From assembly GCA_017792345.1 (NCBI GenBank), contig CP051228.1, forward strand, positions 2,556,501-2,620,500: a stretch of DNA of 64,000 nucleotides, written 5' to 3'. Every line of letters starts with the position of its first letter. The stretch's first letter is position 1. The notes beneath the pieces are model-generated. The model did no database searches and was not told where the DNA came from. It saw only the letters and a program-made list of their open reading frames with translations. Shown one piece after another: positions 1 through 64,000 of this stretch. This DNA is from Mesoflavibacter sp. (GTDB lineage: Bacteria > Pseudomonadota > Alphaproteobacteria > UBA8366 > Aestuariispiraceae). Position numbers and translations under genes: made by a program.

Positions 1-174
1 GAGACCGCCGACCGCATCGCCAGAGCGACGGGCCGGCTCGGTCCGTGTTCAGAATATCTGGAGCGCACGGTCTCGGCAATGGACGAGATCGGCATTGCCG
101 ATGGTCCGATGCACGCCCTGCGCGCCCGGGTGCGGGCGCTGAAACGAGAGCTTGAGGGACATCCCGATGAGTGA
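1..174 (+). CDS. ChaC-like gamma-glutamylcyclotransferase, C-terminal end (partial)
   Basis: Frame 1 is open from the window edge to a TGA at 172-174 and gives the last 57 residues of a protein. The stretch [17 protein letters not shown] followed by a Leu/Arg-rich helix resembles the C-terminus of ChaC family enzymes, which cleave glutathione or gamma-glutamyl peptides to 5-oxoproline in the cytosol. The catalytic Glu and the nucleus of the fold lie outside the window, so the assignment rests on the tail only. The stop overlaps the start of msrB by 8 bp, so the two are probably translationally coupled. That fits a shared role in thiol and redox metabolism (inference). Confidence 0.6.
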
Positions 175-583
175 CACGACCGCCCGCAAGGCCAAGGTGA
201 AGATGAGCGACGCCGATTGGCGCGCGCGCCTGTCGGAGGAGGAATACTACGTCACCCGCAAGAAGGGGACGGAACGCGCCTTCACCGGCAAATACCACGA
301 CAGCAAGGTCAAGGGCCGCTATCTATGCAAATGCTGCGGCGAGCCTCTGTTCCATTCGAACACGAAGTATGACAGCGGTTCCGGCTGGCCCAGCTTCTTC
401 AAACCGATCGAAGAGAACGCCGTCGAAGAGCATTCGGACAACAGCCTGTTCATGCGCCGCACCGAAGTGATCTGCGCGCGTTGCGATGCGCATTTGGGGC
501 ATGTCTTCCCCGACGGTCCGCGCCCGACGGGTCTGCGGTATTGCATCAATTCGGCGGCGTTGGATCTCGACGAGGATATCTGA
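167..583 (+). CDS. msrB: Peptide-methionine (R)-S-oxide reductase MsrB
   Basis: The 138-residue protein has the usual length of a single-domain MsrB. Zinc ligands are visible as two CxxC pairs (C54/C57 in CKCCGEPLF and C103/C106 in [12 protein letters not shown]). The catalytic Cys is C126 in [10 protein letters not shown]. The motif [11 protein letters not shown] is also typical. It reduces methionine-R-sulfoxide in proteins using thioredoxin. There is no signal peptide, so it acts in the cytoplasm. I chose the ATG at 167, which overlaps the chaC-like stop, over an upstream TTG at 152 that would add five residues. Confidence 0.95.
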
Positions 584-632
584 CGGCGATCGGATTTTGA
601 CCTGACGCTGAAACAGTCCTATATCCGGCGCC

Positions 633-2540
633 ATGAACCGACAGCAGCGACGTGCCGACAGAAGGAAGAACGGCTCCGGTGGCGGACCGGGTGATCCCCG
701 GCTCGACCAGGCCATGGCTTTGCATCAGGCCGGACGGTTGATGGAGGCCGACGGCCTGTATCGCCAGGTGCTGGAGGCTGACCCGTCCCACAGCGACGCG
801 TTGCGCCTGCGCGGGGCGCTGGCCTATCAAATCGGCAATCCGGCCGCGGCGGTAGAACTGCTTTCCGCTGCCCGCAAGGTCGACCCGGACAATCCTGAGG
901 TCCTGACCCTTCTGGGGTTGGCGCTGGAAGCGTCGGGCAATGCGGAAGGGGCGGAGAAGGCCTATCGCCGCGCCCTGACCCTGGCACCGCGATCCCCTGA
1001 AATATGGAACAATCTGGGCGCGCTGCTGCGCGACAAGGGACGTCAGCAGGATGCGGCGGAGGCCTTCGGGCGGGCCGTCGTGCTGAAACCGGACTATGTC
1101 GAGGCCTATCAGAATCTGGGCGTCACGCTGTACCGCATGGGGAAACTGGACGCGTCGATTGCCGCCTTCGAGGCCGGTCTGGATGTCGCGCCCGGCGATG
1201 CGGATATGTTGCTGAACTATGGCGTTGCGCTGTCCGATGCGGGCCGGACGCGGGAAGCGGCGGCCTGTTACGCAGATGTCCTGGAGAAGGCCCCGGACGA
1301 TCCCGACGCTCTGACCAATCTGGCCGCCGCACAGATGCGGATGGAAGATCTGGCAGGCGCCGAGGAAACCGCGCGTCGGGCATTGAGCCTGGCGCCGGAC
1401 AGTGCGGGGGCGATGGCGAACCTGGCGATGGTTCTGGCCGCCGGTCGGCATTTCGAAGAAGCGGAGGGTCTGTACCACGACGCCCTGCGCGAAGCGCCGG
1501 ACTTCGCCGATATCTGGGGCAATTACGGCAATCTGCTGATGGCGGCGGACCGGCTGGAAGATGCCGATGTGGCCTATAGCAAGGCGGCCAAGCTTGACCC
1601 GGCGGAACCGCGCCATGCCTTTCAATTGGGATTGTGCCGATTGAACCAGGGCGACCTGCGAAAGGGGTGGGCCCTGTATGAAAGCCGGATCGATTGCGGC
1701 GCCAGCGTGCCCGTCGAAACGCCGAAGGCGGCGCGCTGGCAGGGCGATGCCTTGCCGGGCAAGTCCCTGCTGATTGTCCCGGAACAGGGATTGGGCGACG
1801 AAATTCGCATGCTGTCCTGCCTGACGGATGCGGTTGGCGCTGCGGGCGACGGCGCGACCGTGACGGTCGGATGCGACGCGCGGCTGGCCCCGTTGATCCG
1901 CCGGTCCTTCCCGAAGGTCCGGACCGTGTCGCGGGAGGCCGCATCGACCCATAAGGCGGACTTTTCGATTCCCTGCGCCTCGCTGCCGAACCTGTTCCGG
2001 CGGAACCTGGGCGAGTTCCCGGACCGGGTCGGATATCTGCGCGCCGATCCGGCATTGGTGGAGACCATGGCGGAACGGGTCGCGGCGCTTGGCGGCGGGG
2101 TCAAGGTCGGCATCGCCTGGCGCAGCGGTCTGATGCGTGTCCGCACGCAGGCGGCCCTGACGGCGGTCGCGCAATGGGAGCCGATCCTGTCGGTCCCGGG
2201 GGTCACCTTCCTGAATCTGCAGTATGGCGATGTCGATGCCGAACTGGCGGGACGCCCGGTCTCGGTTCTGGACGATGTCGATCTGCGCAACGATCTGGAA
2301 GCCGCCGCCGCGCTGACCGCATGTTGCGATCTGGTGATCAATATGGGGACATCGGTTGGGGATATGGCCGGGGCGCTGGGCGTGCCGTGCTGGTCGCTGC
2401 TGCTGAAACCGGATTGGGTGACATTGGGCGCGGACCGCCACCCGTTCTACCCGAATACCAAGGTGTTCTGGCGCATGCCGGATGAAGAGTGGCCCGCCGT
2501 CCTGTCGCGCGTGGCAGAAGCTTTGGCGGCCACCGCCTAG
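633..2540 (+). CDS. TPR protein with C-terminal glycosyltransferase-like domain
   Basis: A 635-residue protein. After a basic N-terminus (MNRQQRRADRR), residues about 25-330 form eight to nine TPR units with the A/G, Y/F and P spacing of the family. The C-terminal ~290 residues contain VPEQGLGDEIRM and VKVGIAWRSG, and end with a late INMGTSVGDMAGALGVP segment. These resemble the GT-B fold of the heptosyltransferase-like domains found fused to TPRs in alphaproteobacteria. The target is unknown; glycosylation of a protein or surface polysaccharide is possible. No signal peptide is seen. Its TAG shares four bases (CTAG) with the stop of the convergent regulator gene. Confidence 0.75.
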   Translation: MNRQQRRADRRKNGSGGGPGDPRLDQAMALHQAGRLMEADGLYRQVLEADPSHSDALRLRGALAYQIGNPAAAVELLSAARKVDPDNPEVLTLLGLALEASGNAEGAEKAYRRALTLAPRSPEIWNNLGALLRDKGRQQDAAEAFGRAVVLKPDYVEAYQNLGVTLYRMGKLDASIAAFEAGLDVAPGDADMLLNYGVALSDAGRTREAAACYADVLEKAPDDPDALTNLAAAQMRMEDLAGAEETARRALSLAPDSAGAMANLAMVLAAGRHFEEAEGLYHDALREAPDFADIWGNYGNLLMAADRLEDADVAYSKAAKLDPAEPRHAFQLGLCRLNQGDLRKGWALYESRIDCGASVPVETPKAARWQGDALPGKSLLIVPEQGLGDEIRMLSCLTDAVGAAGDGATVTVGCDARLAPLIRRSFPKVRTVSREAASTHKADFSIPCASLPNLFRRNLGEFPDRVGYLRADPALVETMAERVAALGGGVKVGIAWRSGLMRVRTQAALTAVAQWEPILSVPGVTFLNLQYGDVDAELAGRPVSVLDDVDLRNDLEAAAALTACCDLVINMGTSVGDMAGALGVPCWSLLLKPDWVTLGADRHPFYPNTKVFWRMPDEEWPAVLSRVAEALAATA

Positions 2541-3190
2541 CCGTCGACCGTTTCCCGTTCCGTCACATGATAGGCGCAGCGCCGGGCGCCGGCCAGGATA
2601 TGGTCGGTGCGCGAGACGTCATATCCCGGACCCAGGGCATCGGCAAAGACCTGAAGTTCCATGGCGCATAGACCGGTGCAGGCCTTCGCCGCCGCGCAGA
2701 TCGGGCAATGGTTCTCGACGAAGACAAGCCCTTCGGCGGTCTCCTCGACCCCGGCCATATACCCTTCGCGCGACCGGATTTCCGCCAAAGCTTCCAGTTT
2801 GCGGCGCAAATCGGGGGCGTCTTCCATGGCGTTGCGGTACAGGACCGTCTGGTGGCGCGATCGTTCCAACACCAAAGCCTGCAGGGCGTTTTCCCCCAAG
2901 CTGGTCCGGATCGTATCGATCAGGTTTACGGCCAGTTCGGCATGGGCGTCGGGAAAATAGCGGTCCGCCGCCTCGGTCAGGTACCATAGTTTCGCGGGAC
3001 GGCCGACCGGGCGCGGCTCAGCGCGCGCTTCGACCAGACCTTCCGACTGCAGGTCGTAAAGGTGCTGGCGGATCGCCATCGGGGTGACGCTCAGGCCCTC
3101 GGCCAGCGTCGTCGCATCGCTGCAGCCGTTCGATTTCAATCGGTTCAGGATGTCGCGCCGTGTGCCGGGCTTCTTGTCTGACTTGGCCAT
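2537..3190 (-). CDS. SufR-like Fe-S cluster-binding transcriptional regulator
   Basis: A 217-residue protein. The N-terminal winged helix covers about residues 10-75, with a helix-turn-helix near TTLAEGLSVTPMAIRQHLYDL followed by the GRPAKLWYLT wing. The C-terminus has a Cys cluster (C162, C165, C171, C175 and C205), as in SufR-type regulators that sense Fe-S status or oxidants through a bound cluster. I prefer the ATG at 3190 (MAKSDKK) to a TTG at 3226, which has no ribosome site. It is divergent from a Rieske protein, itself a 2Fe-2S protein, and repeated half-sites lie between them, so it probably controls that operon and itself (inference). Confidence 0.8.
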   Translation of the reverse strand: MAKSDKKPGTRRDILNRLKSNGCSDATTLAEGLSVTPMAIRQHLYDLQSEGLVEARAEPRPVGRPAKLWYLTEAADRYFPDAHAELAVNLIDTIRTSLGENALQALVLERSRHQTVLYRNAMEDAPDLRRKLEALAEIRSREGYMAGVEETAEGLVFVENHCPICAAAKACTGLCAMELQVFADALGPGYDVSRTDHILAGARRCAYHVTERETVDG

Positions 3191-3197
3191 AACAGAG

Positions 3198-3267
3198 TTT
3201 CTAAAGAATTCCCTTGCGTTAATCAAGAGGTGGTTCTAAAAGGTTTGTAAAGAATATACTTTAGAAA
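3198..3267. promoter_or_regulatory. Repeated half-sites between regulator and Rieske gene; likely operator
   Basis: Four copies of a 9-mer occur in 70 bp: TTTCTAAAG at 3198-3206, TTCTAAAAG at 3234-3242, TTTGTAAAG at 3244-3252 and, inverted, CTTTAGAAA at 3259-3267. The last two form an inverted repeat with a 6 bp spacer that abuts the ribosome site of the Rieske gene. The first and last are exact inverted copies. The stretch is AT-rich against a GC-rich background. The arrangement fits binding of a dimeric regulator, most simply the SufR-like product encoded alongside. I cannot tell the promoters apart by eye. Confidence 0.55.
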
Positions 3268-3279
3268 AGGATGCGCGGC

Positions 3280-4878
3280 ATGCAACAGGCGGCGGATACG
3301 GACTGGCGGGATGTGGCGGCATTGGCGGATCTGGGCACGGCCGGCCGGCGGGTGATCAAGACCGAAGGCAAGCAGATCCTGGTCTTTCGATCCGGTGATC
3401 GCATCCTGGCCTGCAACAATCGCTGCCCGCATGAAGGCTATCCGCTGTCGGAAGGATCTGTTGGCGGCGAGAATGGCTGCACGCTGACCTGCAACTGGCA
3501 CAACTGGAAATTCGACCTGGACAGCGGCGAGACCCTGGTTGGCGGAGACAAGCTGCGGCGCTATCCCGTTCGGGTGGCGGACGGGCGCATTCATCTCGAC
3601 CTGTCCGATCCGCCGGCGGCAGAGGCAATCTCGGACGCGCTGAACAATCTGGCAGATTCGTTGGACCGCCACGAATACGACCGTTTCGCCCGGGAAATTG
3701 CCCGTCTGCAGCGGGCCGGCGGCGACCCGCTGGACGCCCTGCGCCGGACCATCGCAGAGACGGCGGAGAAGTTCGAGTTCGGCGCGACCCACGCTTTGCC
3801 GGCAACATCCGACTGGCTGTCCCTGCGCGAGGCGGCTCTGGACGATCCGGTCCGCGGCCTCGCGATGTTGATGGAATCTATCGGCCATTTTGCCTGGGAC
3901 ACTCGGCGCGAACCCACCTTCAGCTATCCGAGAGACTGGCGGCCCTGGGACGAAGACGGATTCGTCGATGCGGTCGAAGCGGAGGACGAGGCCGCCGCCA
4001 CCGCCTATCTGCGTGGCGGCGTGGAATCCGGCATGGCCTGGCCGGATCTGGAACGCGGATTCGCCCGCGCCGCCCTGGCGCATTACGCGGATTTCGGTCA
4101 TGCCGCGATTTATACCTACAAGATGCGCGCGCTGACCCGGATCCTGGGGGATTCGGAAAGCCTGCTTCATCTGGGCCTGATGCTGACGCGTTCCCTGATC
4201 TATGCGACGCGCGAAGATCTGATCCCGGAATTCCGGGCCTATGGCAAGGCCTTGGCCGGGTGGGACGGATCGGGACAATCGGTTCCCGATGCGGAAAGCT
4301 TGCGCAAAGGATCGGTTCGAGAGGTTCTGGACCGTATCTCAGGCGGGTCGGCCAAACCTGTAGCAGTCTATGAATCGGCGCTGGCCGCCGGATGCTGGCA
4401 GTTGCTGCATTTTGATCTGCAATGGCAGGACAAGACGGACAGTTCCATCGCCCAAAGCGTCGGGTGGCTGGATTTCACCCATACCGTCACCTTCGCCAAT
4501 GCGGTTCGGAAACTCTGCGACACGCATCCCGACCTCTGGCCGAACGCGTTGCTGCAGATCGGATGCTTTCTGGGACGGAATTCGGGCTTCACCGACCCCG
4601 ATCTGGACGAGGGGCCGTGGCGCGTCAACGATCCGCTCGGCGCGGTCGAAACGGCATTGGCGGAGGTTGAGGACCACGGCGTCTTCGAATACATCGTGGC
4701 CAGCCATCTGTTGAAGCTCACCTATGCGGTACACGAAGAAATGACGGACCAACCGGACCGGGCTTGGCATCCGATCGCTGCCGCGGCGTTGCGGCGGTTC
4801 CTGACCAGCCCCTTGAAGCGCAAACATGTCCTGCGCACGGCCCATCAGGCCCTCGATTTCGTGCGGGCGGAAGGATGA
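3280..4878 (+). CDS. Rieske [2Fe-2S] protein fused to a large helical domain of unknown function
   Basis: A 532-residue protein. Residues about 8-110 form a Rieske domain with both ligand boxes: C49-x-H51 in RCPHEGYPL and C71-xx-H74 in CNWHNWKF. The remaining ~420 residues are not a Rieske oxygenase catalytic domain that I recognise. They are predicted helical and His-rich, for example HFAWDTRREPTFSYP and HYADFGHAAIYTY. A metal or substrate site there is possible, but I name no function. Of two in-frame ATGs (3271 and 3280) the second sits at a usable distance from AAAAGG. The stop overlaps the start of the MFS gene (ATGA), so both are probably one operon. Confidence 0.75.
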   Translation: MQQAADTDWRDVAALADLGTAGRRVIKTEGKQILVFRSGDRILACNNRCPHEGYPLSEGSVGGENGCTLTCNWHNWKFDLDSGETLVGGDKLRRYPVRVADGRIHLDLSDPPAAEAISDALNNLADSLDRHEYDRFAREIARLQRAGGDPLDALRRTIAETAEKFEFGATHALPATSDWLSLREAALDDPVRGLAMLMESIGHFAWDTRREPTFSYPRDWRPWDEDGFVDAVEAEDEAAATAYLRGGVESGMAWPDLERGFARAALAHYADFGHAAIYTYKMRALTRILGDSESLLHLGLMLTRSLIYATREDLIPEFRAYGKALAGWDGSGQSVPDAESLRKGSVREVLDRISGGSAKPVAVYESALAAGCWQLLHFDLQWQDKTDSSIAQSVGWLDFTHTVTFANAVRKLCDTHPDLWPNALLQIGCFLGRNSGFTDPDLDEGPWRVNDPLGAVETALAEVEDHGVFEYIVASHLLKLTYAVHEEMTDQPDRAWHPIAAAALRRFLTSPLKRKHVLRTAHQALDFVRAEG

Positions 4879-6299
4879 GCAGTACCGAAACCGTTTCCTG
4901 GCGGGCTGTTCTCAACGGCCCCAATGCCGGCATGTTCGCGGTCCTCAGCTTCGGGGTCTGGCTGCACGCGGCCGACAGCACCGTCGTCGCCACCCTGATG
5001 CCCAGCGTCGTCTTCGATATCGGCGGGGCAGAGCTGATCTCCTGGAACTACATGCTCTATGAGCTTGCCTCCATCGCCGCTGCGTGTTGCGGCGCCTTGG
5101 TGGCCAGGCGGTTTGGCTTGCGGCGGGCGATGATCTGGTCCGCAGTCGCCTTCGGGCTTGGCTGCGCGATCAGTGCCGTGACGCCCCTCATGGGCGGGAT
5201 GTTGCTGGGCCGCGCGATCCAGGGGGCGGGCGGCGGATTGCTGGTCGCCCTGACCATGATCGGCGCATCCAGCCTGTTCCCCAGTCACTACGCGCCCAGG
5301 GTCATGGCGGCGATTTCCGCCGTATGGGGCGCGTCGGCCTTTGTCGGGCCACTGATCGGCGGCTTCTTCGCGGAATATTCCGACTGGCGCTATGGATTCT
5401 GGGCTTTTGTCGTGCAGAGCGGCGCGCTCGCCCTGGCGCTGCGGCTGGCGCTGCCCGCTTCGTTGGAGGCTGGCGATGAGACGGCCCGCATCCCCTGGCG
5501 GCGTCTCGCCGTGCTCTCGGCCTCTGTGCTGGCGGTCGCTGTGGCCGGTCTCAAAGATACGTTTTCGATGCAGTCGGCGGGGATGTGCCTGTTCGGCCTG
5601 CTGGGACTGATTCTGTTTCTGCGCCTGGACGGCCGCGCCGGGAACGACCGCTTGCTGCCGCGCGCCATCGGCGATATCCGCGCCCCGGCCTGGAGCGGCC
5701 TGACGGGCGTGTTCCTGCTGGCCGTGGTGACGACACCTTTCGTGGTCTATGGGCCGGTCTTGCTATCCATCCTGCACGGGATTGGACCGATTGCCGCCGG
5801 ATACATGGTCGCGCTGGAATCCGTCGCCTGGACCGTCGGTGCGTTGGCATTCTCCGGCGCCGTCGGCGCCTCGCAACAGAGAGTCATCCGATACAGCTTT
5901 ATCGGGGTCGCGGTCGGATGCGCTGGTCTGTCGGTCTTCGTCGCGTCCGGGCCGATCTGGCTGCTGCTGCCGCTCCTGTTCCTGCAGGGAATGGGGTTCG
6001 GTGCCTGCTTCGGCCATATCCTACACCGCTGTGTCGATCTGGTGCCGCAGGACGACAAGGACCGGGCGGCCTCGGCCCTATCGTCGATCCAGACCTTCGG
6101 CTATGCGCTGGGCGCGGCGGTGATTGGCTTGATTGCCAACGCGGTTGGCTTCGGGGGCGCCCCGGGACCGGCGACGGCCGGTGCGGCATCTCATTGGGTC
6201 TTCGGGGCGATGGTTCCGGTCGCGCTGATCGCGGTTCTGACGATCCGGCTGTTGCCGCAGACTAATCCGACGCCTCATGCTCCCGAAGGCGCGGCATAA
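4875..6299 (+). CDS. MFS transporter (DHA2-like efflux permease)
   Basis: A 474-residue integral membrane protein with at least twelve, possibly fourteen, hydrophobic segments. The [19 protein letters not shown] stretch (motif C-like) and [10 protein letters not shown] (motif A-like loop) are typical of drug:H+ antiporters of the major facilitator superfamily. The ATG at 4875 overlaps the Rieske gene stop as ATGA, after AAGG. The substrate is unknown; coupling to the Rieske fusion enzyme suggests export or import of its substrate or product. The 3' end overlaps the convergent moaB by 38 bp. Confidence 0.85.
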
Positions 6300-6801
6300 G
6301 CTCGACGAAATTGCAGGGGCGGTGCCGGAAATCCAGTTGGAAATGCAGGATTTCGTCCCAGCCGTCCTTGCAGGCCCCGGTTGAGCCGGGCAGCGCGAAC
6401 AGATAGGTGCCGCGCGCCACCCCGGCCATGGCGCGGCTCTGGATCGTCGATGTGCCGATTTTCTTTGCCGATATCCATCGGAAATACTCGCCGAAACCCG
6501 GAATATCCTTCTCGCAAACCCGATTGAAGGCTTCCGGAGTGACGTCGCGGCCGGTCAGCCCCGTGCCGCCCGTGGTGATCACGCAGTCGACCTGAGGGTC
6601 GTCGATCCACCGGGTCAGGATTTCGGCGATGACGGGGGCGTCGTCCGTGACGATCTCGCGCGCCGCCAGAACATGCCCGTCCGCCTCCAGACGCGATACC
6701 AGCGTATCGCCGGATCGGTCCGTCTCCAGGGTGCGGCTGTCCGAGACGGTCAGGACCGCGATGCGCACAGGTTTGAAGGGCAGGCTTTCGTCGATCGCCA
6801 T
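6262..6801 (-). CDS. moaB: Molybdenum cofactor biosynthesis protein MoaB (MogA-like)
   Basis: A 179-residue MoaB/MogA-fold protein. It has the [16 protein letters not shown] nucleotide/molybdopterin-binding loop and the later [17 protein letters not shown] segment. Members adenylylate molybdopterin or assist that step before molybdenum insertion. The ATG at 6801 begins MAIDESLPF; a longer reading upstream has unlikely composition. No other Moco gene is visible here. The last 38 bp run under the end of the MFS gene on the other strand. Confidence 0.9.
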
Positions 6802-6833
6802 GACATTCCGTTCAGCGTAAAGGGTTGCTGACG

Positions 6834-8705
6834 TTACGTGCCCGGCCCGCGCCCTTGTCCGGCGACGGGGATCAGTTTCGTTTCGCCATCCTGCTGAACA
6901 TAAACCGGCCAGTTGCCACCGATCAACGCGTCCATGCTGACCGGGTGCTGTCCCAGGCGCAGGCGATAGATCCAATAATTGGACAGAACGTGCTCGATAT
7001 AGTTCCGCGTTTCGCGCGACGGCAGGCTTTCGATGAACAGCAGGGGGTCGTTGCTGTAATCGATCCGTTGGCGCCAGCGGCTCAGATTGCCCGGACCGGC
7101 GTTATAGGCGGCCAGGGCGTAGAGCAGATTGCCGTCGATTTCCTTGAGGCCCAGGACATGGCTGACATATTTCTGACCGAGCGACAGGTTCAATCCGGGA
7201 TCGAACAGCGTGTCGCGGCCGGCGCCGCTGAACCGCTCGCCAGCCATGTAGCCGGCCGTCGCCGGCATCAACTGCATCAGGCCGCGCGCGCCGGCATAGC
7301 TGATCGCGCGGGTACGGAACTGCGATTCCTGACGCACAATGGCGAAGACCAGCGCCCGGTCGATCTTGAACCCGTCCATCGGCTGCCAGCCGGGCAGAGG
7401 ATAGAGTGCGCCGTCCAATTGCGTGTTCTGCCGACGCGCCATGTCCCGGCCTAAGCGGAAGGCAACATCCGCCAGACCCGCGCGGTCGGCGAAAGCCAGC
7501 AGGGTGCCGGCGAAAGAGGGCGGCAATTCGTCAACAAAGCGCCGCAATTCCGCGTCGGCCAGATCCGTCTGGCCCGATTCGATCAACGCGATGGCGCGCC
7601 GGGCGGCCGGGATACGGTACAGCAGCTCGACTTCCGTTTCGGACAGGATCGGCAGGTCGAAATTCAACGGCATGGTTTCGCCCAGCGCCTGCATCGCCAG
7701 CAACCCATAGAAGGTCCGGGGATGAGCGGCCGCGCGCAACATGACGTCGCTGACGCGCTGGGGTTGGCCCGCGATCAGATAGGCGCGCGAGGCCCAGAAG
7801 CCGCCCGCCGCCTTCAGCCACGAATCGGCCTCGGCGCTGATGCTCAATCGATCGAAATGGGACGCCGCGCGTTCCCAATTCTGCGACCGGAACGCCGACA
7901 GACCGCCCCACCAATGGGCCAGCGCGGCGCCGTCCCCGGCAATGGCTTCCGCCGCCGCAGCGACCGCCATCGCCTTGTCATCCAGATGATAGCGATAATA
8001 GCCGCGGGCGACGACGCCCAGACTCTCGGCATAGCTGACCGGATCGAACAGCCGCTTGTTGGCCTTGGTTTCCAGCGTTTCCAACGCCAGGGTCACATTG
8101 CCTCGCTGAACCAGGCTGCGAATGGTGCGCTGGACGCCGCGAATGCGGTTCCGCTCGCTGCGGGTCTTACCCTCGAAGCGGCGGCTGACCTCGGCGCCGG
8201 TTTCGGTTTCGTCCAGCACGTCCAGGCTGGCCTCCACCGCGTCCATCGATGGCAATTCGGTCGCGCGGGGCTTGGCCGGATAGGCGTGGTTCGCAGGCCG
8301 CCGGCGCAGCGCCAGGCTATAGATGCGCGACGCGCCCGGATGGTCGGCGTAGTCGGCCATCCAATTCTTCAGTTCGTTATATTTGGACCGGTACTTGGTC
8401 GGGTGCATATAGCGCTGAAACAGGACATGCCCCATCAGGCTTTTGTCCCGCAATGTGGCGATCAGGCTGTCCGCGCGAGCCCAGTCGCCGCCGCGCTGGA
8501 CGCGGAAAATCTCGGCATAGGTGGCGGCGTCTTTCGGCGACAGGACGGCCGGAAGGGGATCGGCGGTGGTGCGGGTCGACAGACCGGGCGCAATCGCGGC
8601 CGTCTCCGCATTCGAGCGGGTTTCCGCGGCGGCGGCGCCGGCGGTGACTGCAATACCCAGGAGGACGCCTAGAAAAAGGCGCGCGAGCGAGTGTGTCCGG
8701 GAAAT
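6834..8705 (-). CDS. Soluble lytic murein transglycosylase (Slt-type) with apparent ATT start
   Basis: The C-terminus carries an SLT goose-lysozyme-like domain: [17 protein letters not shown] with the catalytic Glu, then [13 protein letters not shown] and [11 protein letters not shown]. The N-terminal ~450 residues form the alpha-superhelical U/L region of Slt70 enzymes. It cleaves periplasmic peptidoglycan to 1,6-anhydro-muropeptides. The frame stays open upstream of a TTG at 8453 and encodes a convincing signal peptide ([21 protein letters not shown]), yet no ATG, GTG or TTG lies between it and the upstream stop at 8721-8723. The best candidate is ATT at 8703-8705, preceded by GGGGGAAGA at good spacing, giving 623 residues. 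A sequencing indel is the alternative. Confidence 0.75.
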
Positions 8706-8921
8706 TGGTCTTCCCCCAAATCAAGAGCCGTACGGATCGCACGATCCAGGCGACAAGGCCTTTTGTGCGGTATGAATGGGATCGGCGACGCACGGCGTTT
8801 GTCTCAAATCCCCTCAGACGATAGGTACGATATCAGGGGTGTAAAAGCAAGCTGGCGGACTCCCCGAAGGCGAGACGGATTGCCTCGCCGACCGGGGGAC
8901 GAAACAGGCAGGAGAATCAGT

Positions 8922-9122
8922 GTGAACGAAGATTTCTGGGTGGCCGCGGCGACGGGCTTCGGCTTCGTTTTGGTAATTGAAGGGCTGTTCTACGCGTTGT
9001 TTCCCGGCGGGATGCAGAAGATGATGAAGGCGGCCTTGGACCTGCCGCCCGAGAGCCTTCGGCGCGGCGGGGCGGTCGCGTTGGCAGCAGGTGTCGCGAT
9101 CGTATGGTTGATCCGGGGGTGA
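8922..9122 (+). CDS. DUF2065 (YjeT-like) small membrane protein
   Basis: A 66-residue protein starting at GTG 8922, after AGGAG with a 7 bp spacer. Two hydrophobic segments (about residues 5-28 and 48-64) flank PGGMQKMMKAALDLPPESLRRGG, the hallmark of the YjeT/DUF2065 family. Its function is unknown; the E. coli homologue sits beside hflC. A longer reading from 8691 would add an unlikely basic N-terminus. It is divergent from the transglycosylase. Confidence 0.8.
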   Translation: MNEDFWVAAATGFGFVLVIEGLFYALFPGGMQKMMKAALDLPPESLRRGGAVALAAGVAIVWLIRG

Positions 9123-9162
9123 GCGCTTGCGTCGGTCGGGGCGCGCCCTATAGTCACCGCTT

Positions 9163-11364
9163 ATGAGCGATCTGGTAGACCTGAAACCGATAGAGCCGCA
9201 GGGGTTCATCCGCGGCGAGGCGCCGAAATACGACCGCCCCCTGTCCGAGGGCGGGCGGAAATTTCTGATCGAATCGGATTTTGCGCCGGCCGGCGATCAA
9301 CCGGCCGCCATTCGCCAACTTGTCTCCGGCGTCCGGGACGGCGACCGCGATCAAGTGCTGTTGGGCGTAACCGGATCGGGCAAGACCTTTACCATCGCGC
9401 ATGCCATTCAGGAATTGCAGCGTCCGACCCTGGTCCTGGCACCGAACAAGACCCTGGCCGCCCAGCTCTACGGCGAGATGAAATCCTTTTTCCCGGAGAA
9501 TGCGGTCGAATATTTCGTCTCCTATTACGACTATTACCAGCCGGAGGCCTATGTCCCCCGGTCGGACACCTATATCGAGAAGGAAAGCTCGATCAACGAA
9601 CAGATCGACCGGATGCGCCATTCGGCGACCCGGGCCCTGTTCGAACGCGAGGATGTGATCATCGTCGCCTCGGTATCCTGCATCTACGGTATCGGTTCGC
9701 CGGAAACCTACAGTCAGATGGTCATTCCGATCGAAGCGGGGAAGCCGAAGGATGTGCGCGATCTGATGCGCGAACTGGTCGCGCTTCAGTACAAGCGCAA
9801 CGACGTGAATTTCCAGCGCGGCAGCTTCCGGGTCCGCGGGGATACGATCGAGATTTTCCCGTCCCACCTGGAAGACCGCGCCTGGCGGGTTTCCTTCTTT
9901 GGCGACGAGATCGACGCGATCCACGAATTCGACCCGCTGACCGGCGAGAAGACGGCGGTGCTGGAAGCCGTGCGCGTCTATGCCGGTAGTCACTATGTGA
10001 CACCGCGCCCGACGCTGAAACAGGCAGTGGACCGCATCAAGATCGAGTTGAAACAGCGCCTGTCGGAATTTGAGGCGGCGGGCAAGCTCCTGGAACTGCA
10101 ACGCATCGACCAGCGCACGACCTTCGACATCGAGATGATGGAGGCGACCGGATCCTGCAACGGGATCGAGAACTATTCCCGCTATCTGACCGGCCGCAAT
10201 CCGGGCGAGCCGCCGCCGACCCTGTTCGAATACCTGCCGGACAACGCGCTTCTGGTGCTGGACGAGAGTCACGTCACCGTGCCCCAGATCGGCGGCATGT
10301 TCCGGGGCGACTTCGCGCGCAAATCGACCCTGGCGGAATTCGGCTTCCGCCTGCCGTCCTGCGTCGACAACCGGCCGCTGAAATTCGAGGAATGGGAGGC
10401 GATGCGGCCCCAGACGATCTATGTCTCGGCCACGCCCGGCAATTGGGAGTTGGAGCGGACCGGCGGCGTCATCGTCGAACAGGTTGTCCGCCCGACGGGC
10501 CTGATCGACCCGGTTTGCATCGTCCGCCCGACCGCCAATCAGGTCGACGATCTGCTGGATGAATGCCGGGGCTGTGTCGAGAAGGGACAGCGTGTTCTGG
10601 TCACCACACTGACCAAGCGGATGGCGGAGGACCTGACGGAATATATGTCGGAGACGGGACTGAAGGTCCGTTACCTGCATTCCGACGTCGATACCCTGGA
10701 GCGGATCGAGATCATCCGCGACCTGCGCCTGGGCGCTTTCGACATCCTGATCGGCATCAACTTGTTGCGCGAGGGGCTGGATATTCCGGAATGCGCGCTT
10801 GTCGCAATTCTGGACGCCGACAAGGAAGGTTATCTGCGGTCCAAGACCTCGCTGGTTCAGACCATCGGGCGCGCGGCCCGAAATGTGGAAGGGCGCGTTC
10901 TGCTCTATGCCGACCGCATGACGGACAGCCTCGACTATGCCATTCGCGAGACCGAACGCCGCCGCGAGAAGCAGCAGGCCTATAACGCCGCCCACGGCAT
11001 CACGCCCGAAAGCGTCAAGAAATCGATTTCCGACGTTCTCAATTCCGTCTACGAGCGGGATCGGGTGACGGTCCAGACGGGCGACGGCGAGCAGTCCCAT
11101 TTGGTCGGCGTCGATCTGAAGACCTATATCAAGGACCTCGAAGAACGCATGAAGGCCGCTGCGGCCGACCTGGAATTCGAGACCGCGGCGAAAATGCGCG
11201 ACGAGATCAAGCGGCTGGAGGCCTATGACCTGGATATGCCGGCCGATTCCGTTCCCATCGATCCGGCGATCGCGGCCAGTTTGATCACCAAGACGCCGGA
11301 TGCGGTGCCGAAGGGCCGCAAGGGCGGCGGCAAATCCGGGCGCGGCCGGCGCGCGCGGCGGTGA
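9163..11364 (+). CDS. uvrB: UvrABC excinuclease subunit B
   Basis: The 733-residue length fits alphaproteobacterial UvrB. It shows the Walker [11 protein letters not shown] near residue 70, the beta-hairpin segment [13 protein letters not shown] and the helicase motif [10 protein letters not shown]. It also has QTIGRAARN and a C-terminal UVR motif (about 660-690) that contacts UvrC. It verifies damage and loads UvrC in nucleotide excision repair. The C-terminal tail is Lys/Arg/Gly-rich. The stop overlaps the next gene (GTGA), linking it to the pterin genes; uvrC lies 1.7 kb downstream on the same strand. Confidence 0.97.
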
Positions 11365-12158
11365 CCAGGATGGATGCGGGACAACTTGCCATCGTGACCG
11401 GCGGGGCGCGGCGGATCGGACGCCGCATCTGCGAGATGCTAGCCGCCGAAGGCTACGCCGTCTGCATCCACTACAACACCTCCGCCGAAGACGCCGCGCA
11501 GGTAAAGGCCGGAATCGAACAGGCGGGCGGGACGGCGATGACCCATGCCGCCGATCTGACCTGTCCCGGCGCGGCGGAAGAGTTGATCGACGCGGCGCTG
11601 GCATTCGGACGGCCGGGCCTTCTGGTCAACAATGCGTCCAGTTTCGACTATGACACGCCCATCCAATGGGAGGCCGGACGGTTTGAGGAGACACTGCGCA
11701 CCAATCTGATCGCGCCGCTTTCCCTGTCCCGGGCGTTCCATGCGCGGATCGGGCCCGACTGGGTCGATCCGAACATCGTCACGATTCTGGATCAGAAACT
11801 CTTCAACCGGAATCCCGACTATTTTTCCTATACGGTCGCGAAAGCCGGCTTGCATGAGGCGCAGTATCTGATGGCGATGGCCTTCGGTGCGGAATGCCGG
11901 GTGAATGCCGTGGCCCCCGGATTGACATTGGTCAGTGGGCCGCAGAGCCAGGACCAGTTCGACGCGGTCCATGGCCGGACCCTGCTGCGCCGGGGAACGA
12001 CCCCGGACGATATTGCCCAGGCGGTTCTTTATCTGGGTCGGGCGTCGGGCGTGACCGGAACCTGCCTTCCGGTCGATTGCGGGCAGCGGCATGTCGCGTC
12101 GGACCGAGACGTCATGTTTCTGTCACCGGGCGATGGGGACGAGGAGAGGCACAAGTGA
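11361..12158 (+). CDS. Pteridine reductase-like SDR (FolM family)
   Basis: A 265-residue short-chain dehydrogenase. Residues 13-20, TGGARRIG, match the TGxxxRxG signature of pteridine reductases instead of the classical TGxxxGxG. The catalytic set D144, Y157 and K161 has the D-x12-Y-x3-K spacing of that subfamily. NNAS at 90-93 is the usual SDR motif. It probably reduces dihydromonapterin or dihydrobiopterin/folate with NADPH. Start GTG 11361 overlaps the uvrB stop; ATG 11370 is an alternative. It overlaps folB by 4 bp, which supports a pterin role. Confidence 0.75.
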
Positions 12159-12529
12159 CCGACCAATGGCAGATCCGGCTGGAGGATTTCGAAGCGATCG
12201 TTCGGATCGGCGTCCATGATTTCGAACGAACGGGCCCCCAACGCCTGATCTTCACCGTGCGCCTGGATCTGGATTATGCCTTCGCCGGTGACAGTGACGA
12301 TCTGGCCAGCGTGGTCGATTACGACTTCGTGCGCGCCGAGATCCTGAATCGCGTGTCCGGGGGCCATATCGAAACCCAGGAAAAGCTGATTTCCGATCTG
12401 GCCGACGCCTATCTTCGTCATGCGAGGGTTTCCCGGGTCGAGATTTTCTCTCGCAAGCCCGATGTCTATCCGGAGCCCGGGGCAATCGGCGTATCCCTGG
12501 TCCGCAGTCGGTCAGGAGACTCGCGATGA
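12155..12529 (+). CDS. folB: Dihydroneopterin aldolase family protein (FolB/FolX)
   Basis: A 124-residue protein of the tunnelling-fold FolB/FolX family. It has IRIGVHDFER-like (IVRIGVHDFER) at residues 14-24, VDYDFVRAEIL in the middle and SRKPDVYPEPGAIGVSLVR at the C-terminus with the conserved Lys. FolB makes 6-hydroxymethyl-dihydropterin in folate synthesis, while FolX epimerises dihydroneopterin triphosphate. The sequence alone does not separate them. Start GTG 12155 overlaps the SDR stop and follows GAGGAG. Confidence 0.8.
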   Translation: MTDQWQIRLEDFEAIVRIGVHDFERTGPQRLIFTVRLDLDYAFAGDSDDLASVVDYDFVRAEILNRVSGGHIETQEKLISDLADAYLRHARVSRVEIFSRKPDVYPEPGAIGVSLVRSRSGDSR

Positions 12530-13042
12530 GGGCGTTCCGGCCCGGTCCCGACGTATCGGGGTATGGTAAAATGCAGGTTGTGGGGAATCTGCTGAACCCG
12601 TCCTAAATCGCTATAAAATCGGCAAGATTCCGATCCGGAAGATTTGAGTTGTTCACAGGGGAAATCACGGGCTACGGAGTGCGTTATGTTGCAATAGGTT
12701 TTTTTGGCTTTAACGTTTTTTTCATACTTGACACATTGAAGATGTAAATAAAACAAAGGGTTATGTTTTTGTGACTAAAAAATGGGCAAACCGCTTGAGT
12801 CCCCGGCGTTGCGCGGGGGGGACCTGTCCGACCACATGTTGCTAACAAGGTTATCCACAAATCTGGTGGATAGCTTAACCAAACCGGATTGGATCGCATT
12901 TTAGCTAGTTTTGGGAACAGACCGGGCACCAGAATACCAATTCATCCGCATGCGCCGGTTGTGATGTGGATGGCCGAGCGGAGAGGGCGTAAGCGAACCG
13001 CTGATTCAAAAAGAGATTTTCGGACAAGGGGACGGGAAGAGC
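12530..13042. other. AT-rich intergenic region with DnaA-box-like sites
   Basis: This 513 bp gap has no credible gene. About 12680-12785 is strikingly AT-rich, with runs of T and A. TTGTTCACA stands at 12649-12657 and a consensus DnaA box TTATCCACA at 12851-12859. The latter makes an inverted repeat with GTGGATA at 12866-12872. GANTC sites occur at least four times. A TTGACA hexamer lies near 12728. It could hold the uvrC promoter, a DnaA-binding control region, or a replication origin; I cannot decide between them. Confidence 0.5.
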
Positions 13043-15043
13043 GTGATTGAGATCGACGGCGACGATGGGACCAAGATCGGGGAGGAGTCGGGTGGCATGA
13101 CCCGCCTGCAAACCGGCGCGGAGGTCATTCGGGGCTATCTCGGTCATCTCGGGAACGAAGCCGGGGTCTATCGTATGGTCTCGGCGGAAGGCGAGCCGCT
13201 CTATGTCGGTAAAGCGCACAATCTGAAGAAACGTGTCACGACCTATTCCCGTCCGGACCGATTGCCGATCCGGCTTCAGCGCATGGTCGCGGAAACCGCC
13301 ACGATGGAGTTTGTGACCTGCGCCAGTGAAGTCGAGGCGCTGCTGCTGGAAAACAACCTGATCAAGCGTCTCATGCCGCGCTACAATGTGCTGCTGCGGG
13401 ACGACAAGACCTTTCCGGACATCCTGATCCGGGGCGACCAGGATTATCCGCAGATCGTGAAACATCGCGGCGCGCGGGATCGGAAGGGCGATTTCTTCGG
13501 CCCCTTCGCGTCAGCCGGGGCGGTTAATCGCACGCTGAATGTGTTGCAGCGCGCCTTTTTGCTGCGGAATTGTACCGACGGGGTGTTCCGCAACCGGTCC
13601 CGGCCCTGCCTGCAATATCAGATCAAGCGCTGCAGCGCGCCCTGCGTCGGCTACATCTCGCAAGAGGATTACGCGGCGACCGTCGATCAGGCGAAGGCGT
13701 TTTTGTCCGGCCGGTCTCAGGAGGTGAAGGATTCCCTGGCGACCGCGATGCAGGCGGCGTCGGAAGCGCTGGATTTCGAACGCGCGGCGGCCCTGCGCGA
13801 CCGGTTGCGCGCGATGGCGCATGTGCAGTCCAGCCAGGATATCAACATCGAAGGGATCGGCGATGCGGATGTCGTCGCCCTGGAACAACGCGGCGGTCAG
13901 AGCTGCATTCAGGTCTTCTTCTATCGCGGCGGCAGGAACAACGGGAACCGCGCCTATTTCCCCAGTCATGACAAGCAATTGGAGCCGTCTGAGGTCTTGA
14001 GCGGCTTCCTGGGTCAGTTCTACGAGAACCGGCCGCCGCCCAAGGACGTGCTGGTCAACCAGACGCCGGCGGAACTGGACCTGCTGGCCGAGGCGTTGAG
14101 CGTGAAGGCGGGGCGGAAGGTAACGCTCGCCGTGCCGCAGCGGGGCGGAAGGCGGAAGGCCATCGATCACGCCGCCGACAATGCCCGCGACGCGTTGGAA
14201 CGGCGGTTGGCGGAAACGTCCAGTCAGAGGCGATTGCTCACCGGATTGGCCGATCTGGCTGGGCTGGACGCGCCGCCGGAACGCGTCGAGGTCTATGACA
14301 ACAGTCATATCCAGGGCCGACAGGCCGTCGGTGCGATGATCGTCGCGGGCGGTGACGGCTTCCTGAAATCCGCCTACCGCAAGTTCAACATCCGCGGCGA
14401 TGCGGTTGAGAAGGAGGCTGCCGACGCCGCCGCGGCGGGACTTGCGGAAGCACCGGTTCCGCCGCTGGAGGGCGCCCCATCCGCGTCCACGCCGGCCGGC
14501 GGCGACGACTACGCCATGACGCGTGAGGTGATCTATCGCCGCTTCGCCCGCGCGATGAAGGAGGATCCGGAACGAACCGAAGGCCAATGGCCCGATCTGG
14601 TGATCCTGGACGGAGGCCGTGGACAGATGACCGCCGCCATGGAGGCGCTGACCGAGTTGGGTCTTCAGGACGAAGTGCCGGTCATGTCCGTCGCAAAGGG
14701 GCCGGAACGTGAGGCCGGGCGGGAACGCATCATCCTGCCGGGCGCCGAACAGCCGGTTCTGCTGCCGCCGCGCGATCCGGTGCTCTATTTCATCCAGCGT
14801 CTGCGCGACGAAGCCCACCGGTTCGCCATCGGCTCGCACCGCAAGCGCCGGGCGAAGGACCAGGCGCGCAATCCGCTGGACGAGATCCCCGGCATCGGCG
14901 CTAAGCGAAAGAAGGCACTGCTGCTATACTTCGGGTCCGCAAAGGCGGTGTCGCGGGCGTCGGTCGCGGATCTGGAGAAGGTAGAGGGCATTTCCAATGC
15001 GGTCGCGCGCAAGATTCATGGCTTCTTTCATCCAAACGGCTAG
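13043..15043 (+). CDS. uvrC: UvrABC excinuclease subunit C
   Basis: A 666-residue protein in UvrC order. The GIY-YIG nuclease comes first ([20 protein letters not shown], about residues 42-62), for the 3' incision. Next are a UVR motif near 230-265 ([19 protein letters not shown]), the RNase H-like domain with YDNSHIQG for the 5' incision, and a C-terminal HhH pair ([14 protein letters not shown]). Start GTG 13043 follows GGGAAGAG; ATG 13097 with GGAGG upstream is a plausible shorter start. The 3' end overlaps a small secreted-protein gene. Confidence 0.96.
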
Positions 15044-15455
15044 GAACATCGCCGCCGGGGGCGTTTTGGCACTCTGCGGGCTTTGGGCCGCCGGCGCATC
15101 GGCCGCCGACTGCCGGGATGCGGTTCTTGAAGTCGAACGCGCCATGCAGGACGGCCTCAGCGACCTGGCCGCCGGTCAGGGGTTGTGGGACGAGGGACTT
15201 TCGCATCGTGGCGCGACGCCGGGGCCGGACAGCCCGGCCTGCCGGTTTCTGACGAATGGCCGGGACGCCTATCGCCGGGCGCTGACACAATTCACGAATT
15301 GTGAGGACAAGCTGGAGCGCGTTCTTGCCGACTGCGCAGACCCGGACTGGTCGGCCCTGAGCGCCAGCCCGCAGTCTTGCGGTGACACGCGATCGGATGC
15401 TGAAGGCGACCTTGCCGGTCTGGACAATGACCTTACCGCTGCGTGCGCGGAGTGA
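14997..15455 (+). CDS. Small secreted protein, unrecognised
   Basis: A 152-residue protein with a clear Sec signal peptide (about residues 8-36, ending AAGASAADC). The mature part has six Cys (first at the mature N-terminus), suggesting disulfides or, less likely, a lipoprotein. I do not recognise the family. ATG 14997 has AGAGGG 8 bp upstream but overlaps uvrC by 47 bp. ATG 15018 ([10 protein letters not shown]) is the alternative. Coupling to uvrC may only reflect genome compaction. Confidence 0.6.
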
Positions 15456-16001
15456 CTATTCCGGCCGGTCTCCGAAACGGTCCCGGTCGTCGTCGCTGGA
15501 CATGATCCCCAACATCACTGCCCGGAACCCTTCCACGGCCTCCGGGCCAGCCGCGCGATAGGCGCGGGCAATCCGCTTTCGCTGGGTCTCGGTCAGGAGC
15601 CGTTCCATCTCATGGCCTTGGTCGGTCAGGGTGAGCAGGCGCTGGCGTCGGTCGACGCTGCCCTGCTCCTGGCTGATATAGCCTTCCTGAACCAACTGGC
15701 TCAGAACACGGCTCAGGCTCTGTTTGGTGATCTTCAGGATGTCGAGCAGGCTGGATACGGTCATCCCGGGATAACGGCCGACAAAGTAGATGACCCGGTG
15801 ATGTGCGCGCCCCAAACCGCGTTCCGCCAGGATCTTGTCCGGCTCGCCGGTGAAGTCGCGATAGGCGAAGAACAGCATCTCGATCGCCTGACGCAATTCC
15901 TCCTCGCGCAGGAACAATGGATTGCCCCCGCTCTTGCCGGTGCGCGGTCGCGGCCGGTTGGGGCCGCCGGAAAACGGTTTGGAAGAATTTATGTCAGTCA
16001 T
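15456..16001 (-). CDS. MarR family transcriptional regulator
   Basis: A 181-residue winged-helix regulator. After a ~25-residue disordered, Pro/Arg-rich N-terminus, the MarR fold includes VSSLLDILKITKQSLSRVLSQLVQEGYISQ as recognition helix region and SVDRRQRLLTLTDQG as the wing. It resembles the PetP-type MarR proteins of alphaproteobacteria, which often lie near an OmpR-like regulator as here (20799). Its ATG lies inside a perfect 21 bp palindrome, so it probably represses itself. It is divergent from ilvE. Confidence 0.85.
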   Translation of the reverse strand: MTDINSSKPFSGGPNRPRPRTGKSGGNPLFLREEELRQAIEMLFFAYRDFTGEPDKILAERGLGRAHHRVIYFVGRYPGMTVSSLLDILKITKQSLSRVLSQLVQEGYISQEQGSVDRRQRLLTLTDQGHEMERLLTETQRKRIARAYRAAGPEAVEGFRAVMLGIMSSDDDRDRFGDRPE

Positions 16002-16010
16002 GTTGACATA
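15990..16010. promoter_or_regulatory. Perfect palindrome over the marR start; likely MarR operator
   Basis: TATGTCA (15990-15996) and TGACATA (16004-16010) are exact inverted copies around a 7 bp spacer. The marR start codon (15999-16001, minus strand) lies in the spacer. The right arm overlaps a TTGACA hexamer (16003-16008) that could be the -35 box of a rightward promoter for ilvE. Size and symmetry suit a MarR dimer. Confidence 0.6.
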
Positions 16011-16214
16011 TATGCCTCACGATGTTACCTGCTGCAACACTCAAGCGTAATTGATCATAACTTTTGGCGGTTCACTTGGGTAATAAAATTGCGCGATCCG
16101 CCGTATCGAACCGGAGAAAAGCGCGATAAATCGTTGCAAACCAATGGTTTGCTGGAGGAACCCTGGGTCGGACCTGAAAACGATGCGGCCGAACCCGAAA
16201 ACGGAGTGGAAAAT

Positions 16215-17129
16215 ATGTCGCTGATGCCCTTCGATGATCGCGACGGAACAATCTGGATGGATGGCCAGTTGGTGCCGTGGCGCGATGCCAAACTGCATGT
16301 TCTGACTCATGGCCTGCACTATGCGTCGGGCGTATTCGAGGGCGAGCGCGTATACGGCGGACAGATTTTCAAGCTGACGGAACATACCGAGCGGCTGCAC
16401 AAATCCGCCGAGGTTCTGGGCTTCACCATTCCGTATTCGGTCGAAGAGATCGACCGTGCCTGCAACGAACTGGTTGCGGCCAACAATATCGATGACGGCT
16501 ATGTCCGCCCGATCGCCTGGCGCGGGTCCGAGATGATGGGCGTTTCGGCCCAGAAGAACACGATCCATGTGGCGATCGCGGCCTGGGAATGGCCGGCCTA
16601 TTTCAGCCCGGAAGCGCGCATGCGCGGCCTGAAAATGCGCATTTCCGACTGGGCGCGCCCCGATCCGAGAACCGCCCCGGTGGTCAGCAAGGCCGCGGGT
16701 CTCTACATGATCTGCACCATGTCCAAGCATAAGGCGGAGGCCGAAGGCTATCACGACGCCCTGATGCTGGACTGGCGCGGTTATGTCGCCGAGGCGACGG
16801 GCGCCAATATCTTCTTCCTGATGGAAGACGGGAAGCTGCACACGCCGGATCCGGATTGTTTCCTGGACGGGATCACGCGGCGGACGGTCATCGATCTGGC
16901 GAAGCGCCAGGGGTTGGAAGTGGTCGAGCGCCACATTCAGCCGGAAGAGATGGCCAATGCCAGCGAGGCCTTCCTGACCGGAACGGCGGTCGAGGTCACG
17001 CCGATCTCGTCCATCGGGGATTACAACTTCAATCCGGGCCGCGTTTGCGAGTCGCTGATGAAGGCCTATGACGAGGAAGTGCGCCGCGGGTCGGACAAGG
17101 CCGCGCTGATCAGCGGCAGCGCCGCCTGA
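16215..17129 (+). CDS. ilvE: Branched-chain amino acid aminotransferase
   Basis: A 304-residue class IV PLP aminotransferase. The PLP Lys is K159 in VVSKAAGLYM, the same number as in E. coli IlvE. Other family marks are HVLTHGLHYASGVFEGERVY near the N-terminus, GYVAEATGANIFF and FLTGTAVEVTPI. It interconverts Leu, Ile and Val with their 2-oxoacids. I chose ATG 16215 (MSLMPFDD), after GGAG; upstream reading lacks family similarity. A ~200 bp leader separates it from the palindrome at marR. Confidence 0.93.
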   Translation: MSLMPFDDRDGTIWMDGQLVPWRDAKLHVLTHGLHYASGVFEGERVYGGQIFKLTEHTERLHKSAEVLGFTIPYSVEEIDRACNELVAANNIDDGYVRPIAWRGSEMMGVSAQKNTIHVAIAAWEWPAYFSPEARMRGLKMRISDWARPDPRTAPVVSKAAGLYMICTMSKHKAEAEGYHDALMLDWRGYVAEATGANIFFLMEDGKLHTPDPDCFLDGITRRTVIDLAKRQGLEVVERHIQPEEMANASEAFLTGTAVEVTPISSIGDYNFNPGRVCESLMKAYDEEVRRGSDKAALISGSAA

Positions 17130-17226
17130 TCTGCCGGTTTTCTGTCGTGCCAATCGGGGTCGGGCATGGTAAGCCCGACCCCGTTCGCATTTCATCCCTT
17201 GGCATTTCGACAGTCCCGGTGGCCCC

Positions 17227-17958
17227 ATGCGCGTTCCCGATATCAGTGTCGTCGTTCCGGTTTGCGACGAGGAAGACAATGTCGCGCCGCTGATCGCGGA
17301 AATCGCCGAGGCGTTTCCCGATACGACGGAAACCGAGATTATCTATATCGACGACGGCAGCCGCGACGATACCGCCGCCGTCCTGAAGAAATGCAAACAT
17401 CTGCATCCCAATCTGCGGGTGCTGACCCATGGCACCCGATCGGGCCAAAGCCGCGCGATCCGCAGCGGCGTCCTGGAAGCGCGCGGCCGTCTGGTCTGTG
17501 TTCTGGACGGCGACGGGCAAAACGATCCGGCGGATCTGCCGCGCCTGGTTCAGATTTTCGACGAGGCCGCGGCCGCCGGGGAGACCATCGGCATGGTCAT
17601 GGGCGAGCGGGAGAAGCGTCAGGATACCGGCTTCCGCCGCTTCATCAGCCGGGTCGCCAATGCCTGCAACCGCGGCATGTTGAACCATTCCGCGCGCGAT
17701 GTCGGCTGTGGCCTGAAGGTCGTGTCGCGGGACGTCTTCGCCCGGATCCCGTATTTCGACCATATGCACCGCTTCATGCCCGCCCTGATCGGGCGCGAGG
17801 GCTTTACGGTCCGCTATGAGCGCGTTAATCACCGCGCGCGGCCACGCGGCAAATCCAAATACGGCACGCTGGAACGGGCGCTGGCGGGTATCGTGGACCT
17901 GTTCGGGGTCTACTGGCTGCTCAAACGCTCAAGACGCCCGGAAGTGACGGAGGGGTGA
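17227..17958 (+). CDS. Family 2 glycosyltransferase, dolichol-phosphate-mannose synthase-like
   Basis: A 243-residue GT-A protein. It has ISVVVPVCDEEDNVAPL at the N-terminus, the IDDGSRDDT nucleotide loop and VLDGDGQNDPADLP, which has the metal-binding DxD-like site. There is no strong C-terminal membrane pair, so it is of the short DPM1 type. It would transfer a sugar to a polyprenyl or lipid carrier. It begins an envelope-lipid cluster with the LAB_N, PAP2 and GT39 genes and ends 4 bp before the next. Confidence 0.85.
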   Translation: MRVPDISVVVPVCDEEDNVAPLIAEIAEAFPDTTETEIIYIDDGSRDDTAAVLKKCKHLHPNLRVLTHGTRSGQSRAIRSGVLEARGRLVCVLDGDGQNDPADLPRLVQIFDEAAAAGETIGMVMGEREKRQDTGFRRFISRVANACNRGMLNHSARDVGCGLKVVSRDVFARIPYFDHMHRFMPALIGREGFTVRYERVNHRARPRGKSKYGTLERALAGIVDLFGVYWLLKRSRRPEVTEG

Positions 17959-17962
17959 GAGA

Positions 17963-18415
17963 ATGATGGAGTGGTTGGCCAGTTTCGGGGCCAAACTGCA
18001 GGCCATGCCGACCGAGGAAATCGTCTGGGTGACGATCGGCTTCATGGGCCAGGCGCTGTTCGCCATGCGATTCATCATTCAGTGGATCGTCAGTGAACAG
18101 AAGCGCGACAGCGTGATTCCGATCGCCTTCTGGTATTTCAGCATCGGCGGCGGCACGGTGCTGCTGTCCTATGCCATTTGGCGTCAGGATCCGGTGATCA
18201 TTCTGGGCCAGTGCACCGGCCTGTTCATCTATTTGCGCAATCTCTACTTCGTCCACCGCAACCGGCATGCCGATCTCGACGTGCCCAATCCGGACGGCGA
18301 GGGAATGGCGAGCGATCCGGTCGCGTCAGACGACGGGTTCGAAGAGACGGCGCAGGCGGATTCCGGCCCGGTCGAGGCCCATGCGCATGCCGGGCGTGGA
18401 CGCGCGCATCCATAA
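17963..18415 (+). CDS. Lipid A biosynthesis N-terminal (LAB_N) domain membrane protein
   Basis: A 150-residue protein with three hydrophobic segments. GFMGQALFAMRFIIQWIVSE and IPIAFWYFSIGGGTVLLSYA match the LAB_N domain, found as a stand-alone protein or fused to LpxB. Its role is unknown but is usually tied to lipid-linked sugar transfer. The acidic, His-rich C-terminal ~45 residues look disordered. The last 90 bp lie under the end of the convergent PAP2 gene. SD GAGGGGTGAGAG precedes ATG 17963. Confidence 0.8.
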   Translation: MMEWLASFGAKLQAMPTEEIVWVTIGFMGQALFAMRFIIQWIVSEQKRDSVIPIAFWYFSIGGGTVLLSYAIWRQDPVIILGQCTGLFIYLRNLYFVHRNRHADLDVPNPDGEGMASDPVASDDGFEETAQADSGPVEAHAHAGRGRAHP

Positions 18416-19174
18416 GCCGCGCAGCCCGTTTCCGACTGGTCCGAGCACCGGTCCCAGATAGGGGCCGGCGACGCGGCGCAGCGGCTCCGTGTCCTTTGCC
18501 CAATGCTTCTCCACGATCCATCGGTATAACAGCAGAACCCCTCCACAGGTGAAGACGCCGGAATACAGGATATCGCTGAGGAAGTGGGAGCCGTTCATCA
18601 TTCGCATCAGGCCCAGCCCCAGCCCGGCGGTGATGGACAGGACGATCCAGAACTTGCGCCGCCGGGTCGCGTAAAGCGCCAGCGCCAGCATGACATAGCC
18701 GACGGATGCGTCGCCGGAAACGAAGGAACAATTACGCTCGCACTGCGCCGCCGGTAACAGCGGCGGCGTGAAAACATGCTCCCCGTCGAACTGAACCACA
18801 TGTTTCGGGCGGGCGCGGCCCCAATTGTCCTTCAGAACGGCGTGAACCACCAATCCCGTGGACAGGATGATGCAGGTGAACAGGAAGCCGTACCGCGCCA
18901 GGCGCTGAATCTTGTCCAGCGGCCATGTCAGCCAAAGATACAGAAACAACAATAGGCCGCCGACCGCGACATAGCCCACGCCGTGACGGACATAGGCATT
19001 CAGGAAGGCATTGAACTCCGTCTGCCGCAGCCAGAAATCGTTCGCGCCCTTGTAGAACAGGCCGGCCGCCCAAAGATCCAGTTCGGGAAAGGGCAGGAAG
19101 ACGGCCGTCAGGGCAATGAACGTGATCGCGCAGGCCGAAAGCATGCCGGTCGTGGTCCAGGATTTGGCGGTCAT
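18326..19174 (-). CDS. PAP2-family membrane phosphatase
   Basis: A 282-residue protein with about six membrane spans. Motif 1 reads KDNWGRARPKH. Motif 2 reads CSFVSGDAS where most PAP2 enzymes have PSGH, so the usual His is Asp here. Motif 3 reads RMMNGSHFLSD with the nucleophile His. This variant occurs in PAP2 proteins related to lipid A or undecaprenyl phosphate phosphatases (recollection). It probably dephosphorylates an envelope lipid in the inner membrane. It overlaps the upstream GT39 gene by 4 bp (ATGA). Confidence 0.85.
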   Translation of the reverse strand: MTAKSWTTTGMLSACAITFIALTAVFLPFPELDLWAAGLFYKGANDFWLRQTEFNAFLNAYVRHGVGYVAVGGLLLFLYLWLTWPLDKIQRLARYGFLFTCIILSTGLVVHAVLKDNWGRARPKHVVQFDGEHVFTPPLLPAAQCERNCSFVSGDASVGYVMLALALYATRRRKFWIVLSITAGLGLGLMRMMNGSHFLSDILYSGVFTCGGVLLLYRWIVEKHWAKDTEPLRRVAGPYLGPVLGPVGNGLRGLWMRASTPGMRMGLDRAGIRLRRLFEPVV

Positions 19175-20658
19175 CGCGGCTCCTCCAGCAGACGCAGGAT
19201 CAGTTCGGTCTCCCGTCCGCGGCGGTCCCGGCGCAGGATCGGGTCGAGAACGGTGATTTTCCCAAAAGCCTGCTCGTAGGGCGCGGCGTCATGGGGGGTC
19301 GCCAACAGGACCCGCCCGCCGTCGCGCTGCGGATCGTAGAGCCAGGCCATCTCATAGTGATGGTCGATCTTCGAATCGTGGTTCCAGGCTCGGATCGTGA
19401 CATCGCTGTCGCGCAGGGCATAGGCCAGACTGGCCATCATCAGACGATTGTCCATCAGAAGGACCGTCACATCCTGATCCGCCATTCGGTCGCGCACCGC
19501 GTCGGCGGTTTCCGTCCAGCCATCCAATTCGCCCAGCTTCTTGGCCAGTCCGCGCGGCGCGAAATCGGGGTTCAGGACCACCAGGTAGAACCCGGCCGCG
19601 GCCATGAGGTGAAGTAGGGTCGATCCCAGCAACAGGCGGCGGCGCAGCGTGCTTTGCAGCAGCGCCGCCGTGACCAGGATCGTCGCGGCCGGATAGGCCG
19701 TCGCCGCCCAATTGGCGTTGGCCCTCGATAACAAGGCTTGGATTGAGATCGTCACCAGGACCGGCAGACAGAAAGACAGCAGCAGACGCGCGGGAGCCGA
19801 TAACCGTGCCGACATTTTGCGCGTTACCGGAATGGAAAGCAGCAGCGCGCCGAACAGGACCGGCCCGAAGACGCCGAATTGGGCGCCGAGAAACTCCAGC
19901 ATTTCGCCGGGATGCAGGACGATGCCCTGCCAATGGGCATTATCCGCCGTGTGACCGACCGTCGCCCAGCCGTTGGCAGCATTCCAGGCCACATTGGGCA
20001 GGATCATGGCCGCGCCCAGTGCGAAGCCGCCTGCCAGGTACGGCCATCCTGACTTTAAGGCGCGGCGCGCATCCGCGCAAAGCAGCCAATGGACAATGGC
20101 GCAGAGCAGGAAATAGGCCATGGCGTATTTGGCGTTCAGGCCCAGGCCGAAGGCCAAGGCTAGAACGGCGGCGGCGCGCCAGTCCGGCCGGGTCAGAACG
20201 CGGTGATAGGCCCAGAGCGCCGCCGACCAAAACAGCAGCAGCACCGCGTCGGTCGACATGATCAGGGAGGAGTAGGAGACGGCCGGAATCGTCAGCCAGA
20301 CGATCCCCGTCCACAGGGCGACCCGCCGGTCGAACAGGCTTTGCGCCAGCGCGGTCAGAACGAAGGCCGTTCCGATATGCAACAGGGCGGCCGGCGCCCG
20401 GACGCACCAGGCCGCGTCCCCGCAAACACTCGTCGCGGCGCCGATGACCCAGGCGATCATCGGCGGTTTGGAATAGTACCCGAAGGCGAAGTCGCGCGAC
20501 CAGGTCCAGTACTGCGCCTCGTCGCCGTGCAGCGACAGGTCGGTCAGCAACAGGACGCTGTATCGCACGGCCAGCAGGGCGGCTGCTACGGCGAACAGGA
20601 TCGTCCAGACCGGCCGGTCTTCGCTGGGGGGATGGTCCCCGGCGGCTTGTTCGCGCAT
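19171..20658 (-). CDS. Family 39 (ArnT/PMT-like) membrane glycosyltransferase
   Basis: A 495-residue polytopic protein. The first periplasmic loop has LSLHGDEAQYWTWS, with the conserved D-E pair of GT39 enzymes, followed by YYSKPPMIAW. Around ten hydrophobic segments and a soluble C-terminal domain follow. It would move a sugar from a polyprenyl-phosphate donor to lipid A or a protein in the periplasm. The donor could be made by the GT2 enzyme at 17227 (inference). ATG 20658 follows GAGAGG; a longer reading to 20757 is unsupported. Confidence 0.85.
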   Translation of the reverse strand: MREQAAGDHPPSEDRPVWTILFAVAAALLAVRYSVLLLTDLSLHGDEAQYWTWSRDFAFGYYSKPPMIAWVIGAATSVCGDAAWCVRAPAALLHIGTAFVLTALAQSLFDRRVALWTGIVWLTIPAVSYSSLIMSTDAVLLLFWSAALWAYHRVLTRPDWRAAAVLALAFGLGLNAKYAMAYFLLCAIVHWLLCADARRALKSGWPYLAGGFALGAAMILPNVAWNAANGWATVGHTADNAHWQGIVLHPGEMLEFLGAQFGVFGPVLFGALLLSIPVTRKMSARLSAPARLLLSFCLPVLVTISIQALLSRANANWAATAYPAATILVTAALLQSTLRRRLLLGSTLLHLMAAAGFYLVVLNPDFAPRGLAKKLGELDGWTETADAVRDRMADQDVTVLLMDNRLMMASLAYALRDSDVTIRAWNHDSKIDHHYEMAWLYDPQRDGGRVLLATPHDAAPYEQAFGKITVLDPILRRDRRGRETELILRLLEEPR

Positions 20659-20798
20659 GTTGCCTCTCACAGGGGACGGGTCGCCACTCGGTGCCAAGGG
20701 GCGTACACCATTCGGCGCTCTCGTCCAAGTTCCGCATTGCCTCACCCGCGCGTACATCGCAATTTCGAAGTGTCCGGGAACCTCCTATAGTGCCGCCC

Positions 20799-21488
20799 AT
20801 GACCGAAGAAACGCATATCCTTGTTGTCGACGACGATGCCAGGCTGCGCAGCCTGCTGCGGGACTATCTGACCAAGGAAGGCTTTCGCATCACGCTTGCG
20901 GAAGACTCGGCCGACGCACGCCGAAAGATGGGTGCCTTTACCTTCGATCTGATGATCCTGGATGTCATGATGCCGGGCGAAAGCGGCCTCGACCTCGCCA
21001 AATCCGTGCGTGGCGATACCGGCGTTCCGATTCTGATGCTGACCGCCATGGGAGAGACCGGGGATCGGATTCTGGGCCTTGAGGCCGGCGCCGATGATTA
21101 CCTGCCGAAGCCGTTCGAACCGCGGGAGTTGATCCTGCGCATTCAGTCGATTTTGCGCCGTATCCCATCGGCGGAGGAACCGGCACGTTCCTCGGTCGTC
21201 CGGCTGGGCGGGCTGCTGTTCGATCTCGGGCGGGAATTGCTGTTGCGGGGCGACAGCCCGATCAAGCTGACCACGACGGAAACAGCCCTGATGAAGGTTC
21301 TGGCGGCCGAGCCGGGCCGGATCATGTCGCGTGAGGAACTGACCCATATCCTGCAAATCGACGGTGGCGACCGGGCGGTGGATGTGCAGGTCACCCGGCT
21401 GCGCCGCAAGGTCGAACCGGATCCCAAGATTCCGCGCTATCTTCAGACGGTACGCGGCCGTGGCTATGTCCTGAGGCCCGACGGATGA
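20799..21488 (+). CDS. OmpR-family response regulator
   Basis: A 229-residue protein. The receiver domain has D11-D13, phospho-acceptor D55 (MILDVMMPGESG) and K in LPKPFEP. A winged-helix output domain with VTRLRRKVEPDP and VRGRGYVL follows. It resembles PetR of photosynthetic alphaproteobacteria, and a PetP-like MarR gene lies 5 kb away. It is coupled to the kinase gene by a 4 bp overlap. Confidence 0.92.
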   Translation: MTEETHILVVDDDARLRSLLRDYLTKEGFRITLAEDSADARRKMGAFTFDLMILDVMMPGESGLDLAKSVRGDTGVPILMLTAMGETGDRILGLEAGADDYLPKPFEPRELILRIQSILRRIPSAEEPARSSVVRLGGLLFDLGRELLLRGDSPIKLTTTETALMKVLAAEPGRIMSREELTHILQIDGGDRAVDVQVTRLRRKVEPDPKIPRYLQTVRGRGYVLRPDG

Positions 21489-22837
21489 GTGCCGCGCCGG
21501 GGCAGATCGGCTCTGCCGCCAGATCGGTGAGACTGGCCATCAAGAGCGTGCTGCCGAAGCGCCTGTTCGGCCGGGCGCTGATGATCATCGTCATTCCGTT
21601 GATCCTGCTGCAGGTGGTTTCCGCCTGGATCTTCTATGACCGGCATTGGGATACGGTCACTTGGCGCCTGTCGGTCAGTGTGACCGGCGACATCGCCAAT
21701 GTCATTGAACAGTTGCGCCGCGATCCGGACGCCCGCGAAGAAATTTTTCGGGCGGTGCGGCGGAACCAGGAATTGGATCTCGCGCTCTATCCGGGCGAAA
21801 TCCTGCCCAATCAGCAGAACGAACTGTCCGGTCTGCTGGAAACCCTGCTTGCCGCCGCGATGGAGGAACGCGTTCGTCGCCCCTTCGTCATCGACAGCGA
21901 ATCCCGCGACGAATTGGTCATCATCCATGTCCAGTTGAAGGATGCCGTCCTGACGACGGCCGTCCCGCGCAGCCGGTTGTTCAGTTCCACCACCTATATC
22001 TTCATTCTGTGGATGGTCGGTACATCGCTGGTCCTGTTCGCCGTGGCGTCGATTTTCATGCGTAATCAAGTCCGCCCGATCCGGCGATTGGCCCGGGCGG
22101 TTGAGAGCTTCGGGAAGGGTCGGGAGCCGGAAGAGGATTTCAAGCCGGAAGGCGCGCTGGAAATCCGGCAGGCGGCCGGAGCATTCAACCTGATGTCGGA
22201 GCGGATCCGCCGGCAGGTCCGGCAGCGCACGGACATGCTGTCCGGCGTCAGCCACGATCTGCGGACGCCCCTGACACGGATGAAGCTGCAGATCGCCATG
22301 CTGGGGGAAACGCCGGAAACGCAGGAACTTTCCGCCAATGTCTCCGAAATGGAGAAGATGATTCAGGATTATCTGACTTTTGCGCGGGGAGAAGGCGGCG
22401 AGAAATCCGTCGAATGCGATTTGGGCCAGATCATAAGCGACCTGGGGGCGAAGTGGCAGGCTGGCGGCATCGCGCTGGACTGCCATGTCGAAGGCAAGAT
22501 CGTTTCCTGGTTGAAGCCGAACGCGTTACGGCGCTGCGTGGACAATTTGATCGCCAACGCATCGCGCTATGGGACTCAGGTCTGGCTACATGCCGGACGG
22601 CGCGGCCAGGCGATTGAGGTGCTGGTCGACGATAACGGTCCCGGTATCCCGGAGGAAGAGCGCGAGGATGCTTTCCGGCCGTTCTATCGCCTCGACCGGT
22701 CGCGGAACCCGTCGACCGGCGGGACGGGGCTGGGCCTGTCGATCAGCCGCGACGTCGCCCGCACCCATGGCGGCGACATATTTCTGGAAGATTCGCCGCA
22801 TGGCGGTCTGCGTGCCCGGGTGCGGTTGCCGATCTGA
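21485..22837 (+). CDS. EnvZ-like sensor histidine kinase
   Basis: A 450-residue kinase. TM1 covers about 31-51, a periplasmic domain 52-167, TM2 168-190 and HAMP about 190-240. The HisKA domain has H257 in SGVSHDLRTPLTRMK. The HATPase_c domain has DNGPGIP and GGTGLGLSI. It phosphorylates the response regulator encoded just upstream. The stimulus is unknown; EnvZ homologues sense envelope or osmotic cues. Confidence 0.92.
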   Translation: MSAAPGQIGSAARSVRLAIKSVLPKRLFGRALMIIVIPLILLQVVSAWIFYDRHWDTVTWRLSVSVTGDIANVIEQLRRDPDAREEIFRAVRRNQELDLALYPGEILPNQQNELSGLLETLLAAAMEERVRRPFVIDSESRDELVIIHVQLKDAVLTTAVPRSRLFSSTTYIFILWMVGTSLVLFAVASIFMRNQVRPIRRLARAVESFGKGREPEEDFKPEGALEIRQAAGAFNLMSERIRRQVRQRTDMLSGVSHDLRTPLTRMKLQIAMLGETPETQELSANVSEMEKMIQDYLTFARGEGGEKSVECDLGQIISDLGAKWQAGGIALDCHVEGKIVSWLKPNALRRCVDNLIANASRYGTQVWLHAGRRGQAIEVLVDDNGPGIPEEEREDAFRPFYRLDRSRNPSTGGTGLGLSISRDVARTHGGDIFLEDSPHGGLRARVRLPI

Positions 22838-22852
22838 CGGCGGGGCTCCGGG

Positions 22853-23818
22853 TCAGGATGCCGTGCGCTGCTTGTAGTTCGATACGGCGGACGAGATCTG
22901 ACCGGCGATGTCGATGGCCGACAGGTCCGGATTGAATGCCGCCAGAATGGCCTCCGACATCGGCTTCAGCAGGTCGACATCCTTGCTTTCGGGATGCGTG
23001 ATGCTGTCGGCGATGGACGACGCGACACGGATCATCGCGTTGCACAGGCTCGTGACATGCTGATAGTCGGTGCCCTTCATCCGGTTGCCGGTGTCGCGCG
23101 ACACGGCGATCAACCGGTCGACGGTCTTGATCCGCTCGTCCGTGACATCGAATTTCTTCAGTTCGGGCAGCAGCAGATTGACCAGAAACCCGATCTGGAA
23201 AGCGTTTCGTTTCAGGCGCTGGTCGTTGATGTCCCCCTGCGCCTCGCGGATCGCGTTTTCGATCGCGGTCCGGTCGATCGGCTCGCCCCGCACCTTCGAC
23301 CGCAGCGTATTGGGCACTTGGATGGTTGGAATCTCCGACCCTCGGCCAACATCCTTGCGCCGGTCCGGTCCGATATAATCGCTGGTCACGACAAAGGGTT
23401 TCCGGTTGTTGACCAGGACCTTGATGCGCTCGAACACCTGCGTTGGGCTAAGCGGCTTCACAAGAAGATCGTCCGTGCCCGACGAGGCCACACGCTTGAC
23501 CTGTTCGCGGGTCGGTTCCCAGATCGTCACGATCACCGGAACGAAAGGGTTCCGACCGAGGCGGTTGTACCGCATCTCCGTGATGATCTGGTCCGCCTCG
23601 CGTTCGTCCATCTCGGAATCCATGACGACCAGATCGGGATCGTTCTTCACGATCGCCTCGCGCAGCAAGGCAATCCGGTCGAAATCATAGACGTTCTGAT
23701 AGCCTTCGCGGTTCAGGGCGGCGCGAATGGCGTGGCGCAATTGTGCTTCCGGTTCGCCGAATACGATCCGGACGTCACGGCTTTTGTCCGAACTGGGCTT
23801 GTCATACTGGAAGCTCAT
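22853..23818 (-). CDS. Receiver-domain protein with uncharacterised C-terminal half
   Basis: A 321-residue protein. Residues about 15-135 form a CheY-like receiver. The acceptor site is in LVVMDSEMD, a Lys is in LLVKPLSP, and the usual acidic pair appears as GEPE. The linker has TSDYIGPDRRKD, a motif I have seen after receivers in Rhodospirillales. The C-terminal ~160 residues are helical and match no output domain I know. ATG 23818 (MSFQYDKP) is preferred to an upstream reading with mixed composition. No kinase is adjacent on the same strand. Confidence 0.7.
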   Translation of the reverse strand: MSFQYDKPSSDKSRDVRIVFGEPEAQLRHAIRAALNREGYQNVYDFDRIALLREAIVKNDPDLVVMDSEMDEREADQIITEMRYNRLGRNPFVPVIVTIWEPTREQVKRVASSGTDDLLVKPLSPTQVFERIKVLVNNRKPFVVTSDYIGPDRRKDVGRGSEIPTIQVPNTLRSKVRGEPIDRTAIENAIREAQGDINDQRLKRNAFQIGFLVNLLLPELKKFDVTDERIKTVDRLIAVSRDTGNRMKGTDYQHVTSLCNAMIRVASSIADSITHPESKDVDLLKPMSEAILAAFNPDLSAIDIAGQISSAVSNYKQRTAS

Positions 23819-23949
23819 AATGATTTCTTTATCGCACTGTTTGCATTTGGAGGCAATTGGCCGGGATCGTCGCACCGCAATGGCTTTGACCCGGCCCAAA
23901 GCTCCAAACTTCGGTGGACCGATCTGGGGCGCCGGGGCATAGTCCGGCC

Positions 23950-25737
23950 ATGAAAATCATCGGTAAGATCATCCTCTGGGCGTTCGCCATTTTGGGCGGG
24001 CTGAGCTTCCTCTTCATCGCGGCGGTTGCGGCCTTTACGGCCAGTCAGCGGGACAAGGCCCCGCCGATGCCGGACAGCGCTGTCCTGAGCCTGGATTGGA
24101 ACGAGCCGCTGGAAGAGCGCTATGTGACGGCGCCGTTGTTCAAGCCCGTTCAGCCCGCCACGGTTCTGGATACGTTGACCGCGCTGGAACGGGCCGCCGC
24201 CGCGCCGCAAGTCAAGGCGCTGGTCGTGCAACTGGGCGCCGAACCGATGGATTTTGCCCGGGCGCAGGAACTGGCGGACGCAGTGCGCGCGTTCCGGGAG
24301 TCCGGGAAGCCGGCCTATGCCTATGCCGACGATCTGGCCGCCTTCGGGGATGCGACGCCCGAAGTCATGCTGGCCGCAGCTTTCGATAAGGTTTGGATGG
24401 CGCCGTCCGGGATTGTCGGGCTGACCGGGGTCGCCTTGGAAGTGCCCTATTTCGCGGAAGGTTTGGGCGAACTGGGTGTCACGGCGGAGTTCGAGCAGCG
24501 TCATGAATTCAAGGGCGGCGCGGATCCGTTTACCGAGGAGAGGATGCCTCTTCCGGTGCGTCGCTCGCTCGGCGCCCTGGCGCAGGGGCTGCTGGATCAG
24601 GCGGTTTCGACGATTGCTGCCGGTCGCGATCTGGAGCCGGCCGCCGTTCGTGCCCTGGTGGATCAAGGGCCGCTTCTGGGGGATGAAGCCGTGGCTGCGG
24701 GCCTGATCGACGGGCTGTTGTACCGCGATCAGTTCGAATCCGAGGTGGAGAAGGAATTTGGCGACGACGCACAATGGATCGACGCGCCGTTTCTGCTTGC
24801 CGCCAGCAAGGAAGACAGCGATGGGATGACCGAACCGGCCGCCAAAGTGGCGGTGCTGTACGGCATCGGACCGATTGGCGTCGGCGATTCCGACGGGCCC
24901 TTTGCGGGTCCGGGATTCGACACTGAAACGCTGATCGATACCCTGCAGGGTATCGTGGAAGACGGCGGGTATGACGCCGTGCTGCTGCGTGTCGACAGTC
25001 CCGGCGGCGCCTATGGTCCGTCCGACGCTGTCTGGCATACGGTCGGCCGGGTGAGGGAGGCAGGCATTCCCGTTGTCGTCTCCATGGGCGGCACGGCCGC
25101 CAGCGGCGGGTATTTCGTGTCGGTCGCGTCCGATCGGATCGTCGCGCAGCCAGGCACGATTACGGGTTCCGTCGGGGTTTATGGCGGCAAGTTCGATGCC
25201 AGCCGCCTGTGGGAAGACCTCGGCGTGCGCTGGGATCGTGTCGCGGCGGGTGAGAATGCCGGCATGTGGAGCATCAATCGCGGGTTCGACCGTGAGGAGC
25301 GCGCCCGTTTCGCGCGGGCAATCGATTTCGTCTATGCCGATTTCACGACCAAGGTGGCCCAGGGCCGGGGCTTCGACGCCGCCACGTTGGACCAAGTGGC
25401 ACGCGGCCGCATCTTCACGGGTCAGGATGCGTTGGATGTCGGGTTGGTCGATCGGCTGGGCGGCTATCCGGCGGCGCTGGCGGAACTTCGCGACCTGATG
25501 CAGATCGCGCCGGAGGACGATATCGAGCTGGAAGTCCTACCCAAGCCAAAAGCACCCTGGCAGGCGTTGCTTGATGCCGCGCAATCCGGGGATTTCACGC
25601 TGGGTGCGGCGACCCTGGTGGCCGATGCGGTCGAGGGTCGTATCGTCACGCGCCTGGAAAGCGCGCTCGGCGATCTGGACCGGATCGCCGCGCCGCAGGG
25701 CCTTGTCTCGGCCCCACCGGTGCGCTTGGCGCGTTAG
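23950..25737 (+). CDS. sppA: Signal peptide peptidase SppA, 67K type
   Basis: A 595-residue protein with one N-terminal membrane anchor (about 4-30) and two tandem S49 domains. The candidate general base is K188 in HEFKGGADPF and the nucleophile is S385 in GTAASGGYFVS. Both match the Ser-Lys dyad split between the halves in E. coli SppA. It degrades cleaved signal peptides in the inner membrane. ATG 23950 starts MKIIGKIILW. It diverges from the receiver gene across ~130 bp. Confidence 0.93.
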   Translation: MKIIGKIILWAFAILGGLSFLFIAAVAAFTASQRDKAPPMPDSAVLSLDWNEPLEERYVTAPLFKPVQPATVLDTLTALERAAAAPQVKALVVQLGAEPMDFARAQELADAVRAFRESGKPAYAYADDLAAFGDATPEVMLAAAFDKVWMAPSGIVGLTGVALEVPYFAEGLGELGVTAEFEQRHEFKGGADPFTEERMPLPVRRSLGALAQGLLDQAVSTIAAGRDLEPAAVRALVDQGPLLGDEAVAAGLIDGLLYRDQFESEVEKEFGDDAQWIDAPFLLAASKEDSDGMTEPAAKVAVLYGIGPIGVGDSDGPFAGPGFDTETLIDTLQGIVEDGGYDAVLLRVDSPGGAYGPSDAVWHTVGRVREAGIPVVVSMGGTAASGGYFVSVASDRIVAQPGTITGSVGVYGGKFDASRLWEDLGVRWDRVAAGENAGMWSINRGFDREERARFARAIDFVYADFTTKVAQGRGFDAATLDQVARGRIFTGQDALDVGLVDRLGGYPAALAELRDLMQIAPEDDIELEVLPKPKAPWQALLDAAQSGDFTLGAATLVADAVEGRIVTRLESALGDLDRIAAPQGLVSAPPVRLAR

Positions 25738-25747
25738 GGCGGGCCCG

Positions 25748-26536
25748 TCAGGTCGGCTTTACACCGTATAGATGGCAGGGGCGCAGTGCGCCCTCCGCCA
25801 CGGCCTGTTTGCGGATTTCGAAGCTTTGATGGCGCTGGATCGCGGCTTCCATGCCGATGGTCGCTTCCAGCTGCTGGAAGCCCGGCCCGGTAACCTGCAG
25901 TTCCTCTTTCCGCAATTCACCGGCATACCATTCGTTCCGGTCGCGGACGCGCACATCCTGAAAGCCTGCTTCCTCCAACGCGCGTTCGGTCATGCCGGGC
26001 GTCGCGAAATCGGCTGTCAGGCCGGTCTTCCGTCCCCATTCCTCCAGGATTGCCGGGACCGGTCCGTCCTCCGGCCCGCCGCGTAGCCAGTCGCTGGCGA
26101 TCAGCCGGCCGCCGGGGCGCAATACGCGCAGCAAATCGGCATAGAGGGACGCCTTGTCCGGGATGTGCAGCATCGCGTCCTTGCTGAACACCGCATCGAA
26201 ACTATCCGCGTCGAAGGGCAAAGGTCCCGGTTCGACCAGTTGAACGGCGATACGGCTGCCCAGATTTGCCGCCGAGACCCGGTTTGCCGCGTGATCGACC
26301 AGTTGCGGTTCGACATCGATGGCCGTTACATGATCCGCGCCATATTCTTCGACCAGGATCAAATCAATCCCGCCGACGCCGCAGCCGATGTCCAAGACCG
26401 ACATCCCATCCAGGCGTGTCGTCTCCATCATGGCGGCGATTTCAGCCGGCCCACCGGGCGACAGAAAGCCATCGCCCCAGATCGCCTGAAGCGCGGCAAT
26501 GAATTGGTCGGGATAGTGCAGGTCTCGTTCGGTCAT
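25748..26536 (-). CDS. Class I SAM-dependent methyltransferase
   Basis: A 262-residue protein with Rossmann motif I VLDIGCGVGGIDL, followed by AIDVEPQLV and SFDAVFSKDAMLHIPDK. The last is close to phosphoethanolamine and sarcosine/dimethylglycine N-methyltransferases. The substrate cannot be fixed from the sequence; a phospholipid head-group or compatible-solute precursor is a reasonable guess. ATG 26536 begins MTERDLHYPDQF. Confidence 0.8.
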   Translation of the reverse strand: MTERDLHYPDQFIAALQAIWGDGFLSPGGPAEIAAMMETTRLDGMSVLDIGCGVGGIDLILVEEYGADHVTAIDVEPQLVDHAANRVSAANLGSRIAVQLVEPGPLPFDADSFDAVFSKDAMLHIPDKASLYADLLRVLRPGGRLIASDWLRGGPEDGPVPAILEEWGRKTGLTADFATPGMTERALEEAGFQDVRVRDRNEWYAGELRKEELQVTGPGFQQLEATIGMEAAIQRHQSFEIRKQAVAEGALRPCHLYGVKPT

Positions 26537-26621
26537 CCGGCGGCCTCGTCTTCCGTCTTTTCGGTCTTCGAAGAAACCTAGCGGATCGGGGCATTCAATC
26601 CAATCACGCGACTGCCGTCGG

Positions 26622-26960
26622 TCAGGCCGTACCGGTCGCGACAAAAAGCGCATAGGTGCCGACACCCGCGGCCAGGCCCGTCGGAACCGATTTGCCACGC
26701 CAATACCATGCCGCCAAACCGACCAGGAAAGCGGTGAAGCGCCAGACCATCGAATCCGGCGCCATATCCCCGCCGGGCATCAACAGGACGCGTGCCATCA
26801 GCCCCGCGACCATGGCGTAGGCGACACAGCCGATCCAGATGAACAGCGGGCTGTCCTGACGCACGCGGGTCTCGACGGCGACTCCCAGGACCCGCCACAT
26901 GAAGGTGCCCAGCGCACCGACCGCGACCGCAATCCAAATTTCGGTGTCGCCCAGGATCAT
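26622..26960 (-). CDS. azlD: AzlD-family branched-chain amino acid exporter subunit
   Basis: A 112-residue protein with about four hydrophobic segments, including TFMWRVLGVAV and FIWIGCVAYAMVAGLMARV. This is the small partner of the AzlCD (BrnFE) exporter of branched-chain amino acids. Its ATG at 26960 overlaps the azlC stop (ATGA), so the two are coupled. Confidence 0.85.
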   Translation of the reverse strand: MILGDTEIWIAVAVGALGTFMWRVLGVAVETRVRQDSPLFIWIGCVAYAMVAGLMARVLLMPGGDMAPDSMVWRFTAFLVGLAAWYWRGKSVPTGLAAGVGTYALFVATGTA

Positions 26961-27694
26961 GCGCCGTCCCCCGAATTCGGGAACAGGCGCGGCGCGCTGA
27001 GGAAGGCCAGGGTTCCGCCCAGCAGACCGGCGGCGATGACCGACCAGTCCCCTAGAACCGGGTAGAATCCGACCCCGACCAGAATGCCGAAAATGACGGA
27101 CAGCCGGTTGACCCATTGGCGGGCCCCGCTGATCAGCAACAGCAGATAGAGCGGGGTCATGAAGATCGTGACCGTCAACACCGCCTGCGGTACGACGCGG
27201 CCCAGCTGGTGCCCGACCAGCGTCCCGATCAGTCCGGCGGCAATCAGCGTTGCCGCGAAGCCCAGATAGTAGGACAGGCGTTGTGGATTGGGGACATGGT
27301 CGCTGCGCGTCATCATCTGCGTCCAGCAGGAAATCGCCATGGTCTGCATCAGCATCACGCGGCCCAGGAAGGGCAGTTTCTTACCGCCCAGAACGGCGGA
27401 AAGGCCTGTCACCGACATGGGCAACATGCGCAGATTGGCCAATGCGACCGCAACGAAAAGGGCCAGAATACCACCGCCACCGGCATGGATTTCGATCAGC
27501 GCGACCTGACCGGCGATGCCCCAGACGAAGGCGGTGATCCCCATGGCGGGCAACAGGGCGATGCCCGCATCCTGCGCCATCGCGCCGAATCCGACCATGG
27601 TCAGGCCAAGCCCCAGGGCCGGGACATTCAGGCAATCCAGCATGCCGCGTAAGGCGGGGCGGGATAGTGGGGGCGGGGCCGTGGCTTCGGTCAC
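26957..27694 (-). CDS. azlC: AzlC-family branched-chain amino acid permease
   Basis: About 245 residues with seven or eight membrane spans. ALRGMLDCLNVPALGLGLTM at the N-terminus and VALANLRMLPMS in the middle are AzlC features. Start GTG 27694 has a weak AAGGT upstream; an in-frame TTG at 27763 would add 23 residues. It lies 3' of a TetR gene on the same strand and may be regulated by it. Confidence 0.8.
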   Translation of the reverse strand: MTEATAPPPLSRPALRGMLDCLNVPALGLGLTMVGFGAMAQDAGIALLPAMGITAFVWGIAGQVALIEIHAGGGGILALFVAVALANLRMLPMSVTGLSAVLGGKKLPFLGRVMLMQTMAISCWTQMMTRSDHVPNPQRLSYYLGFAATLIAAGLIGTLVGHQLGRVVPQAVLTVTIFMTPLYLLLLISGARQWVNRLSVIFGILVGVGFYPVLGDWSVIAAGLLGGTLAFLSAPRLFPNSGDGA

Positions 27695-27807
27695 GGGAGA
27701 GCCGATACCTTGTGGTTTCTCAATCGATTGCCAAAGCTTGGCGCAGCGCGCCGGGGCGTTCAACCTCGGCGATGCTGCAGTGCAGGATCATCACCTGTAA
27801 CCCATGG

Positions 27808-28428
27808 TCAGGTGTCGCGCGCCTTCAACCCGGCCAGATAGGTCTCGATCAGGTCCTGCGCCAGAACCCCGCCCTCCGCCGCCCCGACCGCCGCGATCGT
27901 GCCGGCATGGCCCGCCGTCAGCAGGCCGTGTACCGATAGCCAGAGCAGGCGTGCGGATTGAGCCGTTTCGGCTGTGGCCAGCGGGTTGGGCCGGTGGGCG
28001 AGGGCGGGGGCCAAGGCGATTTCCAGCCGTCCCAGCAGCCGACCGATTCGCTGACGGTACCATTCCGGGGCCAACTGATCGCCCGGCAGGCTGTGTTCGA
28101 TCAACAGCGCCCAAAGCCGCGGTGCGGCATCGACCTGCGCTGCATAGATGTCCAGAAGTGCCGCAAGATCCCGCGCGGGCTCGCCCGACGGGGGTGGGGC
28201 GGCATCCAGCGCCTGTTCGAGCCGCTCCAGCGTCCGGTCATTCAGGGCCAGGATCAGGCCGTCCAGATTGTCGAACAAATTATACAGGGTGCCGGCCGCA
28301 TACCCGATCCGTCCGGCCACGGCACGCGCCGTGATCGCCGGCAGGCCACCGTCCTGGGCCAATGCCTCCGCCGCGTCCAGCGCCATGACGCGCAATTCGT
28401 CCCTGCTGTGATCGGATCGCCGTGCCAC
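27808..28428 (-). CDS. TetR/AcrR family regulator
   Basis: A 206-residue protein. The N-terminal HTH (AITARAVAGRIGYAAGTLYNLF) fits TetR regulators. The C-terminal ligand domain is helical, with WALLIEHSLPGDQLAPEWY. It is followed on the same strand by azlCD, the likely target (inference). The effector is unknown. Confidence 0.85.
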   Translation of the reverse strand: MARRSDHSRDELRVMALDAAEALAQDGGLPAITARAVAGRIGYAAGTLYNLFDNLDGLILALNDRTLERLEQALDAAPPPSGEPARDLAALLDIYAAQVDAAPRLWALLIEHSLPGDQLAPEWYRQRIGRLLGRLEIALAPALAHRPNPLATAETAQSARLLWLSVHGLLTAGHAGTIAAVGAAEGGVLAQDLIETYLAGLKARDT

Positions 28429-28488
28429 GAATGTCCCAAGCCTTGTGCAGATCCAGGCAATTGCGCCACGGATCGTCCGATAAAGAAA

Positions 28489-28510
28489 GAGGGGGGCATG
28501 CGCCCCCCTC
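28489..28510 (-). terminator. Rho-independent terminator of the suc operon
   Basis: Nine-bp arms GAGGGGGGC/GCCCCCCTC surround a 4 nt loop. On the minus strand the stem is followed by TTTCTTTAT. It lies 25 bp after the sucB stop and separates the suc operon from the TetR gene. Confidence 0.85.
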
Positions 28511-28534
28511 GTAACATTACTGTCCGGCCGCCGA

Positions 28535-29821
28535 TCAGACGTCGATCAGCAGACGCGCCGGGTCTTCCAGCATTTCCTTGATACGGACCAGGAAGGTCAC
28601 GGCTTCGCGGCCATCGATGATCCGGTGATCGTAGGAATGCGCGACATACATCATGCTGCCGACGACGATGTCGCCCTTGGCGTTCACGATCGGGCGTTTC
28701 TGGATCTTGTGCATGCCCAGGATGCCCGATTGCGGCGGGTTGATGATCGGCGTCGACAGAAGCGACCCGAACACCCCGCCATTGGTGATGGTGAAGGTGC
28801 CGCCCTGCATCTCGGCCATGCTCAGCTTGCCGTCACGGGCACGACGGCCGAAATCGGCGATCGCCCCTTCGATTTCGGCGAAGCTCTTCTTGTCGGCGTC
28901 GCGAAGGACCGGGACGACCAGACCCTGAGGCGTGCCGACGGCGATGCCGATATCGTAGTAGTTCTTGTAGATGACCTGGTCGCCGTAGATCTCTGCATTG
29001 ACGGCGGGCAGTTCCTGCAGCGCCGCGACCGCCGCCTTCACGAAGAAGGACATGAAGCCCAGCTTGACCTTGTGCTTCTGTTCGAACTTGTCCTTGTAAT
29101 CGGCGCGGACCTTCATCATCGGGCCCATGTCGATTTCGTTGAACGTGGTCAGCATCGCCGCCGTGTTCTGCGCTTCCTTCAGGCGGGTCGCGATGACCTT
29201 GCGCAGTTTCGACATGCGGACATGTTCTTCGCCGCGCGGGTCGGGCGTGCGTTCCGGCAGGCTCTCATAGGTCGGCGTGGCAGGCTTCGCGCCGCCCACC
29301 GGGGCGGCGGTCGGGGCCGCCGGTTTTGCGGCGGGCGCCGGCGCGGCCGCGCCACCGGATTTCAAATAATTCTGAACGTCTTCCTTGGTCAGATTGCCCT
29401 TCGGGCCGCTGGACGGGATCTTCGCGGCGTCCAGATTGTTCTCGGCAACCATTTTCGCGACCGCCGGGGACAGGGTGTCGTTGGTCGCTGCGGCGGCCGG
29501 TGCGGCGGGCGCCGGGGCCGGCGCAGCAGCGGGCGCTTCCGGTTTTGCCGGTTCGGCCGCCGGGGCGGAGGCTTTGCCGGCCGCCCCTTCCTCGATCCGG
29601 CAGAGCAGCGCGCCGACCTCGACGTCGCTGCCGTCGGCCGCGACGATCTCGGTCAGGGCACCCGCCACGGGGGAGGGCACTTCGATGGTCACCTTATCGG
29701 TTTCCAGCTCCACCAGGGGCTCGTCCTTACCGACGGAATCGCCGACCTGCTTGAACCATTGGATCACGCTCGCTTCGCTGACCGATTCGCCGAGCGTGGG
29801 GACCGTTACATCCGTCGCCAT
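28535..29821 (-). CDS. sucB: 2-oxoglutarate dehydrogenase E2, dihydrolipoyl succinyltransferase
   Basis: A 428-residue E2. The lipoyl domain covers 1-78 with lipoyl K43 in [11 protein letters not shown]. An Ala/Pro linker leads to a peripheral subunit-binding domain at about 115-150, then a second linker. The acyltransferase domain follows, with H399 and D403 in [13 protein letters not shown]. It moves the succinyl group to CoA in the TCA cycle. It is the last gene of sucC-sucD-sucA-sucB; no lpd (E3) follows, so E3 is encoded elsewhere. Confidence 0.97.
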
Positions 29822-29842
29822 AGTATCCTCTCATCTGTCTGG

Positions 29843-29886
29843 CCCGGGGTCTCACCCCTCTGGGCCGTCGGGGCCGTGACCCCGGG
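29843..29886 (-). other. Inverted repeat between sucA and sucB
   Basis: CCCGGGGTC (29843-29851) and GACCCCGGG (29878-29886) can pair around a 26 nt loop that is itself GC-rich. No T-run follows, so it is more likely an mRNA-processing or stabilising structure than a terminator. Confidence 0.45.
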
Positions 29887-29907
29887 TCAAATCCTAAACG
29901 CGTCCGA

Positions 29908-32900
29908 TTACTTCTTCTTGGCCGCCGCCTTTTTGGAAGCAGCCTTTTTTGAAGCAGCCTTCTTGGTGGTCGCCTTCTTTGCCGCCGCCTTTTTGGCCCC
30001 GGCGGCTTTCACCGGGGTCTTTTTCGCGGCGGCTTTCTTCGACACGGCAACCGGGCGGCTGCGTTCCGGCAGGTCCAGTGCCTCGTTCACCAGGGCCGAC
30101 TGTTCGGCGGCATGGCGCTTGGCGCTGCCCGTGGCGGGGGACGCGGCGGCTTCGCGGCCGACATAACGCGGGCGGCCGTTCGGCTTGTGGCTCAGTTCTT
30201 CCAGCACGCGTTCGATGCGCCGGTCGACGAAGAACCAGGCGCCGTTATTTTCCGGCTCTTCCTGACACCAGATCACTTCGGCGTTCGGGAAGCGCGACAG
30301 CTCCGTCGTCACCGCGTGGAACGGGAAGGGATAGAGCTGTTCGACACGCATGATGTAGACGTCTTTGATGCCGCGCGCGTCGCGTTCCGCTTCCAGGTCG
30401 AAATAGACCTTGCCCGAACACAGGACCACACGCCGGATGTCCTCGTCCGCCGCCAGCGTGCCGGTGTTCTGGGCATTGTCCCACAGCACCCGGTGGAAGG
30501 TCGTACCCGGACCGAACTCCTCCAGCTTCGACACACAGGCCTTGTGCCGCAGCAGCGATTTCGGCGTCATCTGGATCAGCGGTTTGCGGAAGTTCCGGCG
30601 CACCTGACGGCGCAGGGCGTGGAAATAGTTGGCCGGCTGCGTGATGTTGCAGACCTGCCAGTTATCCTCCGCCGAAAGCTGCAGATACCGTTCCAGGCGC
30701 GCGGAGGAATGCTCCGGTCCCTGACCCTCGTAACCATGCGGCAGCAACATCACCAGACCGCACATGCGCAGCCATTTGGTTTCGCCCGATGCGATGAACT
30801 GGTCGATGATGACCTGAGCCCCATTGGCGAAGTCGCCGAACTGGGCTTCCCAGAGAACCAGCGAATGCGGTTCCGCCGAGGAATAGCCGTATTCGAAGCC
30901 CAGCAGACCGAATTCGCTAAGCGGGCTGTCGATCACTTCGAACGGCGCCTGTCCCATCCGGATATTGTTCAGCGGGATGTGGCGATGTTCGTTTTCCTGA
31001 TCGACCAGGACCGCATGCCGCTGCGAGAAGGTGCCGCGTTCGCAATCCTCGCCGCTGAGACGGATCGTCGTGGATTCGCAGAGCAATGTCCCGAAGGCCA
31101 GCGCCTCGGCCGTGCCCCAGTCGATGCCTTCGCCGGTTTCGATCATCTTGCGCTTGGCATCCAGCTGGCGCTCGATCTTCGGGTTCAGCTTGAAGTTCTG
31201 CGGCGCCTGGGACAGGGCATGACCGACTTCGCGCAGCAGGTCCATGTCGACCGAGGTGTGGCCGCGACGGGCCCCTTCCTCGGCGATCGACAGGCCGGAC
31301 CACTTGCCTTCCAGCCAGTCGGCCTTGTTCGGCTTGAACGATCTCGCGGCCTCGAAGCTTTCATCCAAGGTTTTCTTGATCTCGGATTTCAGCGCTTCGC
31401 AGCCCGCCTCGTCGATCACGCCCAGTTCCTGCAGGCGCTTGGCGTAGATTTCGCGGGTGCGCGGATGCGACTTGATCTTGGTGTACATCGAAGGCTGCGT
31501 GAACATCGGTTCGTCGCCTTCGTTGTGACCGTGGCGCCGGTAGCACCACATGTCGATCACCACATCCTTCTTGAACTTCTGACGGTATTCCATCGCCAGC
31601 CGCGCGACATGCACACAGGCTTCCGGATCGTCGCCATTCACGTGGAAGACCGGCGCGTCAACCGTCTTCGCCATGTCCGAGCAATAGGGCGAGGAGCGGG
31701 ATTTCGACGGTGCGGTGGTGAACCCGATCTGGTTGTTGATCACGATGTGGATCGTACCGCCGGTCTTGTAGCCGTCCAACTGACTCAGCAGGAAGGTTTC
31801 CGCCACCACACCCTGGCCGATGAAGGCCGCGTCGCCATGCAGCAGCAGGCCCATGACCCGGTCCCTATCGCTGTCGGCGCGCTGGTGCTGCTTGGCGCGC
31901 ACCTTGCCGAGGACGACCGTGTTGACGCATTCCAGGTGGCTGGGATTCGCGGCGAGCGACAGGTGAACGGTCTTGCCTTCGAATTCCCGGTCGGCCGACG
32001 TGCCCAGATGGTACTTCACGTCGCCGGAGCCTTGAACCGATTCCGGTTTGCCCCCCAGACCTTCGAATTCCGCGAAGATCTGCATATAGGGCTTCTTCAT
32101 GATGTTGGCGAGGACGTTCAGGCGGCCACGGTGGGCCATGCCCAGAACCACTTCCTCCAGACCCATCTGCGCGCCGCGCTTGAAGATCTGTTCCATCATC
32201 GGGACCAGGCTTTCGCCGCCGTCCAGGCCGAAACGCTTCGTGCCGCGGTACTTCGTGTCCAGATAGGTTTCGAACATATCCGCGCTGGTCAGGCGTTCCA
32301 GGATCGTCTTCCGGCCCAGGTCGGTGAAGTCCTTGCGGTTCCGGCTGCTTTCGATCTTTTCCTGAATCCAGGATTTCTCGTCCGGGTCCTGAATGTGCAG
32401 GAATTCGACGCCGATGCTGCCGCAATAGGTCTGGCGGCAGATCTTCACGATCTCGCGCACCGTCGCGGATTCGAGGCCCAGATAGTAATTGATGAAGATC
32501 GGGCGATCCATGTCCCGTTCTTCGAAACCATAACTCGCCGGATCCAGTTCCGGGTGGTCATCGCGCTTTTCCAGGCCCAGCGGATCCAGATTGGCGGCCA
32601 GATGGCCCCGCATCCGGTAGGCGCGGATCAGCATCAGGGCGCGGATCGAATCCAGCGTCGCCTGACGGATCTGATCGCTGCCCGCCGCCACGCCACCGCC
32701 TTGCAGTGCGGCGATCAACTGCTGGATCGAATCCGCGCTCAAGTCCGGATCGCTCAACGAGTCGGAAAGGCTCTGCGACCCGCCACCATTGCCCTGGCCG
32801 ACGACGCGGGTGGTGCGTTTGGTCCAGCTCGGCCCCTTATGGTCGTCTTCGAGGATGACCTCGCCCGGTTCCAGGGTCTCGAAATAGGCCGCCCAGCCCG

Positions 32901-33000
32901 GATCGACCGCGTTCGGATCCAGTGCCCATTTGGCGTAGAGTTCGGCGATGTAAGTTTCGTTGGCGCCGAAGAGTTGGGACGATTCGCCGATATACGTCAT
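29908..33000 (-). CDS. sucA: 2-oxoglutarate dehydrogenase E1, with histone-H1-like C-terminal tail
   Basis: A 1030-residue thiamine-diphosphate enzyme that decarboxylates 2-oxoglutarate and succinylates the E2 lipoyl group. The N-terminus SSQLFGANETYIAELYAKW, HGDAAFIGQGVV-VINNQIGFTT (ThDP site) and the late WCQEEPENNGAWFFVD are all normal for E1o. The usual end ASPATGSAKRHAAEQ is followed by an extra tail of about 51 residues (roughly 980-1030). It is made of AKK/ASKK repeats with 18 Lys in its last 43 residues and no acidic residue there. This tail is not part of the family fold. It resembles bacterial H1-like DNA-binding tails. Confidence 0.95.
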   Translation of the reverse strand: MTYIGESSQLFGANETYIAELYAKWALDPNAVDPGWAAYFETLEPGEVILEDDHKGPSWTKRTTRVVGQGNGGGSQSLSDSLSDPDLSADSIQQLIAALQGGGVAAGSDQIRQATLDSIRALMLIRAYRMRGHLAANLDPLGLEKRDDHPELDPASYGFEERDMDRPIFINYYLGLESATVREIVKICRQTYCGSIGVEFLHIQDPDEKSWIQEKIESSRNRKDFTDLGRKTILERLTSADMFETYLDTKYRGTKRFGLDGGESLVPMMEQIFKRGAQMGLEEVVLGMAHRGRLNVLANIMKKPYMQIFAEFEGLGGKPESVQGSGDVKYHLGTSADREFEGKTVHLSLAANPSHLECVNTVVLGKVRAKQHQRADSDRDRVMGLLLHGDAAFIGQGVVAETFLLSQLDGYKTGGTIHIVINNQIGFTTAPSKSRSSPYCSDMAKTVDAPVFHVNGDDPEACVHVARLAMEYRQKFKKDVVIDMWCYRRHGHNEGDEPMFTQPSMYTKIKSHPRTREIYAKRLQELGVIDEAGCEALKSEIKKTLDESFEAARSFKPNKADWLEGKWSGLSIAEEGARRGHTSVDMDLLREVGHALSQAPQNFKLNPKIERQLDAKRKMIETGEGIDWGTAEALAFGTLLCESTTIRLSGEDCERGTFSQRHAVLVDQENEHRHIPLNNIRMGQAPFEVIDSPLSEFGLLGFEYGYSSAEPHSLVLWEAQFGDFANGAQVIIDQFIASGETKWLRMCGLVMLLPHGYEGQGPEHSSARLERYLQLSAEDNWQVCNITQPANYFHALRRQVRRNFRKPLIQMTPKSLLRHKACVSKLEEFGPGTTFHRVLWDNAQNTGTLAADEDIRRVVLCSGKVYFDLEAERDARGIKDVYIMRVEQLYPFPFHAVTTELSRFPNAEVIWCQEEPENNGAWFFVDRRIERVLEELSHKPNGRPRYVGREAAASPATGSAKRHAAEQSALVNEALDLPERSRPVAVSKKAAAKKTPVKAAGAKKAAAKKATTKKAASKKAASKKAAAKKK

Positions 33001-33036
33001 GATATGACAGCTCCCTAAAATGCCGCCCGAACGGTT

Positions 33037-33069
33037 GGGAGGCCGACTTCCATTGAAAGCCGGCCTCCC
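33037..33069 (-). other. Hairpin between sucD and sucA
   Basis: GGGAGGCCG (33037-33045) and CGGCCTCCC (33061-33069) are exact inverted copies around 15 nt. It lies in the 78 bp gap between sucD and sucA. On the minus strand no T-run follows. It may attenuate or protect one part of the mRNA. Confidence 0.5.
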
Positions 33070-33078
33070 GTTTCTCTA

Positions 33079-33953
33079 TCAGCCGCCCATGGCCTTGACC
33101 ATGGTTGAGCCAAGGGCCGACGGGCTGTCGGCTACCAGAATCCCGGCGCTTCGCATCGCCTCCTGTTTGGATTCCGCCGTGCCCTGACCGCCAGAGATGA
33201 TGGCGCCCGCATGACCCATCCGCTTGCCGGGAGGGGCCGTGACACCGGCGATGAAACCGACCATCGGCTTCTTCACCTTCGACTGTTTGACGAATTCGGC
33301 CGCTTCCTCTTCCGCGGTGCCGCCGATCTCGCCGATCATGATGATGCCTTCGGTTTCCGGATCGCCCAGGAATGCTTCCAGGCAGTCGATGAAGTTGGTG
33401 CCGTTCACCGGGTCGCCGCCGATCCCGATACAGGTCGTCTGCCCCAGGCCGGTCGCCGTGGTCTGCGCGACCGCTTCATAGGTCAGCGTGCCCGACCGGG
33501 ACACGACGCCGATTTTGCCGCGCTTGTGGATATGGCCCGGCATGATGCCGATCTTGCACTCGTCCGGCGTGATGACGCCCGGGCAGTTCGGCCCGATCAG
33601 GCGGGTCGTCGAATTGGCCAGCGCGCGTTTGACGCGGACCATGTCCAGGACCGGAATGCCTTCGGTGATGCAGACGGCCAGTTCGACTTCGGCATCGATC
33701 GCTTCCAGGATCGCGTCGGCCGCGAAGGGCGGCGGGACGTAGATCACGGACGCATTGGCGCCCGTCTTCTCGACCGCTTCAGCCACCGTGTCGAATACCG
33801 GCAGGTCGAGATGGGTGGAACCGCCCTTACCGGGGGTGACGCCGCCGACCATCTTGGTGCCATAGGCGATGGCCTGTTCGGAATGGAAAGTCCCCTGCGC
33901 GCCGGTGAAGCCCTGGCAGATGACCTTGGTGTTCTTGTCGATGAGAACGGCCA

Positions 33954-33954
<1 letters not shown>
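33079..33954 (-). CDS. sucD: Succinyl-CoA synthetase alpha subunit
   Basis: A 291-residue protein. It has the CoA-binding Rossmann N-terminus ([19 protein letters not shown]) and the phospho-His loop [17 protein letters not shown] near residue 246. It forms the alpha subunit that carries phosphohistidine when succinyl-CoA is converted to succinate with ATP/GTP. Its ATG shares one base with the sucC stop. Confidence 0.97.
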
Positions 33955-35150
<1,196 letters not shown>

Positions 35151-35331
35151 CGGGTGTGAAATTCCCTTGAAAGCGGGTTGGTAAGTTCGGGCGTCACGCA
35201 CGGGCGGAGCGAGCCGCGAAGGGCTTTGCCTAACAGATTTGCTGTCGCGTCCGGATCGCGCGCGCCGGTCATTCGGTTCCCCCCAATGCCGTGGAGGTTA
35301 TCGTATTCATTCATACGGCTTTGGAGGGGGT

Positions 35332-35359
35332 ACAATATCAGGCCTTTATGACCGTTCAA
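35332..35359 (-). promoter_or_regulatory. Candidate suc operon promoter
   Basis: On the minus strand TTGAAC (35354-35359) and TATTGT (35332-35337) are separated by 16 bp, a fair sigma-70 match. The -35 box overlaps the palindrome AACCGGTT (35358-35365), a possible operator. The start site would leave a leader of about 175 nt. Confidence 0.4.
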
Positions 35360-35441
35360 CCGGTTAACGCCGCTTTTTGGCTACCAAAATGACGCAACGC
35401 GGCCAGCATTCCCGATTGGGGCGGCGGCAATGCGTATTTCA

Positions 35442-35470
35442 TTGACTTCGGTTCTACGACGGCTTATGTG
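35442..35470 (+). promoter_or_regulatory. Candidate promoter of the DEAD-box helicase gene
   Basis: TTGACT (35442-35447) and TATGTG (35465-35470) lie 17 bp apart. Transcription from here would give a leader of about 185 nt before the helicase ATG. Long leaders are common for cold-induced helicase mRNAs. Apart from the two promoters I see no gene in 35151-35661. Confidence 0.4.
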
Positions 35471-35661
35471 CAGCGCACAAGAACGAGGCGGCGCGATACG
35501 CGCGATCGCCTGGACCTGCAGCGAACGCGCAAGCGGTGACCGAAAGCGGCCACTTCATACTCGCGCAGCGTCCCAAACCCCTCCCATAGGCGTTGCGCGC
35601 ACCTTGGGCGCACAAGAAACGTCCCGCCGTCACAGGCCGGGGCGCATAGGATATTGTTTAT

Positions 35662-36999
35662 ATGCAAGAAGACTCCGTTCGTTTCGAAGACCTGAAACTC
35701 GCCGGCCCGCTGTTGGGCGCGCTGCGGAACCAGGGCTTCTCCGTCGCGACCCCGATTCAGGCGCAGGCCATTCCGCCCGCGCTGGAAGGCCGCGACGTTC
35801 TGGGTATCGCCCAGACCGGGACCGGCAAAACCGCGGCTTTCGCCCTGCCGATCCTGCAGCACCTGTCGGAAATGAAGGGCAAGCCGGCGCCGCGCACCAC
35901 GCGCGCCCTGATCCTGTCGCCGACCCGTGAGCTGGCCGCGCAGATCCATCAGAGCGTCACCGCCTTCGCCAACCGCCTGCGGATTTCCTCCGCCGTCGTG
36001 TTCGGCGGCGTCGGCAAGGGCCCGCAGGCCCGCCAGTGCCAGCGCGGCGTCGACATTCTGGTCGCCACGCCGGGCCGCCTGCGCGACCTGATGGAAGACC
36101 GCGCGATCAGCCTGCAGGACGTGTCCTTCCTGGTCCTCGACGAGGCCGACCGGATGCTGGATATGGGCTTCGCCCCGGAAGTCCGGCGTCTGGCCAAGAC
36201 CATGCCGTCCGATCGTCAGACCGTCCTGTTCTCGGCCACCATGCCGAAAGACATTGCCGTGTTGGCGGGCGAGTTGATGCGCGATCCGGTCAAGGTCGAG
36301 ATCACCCCGGAATCGACCACGGTCGAGCGGATTGATCAAAAGGTCCTGTTCGTCGAACGCCTGCGCAAGGCGCCGCTGCTGCGCGAAGTCCTGTCGGGCG
36401 AAACGGTCGGCCGGGCCATCGTCTTCACCCGCACCAAGCGCGGGGCGGACAAGGTCTGCAAGAACCTGAAAGATGACGGGTTCGGCGTGGCCGCGATCCA
36501 TGGCGACAAGACCCAGGGCGCGCGCCGTCAGGCGCTGGCCGATTTCGCACGGGGCCGGGTGTCGATCATGGTCGCGACCGATCTGGCCGCGCGCGGCATC
36601 GACGTCGAAGGCATCACCCATGTGATCAACTATGACCTGCCGGTCGACGCGGAAAGCTATGTCCACCGGATCGGCCGCACCGCGCGCGCCGGGGCCAGCG
36701 GCATCGCGCTGTCCTTCTGCGCACCGGACGAAGTCGACGCCTTGAAGGCCATTCAGAAGCTGACCCGTCTGACCATTCCGGTCGACGCGGAACATGCCTA
36801 TCACGCCGAAGACGCCGCCGCCGCGGCGCTGACCGGCAAGGGCGGTCCCGCCGGTCACGGCAAACCGTCCCGCAATCGCGGCCCGAAACGCTTCGGCGGC
36901 CCGAAAGGCCAGGGCAAGCCGGGCGCTCCGCGCAGCGGCAAGCCTTTCCGCCAACGCCGCCCGAACAAGGCGGCCGGCGAAGGCGGCAATCGCGGTTAA
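35662..36999 (+). CDS. DEAD-box ATP-dependent RNA helicase (RhlE-like)
   Basis: A 445-residue helicase with Q-motif TPIQAQAIP, motif I AQTGTGKT, PTREL and DEAD in VLDEADRMLDMGF. SAT, ARGIDVEGITHVINYD and HRIGRTARAG complete the set. The last ~60 residues are Gly/Lys/Pro/Arg-rich, like the basic tails of RhlE proteins that bind RNA. It remodels RNA, probably in ribosome assembly or turnover. A terminator follows at once. Confidence 0.93.
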   Translation: MQEDSVRFEDLKLAGPLLGALRNQGFSVATPIQAQAIPPALEGRDVLGIAQTGTGKTAAFALPILQHLSEMKGKPAPRTTRALILSPTRELAAQIHQSVTAFANRLRISSAVVFGGVGKGPQARQCQRGVDILVATPGRLRDLMEDRAISLQDVSFLVLDEADRMLDMGFAPEVRRLAKTMPSDRQTVLFSATMPKDIAVLAGELMRDPVKVEITPESTTVERIDQKVLFVERLRKAPLLREVLSGETVGRAIVFTRTKRGADKVCKNLKDDGFGVAAIHGDKTQGARRQALADFARGRVSIMVATDLAARGIDVEGITHVINYDLPVDAESYVHRIGRTARAGASGIALSFCAPDEVDALKAIQKLTRLTIPVDAEHAYHAEDAAAAALTGKGGPAGHGKPSRNRGPKRFGGPKGQGKPGAPRSGKPFRQRRPNKAAGEGGNRG

Positions 37000-37024
37000 G
37001 CGATACGAGCGTTAAGCGGTAAAG

Positions 37025-37057
37025 ATGGGCGCCTCAAGAAATTGGGGCGCCCATTTT
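37025..37057 (+). terminator. Rho-independent terminator after the helicase gene
   Basis: ATGGGCGCC (37025-37033) pairs with GGCGCCCAT (37046-37054) and is followed by TTTTC. It begins 25 bp after the helicase stop. Confidence 0.8.
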
Positions 37058-37154
37058 CGTTAGTACGCCGATGTCCACTCTCTCAGCGTCTGCAGGGCGA
37101 CCAACATAAGTTTGGCAATCCAGCCAGCGGTCGGGAATCCGTATAAGACGGTCG

Positions 37155-37928
37155 TCAGGGCATAGACTTTTGGGCGGCTGCCAGTTCGCGGAGGATCGTC
37201 GCTTCGGCCCGCAATGCGGCGGCGGGGTGATAATCGATCCCCCTTTCCGGCATGTTTGCCGCGGGGAACGTGAAGGCATGCATGGCATGGCCGTAGGCGT
37301 TCAGTTCCCAATCGGCCCCGGCCAGTGTCAGTTCGCGGGCCAGGGCGGTGACGTCCTGTGGTGGGGCCACGGGGTCTTCCCAGCCATGCAGGATCACAAT
37401 CCGCGACCGGATCGGGGTGGGCGGGTTGTCGTGTGGCGGGGTTAGGCCGCCATGAACGCTGATCGTGACTTTCAATCCGTCCGGGTCGGTGCGGGCCAGG
37501 TCCAAGACGCAGAAACCGCCGAAGCAGAATCCCAGTGCCGACATCCTGTTTTTGTCGACTTCGGGCTGGTTTCTGGCGGTGTCATAACCCGCTTGAATGC
37601 GGCGGGTCAGCATGGCCCTGTCCGCCATGACGGGATTCATCAGATGCGAGTTGTCGCCGGTTTCGTCCCCGCGCACACCCTTGCCATAGGCGTCCAGCAG
37701 GAAGGCGGCGTATCCCAGATGGGCCAGCCGGCGGGCAATGGTCTGCGTGCTGATATTGGGGCCGCTCCAATCGTGCCCCAGAATGACGCAGGAATGCGGC
37801 CCGGAACCGTTTGGTGTGGCCAAATACCCTTCGAATTCGATCCCGCCTTCTTCGTAAAAGACTGGACGCAGAGGGGGCAGGATTGCCCGGTCCGGCGGGT
37901 CGACGAGAAGGCCTGATCCTTGTGTCAT
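37155..37928 (-). CDS. Dienelactone hydrolase family protein
   Basis: A 257-residue alpha/beta-hydrolase. The triad is Cys135 in LGFCFGG, Asp185 in HGWEDPVAP and His217 in YGHAMHAFTFP, as in dienelactone hydrolases. The natural substrate is unknown; many paralogues are general esterases. ATG 37928 has GGAAAG upstream. It stands alone between an AraC gene and the helicase terminator. Confidence 0.85.
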   Translation of the reverse strand: MTQGSGLLVDPPDRAILPPLRPVFYEEGGIEFEGYLATPNGSGPHSCVILGHDWSGPNISTQTIARRLAHLGYAAFLLDAYGKGVRGDETGDNSHLMNPVMADRAMLTRRIQAGYDTARNQPEVDKNRMSALGFCFGGFCVLDLARTDPDGLKVTISVHGGLTPPHDNPPTPIRSRIVILHGWEDPVAPPQDVTALARELTLAGADWELNAYGHAMHAFTFPAANMPERGIDYHPAAALRAEATILRELAAAQKSMP

Positions 37929-38030
37929 GATGTTTCGCTTTCCGTCCCTGGTGATGGTCGGGGCAGGGATAGCGCGATACGCGTCCGGCGGATTGTACGA
38001 ATGGGACATGCCGGACATATCGGCCGGAGG

Positions 38031-38867
38031 CTATAGATAGAACGGCGTGTGCTTGCCGTATCGTTCGGCGAAATGGGTCGCGATGTCCGACGGGCCGGCA
38101 AACCGGTACCGGACGGGCGTGGTTCCGGTATGGCGGCGCCAGGCGCGGATCTGATGACTTTGATCGTAATAGCCATCGGCCGCATCGCCGCCGCTCTGCG
38201 CCGCCCAAAGACTGTCCGACACGCGCTCCAGATCCTGCAAAGCCTTGGGACCGATACCGATACTGTCCCGGAACCAGCGGGTCAGTTGCCGTCGGCTGAC
38301 GCCCATGCGTTGGGCCGCCTCACCGACCTTGGCCGTCCTGAGGCGTGGATAGGCCGTGATGGCGCGATAGGCGGCGGTGTCGAAGGGCAGGGTCTGCAAT
38401 CGCTCGCTCAGCCACGCATCGAGGATCGGCTTGATCGCTGCCGGGTGCCAGCCCGCCGCGACGCTGCGGGTCAACGATTCCGTCACGCGGTGTCCCAGAT
38501 CTCCTTCAAGATCGACCAACCCATTCGCCGCCGCTGCGCCGGTGCCGGGAAACAGCGCCGCCAGGCCCGGCAGGGTCAGCATGGCCATGACGAAATAGGT
38601 TTCGTCGGACGCGATCCAGGTGCGGCACTGCGTCTGTACGCCCGCCAGCGAGAGAGACGGTACGGGTGTAATGCCCTCAAGTCGGTTCGGTTTGGCGATG
38701 TTGATCGATAAGGCGGCACCGGGATGCGGCGCGGTGCGAACCGCCCTGCCATCGTAATGACCGTCGAGGTCCCGGATGAACCAATAACCGCGGATATAGG
38801 CCGCGAGATTTGGCGCCGCCGGCAGTATTTCAAATCCGGCGTTGGCAATGGGCGAGCCCGCCGTCAC
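38031..38867 (-). CDS. AraC-family regulator
   Basis: A 278-residue protein. A ~150-residue N-terminal sensor-like part contains YIRGYWFIRDL. Two C-terminal HTHs follow (VGEAAQRMGVSRRQLTRWFRD and a weaker DQSHQIRAWRRHTGTTP). GTG 38867 overlaps the GNAT stop by 4 bp; the longer frame from 38912 overlaps more. It is likely co-transcribed with TetR and GNAT upstream. Confidence 0.8.
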   Translation of the reverse strand: MTAGSPIANAGFEILPAAPNLAAYIRGYWFIRDLDGHYDGRAVRTAPHPGAALSINIAKPNRLEGITPVPSLSLAGVQTQCRTWIASDETYFVMAMLTLPGLAALFPGTGAAAANGLVDLEGDLGHRVTESLTRSVAAGWHPAAIKPILDAWLSERLQTLPFDTAAYRAITAYPRLRTAKVGEAAQRMGVSRRQLTRWFRDSIGIGPKALQDLERVSDSLWAAQSGGDAADGYYDQSHQIRAWRRHTGTTPVRYRFAGPSDIATHFAERYGKHTPFYL

Positions 38868-39361
38868 GGGCGGACCCGGTCGAAGCGCTGCAGGCCGACG
38901 GTGCCGGACCATGGATCGGCGGCCTCTTCCTGCGTCAGGGTGAATCCGTGCCGGTCATAGAGTGCCCGCGCCGCATCCAAACCCTGGAAGGTCGTCAGAT
39001 AGGTGCGTTTGTAGTCCCGGGCATCGACGAATTCCATCGCGCGGCTCATCAACCGGCCGCCCAATCCGGTGCCGCGCGCCGCGCTGCCGACGATGAACCA
39101 GCGTAGGTGCGCGCCTGTGCCATAGCCTTCCAGCCCGTCCACGGTGATACTGCCTGCCAGTTCGCCGCTGGGGGAATAGGCATTCAGGAACAGGTCGCGA
39201 TCCGGATCATAGCGGTCCAGGAACGCACCCAGTTCCCGCGCCAGTTTCGATTCGAACAGCGCGCCGAACTCCCAGGCCTCGGCGTAATAGTCCATATGCA
39301 GGCCAATGATCCCGGAAACCGTCCCGGGCCGATAGCCGTCGAAATGCAGTCTTTCGGTCAT
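38864..39361 (-). CDS. GNAT-family N-acetyltransferase
   Basis: A 165-residue protein. The acetyl-CoA loop is GSAARGTGLGGRLMSRAMEF, and LTTFQGLDAARALYDRHGF is the closing GNAT segment. The substrate is unknown. ATG 39361 starts 4 bp after the TetR stop, and the 3' end overlaps the AraC gene, making a three-gene unit. Confidence 0.85.
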   Translation of the reverse strand: MTERLHFDGYRPGTVSGIIGLHMDYYAEAWEFGALFESKLARELGAFLDRYDPDRDLFLNAYSPSGELAGSITVDGLEGYGTGAHLRWFIVGSAARGTGLGGRLMSRAMEFVDARDYKRTYLTTFQGLDAARALYDRHGFTLTQEEAADPWSGTVGLQRFDRVRP

Positions 39362-39365
39362 GGTC

Positions 39366-39959
39366 TCACCGCGCATGGCCAACCGTATCCACCAGCTGCG
39401 CCAATTCGTCGGCGAAGGAATCCGTCAGGTCTTCCGGCGCCATGATCAGCCGCTGCCAGATCATGGAGACGATCAGGTCATTCACGTGTTCCATGCGGGA
39501 CCGGTCGGTACCGGCGGGTGCCGCCCCACGGATTCGGTCCAGCAGGATCGACCGGCGGCCGAGCACCAGCCCGTCACGGACCGCGGCGCGGGTTTGCGCA
39601 TCTTCCGCCGCGGCACCGATCAGGCCCGCCAGGATCGAGCCGGCCGGGGTGCTGCGGTACAGGCCGAACAATCGGCGCAGAAGTTCGGACACGGGACGCC
39701 CGGGCGGGGCCGCCGCCATGGCGCCGTCGGGGCTCAGTAAGGTCCGATTGACCAGTGCGGAATAGACTTCGACGAACAAGGCGGGTTTGGACGGCCACCA
39801 GCGATAGATCGTCTGCTTGCCGACCCCGGCCTCCGCGGCGACCGCCTCAATGCTGGTCGCGGCATATCCATCGCGCCCGACGCAGCGCGCGGCGGCTTCC
39901 AAAATCGCGCGGTGCTTCGTTTCGGATCGGCGCGGCGTATCGGTCGTTGGATCGGACAT
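39366..39959 (-). CDS. TetR family regulator
   Basis: A 197-residue protein with the HTH SIEAVAAEAGVGKQTIYRWW and a TetR_C-like helical domain. It leads the TetR-GNAT-AraC unit. A 13 bp palindrome 22 bp upstream of its ATG is the likely autoregulatory operator. Confidence 0.88.
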   Translation of the reverse strand: MSDPTTDTPRRSETKHRAILEAAARCVGRDGYAATSIEAVAAEAGVGKQTIYRWWPSKPALFVEVYSALVNRTLLSPDGAMAAAPPGRPVSELLRRLFGLYRSTPAGSILAGLIGAAAEDAQTRAAVRDGLVLGRRSILLDRIRGAAPAGTDRSRMEHVNDLIVSMIWQRLIMAPEDLTDSFADELAQLVDTVGHAR

Positions 39960-39980
39960 GGCACTAGAGTGAACGAGACG

Positions 39981-39993
39981 AGACGGTCCGTCT
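39981..39993. promoter_or_regulatory. Palindrome AGACGGTCCGTCT upstream of TetR gene
   Basis: AGACGG and CCGTCT are exact inverted copies around one T. GACGGnCCGTC-type sites are common TetR operators. It lies just upstream of the TetR start, so self-repression is likely. Confidence 0.6.
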
Positions 39994-40037
39994 AGTTTTA
40001 TGTTAACTCGGAAAAGATGTCAGTGGCGGTGGAAATG

Positions 40038-40898
40038 TCAGTGCATTCTGCGCCGGGTTCTCTGGGCGCGGTACCGGGCCGGCGGCATTCCGAAGGCGGC
40101 CCGGAAGCGTCGTGTGAAGTCGGACAGATCCGAAAAACCTGCGCTCAGGGCAATATCCAGTATGCGCGCATCGTCGTCGAACAGCGCATCTGCGGCGGCC
40201 ATCAATCGCCGGGACATCAGATAGGCATAGGGCGTAACACCGGTCACCCGGCGAAAAACACGCAGAAAATGATGACGGCCGATCTGCGCATCGGCTGCCA
40301 GGTCGGAAAGGCTGATCCCGGAATCTGGGGCGTGGTTGATCCGGTCTATGGCCGCCGCCACGCGTGATTCGTCCTGTGCGCGGATCGGCGTCTCGTCGGC
40401 ATCATGGCAGGCACGCAAGGCGAGGCTGACCACATCCACGGCCAGTGCTTCCGCGTCCTCTTCGTGGCCGTCGCGTGCGAAACGGGCGATACGGGCAAGG
40501 GTCGGCACGAGAAACGGATGCGCCGCCAGCCGGTGCGTGGTGAAGCCGATGCGCTGGACCCCTGGAAGGTCGGCGGCGATCTCTTCCACGAAATCGGGCC
40601 CACATTGGAAGGCGACGCACCGGTCGCCGGTATCATGGGCATGACCGCAGCAATAGCATTGCTCGACATTGCCAAGCAGAAAGGAACCGGGTGCCAGGAA
40701 GGCACGCCCCTTGTCCGAGCGATAGGAGAAGCTGCCGGAAAGCACGGCCGCAACCGAAACATGGCTGTGCCGCTCCTCGGCGGGCGGATCGCCGGGGCCG
40801 CATCGGCACAGGACATCCGCGACCTGCCATCCCCGGCCCGACGCTATCACGGTCTCCGTATATTTCGGCAGGTCTTCGGCGGGGGGTAGAGGCGTCAT
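40038..40898 (-). CDS. AraC-family regulator with cupin-like N-terminus
   Basis: A 286-residue protein. The N-terminal half has a cupin-like HSHVSVAAVLSGSFSYRS. A short Cys/His run, EQCYCCGHAHDTGDRC, might bind a metal. The C-terminal pair of HTHs includes ISLSDLAADAQIGRHHFLRVF and ARILDIALSAGFSDLSDFTR. ATG 40898 follows GGGATAAC; the TTG at 40913 is less likely. It is divergent from the monooxygenase-like gene at 41015, its probable target. Confidence 0.85.
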   Translation of the reverse strand: MTPLPPAEDLPKYTETVIASGRGWQVADVLCRCGPGDPPAEERHSHVSVAAVLSGSFSYRSDKGRAFLAPGSFLLGNVEQCYCCGHAHDTGDRCVAFQCGPDFVEEIAADLPGVQRIGFTTHRLAAHPFLVPTLARIARFARDGHEEDAEALAVDVVSLALRACHDADETPIRAQDESRVAAAIDRINHAPDSGISLSDLAADAQIGRHHFLRVFRRVTGVTPYAYLMSRRLMAAADALFDDDARILDIALSAGFSDLSDFTRRFRAAFGMPPARYRAQRTRRRMH

Positions 40899-41014
40899 GT
40901 TATCCCAAGTCAATATTACCCAAGCGCGTATCCCGCATGTCGCCGTAGGGTCCCAATGCGCGCGGCATTGAAAGGCCGCGGCGATTGGATTTCAACCGAA
41001 GAAGCGAGTTGCAA

Positions 41015-41332
41015 ATGATCTGTCGAATTTGGCGTGGATGGACGACGCCGCAGAATGCCCCGAAGTATCAGGATATTGTCCTGAACAAGGTCATTCCCGG
41101 AATCGAAGCGATGGCGATACCGGGATTCCGCCACATCGATGTCCTGCGCCGGGCACATGAGGATGAGGTGGAATTCACGACGATCATGTGGTTCGACAGC
41201 CTCGCCTCCGTGAAGGATTTCATGGGTGAGGATTACACGGTCAGTCACGTGCCGCCGGAAGCCCAGGCGGTTCTCAGCCGCTTCGATTCCCATGCGGCGC
41301 ATCACGATGTTGTGGATAGACGCAGTCAGTGA
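41015..41332 (+). CDS. Antibiotic-biosynthesis-monooxygenase-like (ABM) small protein
   Basis: A 105-residue protein. ICRIWRGWTTPQNAPKYQD at the start and IPGFRHIDVLRR, then FTTIMWFDSLASVKDF, fit the dimeric ferredoxin-like ABM/Dabb fold. Such proteins include cofactor-free oxygenases, but many have no known activity. ATG 41015 follows GAAGCGAG. Confidence 0.65.
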   Translation: MICRIWRGWTTPQNAPKYQDIVLNKVIPGIEAMAIPGFRHIDVLRRAHEDEVEFTTIMWFDSLASVKDFMGEDYTVSHVPPEAQAVLSRFDSHAAHHDVVDRRSQ

Positions 41333-41398
41333 CCGCGGGGCAACGGGCCGGAGAACCGCCGGACGCCAGGTTTCGCCCGGTGTTTTCAGGGCACCCCG

Positions 41399-41602
41399 TC
41401 AGGCCAGAGTGTTGACGATCTGGCCCGGTCCGCTTGCATTGAGCGGCTGGTCGCCGGACGTGGGTGCGGCGGTACCGGCGGCCTGTGCCACCAGCTGCGT
41501 TACCTGATCCTGTGCGTCCAGATTTTGCTTCAGCAGCGCGATCGACATCTGCTGCTGATACTGTGCCTGATTCAGCGCCAAAACGCCGAGCACGTCCGCC
41601 AT
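41399..41602 (-). CDS. YjfB-like putative motility protein
   Basis: A 67-residue protein: ALNQAQYQQQMSIALLKQNL followed by a Gln/Ala-rich helix, a Pro/Gly stretch and IVNTLA. This layout matches the small YjfB family (putative motility protein, of unknown function). SD GGAG precedes ATG 41602. No flagellar gene is near. Confidence 0.6.
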   Translation of the reverse strand: MADVLGVLALNQAQYQQQMSIALLKQNLDAQDQVTQLVAQAAGTAAPTSGDQPLNASGPGQIVNTLA

Positions 41603-41665
41603 TGGATTCTCCTACGCGTCGTCGATCGACCTTCTGCCGACCGGAACTTCAGGCACCATATAGAA

Positions 41666-41698
41666 AAGGCGGCGCGGAATCAAATTTCGCGCCGCCTT
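41666..41698 (-). terminator. Terminator after the cyclophilin gene
   Basis: Eleven-bp arms AAGGCGGCGCG/CGCGCCGCCTT surround an 11 nt loop. T-tracts lie on both sides (TTTTC leftward, AAAAC on the plus strand). It ends the leftward cyclophilin transcript and shields the YjfB-like gene. Confidence 0.8.
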
Positions 41699-41720
41699 AA
41701 AACTTTGCCCCGGTCGGGAC

Positions 41721-42287
41721 TTATTGAGGCACGTCGGCGGCGACGCGGACGGAGACCATGGCGTCCGGATCGGTCACGGAACCGCTGCGGCCTGCGCCCT
41801 TCTTGATCTGATCGACGACATCCATGCCTTCGACGACCTTGCCCCAGACGGTATATTCGCCGTTCAGGAAGGAACAATCATCGAAGCAGATGAACCATTG
41901 GCTGTTGGCGGAATTCGGGTCCGGCGTGCGGGCCATGCCGACCGTGCCGCGCAGGAAGGGCGCGCTGTTGAATTCCTGCTTCAGGTCCGGATAGGTCGAC
42001 CCGCCCGTGCCGGTTCCCGTCGGGTCGCCGGTCTGGGCCATGAAATCTTCGATCACGCGGTGAAAGACGACGCCGTCATAGAAGCCTTCCCGGGCCAGCA
42101 GTTTGATGCGCTCGACATGGTTGGGCGCCAGGTCCGGGCGCATTTCGATCACGATGCGGCCGAATTCCATATCGATGAACAGCGTGTTCTCCGGGTCCTG
42201 TTCGGCGACGGCGCCCGTCGAGGCGCTGAGCGTCAGTCCGACGGCGAGGGCGAGGCTGCGGAAAGTGCGGGTACGGCTGATCGGCAT
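41721..42287 (-). CDS. Periplasmic peptidyl-prolyl cis-trans isomerase (cyclophilin)
   Basis: A 188-residue protein with a signal peptide (about 1-28, ending GAVAEQD) and a cyclophilin domain. FHRVIEDFMAQTGDPTGTG, the catalytic-site Arg region, and ANSQWFICF mark the fold. It catalyses proline isomerisation in periplasmic proteins. The frame stays open far upstream, but only the part from ATG 42287 is cyclophilin. Confidence 0.92.
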   Translation of the reverse strand: MPISRTRTFRSLALAVGLTLSASTGAVAEQDPENTLFIDMEFGRIVIEMRPDLAPNHVERIKLLAREGFYDGVVFHRVIEDFMAQTGDPTGTGTGGSTYPDLKQEFNSAPFLRGTVGMARTPDPNSANSQWFICFDDCSFLNGEYTVWGKVVEGMDVVDQIKKGAGRSGSVTDPDAMVSVRVAADVPQ

Positions 42288-42431
42288 GACGGATCCTTTC
42301 AGGTCAGATGCTGTGCGTCGCCGGGAGACATAGACCGGCGATGCGCCCCGGTAAACCCTGCACAGTCCCAGGAACGGACCGGTGAAAGCGGAATCTTTCG
42401 CGCGGTTCCGCAATCGGGTATAGGAATCGGC

Positions 42432-43073
42432 ATGCTGATCCCCCGTGCCCTGAAACCGATTCTCAGCGTTCTGGCCCTGCTTTGCGCGCTTCCGGCGAGC
42501 GCGGCGGCACAACAGAACGATGCGGCTGCACAATCGACTGCCCAGCAGGTCATTGTGCCGGTCGACGGGGTGGACCCGGAGGACGGCAGCCGCCTGACCG
42601 GTGTTCGTCTGACGTCTGAAAACGGTCAGGCCTTCCTGTTCTTCCTGTGCGACAGCGACAATACCAATCCGCGCATCATCTTCGGGCATGGTCAGGAGAT
42701 CCATAAACCGACGAAGCCGATCGGATTCGACGTCGCGATCGACGGTACCGAAAGCCAGCGTCACTATTTCACGGTGCTGAAAAACAGTCGGTCCGCCGTA
42801 TTCTTCGTGCGGACGGCGGAGATGTATCATGACCGCTTTGGCGAATCGCCGCCGGTTTTCAACGAACAGACCCGGTCGGTGAACCGCCAATACATCGCCT
42901 GGACCGACAATATCTATAACCGCGTAACCGCCGATCTTTTCTTCGGAAAACTCGCGTTGCTGCGGTTCACCGACGGCGCGAACAAGCCCCATGCCTATGT
43001 CTTCCACCTGCAAAGGCTGGCGGAGAATATCGGTCGGTTGGAAAGCTGCTACGAAGCACCTTGGGTCTACTGA
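42432..43073 (+). CDS. Secreted protein, unrecognised
   Basis: A 213-residue protein with a signal peptide (about 1-27, ILSVLALLCALPASAAAQ). The mature part is beta-rich with aromatic segments such as AFLFFLCDSDNTNPRIIFGHG and DNIYNRVTADLFF. There are two Cys in the mature form. No domain is recognised. It is divergent from the cyclophilin gene and upstream of glyQ, from which ~150 bp separate it. Confidence 0.6.
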   Translation: MLIPRALKPILSVLALLCALPASAAAQQNDAAAQSTAQQVIVPVDGVDPEDGSRLTGVRLTSENGQAFLFFLCDSDNTNPRIIFGHGQEIHKPTKPIGFDVAIDGTESQRHYFTVLKNSRSAVFFVRTAEMYHDRFGESPPVFNEQTRSVNRQYIAWTDNIYNRVTADLFFGKLALLRFTDGANKPHAYVFHLQRLAENIGRLESCYEAPWVY

Positions 43074-43223
43074 TCCGGCTTCGCGGCGGGCCCGCTTCGT
43101 CCATAGTGTCGCGGACCTGAAAAAACCCGCGCGGCGGCGTTGATTCACGCGGGACGCATCAGTATTGTGCGCCGCACCGAAAATCGGGGTCGCTCCCCGA
43201 ATGCCAAGAGATATCACCGGACG

Positions 43224-44099
43224 ATGACCCAACCGAAGCGCTCCGGCGCGAGTTTTCAGGACATCATTCTGACCCTGCACCGCTATTGGTCGGACCAGGG
43301 TTGCGTGATCTTGCAGCCCTACGACATGGAGGTCGGCGCCGGCACGTTCCATTGGGCGACGACGCTGCGCTCGCTGGGTTCCAAGCCTTGGAAGGCGGCC
43401 TATGTCCAGCCGTCGCGCCGTCCGACCGACGGCCGCTATGGTGAGAATCCGAACCGGCTGCAGCACTATTATCAGTACCAGGTCATCATGAAGCCCTCGC
43501 CGGCGAACAGTCAGGAGCTTTATCTCGGCTCCCTGAAGGCGATCGGCCTCGACCCGATGGAACACGACATCCGCTTCGTCGAGGACGATTGGGAAAGCCC
43601 GACCCTGGGCGCCTGGGGTCTGGGTTGGGAAGTCTGGTGCGACGGGATGGAAGTCAGCCAGTTCACCTATTTCCAGCAAGTCGGCGGTTTCGACTGCAAC
43701 CCTGTCTCGACCGAACTGACCTACGGGCTGGAGCGCCTGGCCATGTATGTCCAGGGTGTGGAGAACATCTACGATCTGCGCTTCAACGACACCATGACCT
43801 ATCGCGAGGTCTATCATCAGGCCGAGGTCGAGTATTCGAAGCACAATTTCGAACTGGCCGACACGGACATGATCCTGCGCCATTTCGAAGACGCCGAAGG
43901 CGAATGCGCCCGCCTGATCGAAGGCGGTGTGGCGCTTCCGGCCTATGACCAGTGCCTGAAGGCCAGCCATCTGTTCAATCTGCTGGACGCGCGCGGGGTG
44001 ATCTCCGTCACCGAACGCCAGGCCTATATCGGCCGCGTCCGCGCGCTCGCCAAAGCCTGCGCCGAAGCCTGGCTGCGGAACGAAGGGGAGTTGGCGTGA
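43224..44099 (+). CDS. glyQ: Glycyl-tRNA synthetase alpha subunit
   Basis: A 291-residue class IIc synthetase alpha subunit. [33 protein letters not shown] and [18 protein letters not shown] are highly conserved. It forms the alpha2beta2 enzyme with GlyS. The stop overlaps a small gene that separates it from glyS. Confidence 0.97.
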
Positions 44100-44374
44100 T
44101 GACCGAACAACTGACCTTGAGCCTGCGCGGCGGCGGTTCCGGCAATGGCTGGCGCAAGCTGCCCCTGTTCGTGGCGGCACAACGGCGCATGCCGCGCCAT
44201 CAGACGGCGCTGCCGCTGATCGGCGGCGGATCCGGAACCGGATACCGCGCCCTGCCGCTGTTCCGCGCCGCGAACGACGCGCATCCGTATTCCCGCGAAA
44301 GCGGGAATCTTCCCGCCACGGGAACCGATGGTGTTCCGGCAAGGCCCCTGCTGTCGCAGGAGCACGGTGTCTGA
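44099..44374 (+). CDS. Small protein with internal repeat, between glyQ and glyS
   Basis: A 91-residue frame starting in TGATG at the glyQ stop (ATG 44099, or GTG 44096) and ending 1 bp before the glyS start codon. Residues 11-24 and 41-54 are near-repeats: [14 protein letters not shown] and [14 protein letters not shown]. They differ mostly at third codon positions, which supports coding. The C-terminal third crosses a REP-like hairpin (44289-44308) and may be recently altered. The family is unknown. Confidence 0.55.
44289..44308. repeat. REP-like palindrome ATTCCCGC-GAAA-GCGGGAAT
   Basis: Perfect 8 bp arms surround a GAAA loop. This is the core of a dispersed palindrome that, read in frame, gives peptides such as SRESGN or IPAFAGI in many proteobacteria. 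Here it lies inside the small gene between glyQ and glyS. Confidence 0.6.
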
Positions 44375-44375
44375 G

Positions 44376-46475
44376 ATGGCTGAACTTCTTCTCGAATTGT
44401 TCAGCGAGGAAATCCCCGCGCGCATGCAGCGTCAGGCGGCGGAGGATTTCAAACGGCTGATCACCGACGGGCTGGCTAAGGCCAATCTGAAATTCGACAG
44501 CGCCCGCTGTTTCTGGACGCCGCGCCGTCTGGCGCTGGTTGTTGACGGCCTGCCGACCAGTCAGCCCGACCTCCGTGAGGAGAAGAAGGGGCCGAAAGTC
44601 GGGGCGCCAGATCAGGCCGTTCAGGGCTTCCTGCGTTCCGCCGGCCTAGACAGCCTGGATCAGTGCGAACAGCGCGATACGCCGAAAGGGGCGGTCTGGT
44701 TCGCGGTGGTCGAGAAGAAGGGCGGCGCGACGGCGGACATTCTGCCGGAAATCGTCGACACGGCGATCCGGGCGCTGCCCTGGGCGAAAAGCATGCGCTT
44801 CGCCGCGCAGCAGTTCCGCTGGGTCCGTCCGCTGCACCGCATCCTGGCGGTTTTTGCCGGCGAACCGCTCAAAGGCGGGTTCGATCTGGGCGGCGCTGCG
44901 GTCGAATATGGAGCGACGTCTTCCGGCCACCGCTTCCTGTCGCCGGAGCCGTTCACGGTCGTCAATTTCAGCGACTACGCGCAGAAACTGCGCGATGCCC
45001 ATGTCATCCTCGATCCGGAAGAGCGCCGCCAGAAGATCGCCGACGATCTGCGCGCTGCCGCAGACCGGGAAGGGCTGACCGTCAAAGACGATCCGGCGCT
45101 GCTGGACGAGGTCACCAATCTGGTCGAATGGCCGGTCGCGCTGATCGGGAAGATCGACGACGAATTCATGGAAGTGCCGCCGGAGGTGCTGTCGACCTCC
45201 ATGCGCGCGCATCAGAAATACTTCTCGCTTCAGCGGCCGGACGGCACGCTGGCCCCGCGTTTCGCCGTCGTCGCCAATATGGCGGCCCAGGATGGCGGGG
45301 AGCGGATCCGCGCCGGGAACGAACGAGTCCTGCGCGCCCGCCTGGCGGATGCCAAATTCTTCTGGGATCAGGATCGCGCGACCAAGCTGGAGGACCGGCT
45401 GGAGGCGTTGGAGAAGGTCATCTTCCATGCCAAGCTGGGTACCGTCGCGGAACGGGTCGAGCGTCTGGCAAGTACCGCCGATGTCCTGTCCCAATACATT
45501 CCGGATTGCGACAGCAACGACGCCCGCCGTGCCGCGCGCCTGGCCAAGGCCGACCTGACCACGGAAATGGTCGGGGAGTTCCCGGAGCTGCAGGGCATCA
45601 TGGGCCGCTATTACGCCCTGCATCAGGGTGAGGAGCAGGCCGTCGCCGATGCGATCGCCCAGCATTACTCCCCCGCGGGGCCGAACGATACCTGTCCGAC
45701 CGCGCCTATTTCGGTCGCCGTCGCCCTGGCGGAGAAGATCGATACGCTGGTCGGCTTCTGGCTGATCGACGAGAAGCCGACCGGATCGAAGGACCCGTTC
45801 GCGCTGCGCCGCGCCGCGCTGGGGGTGATCCGCCTTGTGCTGGAAAACGGCGTCCGCCTGTCGCTGACCCATGTGGCGGCGGAATGCGCCGGCCTCTACG
45901 GCGAACAGGGCAAGGTTTCCGTCGACATCCGCGATCTGCCGAAGATCACCTCCGACCTTCTGTCCTTCTTTGCGGACCGTCTGCGCGTCCATTTGAAGGA
46001 CGAGGGCGTGTCCCACGATCTGATCCAGGCGCTGTTCGCGCTGGGCGACGAGGACGATCTGGTCCGGCTGGTCGCCCGGGTCCACGCGCTGCGTGCCTTC
46101 CTGGACAGCGACGATGGCGCGAACCTGCTGACGGCCTATCGCCGCGCCGCGAACATCCTGCGCGCGGAGGAGAAGAAGGACGGCACCGAATTCAAGGGTG
46201 AACCGGATACGGAACTGTTCGCGCTGGACGAGGAAAAGGCTCTGGCCGATGCGCTGAAGACCGCGTCGGCGGCGTCTGCGACCGCCATTCGGGCGGAGGA
46301 CTTTGCCGCCGCGATGACCGCCCTGTCCGGTCTGCGCCAGCCGGTGGATGCCTTTTTCGACAAGGTCACCGTGAATGCCGACGACCCGGCGTTGCGGAAG
46401 AACCGTTTGGTTTTGCTGGCGCGCATCCGCGCGGTGATGGGGCAACTGGCCGATTTCGGCCAGATTGAGGGCTAG
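44376..46475 (+). CDS. glyS: Glycyl-tRNA synthetase beta subunit
   Basis: A 699-residue protein of normal length. [18 protein letters not shown] at the N-terminus and [12 protein letters not shown] are typical. [26 protein letters not shown] lies in the HD-like middle, and a C-terminal anticodon-binding domain completes it. The beta subunit binds tRNA-Gly. ATG 44376 follows the small gene at once. Confidence 0.97.
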
Positions 46476-46525
46476 GGGGCGGTGCGCAATCGTCCCCCAA
46501 CAGACAACAAGGGTTGGAAGAGACG

Positions 46526-49195
46526 ATGACCAAATGGGTCTACGGGTTCGGGAACGGTAAAGCCGAAGGCGCGCGTGAAATGCGCAACCTGCTCGGCGGC
46601 AAGGGCGCCAACCTGGCGGAAATGTCGAATATCGGGCTGCCCGTGCCGCCCGGCTTCACGATCTCGACCGAAGTCTGTACCCATTACTATGACAACGGTA
46701 GGCAATACCCCGCCGAGCTGGAAAACCAGGTCGCGGACGGCCTGAAAGCCGTCGAGAAGATCGTCGGCGCGAAATTCGGCGACGAGACGAACCCGCTTCT
46801 GGTCTCGGTTCGGTCGGGCGCGCGGGTCTCCATGCCGGGCATGATGGACACGGTGCTCAATCTGGGCCTGAACGATGTGACCGTCGAAGGTCTGGCCGAA
46901 CAGTCCGGCGACCGCCGCTTCGCGCTCGACAGCTATCGCCGCTTCATTCAGATGTACGGCAACGTCGTTCTGGGTGTTGAGCACTTCCTGTTCGAAGAAA
47001 AGCTGGAAGACCTGAAGGACGAGACCGGCGCGGTTCTGGATACCGACCTGACCGCCGATCACCTTGCGACGCTGATCGAGCATTACAAGGACATCGTCCG
47101 CGAGGAGTTGGACCAGCCCTTCCCGCAGGATCCCCAGGAACAGCTCTGGGGTGCCATCGGCGCCGTGTTCAATTCCTGGCAGACCCCGCGCGCGATCACC
47201 TATCGCAGGCTGCACGACATCCCCGAAGCCTGGGGCACGGCGGTCAATGTTCAGGCCATGGTCTTCGGCAATATGGGCGCGGATTGCGCGACCGGTGTCG
47301 CCTTCACCCGCGACCCGTCGACCGGTGAGAATATCTTCTATGGCGAATATCTGGTGAATGCCCAGGGCGAAGACGTCGTCGCCGGTATTCGCACGCCGCA
47401 GCACCTGACCATCGCCGGCAAGCAGGCTCAGGGATCGGACCTTCCCGCAATGGAAGAGGTCATGCCTGATGTCTTTCAGCAATTGTGCGAGGTCCGCACC
47501 CTGCTGGAAAACCACTATCGGGACATGCAGGACATCGAGTTCACGGTCCAGAAGCACAAGCTGTACATGCTGCAGACCCGGTCGGGTAAGCGGACCAGCC
47601 AGGCCGCGATCCGCATCGCCTGTGAAATGGTCGATGAAGGCCTGATCGACAGCAAGACCGCCGTGATGCGGGTCGAGCCGCAATCGCTGGACCAGATTCT
47701 GCACCCGCGCCTGGACCCGGATGCCAAGCGCGATGTGATCTCGAAGGGCCTGCCGGCCTCGCCCGGCGCCGCGTCGGGCATCATTGTCTTCTCCGCCGAC
47801 GATGCCGAGAAACGCGCCCAGAATGGCGAGAAGGTCATGCTGGTACGCATCGAGACCTCGCCGGAAGACATTCACGGCATGCATGCCGCCGAAGGCATCC
47901 TGACCACGCGTGGCGGGATGACCAGCCATGCCGCCGTCGTCGCGCGCGGCATGGGCCGGGCCTGCGTTGCAGGGGCCGGGGAAATCCGCATCGACTACAA
48001 GGCGGCGACCTTCACCGTGCGCGGCACGACGCTGAAGGAAGGCGACTGGATCACCATCGACGGGTCGACCGGCGAAATCATGAGGGGCCGCGTGCCGACG
48101 GTTCAGCCCGAACTGTCCGGCGATTTCGCCCGGATCATGGAATGGGCCGATGCCCATCGCCGCATGACCGTCCGCGCCAATGCCGAAACGCCGGAAGACG
48201 TCGCGACCGCCCGCCAGTTCGGGGCGCTGGGTATCGGTTTGTGCCGGACAGAGCATATGTTCTTCGACGGCGACCGCATCCTGGCGGTGCGCGAGATGAT
48301 CCTGGCCGCCGACGAAGATGGCCGCCGGGCGGCACTGGCCAAAATCCTGCCGATGCAGCGCGGCGATTTCGAAGAGATCTTCGACATCATGAAGGGCTTG
48401 CCGGTGACGATCCGACTGCTGGACCCGCCGCTGCACGAATTCCTGCCGCGCGAACGGGCGGAATTCGAAGAGATTGCCGCCGATCTGGGCGTCGATGTCG
48501 ACAAGATCCAGGGTCGGGCCGCGCAACTGCACGAATCCAATCCGATGCTGGGCCATCGCGGCTGCCGTCTGTTGAACAGCTATCCGGAAATCTGCGAGAT
48601 GCAGGCCCGGGCGATCTTCGAAGCCGCCGTGGCGGTCGAAAAGAAATCGGGTGAGGCGGTCCTGTGCGAGGTCATGGTCCCGCTGGTTTCGGTCAAGAAG
48701 GAGCTGGACCTGCTGCGCGCGGTGATCGACGAGACGGCGAAGGCTGTCGCGGCTGAGCAGGGGATTGCACCGAAATACACGGTCGGCACCATGATCGAAC
48801 TGCCGCGCGCCGCGTTGCGTGCCGCCGAGATCGCGGAATCGGCGGAGTTCTTCTCCTTCGGGACCAACGATCTGACGCAGACGACCTTCGGCCTCAGCCG
48901 CGATGACAGCGCCAACTTCCTGACCGACTACGAACGCCGGGGCATTCTGGAACACGACCCGTTCCAGACCCTGGACCGCGACGGTGTCGGCGAACTGATC
49001 GGCATCGCGGCAGTACGCGGGCGAGAGGCGCGCGACGGCATCAAGCTCGGCATCTGCGGGGAACATGGCGGCGACCCGGCCTCCATCGCTTTCTGCGAAG
49101 GCCTGGGGCTCGACTATGTGTCGTGCAGCCCGTTCCGCGTGCCGATCGCACGGCTGGCGGCGGCGCAGGCGGCGATCGAGGCTGCCAGCCGCTGA
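46526..49195 (+). CDS. ppdK: Pyruvate, phosphate dikinase
   Basis: An 889-residue protein. An N-terminal ATP-grasp domain (NLLGGKGANLAEM, SVRSGARVSMPGMMDT) is followed by the phospho-His domain with H468 in TRGGMTSHAAVVARG. The C-terminal PEP/pyruvate barrel has C844 in LGICGEHGGDP. It interconverts pyruvate + ATP + Pi and PEP + AMP + PPi. ATG 46526 follows GGAAGAG; a TTG at 46514 is less likely. Confidence 0.97.
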   Translation: MTKWVYGFGNGKAEGAREMRNLLGGKGANLAEMSNIGLPVPPGFTISTEVCTHYYDNGRQYPAELENQVADGLKAVEKIVGAKFGDETNPLLVSVRSGARVSMPGMMDTVLNLGLNDVTVEGLAEQSGDRRFALDSYRRFIQMYGNVVLGVEHFLFEEKLEDLKDETGAVLDTDLTADHLATLIEHYKDIVREELDQPFPQDPQEQLWGAIGAVFNSWQTPRAITYRRLHDIPEAWGTAVNVQAMVFGNMGADCATGVAFTRDPSTGENIFYGEYLVNAQGEDVVAGIRTPQHLTIAGKQAQGSDLPAMEEVMPDVFQQLCEVRTLLENHYRDMQDIEFTVQKHKLYMLQTRSGKRTSQAAIRIACEMVDEGLIDSKTAVMRVEPQSLDQILHPRLDPDAKRDVISKGLPASPGAASGIIVFSADDAEKRAQNGEKVMLVRIETSPEDIHGMHAAEGILTTRGGMTSHAAVVARGMGRACVAGAGEIRIDYKAATFTVRGTTLKEGDWITIDGSTGEIMRGRVPTVQPELSGDFARIMEWADAHRRMTVRANAETPEDVATARQFGALGIGLCRTEHMFFDGDRILAVREMILAADEDGRRAALAKILPMQRGDFEEIFDIMKGLPVTIRLLDPPLHEFLPRERAEFEEIAADLGVDVDKIQGRAAQLHESNPMLGHRGCRLLNSYPEICEMQARAIFEAAVAVEKKSGEAVLCEVMVPLVSVKKELDLLRAVIDETAKAVAAEQGIAPKYTVGTMIELPRAALRAAEIAESAEFFSFGTNDLTQTTFGLSRDDSANFLTDYERRGILEHDPFQTLDRDGVGELIGIAAVRGREARDGIKLGICGEHGGDPASIAFCEGLGLDYVSCSPFRVPIARLAAAQAAIEAASR

Positions 49196-49210
49196 TCTGT
49201 CAGGGGGAAG

Positions 49211-50722
49211 CTACTCCGCGACGCGGGCCATGCGGGTATCGTACTGCGTCCGGTCGGCGGGGAAGTTGATCGTCACGGCCGTCCCCTTGTTCGGGGCGCT
49301 GGTCAGGGTCAGCCGGCCGCCATGCAACTCGGCCAGCATCCGGACCAGCGGCAGGCCGAGCCCGGTACCCGCATGCTTGCGGGTATAGGCGCTATCGACC
49401 TGGACGAAGGGCTGCAGGATGCGTTCCTGATCCTTCTCGGCGATCCCGATCCCGGTATCCGTGACCGCGATGTCCAACCCGCCATTGACCGCCGGCCGGC
49501 AGGTGATCGTGATTGTTCCGCCGGAGGGGGTGAATTTGACTGCATTCGATAGCAGGTTCAGCACCATCTGACGGACTTTGCGCTCGTCGCCGCGCAGGGC
49601 CGGGGTCGAGGCCGGGACGCTGGCATGGATGGTCAGCCCCTTTTCCTGCGCGCCGTTCCGCACCATGCCGGTGCAGGCCTCGATCGTCGCACCGACATCC
49701 ATCACGGCTTCCTGCAAATCGAGCTTTCCCGCCTCCGCCTTGGACAGGTCCAGCAGGTCGTTGATCAGGGTCAGCAGATGGATGCCGCTTTCGCGAATGT
49801 CCTTCGCATATTCCTTGCGCAGATCCTTGTCCGTGACGGAATCCCCGCCCAGCAGCTCCGCAAACCCGATGATGGAGTTCAGGGGGGTGCGGAATTCATG
49901 GCTCATATTCGCCAGGAATTGACTTTTTGCACGGCTGGCGGCCAGGGCTTCGTCATGCGCGCGTTTCAGCTCGGACGTGCGCTCCCGCACCCGCCGCTCC
50001 AGGCTGACCCGTGCGCCTTCCAGTTCGATTTCGTTCCGGTGCTGTCGGTCGCGCATCTTGTTGAAGGCGCGGAAGACGTCGCCGACCTCATCATCGCGGA
50101 TCGGTACGGCGCGTTCCACGCCGCGCCCCTGATCGGTTTGATTGATGATCGCGATCAATTGGGCCAGGGGGTCGCCAACGATCCGCCGATAGACGAAGGA
50201 CCCGACGATCACGATGGCGGCAAGCAGCATCGCCGACAGCGTACCGGCGAAGGTCAATCGATCGGCCATGGCGTCGATCAACCGCTTGTCCGTCAGCACA
50301 ACGCGGATACGCCCAACCGGGATCGCGTCGTCGCCGACGCCGATATTCAATATCTTTGAAAAGACCAGGTCCGCACCGGGACGGACTTCGCTGCGTGCCA
50401 CCTCCGCGATGGGATGGCCCTGGGCGTCGAACACACCGATTGACGCCACATCGCGGTCGTTGACGGCGTTGGCGATCACGGCCTGAACCAGTCGGCGCTC
50501 GTTCTGGGCAACCGGCTCCGCCAGAATGATGGACAGGTTTGCCCCCATCCGGTCGACGCGGTCGCGCAAGGATTCCCGCGCGTTCTGATAGGTGAAGATT
50601 TCGACCAGGGCGACGAACAGGACGATGACGACGATCACCGCCGGGACATAGGCGATTAGGAAGCGGCCATGCACCGTCCGATTCAGGCGGCGTCCTTGCG
50701 GCTGCGGCTCCTCGTCACTCAT
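49211..50722 (-). CDS. Membrane sensor histidine kinase
   Basis: A 503-residue protein. TM1 is at about 20-42, a ~115-residue periplasmic domain follows, TM2 is at 161-178, then HAMP and a coiled coil (about 225-265). H275 lies in FLANMSHEFRTPLNSII, and HATPase_c motifs DTGIGIAEKD and GTGLGLPLV follow. No response regulator is adjacent. It is convergent with ppdK. Confidence 0.9.
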   Translation of the reverse strand: MSDEEPQPQGRRLNRTVHGRFLIAYVPAVIVVIVLFVALVEIFTYQNARESLRDRVDRMGANLSIILAEPVAQNERRLVQAVIANAVNDRDVASIGVFDAQGHPIAEVARSEVRPGADLVFSKILNIGVGDDAIPVGRIRVVLTDKRLIDAMADRLTFAGTLSAMLLAAIVIVGSFVYRRIVGDPLAQLIAIINQTDQGRGVERAVPIRDDEVGDVFRAFNKMRDRQHRNEIELEGARVSLERRVRERTSELKRAHDEALAASRAKSQFLANMSHEFRTPLNSIIGFAELLGGDSVTDKDLRKEYAKDIRESGIHLLTLINDLLDLSKAEAGKLDLQEAVMDVGATIEACTGMVRNGAQEKGLTIHASVPASTPALRGDERKVRQMVLNLLSNAVKFTPSGGTITITCRPAVNGGLDIAVTDTGIGIAEKDQERILQPFVQVDSAYTRKHAGTGLGLPLVRMLAELHGGRLTLTSAPNKGTAVTINFPADRTQYDTRMARVAE

Positions 50723-50810
50723 CGATGCTGGCCCCCCGGATGGCGATCCCACCCTCAAAGCCGGAGTCTATCGGAAGTGCTGCGATCCGCCAATTCCGGA
50801 TGTGCCGGGC

Positions 50811-51692
50811 TTACCGGGCGTTGCGGCGGGTCAGTTCCAGGAAGACCGCGCTCTGGTCCTTGTCGCCGTCGCCATGCGCCACGGTATCTTCGTAAAGGCC
50901 CGTGGTGACGCCGGATACCGGCAGATCGAGGCCCAGTGTTGCGGCGAAGGCCATTGCCGTGCGCAGATCCTTCAACTGGTATTTGGAGAACCCGCCCGGC
51001 GTCCAATTGCCCTCGCACATGCGCAGGCCGTGCTGCTGCAGGATTGTCGAATCGGCGAAACCGCCCAGAAGCGCCTGACGCACCGCCGCCGGGTCGGCAC
51101 CGCCGCGTTCGGCGAAGATCAGGGCCTCCGCGACCGTCGCCAGTGTGTTCCCGACGATGATCTGGTTTGCCAGTTTGGCCAGCTGTCCGGCACCGGCGGG
51201 ACCGACCAGGGTGGGCCGGCCCATGGCGTTGAAAGCCGGGCGCAGGGCGTCGAAATCCTCCTGCGTGCCCCCGGCCATGATCGCCAATGTGGCTTCTGTC
51301 GCGCCTTTCTCGCCGCCCGAGACCGGCGCGTCCAGATAGCCGACACCGCGCGCGGCCGCGCGTTCCGCCTGATCGCGGGCGGTTTCGACGGGGATGGAGG
51401 ACATGACGACAAGCCGGCTGCCGGACGCCATGGCCGGTAGAACCGGCGCGCCGTGATCGCCCTGATCGTTCAGGACGTGATCGCAGGTCGGGCCGTCGCT
51501 CAACATCACGATCACAAGGTCGGCGCCATCGGCCGCCTGTGCCGCCGTCTCCGCAACGGAGATGCCGCTATCCCGTAAAGCGTCCGACTTGGCGCGACTG
51601 CGGTTCCATGCCGTGACCGCGAAGCCGCCCCGCGCCAGGTTACGCGCCATGGGGGCGCCCATGATCCCGGTCCCGACAAATCCGATGCGCAT
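50811..51692 (-). CDS. NAD(P)-dependent beta-hydroxyacid dehydrogenase (HIBADH/GarR-like)
   Basis: A 293-residue protein. IGFVGTGIMGAPMARNLARGG is the dinucleotide site, LDAPVSGGEKGATEATL the substrate loop, and the catalytic Lys lies in LAKLANQIIVGNT. The family covers 3-hydroxyisobutyrate dehydrogenase and tartronate semialdehyde reductase, and the sequence does not choose between them. It is divergent from the TPP enzyme gene. Confidence 0.9.
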   Translation of the reverse strand: MRIGFVGTGIMGAPMARNLARGGFAVTAWNRSRAKSDALRDSGISVAETAAQAADGADLVIVMLSDGPTCDHVLNDQGDHGAPVLPAMASGSRLVVMSSIPVETARDQAERAAARGVGYLDAPVSGGEKGATEATLAIMAGGTQEDFDALRPAFNAMGRPTLVGPAGAGQLAKLANQIIVGNTLATVAEALIFAERGGADPAAVRQALLGGFADSTILQQHGLRMCEGNWTPGGFSKYQLKDLRTAMAFAATLGLDLPVSGVTTGLYEDTVAHGDGDKDQSAVFLELTRRNAR

Positions 51693-52002
51693 GTTCGCCC
51701 CCTTCGTTTTTGGTTCTGTTCAAACGGGCGGATGGTGGGACGAATGCGCGGGGAACTCCAGCCCGGAATCCCCGACGTTGCCGTCATGGCTGTTGTGAAT
51801 TGCCGCGCCCAGGATCGGCGCGCCGATTACACTCCCTTGGCGACAAGCGGAGCCCGGCCCCGGCGGCGGGGATTTGCGGCCCGGCGAGTCAGGATTTATC
51901 CGCACGGGCGGCGCCGTTCACAGCGCTTGCGAAGCGGCGCGGGCCATGGCTAGGTTCCCCCGACCAATTCATAAGACCTTTCCATCAAGGGAATGACGCG
52001 AA
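51693..52002. other. Divergent intergenic region, no gene seen
   Basis: These 310 bp lie between two divergent genes and probably hold both promoters. I see no convincing -10/-35 pair, gene or hairpin with a T-run. Confidence 0.5.
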
Positions 52003-53679
52003 ATGACTTCCGCGGCACAAGGCGCTATTCGGCATGGCGGCCGGATTCTGGCTGATCAGCTAAAAATCCAGGGATGCGACCGCGTATTCCTCGTCCCGGG
52101 CGAAAGCTATCTCGCGGTGCTGGATGGTCTGTACGACGTGCCGGAGATTGAGCCGGTCGTGTGCCGCCAGGAAGGCGGCGCGGCTATGATGGCCGATGCC
52201 TATGGCAAACTGACGGGTCAGCCGGGCGTGTGTTTCGTGACGCGCGGACCGGGGGCGACGAACGCGTCGGCAGGCGTCCATATCGCGTTTCAGGATTCGA
52301 CCCCGATGATCCTGTTCATCGGTCAGGTCGGTCGCGACATGGTCGACCGCGAGGCATTTCAGGAAGTCGATTATCGTCAGATGTTTGCGCCCCTGGCCAA
52401 ATGGGCCGCGCAGATCGACACGGTCGAACGCATCCCGGAATATATCAGTCATGCCTACCATGTCGCCCTGTCTGGGCGTCCGGGCCCGGTCGTGCTGGCC
52501 CTGCCGGAGGACATGCTGACCGAAACAGTCGATGTTCCGGACACAAAGCCGGCCAATCCCGGCTATGCCAAGCCGAACCGGGACGACATGGCGACCTTCG
52601 CCGATATGTTGGCGAAGGCCGAGCGGCCGATGATGGTGCTGGGCGGGCCGGGCTGGAGCGACGACGCGCGCCGATCGGTGGAGGCGTTCAGCGCCCGCAC
52701 CGGTCTGCCGGTCTGTACGTCCTTCCGGGCGCAGGATTACTTCGATAACGACCATCCGAACTATGCCGGGCACAGCGGCATCGGGCCGATCCCCAGCCTG
52801 CGCGATGCGATCCGCGAGGCGGATCTGCTGATCGTCGTCGGCGCGCGGATGGGCGAGATGACCACCAGCGGCTATACGCAGATGGACATCCCCAATCCGA
52901 AACAGAGCCTGATCCACATTCATCCGGACGCGTCCGAATTGGGGCGCGTCTACCGTCCGGACTTGTCCATTGTCGCCGCCACTTCTGCCTTCGCGGCCGC
53001 ACTTCAGGATGTCGAAGTTGCCCAATTGGCGACCAACGCCAAGCGGACGGCGGATCTGAACCAGGGATACCGGGACAGCCTGACGCCCCTGCCGACGCCC
53101 GGCGACGTTCGGATGGAAGAGGTGTTGAGCCATGTTGCGGCGACCCTGCCCGCGACTGCGATTATCACCAACGGGGCCGGCAACTACGCCGGTTGGGTCC
53201 ATCGCTATTACCGGTTCCGCACTTACCGGACACAGCTTGCCCCGACCTCCGGATCGATGGGGTATGGCATGCCCGCCGCCGTCGCGGCCAAACTGACGGC
53301 GCCGGATCGCGAAGTCGTCTGCTTTGCCGGTGACGGTTGTTACATGATGCATGGACAGGAACTGGCGACTGCGGTCACCCACGGGCTGGATTTGACGGTG
53401 ATCGTGTCGAACAACGGGACCTATGGGACCATCCGCATGCATCAGGAACGGGAATATCCGTCCCGCGTTTCCGGCACCGATCTCAGCAATCCGAATTTTG
53501 CCAAGCTGGCGGAGGCCTACGGGGCGCTGGGAATCCGCGTCGAGCGAACCGAGGATTTCCCGGACGCCTTCGCGAAGGCGCGCGCTCACAAGGGGCCGGC
53601 CTTGATCGAATTGATGACCTCGGCTGAGGCAATCTCTGTCTCGACCACCATCAGCAAGCTGCGCGAGCGGGCGAAATGA
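52003..53679 (+). CDS. Thiamine-diphosphate enzyme, acetolactate synthase-like
   Basis: A 558-residue protein with the three-domain ThDP layout. The N-terminal PYR domain has VFLVPGESYLAVLDGL and CRQEGGAAMMADAYGKLT with the catalytic Glu. The C-terminal PP domain has CFAGDGCYMMHGQEL and the metal-site SNNGTYGTIR. It is large-subunit ALS-like, but no regulatory ilvN is near and neighbours are not Ile/Val genes. A 2-oxoacid decarboxylase or lyase is equally possible. It overlaps the FAD gene by 4 bp. Confidence 0.85.
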   Translation: MTSAAQGAIRHGGRILADQLKIQGCDRVFLVPGESYLAVLDGLYDVPEIEPVVCRQEGGAAMMADAYGKLTGQPGVCFVTRGPGATNASAGVHIAFQDSTPMILFIGQVGRDMVDREAFQEVDYRQMFAPLAKWAAQIDTVERIPEYISHAYHVALSGRPGPVVLALPEDMLTETVDVPDTKPANPGYAKPNRDDMATFADMLAKAERPMMVLGGPGWSDDARRSVEAFSARTGLPVCTSFRAQDYFDNDHPNYAGHSGIGPIPSLRDAIREADLLIVVGARMGEMTTSGYTQMDIPNPKQSLIHIHPDASELGRVYRPDLSIVAATSAFAAALQDVEVAQLATNAKRTADLNQGYRDSLTPLPTPGDVRMEEVLSHVAATLPATAIITNGAGNYAGWVHRYYRFRTYRTQLAPTSGSMGYGMPAAVAAKLTAPDREVVCFAGDGCYMMHGQELATAVTHGLDLTVIVSNNGTYGTIRMHQEREYPSRVSGTDLSNPNFAKLAEAYGALGIRVERTEDFPDAFAKARAHKGPALIELMTSAEAISVSTTISKLRERAK

Positions 53680-54854
53680 CCGATGTCGTCGTCATCGGCG
53701 GCGGCGTCATCGGCAGCGCGGTCGCGTATTTCCTGGCCAGCGACCCAGCCTTCGGCGGCACGGTAACGGTCGTCGAGAAGGACCCGACCTACGAATTCAG
53801 TACTTCGGCGCGGTCCGTTGCGTCGATCCGCCAGCAATTCTCGACGGCGGAGAATGTCGCGATTTCCCGCTTCGGCTATGCCTTTCTGAAGGAGATCGGC
53901 ACGCATCTGGCGGTCGATGACGAGGCACCGGACATTCAGTTCCGGGAAGGCGGGTATCTGTTCCTGGGGGAAGAGGGCGATCGGGCAGCCTTTGACCGAA
54001 CCCTTCAGATTCAGCGGGATGGCGGCGCGGAGGTCGACAGGATCGACGGGCCGGCCGCCATCGCTGCGCGCTTTCCCTGGATGAATACGGAAGACTTGGC
54101 CCTGGTGCATCTGGGCCTTTCGCGCGAAGGCTGGTTCGACGGATACGGCCTGATGCGCGCCTTCCGACGCAAGGCCGCATCGTTGGGCGTCACCTATGTC
54201 GCTCAGCAGGCGGTGGGTTTCGAACGCGACGGAAACCGGATCGCCGCAGTCCAACTGTCGGACGGATCACGCATCCCGGGCGGGGTCTTCGTGAACGCCA
54301 GCGGTGCACGGGCGCGCTGGACTGCGGAAATGGCCGGGATCGAAGGGCTGCCGGTATCCCCGCGCAAACGCTGTGTCTTCTATTGCGAGACCCGGGAACC
54401 CATCCCGCAGGGCCTTCTGGTGATCGACAGCAGCGGCACCTATTTCCGCGCGGAGGGTCAGGGATTCCTGTGCGGCCGGTCGCCGGGTCCGGGCGAGGAC
54501 GATCCCGAGAACACCGATTTCGACGTCGATTACAGCCAGTTCGAAGAGTATCTTTGGCCGTCACTGGCGCACCGCGTCCCGGCCTTCGAGGCGATCAAAC
54601 AGGTTTCGGCCTGGGGCTGTCATTATGCGATGTGCCTGTTGGACGCCAACGCCATTCTGGGGCCGCATCCCGACGTACCGAACTTCCTGTTCGCAAATGG
54701 ATTCAGCGGGCACGGTATGCAGCAATCCCCCGCGGTCGGCCGGGGGCTGGCGGAATGGATCGCCTACGGTCAGTATCGCAGCCTGGACTTGTCGCCATTC
54801 GGCTATGAGAGAATTCTCGAAGGGCGGCCGCTGAAAGAAACGGAGGTCATCTGA
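53676..54854 (+). CDS. FAD-dependent oxidoreductase (DAO family)
   Basis: A 392-residue protein. The N-terminus has the GxGxxG FAD loop VVVIGGGVIGSAVAYFLA. The C-terminal NFLFANGFSGHGMQQSPAVGRGLAEWI is typical of D-amino acid/sarcosine oxidase relatives. It probably oxidises an amine or amino acid, and its partner ThDP enzyme may act on the resulting oxoacid (inference). Confidence 0.88.
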   Translation: MTDVVVIGGGVIGSAVAYFLASDPAFGGTVTVVEKDPTYEFSTSARSVASIRQQFSTAENVAISRFGYAFLKEIGTHLAVDDEAPDIQFREGGYLFLGEEGDRAAFDRTLQIQRDGGAEVDRIDGPAAIAARFPWMNTEDLALVHLGLSREGWFDGYGLMRAFRRKAASLGVTYVAQQAVGFERDGNRIAAVQLSDGSRIPGGVFVNASGARARWTAEMAGIEGLPVSPRKRCVFYCETREPIPQGLLVIDSSGTYFRAEGQGFLCGRSPGPGEDDPENTDFDVDYSQFEEYLWPSLAHRVPAFEAIKQVSAWGCHYAMCLLDANAILGPHPDVPNFLFANGFSGHGMQQSPAVGRGLAEWIAYGQYRSLDLSPFGYERILEGRPLKETEVI

Positions 54855-54856
54855 TT

Positions 54857-55486
54857 ATGGTCAATATCGAACTGTATGTGGCGTTCTGTCTGGCGACGAC
54901 CCTGTTGATTTTGATGCCGGGGCCTGTCGTGGCCCTGGTCATTGCTACTAGCCTGAAGCGCGGGACGCGGTTCGGCATGGCGACCATGCTGGGCGCCAAT
55001 GTCGGGACCGGCGTGTTGCTGATCGCCGGCGCGGTCGGCATGACGACGCTGCTGGCACTGTTGTCCGACGTATTCGATCTGGTCCGCCTCATCGGTGCGG
55101 CCTATCTGATCTATCTGGGAATCAAGGAGTGGCGGTCGCGCGGGACGATTTTGGACGAAGGACAGGCCGATAAGCGGCGGGGACTTTCCGCCCTGTTCGG
55201 GTATGGCTTCCTGACCGGCATTACCAATCCCAAGACCATCATCTTCTATGCGGCCTTCTTCCCTCAATTTGTGGACCCGACCCTGGCGGCCGGGCCGCAA
55301 TTGGCGGTGATGACGGCGAGCATGCTGGCAATCGCCCTGGTTTGCGACGGGGGCTATGCGGTACTGGCGGGGCGGGTGCGTCCATTCCTGATGGATGCGA
55401 AACGGGCATTGATCCGCGCCCGGATTACCGGGACGCTGCTGATCGTCACCGGGATCGGACTGGCCCTCGCCCGACGAGACGGTTAG
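54857..55486 (+). CDS. LysE-family amino acid exporter
   Basis: A 209-residue protein with five or six membrane spans. MPGPVVALVIATSLKRGTRFGMATMLGANVG is typed by its first 20 residues as LysE/RhtB, and GFLTGITNPKTIIFYAAFFP is the second signature. It exports amino acids or derivatives. GGAGG precedes ATG 54857. It ends the ThDP/FAD unit. Confidence 0.88.
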   Translation: MVNIELYVAFCLATTLLILMPGPVVALVIATSLKRGTRFGMATMLGANVGTGVLLIAGAVGMTTLLALLSDVFDLVRLIGAAYLIYLGIKEWRSRGTILDEGQADKRRGLSALFGYGFLTGITNPKTIIFYAAFFPQFVDPTLAAGPQLAVMTASMLAIALVCDGGYAVLAGRVRPFLMDAKRALIRARITGTLLIVTGIGLALARRDG

Positions 55487-55580
55487 GGACCACGGCGGCT
55501 CTTCCATCGCGGTCCGGACGGCCCTATATTGGCGCGTCCGCCGTTTCGGAAGCGGCCGAAAAGACGAGGAAGGGGATAGC

Positions 55581-55868
55581 ATGTCGAAAATGGGGAATGC
55601 CGTTCTGTTCTGCGCCGCGCTGACGATCGGCGGCGCGCTGACCGGGACCGCTTCGGCGCAGACTGTCGATGAATCGACGCGCGATATTCCGGGCCGCTAT
55701 GCCGTGGTTGAGACTGATAGCGGGCCTGTTCTGGTCGATACCGCCTTCGGCCGTACCTGGGTCATGGTGAAACAGGGCGATGGCTTTGCCTGGCGCCGGG
55801 TGTTCCTGGAAGCCCAGGCTGAGCCCCCGGCCGGAATGGTGCGTCGCCCGCCCAAACTTAAGAACTGA
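55581..55868 (+). CDS. Small secreted protein, unrecognised
   Basis: A 95-residue protein with a signal peptide (about 1-28, ending GTASAQT). The mature part is short, with RYAVVETDSGPVLVDTAFGRTWVMV, and Pro-rich at the C-terminus. No family is recognised. A good ribosome site (AGGAAGGGG) precedes ATG 55581. Confidence 0.65.
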   Translation: MSKMGNAVLFCAALTIGGALTGTASAQTVDESTRDIPGRYAVVETDSGPVLVDTAFGRTWVMVKQGDGFAWRRVFLEAQAEPPAGMVRRPPKLKN

Positions 55869-56037
55869 CGACCTTCCGCCGGGCAGGTTTGGGGATTCGC
55901 GGTCCTTGGGCCGCGAAATTAACCGCCTATGACTCTTGCATTACAATTCCGACCGGCTCAAAGTTGCACCGCAACATAGAAAGGACTGCGGCCTGATTTC
56001 GGGACCGTGGCCGGTAAATGCGGGAAAGGAGGCGGCG

Positions 56038-56910
56038 ATGTTCAAGACCATCGGCGTCATAGGGGCGGGCCAGATGGGCCACGGCATCGCCCATGCGTCG
56101 GCGTTGGCCGGTGCGAATATTCGTCTGATCGACGTTTCGCCGGAGGCTCTGACCGATGCCGTCGACCGGATTCGGTCGTTCATGGGCAAACAGGCCGGCC
56201 GCGGCGTTATCGAGGAAGCAGAGATCGAGCCTGCATTGGCTCGGATCAAGACCGGGACCGACTATGCCCTGCTGTCCGATTGCGACATGGTGATCGAAAG
56301 TGCGACCGAAAATGAGGGCATCAAGCGCGACATCCTGAAACGCGCCATCGAACACATGCCTGCGGACGCCCTGCTGTCGACCAACACGTCGTCGATTTCG
56401 ATCACGCGCTTGGCGGCCAATACCGACCGGCCGGACCGGTTCTGCGGCTGTCATTTCATGAACCCGGTCCCCGCCATGCCGTTGGTGGAGTTGATCCGAG
56501 GGCTGGCGACGACCGACGAGACTTTCGAGAAGTTCCGAGCCTATGCCGAAGGCCTGGGCAAGACGGTTGCGGTGTCGGAAGATTTCCCTGGTTTCATCGT
56601 GAACCGGATCCTTCTGCCGATGATCAACGAGGCGATCTATACCCTGTATGAAGGGGTCGGGACCGTCACCGCGATCGACACGGCGATGAAGCTGGGCACG
56701 CGGCATCCGTTGGGACCGTTGGAACTGGCGGATTTCATCGGGCTGGATACCTGTCTGGCGATCCTGTCGGTGCTGCATGGCGATCTGGCGGACGCGAAGT
56801 ACCGGCCCTGTCCGTTGCTGGTGAAGTATGTCGAGGCGGGATGGCTCGGGGTTAAGACCGGTCGCGGCTTCTACGATTATGCCGAAGAAACACCCCGCCC
56901 GACGCGATAG
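56038..56910 (+). CDS. 3-hydroxybutyryl-CoA dehydrogenase
   Basis: A 290-residue protein. The NAD site is IGVIGAGQMGHGIAHAS, and SNTSSISIT-like STNTSSISITRLA and GCHFMNPVPAMPLVEL with the catalytic His follow. FPGFIVNRILLPMINEAI is the C-terminal signature. It oxidises (S)-3-hydroxybutyryl-CoA in fatty acid or butanoate metabolism. An excellent SD (AAAGGAGG) sets ATG 56038. Confidence 0.94.
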   Translation: MFKTIGVIGAGQMGHGIAHASALAGANIRLIDVSPEALTDAVDRIRSFMGKQAGRGVIEEAEIEPALARIKTGTDYALLSDCDMVIESATENEGIKRDILKRAIEHMPADALLSTNTSSISITRLAANTDRPDRFCGCHFMNPVPAMPLVELIRGLATTDETFEKFRAYAEGLGKTVAVSEDFPGFIVNRILLPMINEAIYTLYEGVGTVTAIDTAMKLGTRHPLGPLELADFIGLDTCLAILSVLHGDLADAKYRPCPLLVKYVEAGWLGVKTGRGFYDYAEETPRPTR

Positions 56911-56922
56911 AGCCGGCACGGT

Positions 56923-57837
56923 GTGACGATGACGATCGGGCCGGAATCCGGTGCGGCGGGTCCGTCGCGCGCGACGGCGCTGGTTTTGGCGCTGATCGGC
57001 TTGATCGCGGTCAGTCACGCGGTGATCTTCATCCGTTGGGCGGGCGACGCGCCGGCCCTTCTGATCGCGGCAATGCGGGTGGCCATCGGTACAGCCGTCT
57101 TCCTGCCCTTCGCCTTTCGGGGGGGCAATGCCGGGTCGATGCCGCGTGCGCGCATGCTTTCCGTACTCTCGGGTATCTTTTTGGCGGTGCATTTCGGCGC
57201 CTGGATCGAATCCGTCCAACGTCTGACCATCGCGGAGAGCGCCGTGCTGGTCAGCCTGTCGCCGGTCTGGCTGGTAATACTGGATGTCGCGACGGGCAAG
57301 GGATGGCCGGATCGGCGCACGTCGGCGGGCGTGTTTCTGTGCCTGTGCGGCACGGTCGCGTTGGGCTGGGACGGACTGACAAGCCCGACTGGCGAGCCGT
57401 TGGGCTTGGCGCTCGCGATTGTTGGCGGCATGGCCATGGCGGGGTATCTCGCCATCGGGCGGCAGGTGCGCCCGGTTCTGCCGACGGCGCAATATGTCTC
57501 GATCTGCTATGGCACGGCGGCGGTTCTGCTCGGGTTGGCCGGGATCGGTGCCGGCGTTTCTTTCGCAAACATTCCGGCAGAAGCCTGGTGGGCGATGCTG
57601 GCGCTGGGCCTCGTCAGTCAGGTGATCGGACACACGTCCTATAACTTTGCCCTGATCCGCCTGTCGCCGGTTTTCGCGGCGATCTGTCTGTTGGGGGAAC
57701 CGATCTTCGGGACCTTGTTGGGGCTGCTCTATTTGGGAGAGACGGTTCCCCAGACGACCCTGCTGGGCGGCATTCCGATTCTGATCGGCATCTGGCTGTC
57801 GCTTCAGGGCGAGATCAGCCGCCCGCAGCGCCGATAG
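56923..57837 (+). CDS. EamA/DMT-family transporter
   Basis: About 304 residues with ten hydrophobic segments in two EamA repeats. FIRWAGDAPALLIAAMRV in the first and NFALIRLSPVFAAICLLGEPIFG in the second are typical. The substrate is unknown. GTG 56923 or ATG 56929 could start it. Its last 23 bp overlap the convergent kinase gene. Confidence 0.88.
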   Translation: MTMTIGPESGAAGPSRATALVLALIGLIAVSHAVIFIRWAGDAPALLIAAMRVAIGTAVFLPFAFRGGNAGSMPRARMLSVLSGIFLAVHFGAWIESVQRLTIAESAVLVSLSPVWLVILDVATGKGWPDRRTSAGVFLCLCGTVALGWDGLTSPTGEPLGLALAIVGGMAMAGYLAIGRQVRPVLPTAQYVSICYGTAAVLLGLAGIGAGVSFANIPAEAWWAMLALGLVSQVIGHTSYNFALIRLSPVFAAICLLGEPIFGTLLGLLYLGETVPQTTLLGGIPILIGIWLSLQGEISRPQRR

Positions 57838-59767
57838 CTTCCCGTGACACCGCATCGGTTTCGACCTCCGCGGCGGGAAACGAAATCGCGACGGTTGTCC
57901 CGACACCCTTTTCGCTGCTCAGGCTGACCTGGCCGCCATGCATCCGGACCAACGATTCCACGATGGCGAGACCGAGGCCGGTGCCGCCGGCCGGGCGGAT
58001 ATAGCTATCCGCCTCCTGATGGAAGGGTTGCAGGACGCGATTCAGATGTTCTTTGCTGATCCCGATGCCCTTGTCCTCAACGGATATGGTAACGAGTCCG
58101 CCCTTCAGGGTGGCGGCGATCCGGATGGTGGTGCGTTCATAGGCGAATTTGCAGGAATTGGTCAGCAGATTGAGAATGACCTGGCGGAAGGCGGTCCGGT
58201 CCGCCATCGCCTCGATTTCCGGCGCGATGTCGATTTCCAGGATCAGCGCGCGGCGTTCCAGCTGAAGATGAATCAACTTCTCCAGCGATTCCACTTCATG
58301 CAGGACCGGGACCCGATGCATGGCCAATTTGCGCTCGCCTGCTTCGATCTTGGAATAGTCCAGCAATTGGTTGATCAGCTCCAGCAGATGCCGGCCGCTG
58401 TCATTGATGTCCCCGGCATATTCCAAGTTCCGCTCGGCATCGGAATGGCCCGTACCGATCAGTTCCGAAAATCCGATGATCGCGTTCAGCGGTGTCCGCA
58501 ATTCGTGGCTCATATTTGCCAGGAAGATGGATTTCGCGCGGTTCGCGGCATCGGCCTGTTCGGCGAGCCTTTCCGCTTCCTCCTTTGCACGGCGCAGACT
58601 GCGCTCCCGCTCCGCCAAGGCCTCGGCGAAGAAGGATGCGGCCTGTCCGATATCGCCGATCTCATCCTGTCCGTCGACGGGGATCGGGACGGCACGGCCG
58701 CTGACCCGCGCGATCAGCGCCTCGCGCAGCGCGCTCAGTCGTCGGACAATGTGGGACCGGGCATAGAGGGACAGGCTGATAACCGCGGCGATGCTTAAGA
58801 CCATGACACCGATCAGCAGCAGCCATTTCGAATAGGCGACCTCGGCAAAGGACTGGCTGCTCGCCAGGGTTTCCTCGCGCAGCATCAGGGTCAGGTCCGC
58901 GACAGAACCGACGAAGCGATTGGCCAGGAATTTGTTCGCGTTCAGCAGGCCTTCCTGGCGGCGCAACAGCGCCAGTTGGGCCCGCACAAGGCCGAAAATG
59001 CCGCGTTCCCCCTCGATCAGCCAGCGTGCCTCCCCCTGCAGAGATTGAAGGCGGAGGACCAGGTCGCGGGAGACACTCAAGTCGGCGATGAGTTCCGGCC
59101 GAGAGGCTTCTTCCAGTGCCGCGCTGGCCCTGATATGGGCCTGTTCCACCAAGGCATCCGCCTGCAGAGTGGGGACCGCCAGAACCTCCGTCAGGACGTC
59201 GTCCATTGGTTGGTACCAGTCGCGGTGCAGGCGCCCGGTCATCGGATCGCCGTTTGCCGCTTCCTGCTCCAGCACGGTGTGGGTAGCGCGCAGTCTTTCC
59301 ACGATCGACCGCGCCGTCGCATAGGTCTCGGACATGCGGGCGTCGACGGCGATCCGTTCGGCCACCGCGGCGTCCAGCGTGTCCAGATTTTCCTCCAACG
59401 CGTTGCGGCTGTCCCGGATACGTTGGATCAAGTCGTCGAAACGCGGCCTCGACCGTGTGAAGCCGTGCAATTCGTCCAGATACCCGTCCAGACGGCGCAG
59501 TTGATCGTTGATCCGGTGGTTGACCGACTGCTGCCTGAATGTGGAATCGACCGCCGCCAATGCAGGGGCGGTAGAGGCGATGGCCTGGGCCGTCTGTCCG
59601 ATCCGGGAGGCGGCGATCAGCTCCGGGACCGTGCGGTTCGCCATCTCGTCATAGCCGGCGCGCATCTTGTCGAAACTGTCCAGCGCCGCCAGTAAGGCCC
59701 CGCAGGTGACGAGGCCCAAAAGCGAAATGGCGGCGATAAGCCGGACTGAGATCAATGACCAACGCAT
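57815..59767 (-). CDS. Histidine kinase with large helical periplasmic domain (TorS-like layout)
   Basis: A 650-residue kinase. TM1 is at about 6-28, a ~285-residue Ala/Leu/Glu/Arg-rich helical periplasmic domain spans 29-313, and TM2 is at 314-335. HAMP (about 336-390) and a coiled coil precede H421 in FLANMSHELRTPLNAII. HATPase_c has DKGIGISKEH and GTGLGLAIV. The domain order and size of the sensor recall TorS, which is read out through a periplasmic binding protein. It has no receiver or HPt domain, unlike TorS. It follows the binding-protein gene by 63 bp on the same strand. Confidence 0.85.
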   Translation of the reverse strand: MRWSLISVRLIAAISLLGLVTCGALLAALDSFDKMRAGYDEMANRTVPELIAASRIGQTAQAIASTAPALAAVDSTFRQQSVNHRINDQLRRLDGYLDELHGFTRSRPRFDDLIQRIRDSRNALEENLDTLDAAVAERIAVDARMSETYATARSIVERLRATHTVLEQEAANGDPMTGRLHRDWYQPMDDVLTEVLAVPTLQADALVEQAHIRASAALEEASRPELIADLSVSRDLVLRLQSLQGEARWLIEGERGIFGLVRAQLALLRRQEGLLNANKFLANRFVGSVADLTLMLREETLASSQSFAEVAYSKWLLLIGVMVLSIAAVISLSLYARSHIVRRLSALREALIARVSGRAVPIPVDGQDEIGDIGQAASFFAEALAERERSLRRAKEEAERLAEQADAANRAKSIFLANMSHELRTPLNAIIGFSELIGTGHSDAERNLEYAGDINDSGRHLLELINQLLDYSKIEAGERKLAMHRVPVLHEVESLEKLIHLQLERRALILEIDIAPEIEAMADRTAFRQVILNLLTNSCKFAYERTTIRIAATLKGGLVTISVEDKGIGISKEHLNRVLQPFHQEADSYIRPAGGTGLGLAIVESLVRMHGGQVSLSSEKGVGTTVAISFPAAEVETDAVSREAIGAAGG

Positions 59768-59830
59768 GGTGCGGTTCTGTGAGTCCTCATCAAGCCTTTA
59801 CGCGCCCCGGGCGTAACGCCGGTATCCGGA

Positions 59831-60877
59831 TCACCGCAGGGGCGGCGCGTAAAGCAATCCGCCGTCCCGCCAGAGAGCGTTCAAACCGCGATCCAACATC
59901 ATAGAGGATTCGTGCCCCAAAGTACGCTCGAATATCTCGGCATAGGAGCCGACCTGCCGGATCGCATCAAAGGCCCAACGCTCCGACAAGCCCAGGCTCC
60001 GTCCCAATCCGGGCTCGACCCCCAGAAGGCGGCGGATCTCGGGGTTTGAAGAGGTCTCAAATTCGTCGACGGTTTTGGCGCCGATACCCATTTCCTCCGC
60101 GGCAAAGGTCGCAAAAACGCACCATTGGACGATGTCGAACCAGCGCTGGTCGTCCTGCCGGACGGCCGGTCCGAGCGGTTCCTTTGAGATGACGTTCGGG
60201 AACAGGACGAAATCGTCAGGGTCGCTCGCGCGATTCTGCCGTTGCGACACTAGGGCGACCCGGTCCTGGGTCATCAGATCGCAATCGCGCGCGAAGAAGG
60301 AATCGTAGACCCCTTCGATGGACTGGAACGAGACAATTTCGATCGGCAGGTCCTGGCTTGTGACGAGGTCGCGCAGATTGACGATGGTTGTCGTGCCTTC
60401 GCTGACACAGACCGTCACTTGATCCAACGCGGCCAGTTCCCGCAGGTTGCCCGCGCCGATGGAGGCATGGCCGAGAAATCCCTGGCCGTCGTAGAAAAGC
60501 GGATGGGTGAAACTGAGCTTCAGGTCCGTGTCGCGGGACATGGTCCAGGTCGTATTGGCCATCAAGACGTCGAACGCGCCGGAATTCAGGGCATCGAAGC
60601 GGACCACATAGCTGACTTCGACAAATTCGACCGCCTGTGCGTTGCCGAGGACCGCCGCAGCCAAAAAGCGGCAGAATTCCGGGAAGAACCCCTGCCAATG
60701 GCCCTGATCGTCCAGTTCGGACAGTCCGACGCCGCTGTTGATGACGCCGCACCGCAGGAGCCCCCGATCGCGCACATCGGACAGGGTATCTGCGGAGGCC
60801 GGTTGTGCCGCGGCGCCCGCTGCCAACAAACCGATCAGGAAAACCGCAACCGCCCGTCGGAGAATGAAATACGTCAT
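59831..60877 (-). CDS. Periplasmic amino-acid-binding protein (AapJ-like), no ABC genes adjacent
   Basis: A 348-residue SBP_bac_3 protein. A signal peptide (about 1-29) ends before ADTLSDVRDRGLLRCGV. NTTWTMSRDTDLKLSFT, YYDGQGF-like FYDGQGFLGH and VCVSEGTTT are close to AapJ/BztA, the general L-amino acid-binding proteins. In those loci the permease and ATPase genes follow; here a kinase gene does. It may therefore serve as a ligand sensor (inference). GAGGGATAT precedes ATG 60877. Confidence 0.88.
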   Translation of the reverse strand: MTYFILRRAVAVFLIGLLAAGAAAQPASADTLSDVRDRGLLRCGVINSGVGLSELDDQGHWQGFFPEFCRFLAAAVLGNAQAVEFVEVSYVVRFDALNSGAFDVLMANTTWTMSRDTDLKLSFTHPLFYDGQGFLGHASIGAGNLRELAALDQVTVCVSEGTTTIVNLRDLVTSQDLPIEIVSFQSIEGVYDSFFARDCDLMTQDRVALVSQRQNRASDPDDFVLFPNVISKEPLGPAVRQDDQRWFDIVQWCVFATFAAEEMGIGAKTVDEFETSSNPEIRRLLGVEPGLGRSLGLSERWAFDAIRQVGSYAEIFERTLGHESSMMLDRGLNALWRDGGLLYAPPLR

Positions 60878-60908
60878 ATATCCCTCGGCAGAAATCGGAC
60901 CACACCAT

Positions 60909-60928
60909 TGGCGGCAAATCTGCCGCCA
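60909..60928. promoter_or_regulatory. 20 bp palindrome upstream of the binding-protein gene
   Basis: TGGCGGCA (60909-60916) and TGCCGCCA (60921-60928) are exact inverted copies around AATC. It ends 32 bp upstream of the binding-protein ATG. It could be an operator or a leader hairpin. Confidence 0.5.
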
Positions 60929-61000
60929 TGACACTGAACCAATCAATCAATAACAAACAATTAAAGAATGCCGCGTTTTCGATTGGAATCAAAAAGAAAA

Positions 61001-61032
61001 CGGGCGCCCGGCTTCGAGAAACCGGGCGCCCG
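61001..61032 (-). terminator. Strong leftward terminator without an obvious gene
   Basis: Eleven-bp arms CGGGCGCCCGG/CCGGGCGCCCG surround a 10 nt loop. On the minus strand TTTTCTTTTT follows. On the plus strand no T-run follows. It would stop a transcript coming from the right, where no leftward gene is recognised. Confidence 0.75.
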
Positions 61033-61763
61033 ATTTATCGGATCGTTGTCGTCGAAAGGGGCCTGCCGAACGGCCGACCCGCTTTCGGTCCGCGGTACGC
61101 GCCAAGCGGCCCGAACCGGCGATCCGGTGACGCGAGCGAGACTCCGATCCGCCGGCCTGACAAGCGTCTGGCGTCACCCGTCGGGGCGGTGCCGGATCGG
61201 CCGAAGCGGATCGCGGCAAACGGAGCCTCCAGGAGCCGAAACCCCCTCGCGTCGGCGCAGTGTCTGACGGCGGGCACGCGATCCGCTGCATCCCGTCCGA
61301 ACCATAGTCCCGGTCACCCTGGCAAAGCACCTGGTCGCCGGTTCGGTCCGGGCCGCCCAGTCCGAACCCCGAAAGGTCCCAACTAAGGCCGCAGCCGCAT
61401 CCCCCGCAGAACCTTCCGGATGCAAGTACTGTCCCGGTCGCCCGTTTCAGTTCAAGCCCGTCCGGCCTGCAATCGGCCCCGCCGCGTTTCGGCGTCAACA
61501 CCCGAAGGCGTTTCCGTAAACCCGGAAGGCCGTGCCGTGGAACCGGATCCTGGCGAACCCGATCCCGCCAACCCGCGTCATTTCGTCCGAACAGCCGTTG
61601 CCTGAAAGGCGCCGGCCGAATTCAGCCAAAGAACACGAAGTGGCCGTAACATCTGCGTTGATAAAACTGTGCAAGCGATGTAGAGATCTGTCCAGATAAA
61701 AGTAATGAATTGGTCAAAAAAGTTGTTGAGTAGATTTTTATTTTTGAACAATTTGATAACAAC

Positions 61764-61784
61764 TTGTTCACAGACTTATCCACA
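61764..61784 (+). other. Tandem DnaA-box-like sites after an AT-rich stretch
   Basis: TTGTTCACA (61764-61772) and the consensus DnaA box TTATCCACA (61776-61784) stand 3 bp apart on one strand. A TTGAACAA in inverse order lies 15 bp upstream. The preceding ~125 bp are AT-rich. The set resembles an origin or a DnaA-controlled promoter. Confidence 0.5.
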
Positions 61785-61874
61785 GGGTGCTGCAAGCGTT
61801 TGAATCTTCAACGGCTTTTGGGCGGCGGGAAGTAAATAGAAATTGGCGTGCGTCATGTTGCGCCGCGAAAGATT

Positions 61875-61902
61875 TTGACAGAAAGGCGGTACGGCTTAGT
61901 CT
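61875..61902 (+). promoter_or_regulatory. Weak candidate sdh promoter
   Basis: A perfect TTGACA (61875-61880) is followed after 16 bp by TAGTCT (61897-61902), a poor -10. It would give a leader of about 165 nt before sdhC. Confidence 0.3.
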
Positions 61903-62075
61903 AGCCAGCGGTGCCGCTTACACTATATTCGGTGCCGCAGATCCGGCGGTTCGCGTCGGAAGGCCCCTGTCGCGGGGGGCTATCCGGGGGTGCCCGGGCT
62001 TAACGGGGACCGCTGTATGAATAAGACATTGGGCGTCGCGGCCTGAAGTCGCGGCGTGGAAAGGCAGTAGGGGTG

Positions 62076-62462
62076 ATGAGCACGCAAGAAAGACCGCTTT
62101 CCCCGCATCTTCAGGTCTATCGCTGGCAGTGGACCATGGCGTATTCGATCCTGCACCGCGCGACAGGCGTGGCGCTGGGGGGCGGGACGCTTCTTCTGGT
62201 CTGGTGGCTGGTGGCCCTGTCGAGCGGACCGGAGGCCTTCGATACCGTCCAGGCGGTGATCGGCAGCTTTATCGGGCGATTGGCACTGTTCGGCTGGACC
62301 TTTGCGCTGTTCTATCACCTGGCCAACGGCATCCGACATCTGGTTTGGGATACCGGCCGTGGTTTCGATCTGGACGTCGCGGCGAAAACCGGTCACGCGG
62401 TGCCGGTCGTGGCGGCGGTGCTGACGATCCTGTCCTGGATTGTCGGCTACGCGGCGCTGTGA
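62076..62462 (+). CDS. sdhC: Succinate dehydrogenase cytochrome b556 subunit
   Basis: A 128-residue membrane anchor with three spans. RPLSPHLQVYRWQWTMAYSI and the heme-ligand segment HRATGVAL are typical. The second His motif is FYHLANGIRHLVWD. With SdhD it binds heme b and ubiquinone in complex II. ATG 62076 or GTG 62073 starts it after AGGGGTG. Confidence 0.95.
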   Translation: MSTQERPLSPHLQVYRWQWTMAYSILHRATGVALGGGTLLLVWWLVALSSGPEAFDTVQAVIGSFIGRLALFGWTFALFYHLANGIRHLVWDTGRGFDLDVAAKTGHAVPVVAAVLTILSWIVGYAAL

Positions 62463-62473
62463 GGAGACGGTCC

Positions 62474-62854
62474 ATGAGCTTGAAAACGCCTCTTGGTAAG
62501 GTTCGCGGTCTCGGTTCTGCGAAGGACGGCACCCATCATTGGTGGGCGCAGCGTGTGACCGCCGTGGCCTTGGTGCCGCTTACTCTCTGGTTCGTCTACG
62601 CCGTGATGGCGCTGGCCGGTGCGGATCACGCGACGGCTTCGGCCTGGCTGGCCAGCCCGTTCAACGCGATCGCGATGCTGTTGCTGATCATTGCGACATT
62701 CCACCACCTGCATTTGGGTTTGCAGGTCGTCGTGGAAGACTATGTCCATGCCGAGGGCACGAAGATCGCGGTCATGCTGGCGGTGAAGCTGGGCGTGTTC
62801 GCCCTGGCCATCGCGGCTGGCTTTGCGGTGCTTAAAGTCGCCTTCACGGCATAA
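62474..62854 (+). CDS. sdhD: Succinate dehydrogenase membrane anchor subunit D
   Basis: A 126-residue protein with three spans. [19 protein letters not shown] is the N-terminal quinone-site segment and [16 protein letters not shown] holds the heme-ligand His. It starts 11 bp after sdhC. Confidence 0.94.
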
Positions 62855-62895
62855 CGCGACCGTTCGCGGAAAAACCCGAAAAAGGGATCCGAGTC

Positions 62896-64000
62896 ATGAG
62901 TGACGCATACAAAGTCATCGATCACACATACGATGTGGTCGTCGTGGGCGCGGGCGGCGCGGGGCTGCGCGCGACCTTTGGCCTGGCGGAACGTGGGCTG
63001 AAGACGGCCTGCATCACCAAGGTCTTCCCGACCCGGTCGCACACCGTTGCGGCCCAGGGCGGCATTTCGGCGTCGCTGGGCAATATGGGCCCGGACGATT
63101 GGCGCTGGCACATGTACGACACCGTCAAAGGGTCCGATTGGCTGGGCGATCAGGACGCCATCGAATACATGGTGCGCGAAGCGGCCCCGGCGATTATCGA
63201 ACTGGAACATTACGGCGTTCCGTTCAGCCGGACCGAGGACGGCAAGATCTATCAGCGTCCGTTCGGCGGCATGACCACGAAATATGGCGAGGGCCCGCCG
63301 GCCCAGCGCACGTGCGCGGCCGCCGACCGGACCGGCCATGCGATCCTGCACACGCTGTATCAGCAGTCGCTGAAACACGATGCGGAATTCTTTATCGAGT
63401 ATTTCGCGACCGATCTGCTGATGGACGAAGACGGCACCTGCCGCGGCGTCCTGGCATGGAACCTGGATGACGGCACGCTGCACCGCTTTGCCGCCAAACA
63501 GGTCGTTCTGGCGACCGGCGGTTACGGCCGCATCTACTTCTCCGCCACCTCGGCCCATACCTGCACCGGGGACGGCGGCGGCATGGTTCTGCGCGCAGGC
63601 CTGCCGCTGCAGGATTGCGAGTTCGTCCAATTCCACCCGACGGGGATTTACGGCGCTGGCTGTCTGATCACCGAAGGCGTGCGCGGCGAAGGCGGCTATC
63701 TGACGAATTCCGAAGGCGAGCGTTTCATGGAACGCTATGCGCCGTCGGCGAAGGATCTTGCCAGCCGCGACGTCGTTTCGCGCTCCATGACCATGGAGAT
63801 CCGCGAAGGGCGCGGCGTCGGGTCGAAGAACGATCATATTCACCTGCACCTGGAGCATCTGGCGCCGGAGGTCATCAACGACCGCCTGCCGGGTATCGCC
63901 GAGACGGCGAAGATCTTCGCCGGTGTCGACGTCACCAAGGAACCGATCCCGGTCATCCCGACCTGCCATTATAATATGGGCGGTATCCAGACCAATTATC
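62896..64000 (+). CDS. sdhA: Succinate dehydrogenase flavoprotein subunit (partial)
   Basis: The first 368 residues, cut by the window edge. [19 protein letters not shown] is the FAD site and [12 protein letters not shown] holds the covalent-FAD His. [22 protein letters not shown] and PTCHYNMGG carry active-site residues. It oxidises succinate to fumarate in the TCA cycle. sdhB is expected beyond the edge. Confidence 0.97.

Follow-up and report, generated by a model that had tools for sequence, protein, structure and literature searches.

A lysine-rich, histone H1-like tail on the E1 subunit of an alphaproteobacterial 2-oxoglutarate dehydrogenase, and similar modules on unrelated proteins

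The E1 subunit of 2-oxoglutarate dehydrogenase, SucA, that is encoded in the 64,000-nucleotide stretch of DNA analysed here (the window) runs on past its normal fold into a lysine-rich C-terminal tail. SucA is not special in this, the tail being one instance of a family-wide use of histone H1-like modules on unrelated proteins, and it is better viewed as part of a set of H1-like tails that spans the lineage and reaches TCA cycle enzymes than as an oddity of SucA. Tails of this kind are familiar from proteins that handle DNA; the lineage studied here has extended them to core metabolic enzymes, with the lysines held. For the SucA tail we lean, by no great distance, towards a disordered polycation of the H1/Hc2 kind, predicted to bind polyanions without sequence specificity and so to act as a loose tether of the 2-oxoglutarate dehydrogenase complex. 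A search of the open-licence PMC literature found no description of a lysine-rich SucA or malate dehydrogenase (Mdh) tail, or of a family-wide habit of bearing such tails.

The enzyme, its fold and its tail

The window's sucA (29908..33000, minus strand; from the ORF list and Pfam) specifies a 1030-residue E1 that ends in the lysine-rich tail. It lies in the gene order sucC-sucD-sucA-sucB, and neither sucB for the E2 of the same complex (28535..29821), sucD for succinyl-CoA ligase alpha (33079..33954) nor sucC for succinyl-CoA ligase beta (33954..35201 from a mechanically listed start; the true start is probably that of MNIHEYQ), all likewise on the minus strand, has a tail. These partners were also tailless across twelve family genomes (SucC 0/12, SucD 0/12 and SucB none of the 10 complete). 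That neighbourhood, a 30-row alignment with other E1o sequences, and the domains 2-oxogl_dehyd_N, E1_dh, Transket_pyr and OxoGdeHyase_C, present in that order and all four above their Pfam cut-offs, place the protein among the E1o enzymes. The last of these domains (residues 823-975; 30076..30534, minus strand) marks where the E1 fold normally stops, by Pfam, PDB relatives and an AlphaFold2 model. In the 15 distinct matching sequences from the PDB the matched part stops at SucA residue 961-981, and residues 960-975 form the final helix of the model. Residues 981-1030 are modelled at pLDDT 32-36 with no secondary structure; the model, built with 30 sequences and with a mean pLDDT of 73, has some poor core loops and so is informative on tail disorder alone. 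The view that the tail is no part of the E1 fold, put forward in a sequence-only reading of this DNA, is borne out.

The tail itself (residues 980-1030; 29911..30063, minus strand) is a linker, RSRPVAVS, followed by KKxxx pentads. Nucleotides 29908-30063 comprise 51 codons and the stop, and 18 of the last 43 residues are Lys (binomial P = 3.5e-13 for at least 18 Lys in 43, against a background of 47/979 in residues 1-979). The same counts and coordinates had been given from the letters alone, where all 51 residues were described as AKK/ASKK repeats; the numbers are exact, but the first eight residues belong to the linker. Net charge is +20 in the tail versus -25 in residues 1-979. At the DNA level Tandem Repeats Finder detects a diverged 15-nt period (75% matches) over part of the tail repeats. 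GCT serves for 4 of 18 Ala in the tail versus 1 of 81 in the body of SucA, AAA for 6 of 18 Lys versus 11 of 47, and Ala codon bias is weaker in the tail than in the body. Elsewhere in the window (20075-20125) the same program reports a 24-nt tandem repeat of 2.1 copies.

The best Pfam resemblance of the tail is to the histone H1-like profile HC2 (PF07382), to which residues 985-1029 (29914..30048, minus strand) align at 20.5 bits and E 5.8e-4, short of the cut-off of 40; the H1-like resemblance first noticed in the sequence-only reading stands with that proviso. Hc2 is reported to be made of pentamers in which two residues are basic and the other three mostly Ala, its length changing as blocks are duplicated or deleted (PMC2848022), and the SucA pentads follow this scheme, with small residues predominating among the non-basic three. 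The SucA tail thus shares its pentad build with Hc2 (HctB) of Chlamydia and BpH1 of Bordetella, but they are dedicated histone-like proteins, the type being small, free-standing and basic, whereas the SucA pentads are a short, sub-cut-off tail on a 1030-residue enzyme. Used as a bare query in the window's genome the tail matches other places weakly (best E 0.12), and the weak scores, both of this query and of the profiles, reflect low-complexity resemblance and not homology. A DNA pattern for KKAxKK was set aside, its spacing being wrong for the SucA tail and its yield 4 matches versus 1 in a reversed control.

Presence, retention and growth of the SucA tail

Of the 14 genomes of the window's family, 13 have a readable SucA C-terminus (in G004 a contig end cuts sucA), and 12 of these, including all five readable ones of the genus, bear the tail in the corresponding position, and so it is no assembly slip. 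The sequence-only reading had suggested comparing relatives and had named slippage in the assembly and absence from close relatives as grounds for abandoning the tail; the first falls away and the second does so for the most part, but Curvivirga aplysinae (G010, L042), of the same family, has a SucA that ends without a tail. D and E are absent beyond the canonical end in 9 of the 12 family tails, and Lys:Arg is 182:14 in the family end stretches counted, although Arg:Lys is 68:47 in the core of the window's SucA. Over the last 23 codons in five genus members, the 11 Lys columns have 8 amino-acid versus 45 synonymous pairwise differences and the 12 spacer columns 54 versus 48, keeping in mind that end-anchored rows of a repeat align ambiguously and that pairs drawn from five related genomes are not independent. 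The tail lysines look conserved, and within the genus third bases have turned over with the lysines mostly retained and the spacers freer. Conservation and codon evidence together make the observation stronger than the sequence-only reading had put it.

Within the family the shortest tail has 17 residues (G006) and the longest 124 (Hwanghaeella grinnelliae; G008, L041), and in the latter an exact 79-nt repeat at offset 75 shows growth by tandem duplication. Such variation, together with the one tailless family member, is what would be expected if the tail were a functionless basic stretch, grown neutrally by 15-nt slippage at a C-terminus that tolerates it. The contrast between Lys and spacer columns, the many tails free of acidic residues, and the presence of the same pattern on unrelated proteins that share no DNA (below) argue the other way. 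Neutral slippage appears to account for the variation in length and not for the retention of Lys, and as an explanation of the tail as a whole it is unlikely, though far from negligible.

Beyond the family, a basic tail was scored where at least 6 residues lie past the canonical end with a net charge of at least +4. By that measure sister families have basic SucA tails in 7 of 8 (f3), 6 of 7 (f4) and 1 of 8 (f2) scored genomes; these are shorter than those of the window's family and mix Arg with the Lys. For the named loci outside that set (75, 74 scored) there are Lys/Arg-rich ends in L043, which falls inside f3 in the tree, Denitrobaculum (L084) and Pelagibius (L090), while L058, L078 and L092 pass the score through another type of extension that is not Lys-rich, a type also seen in L069 but there too weak to pass. 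Elsewhere in the class, 13 genomes from other families were examined at the C-terminus, and none has a Lys-rich SucA tail. A class-wide sample of 192 genomes, overlapping in part with the others, gave 149 with a SucA C-terminus at E <= 1e-20, from which 46 C-termini of other families were taken and 44 parsed. The 46 are a non-random choice, 27 being the best-scoring loci and 19 picked mostly for run-on of the alignment or frame; 1 of the 44 is Lys-rich (G139, L304, family f101; 12 K and 5 R), and weaker extensions occur in three more (L302, L305, L308). G139 is a distant alphaproteobacterium whose tail differs in sequence, and so the trait arose independently there. Most other alphaproteobacterial E1o proteins examined have no tail. 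A tree of 85 rows, made by a quick method and with rows lost to a motif filter, Rhodobacterales above all, counts 7 changes, extensions that are not Lys-rich included. Basic SucA tails thus arose more than once, and the long KKxxx form was encountered mainly in the window's family.

Modules on malate dehydrogenase and other proteins

With a profile made from twelve KKxxx stretches, the module is detected at E <= 1e-3 in all 14 family genomes versus 3 of 45 others, several of which are incompletely sequenced, and the contrast is biased upward because the profile was built from this family. The SucA tail of the window is itself just outside the threshold (E 0.0011 with one version of the profile, unlisted at 1e-3 with the final version). 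Carriers were named from their loci and by Pfam on ten proteins, one per kind, with remaining copies assigned by eye, and they are not a full census. Pfam names TopA, YidC, trigger factor, TatB (marginally below the cut-off) and an MscS-like channel in the window's own genome, and malate dehydrogenase, PntA, ribosomal protein L21 and RNase E in relatives. The module is on PntA at L161, L162, L164, L266 and L275, on trigger factor at L034, L158, L159, L265, L267 and L274, on L21 at L186 and L193, on RNase E at L176 and L189, on TatB at L140 and L187, on YidC at L141 and on TopA at L157. No sign of tail DNA copied between genes was seen in any of eight pairs, the longest shared run of each falling inside the range spanned by 30 synonymous shuffles, although that of SucA-Mdh in G007 matches the shuffle maximum (23 nt) and that of G013 nearly does (18 versus 19). 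The different proteins apparently gained their modules in separate events. N-terminal modules also occur, at L031, L257, L259, L261, L269, L271 and L273, by eye on TetR-like regulators for instance, and two ORFs that start with long AKK runs, L268 (251 aa) and L272 (293 aa), are perhaps free-standing H1-like proteins.

The second TCA cycle enzyme concerned, Mdh, has a Lys-rich C-terminal tail in 4 of the 14 family genomes, G008 (L207), G013 (L208), G011 (L209) and G007 (L218), and outside the family in L043, L084 and L090. The Mdh tail of G008 reaches the HC2 cut-off, at 41.0 bits, and in the window's genus none of six Mdh has a tail. With five duplicates between the two genome sets removed, and leaving out Denitrobaculum L084 and Pelagibius L090, whose Mdh tails were called by eye, 10 of 89 genomes have both tails, 16 that of SucA only, 6 that of Mdh only and 57 neither (Fisher P 0.0024, kinship ignored; 0.0016 if only Lys-rich extensions count as tails). 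On the 58 tree rows with both traits there are 4 SucA changes and 6 Mdh changes and only 3-4 independent pairs. A partnership of the two tails, suggested by raw co-occurrence, was dropped because the independent events on the tree are too few. In the window's genome, a single contig of 4.9 Mb, mdh (G000:C1:752305-753234) is far from the suc genes (window 28535-35201), and it is upstream of sucC in 7 of 12 family regions examined.

What the tail may do

In the loose-tether reading towards which we lean, a disordered polycation appended after the finished E1 fold would bind polyanions without sequence specificity. Because a single E2 core takes up many E1 chains, each complex would display many tails at once, so that even weak contacts could sum to a multivalent, salt-sensitive tether. 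The likeliest partner would be nucleic acid, as RNA, ribosomes or nucleoid, given the similar modules on TopA, RNase E, L21, trigger factor and YidC; polyphosphate and anionic membrane are alternatives and, with membrane proteins among the mixed carriers, the partner could be lipid. Catalysis should not require the tail, since a sister species lacks one. Binding of polyanions had been proposed in the sequence-only reading, and the stable Lys columns and the modules on nucleic-acid and ribosome proteins would favour it, with the SucA-specific frame of that proposal given up. The old idea of TCA cycle enzymes held at the nucleoid or RNA is made testable by a 51-residue tail that a close relative dispenses with.

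Among known systems, the lysine-repeat C-terminus of TopA in Actinobacteria, reported in Caulobacter and Bordetella as well, resembles the SucA tail in placing repeats on a catalytic protein, and a TopA so equipped is present in the window's genome too; TopA already acts on DNA, however, and SucA has no known nucleic-acid substrate. PhaF of Pseudomonas associates with polyester granules, and it and AlgP have, as SucA does, a disordered Lys/Ala tail, but one of KPAA tetrads on structural proteins in place of KKxxx pentads on an enzyme. The processivity of actinobacterial TopA is reported to come from its lysine repeats (PMC7398561), nucleoid association of HupB to require a PAKK/KAAK domain (PMC5676037), and AlgP with its KPAA domain to bind DNA and act on polyphosphate granules (PMC9239181). 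Yeast mitochondrial nucleoids are reviewed as holding Aco1, Ilv5, Idh1/2 and Kgd1, and Kgd1, the same E1 subunit as SucA, as being among the main in vivo partners of Abf2, so nucleoid placement of E1 has precedent (PMC7463775). An H1-like tail goes unmentioned in the part of that review that deals with these enzymes, and nucleoid placement of SucA is a proposal from sequence.

A bolder extension of the tether, and a distinctly unlikely one, is that the KKxxx tail serves unrelated proteins of the family as a common address tag, gained separately by each, that would gather SucA, PntA and (where it has a tail, in some genera) Mdh on one polyanionic body along with TopA, RNase E, trigger factor and YidC, be it nucleoid, ribosomes or polyphosphate, and so physically couple central metabolism to the gene-expression machinery. 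If true, bacteria would have an equivalent of the mitochondrial nucleoids with their metabolic enzymes.

The tail could instead be an aid to assembly, helping E1 to bind an acidic lipoyl domain or linker of SucB, whose acidic first 80 residues have a net charge of -12 in the window's genome and average -11.5 in 13 genomes with a SucA extension (including L058 and L078, which are not Lys-rich) versus -9.7 in 46 without. Tailless G010 is at -13 and several other tailless genomes are as low or lower, so that the difference may follow kinship, and over these 13 and 46 genomes SucB N-terminal charge gives no clear signal of co-adaptation of E2 with the SucA tail. With the usual E1 N-terminus intact (Pfam 2-oxogl_dehyd_N) and modules also present on proteins with no E2, Mdh and TopA among them, such a role is quite improbable.

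Nor do we see more than a slim chance that the tail binds anionic phospholipid and so keeps an NADH-producing enzyme near the respiratory chain. Mdh and SucA both contribute to NADH formation, a role that would suit such a tether, and the carriers include the membrane proteins or subunits YidC, TatB, PntA and the MscS-like channel, but TopA, RNase E, L21 and trigger factor are carriers too, and the tail is without large hydrophobic residues for insertion into a bilayer.

Acylation of the tail lysines by SucA's own product, with succinylation tuning or poisoning the enzyme, had seemed attractive from the sequence alone as a peculiarity linked to succinyl-CoA and draws on the excess of Lys over Arg in family tails, but H1-like tails in general prefer Lys, many unrelated proteins that make no acyl-CoA bear the modules, and f3 tails mix in Arg at the same place in SucA (ARRTSRKRKAK, for example), which makes the idea far-fetched.
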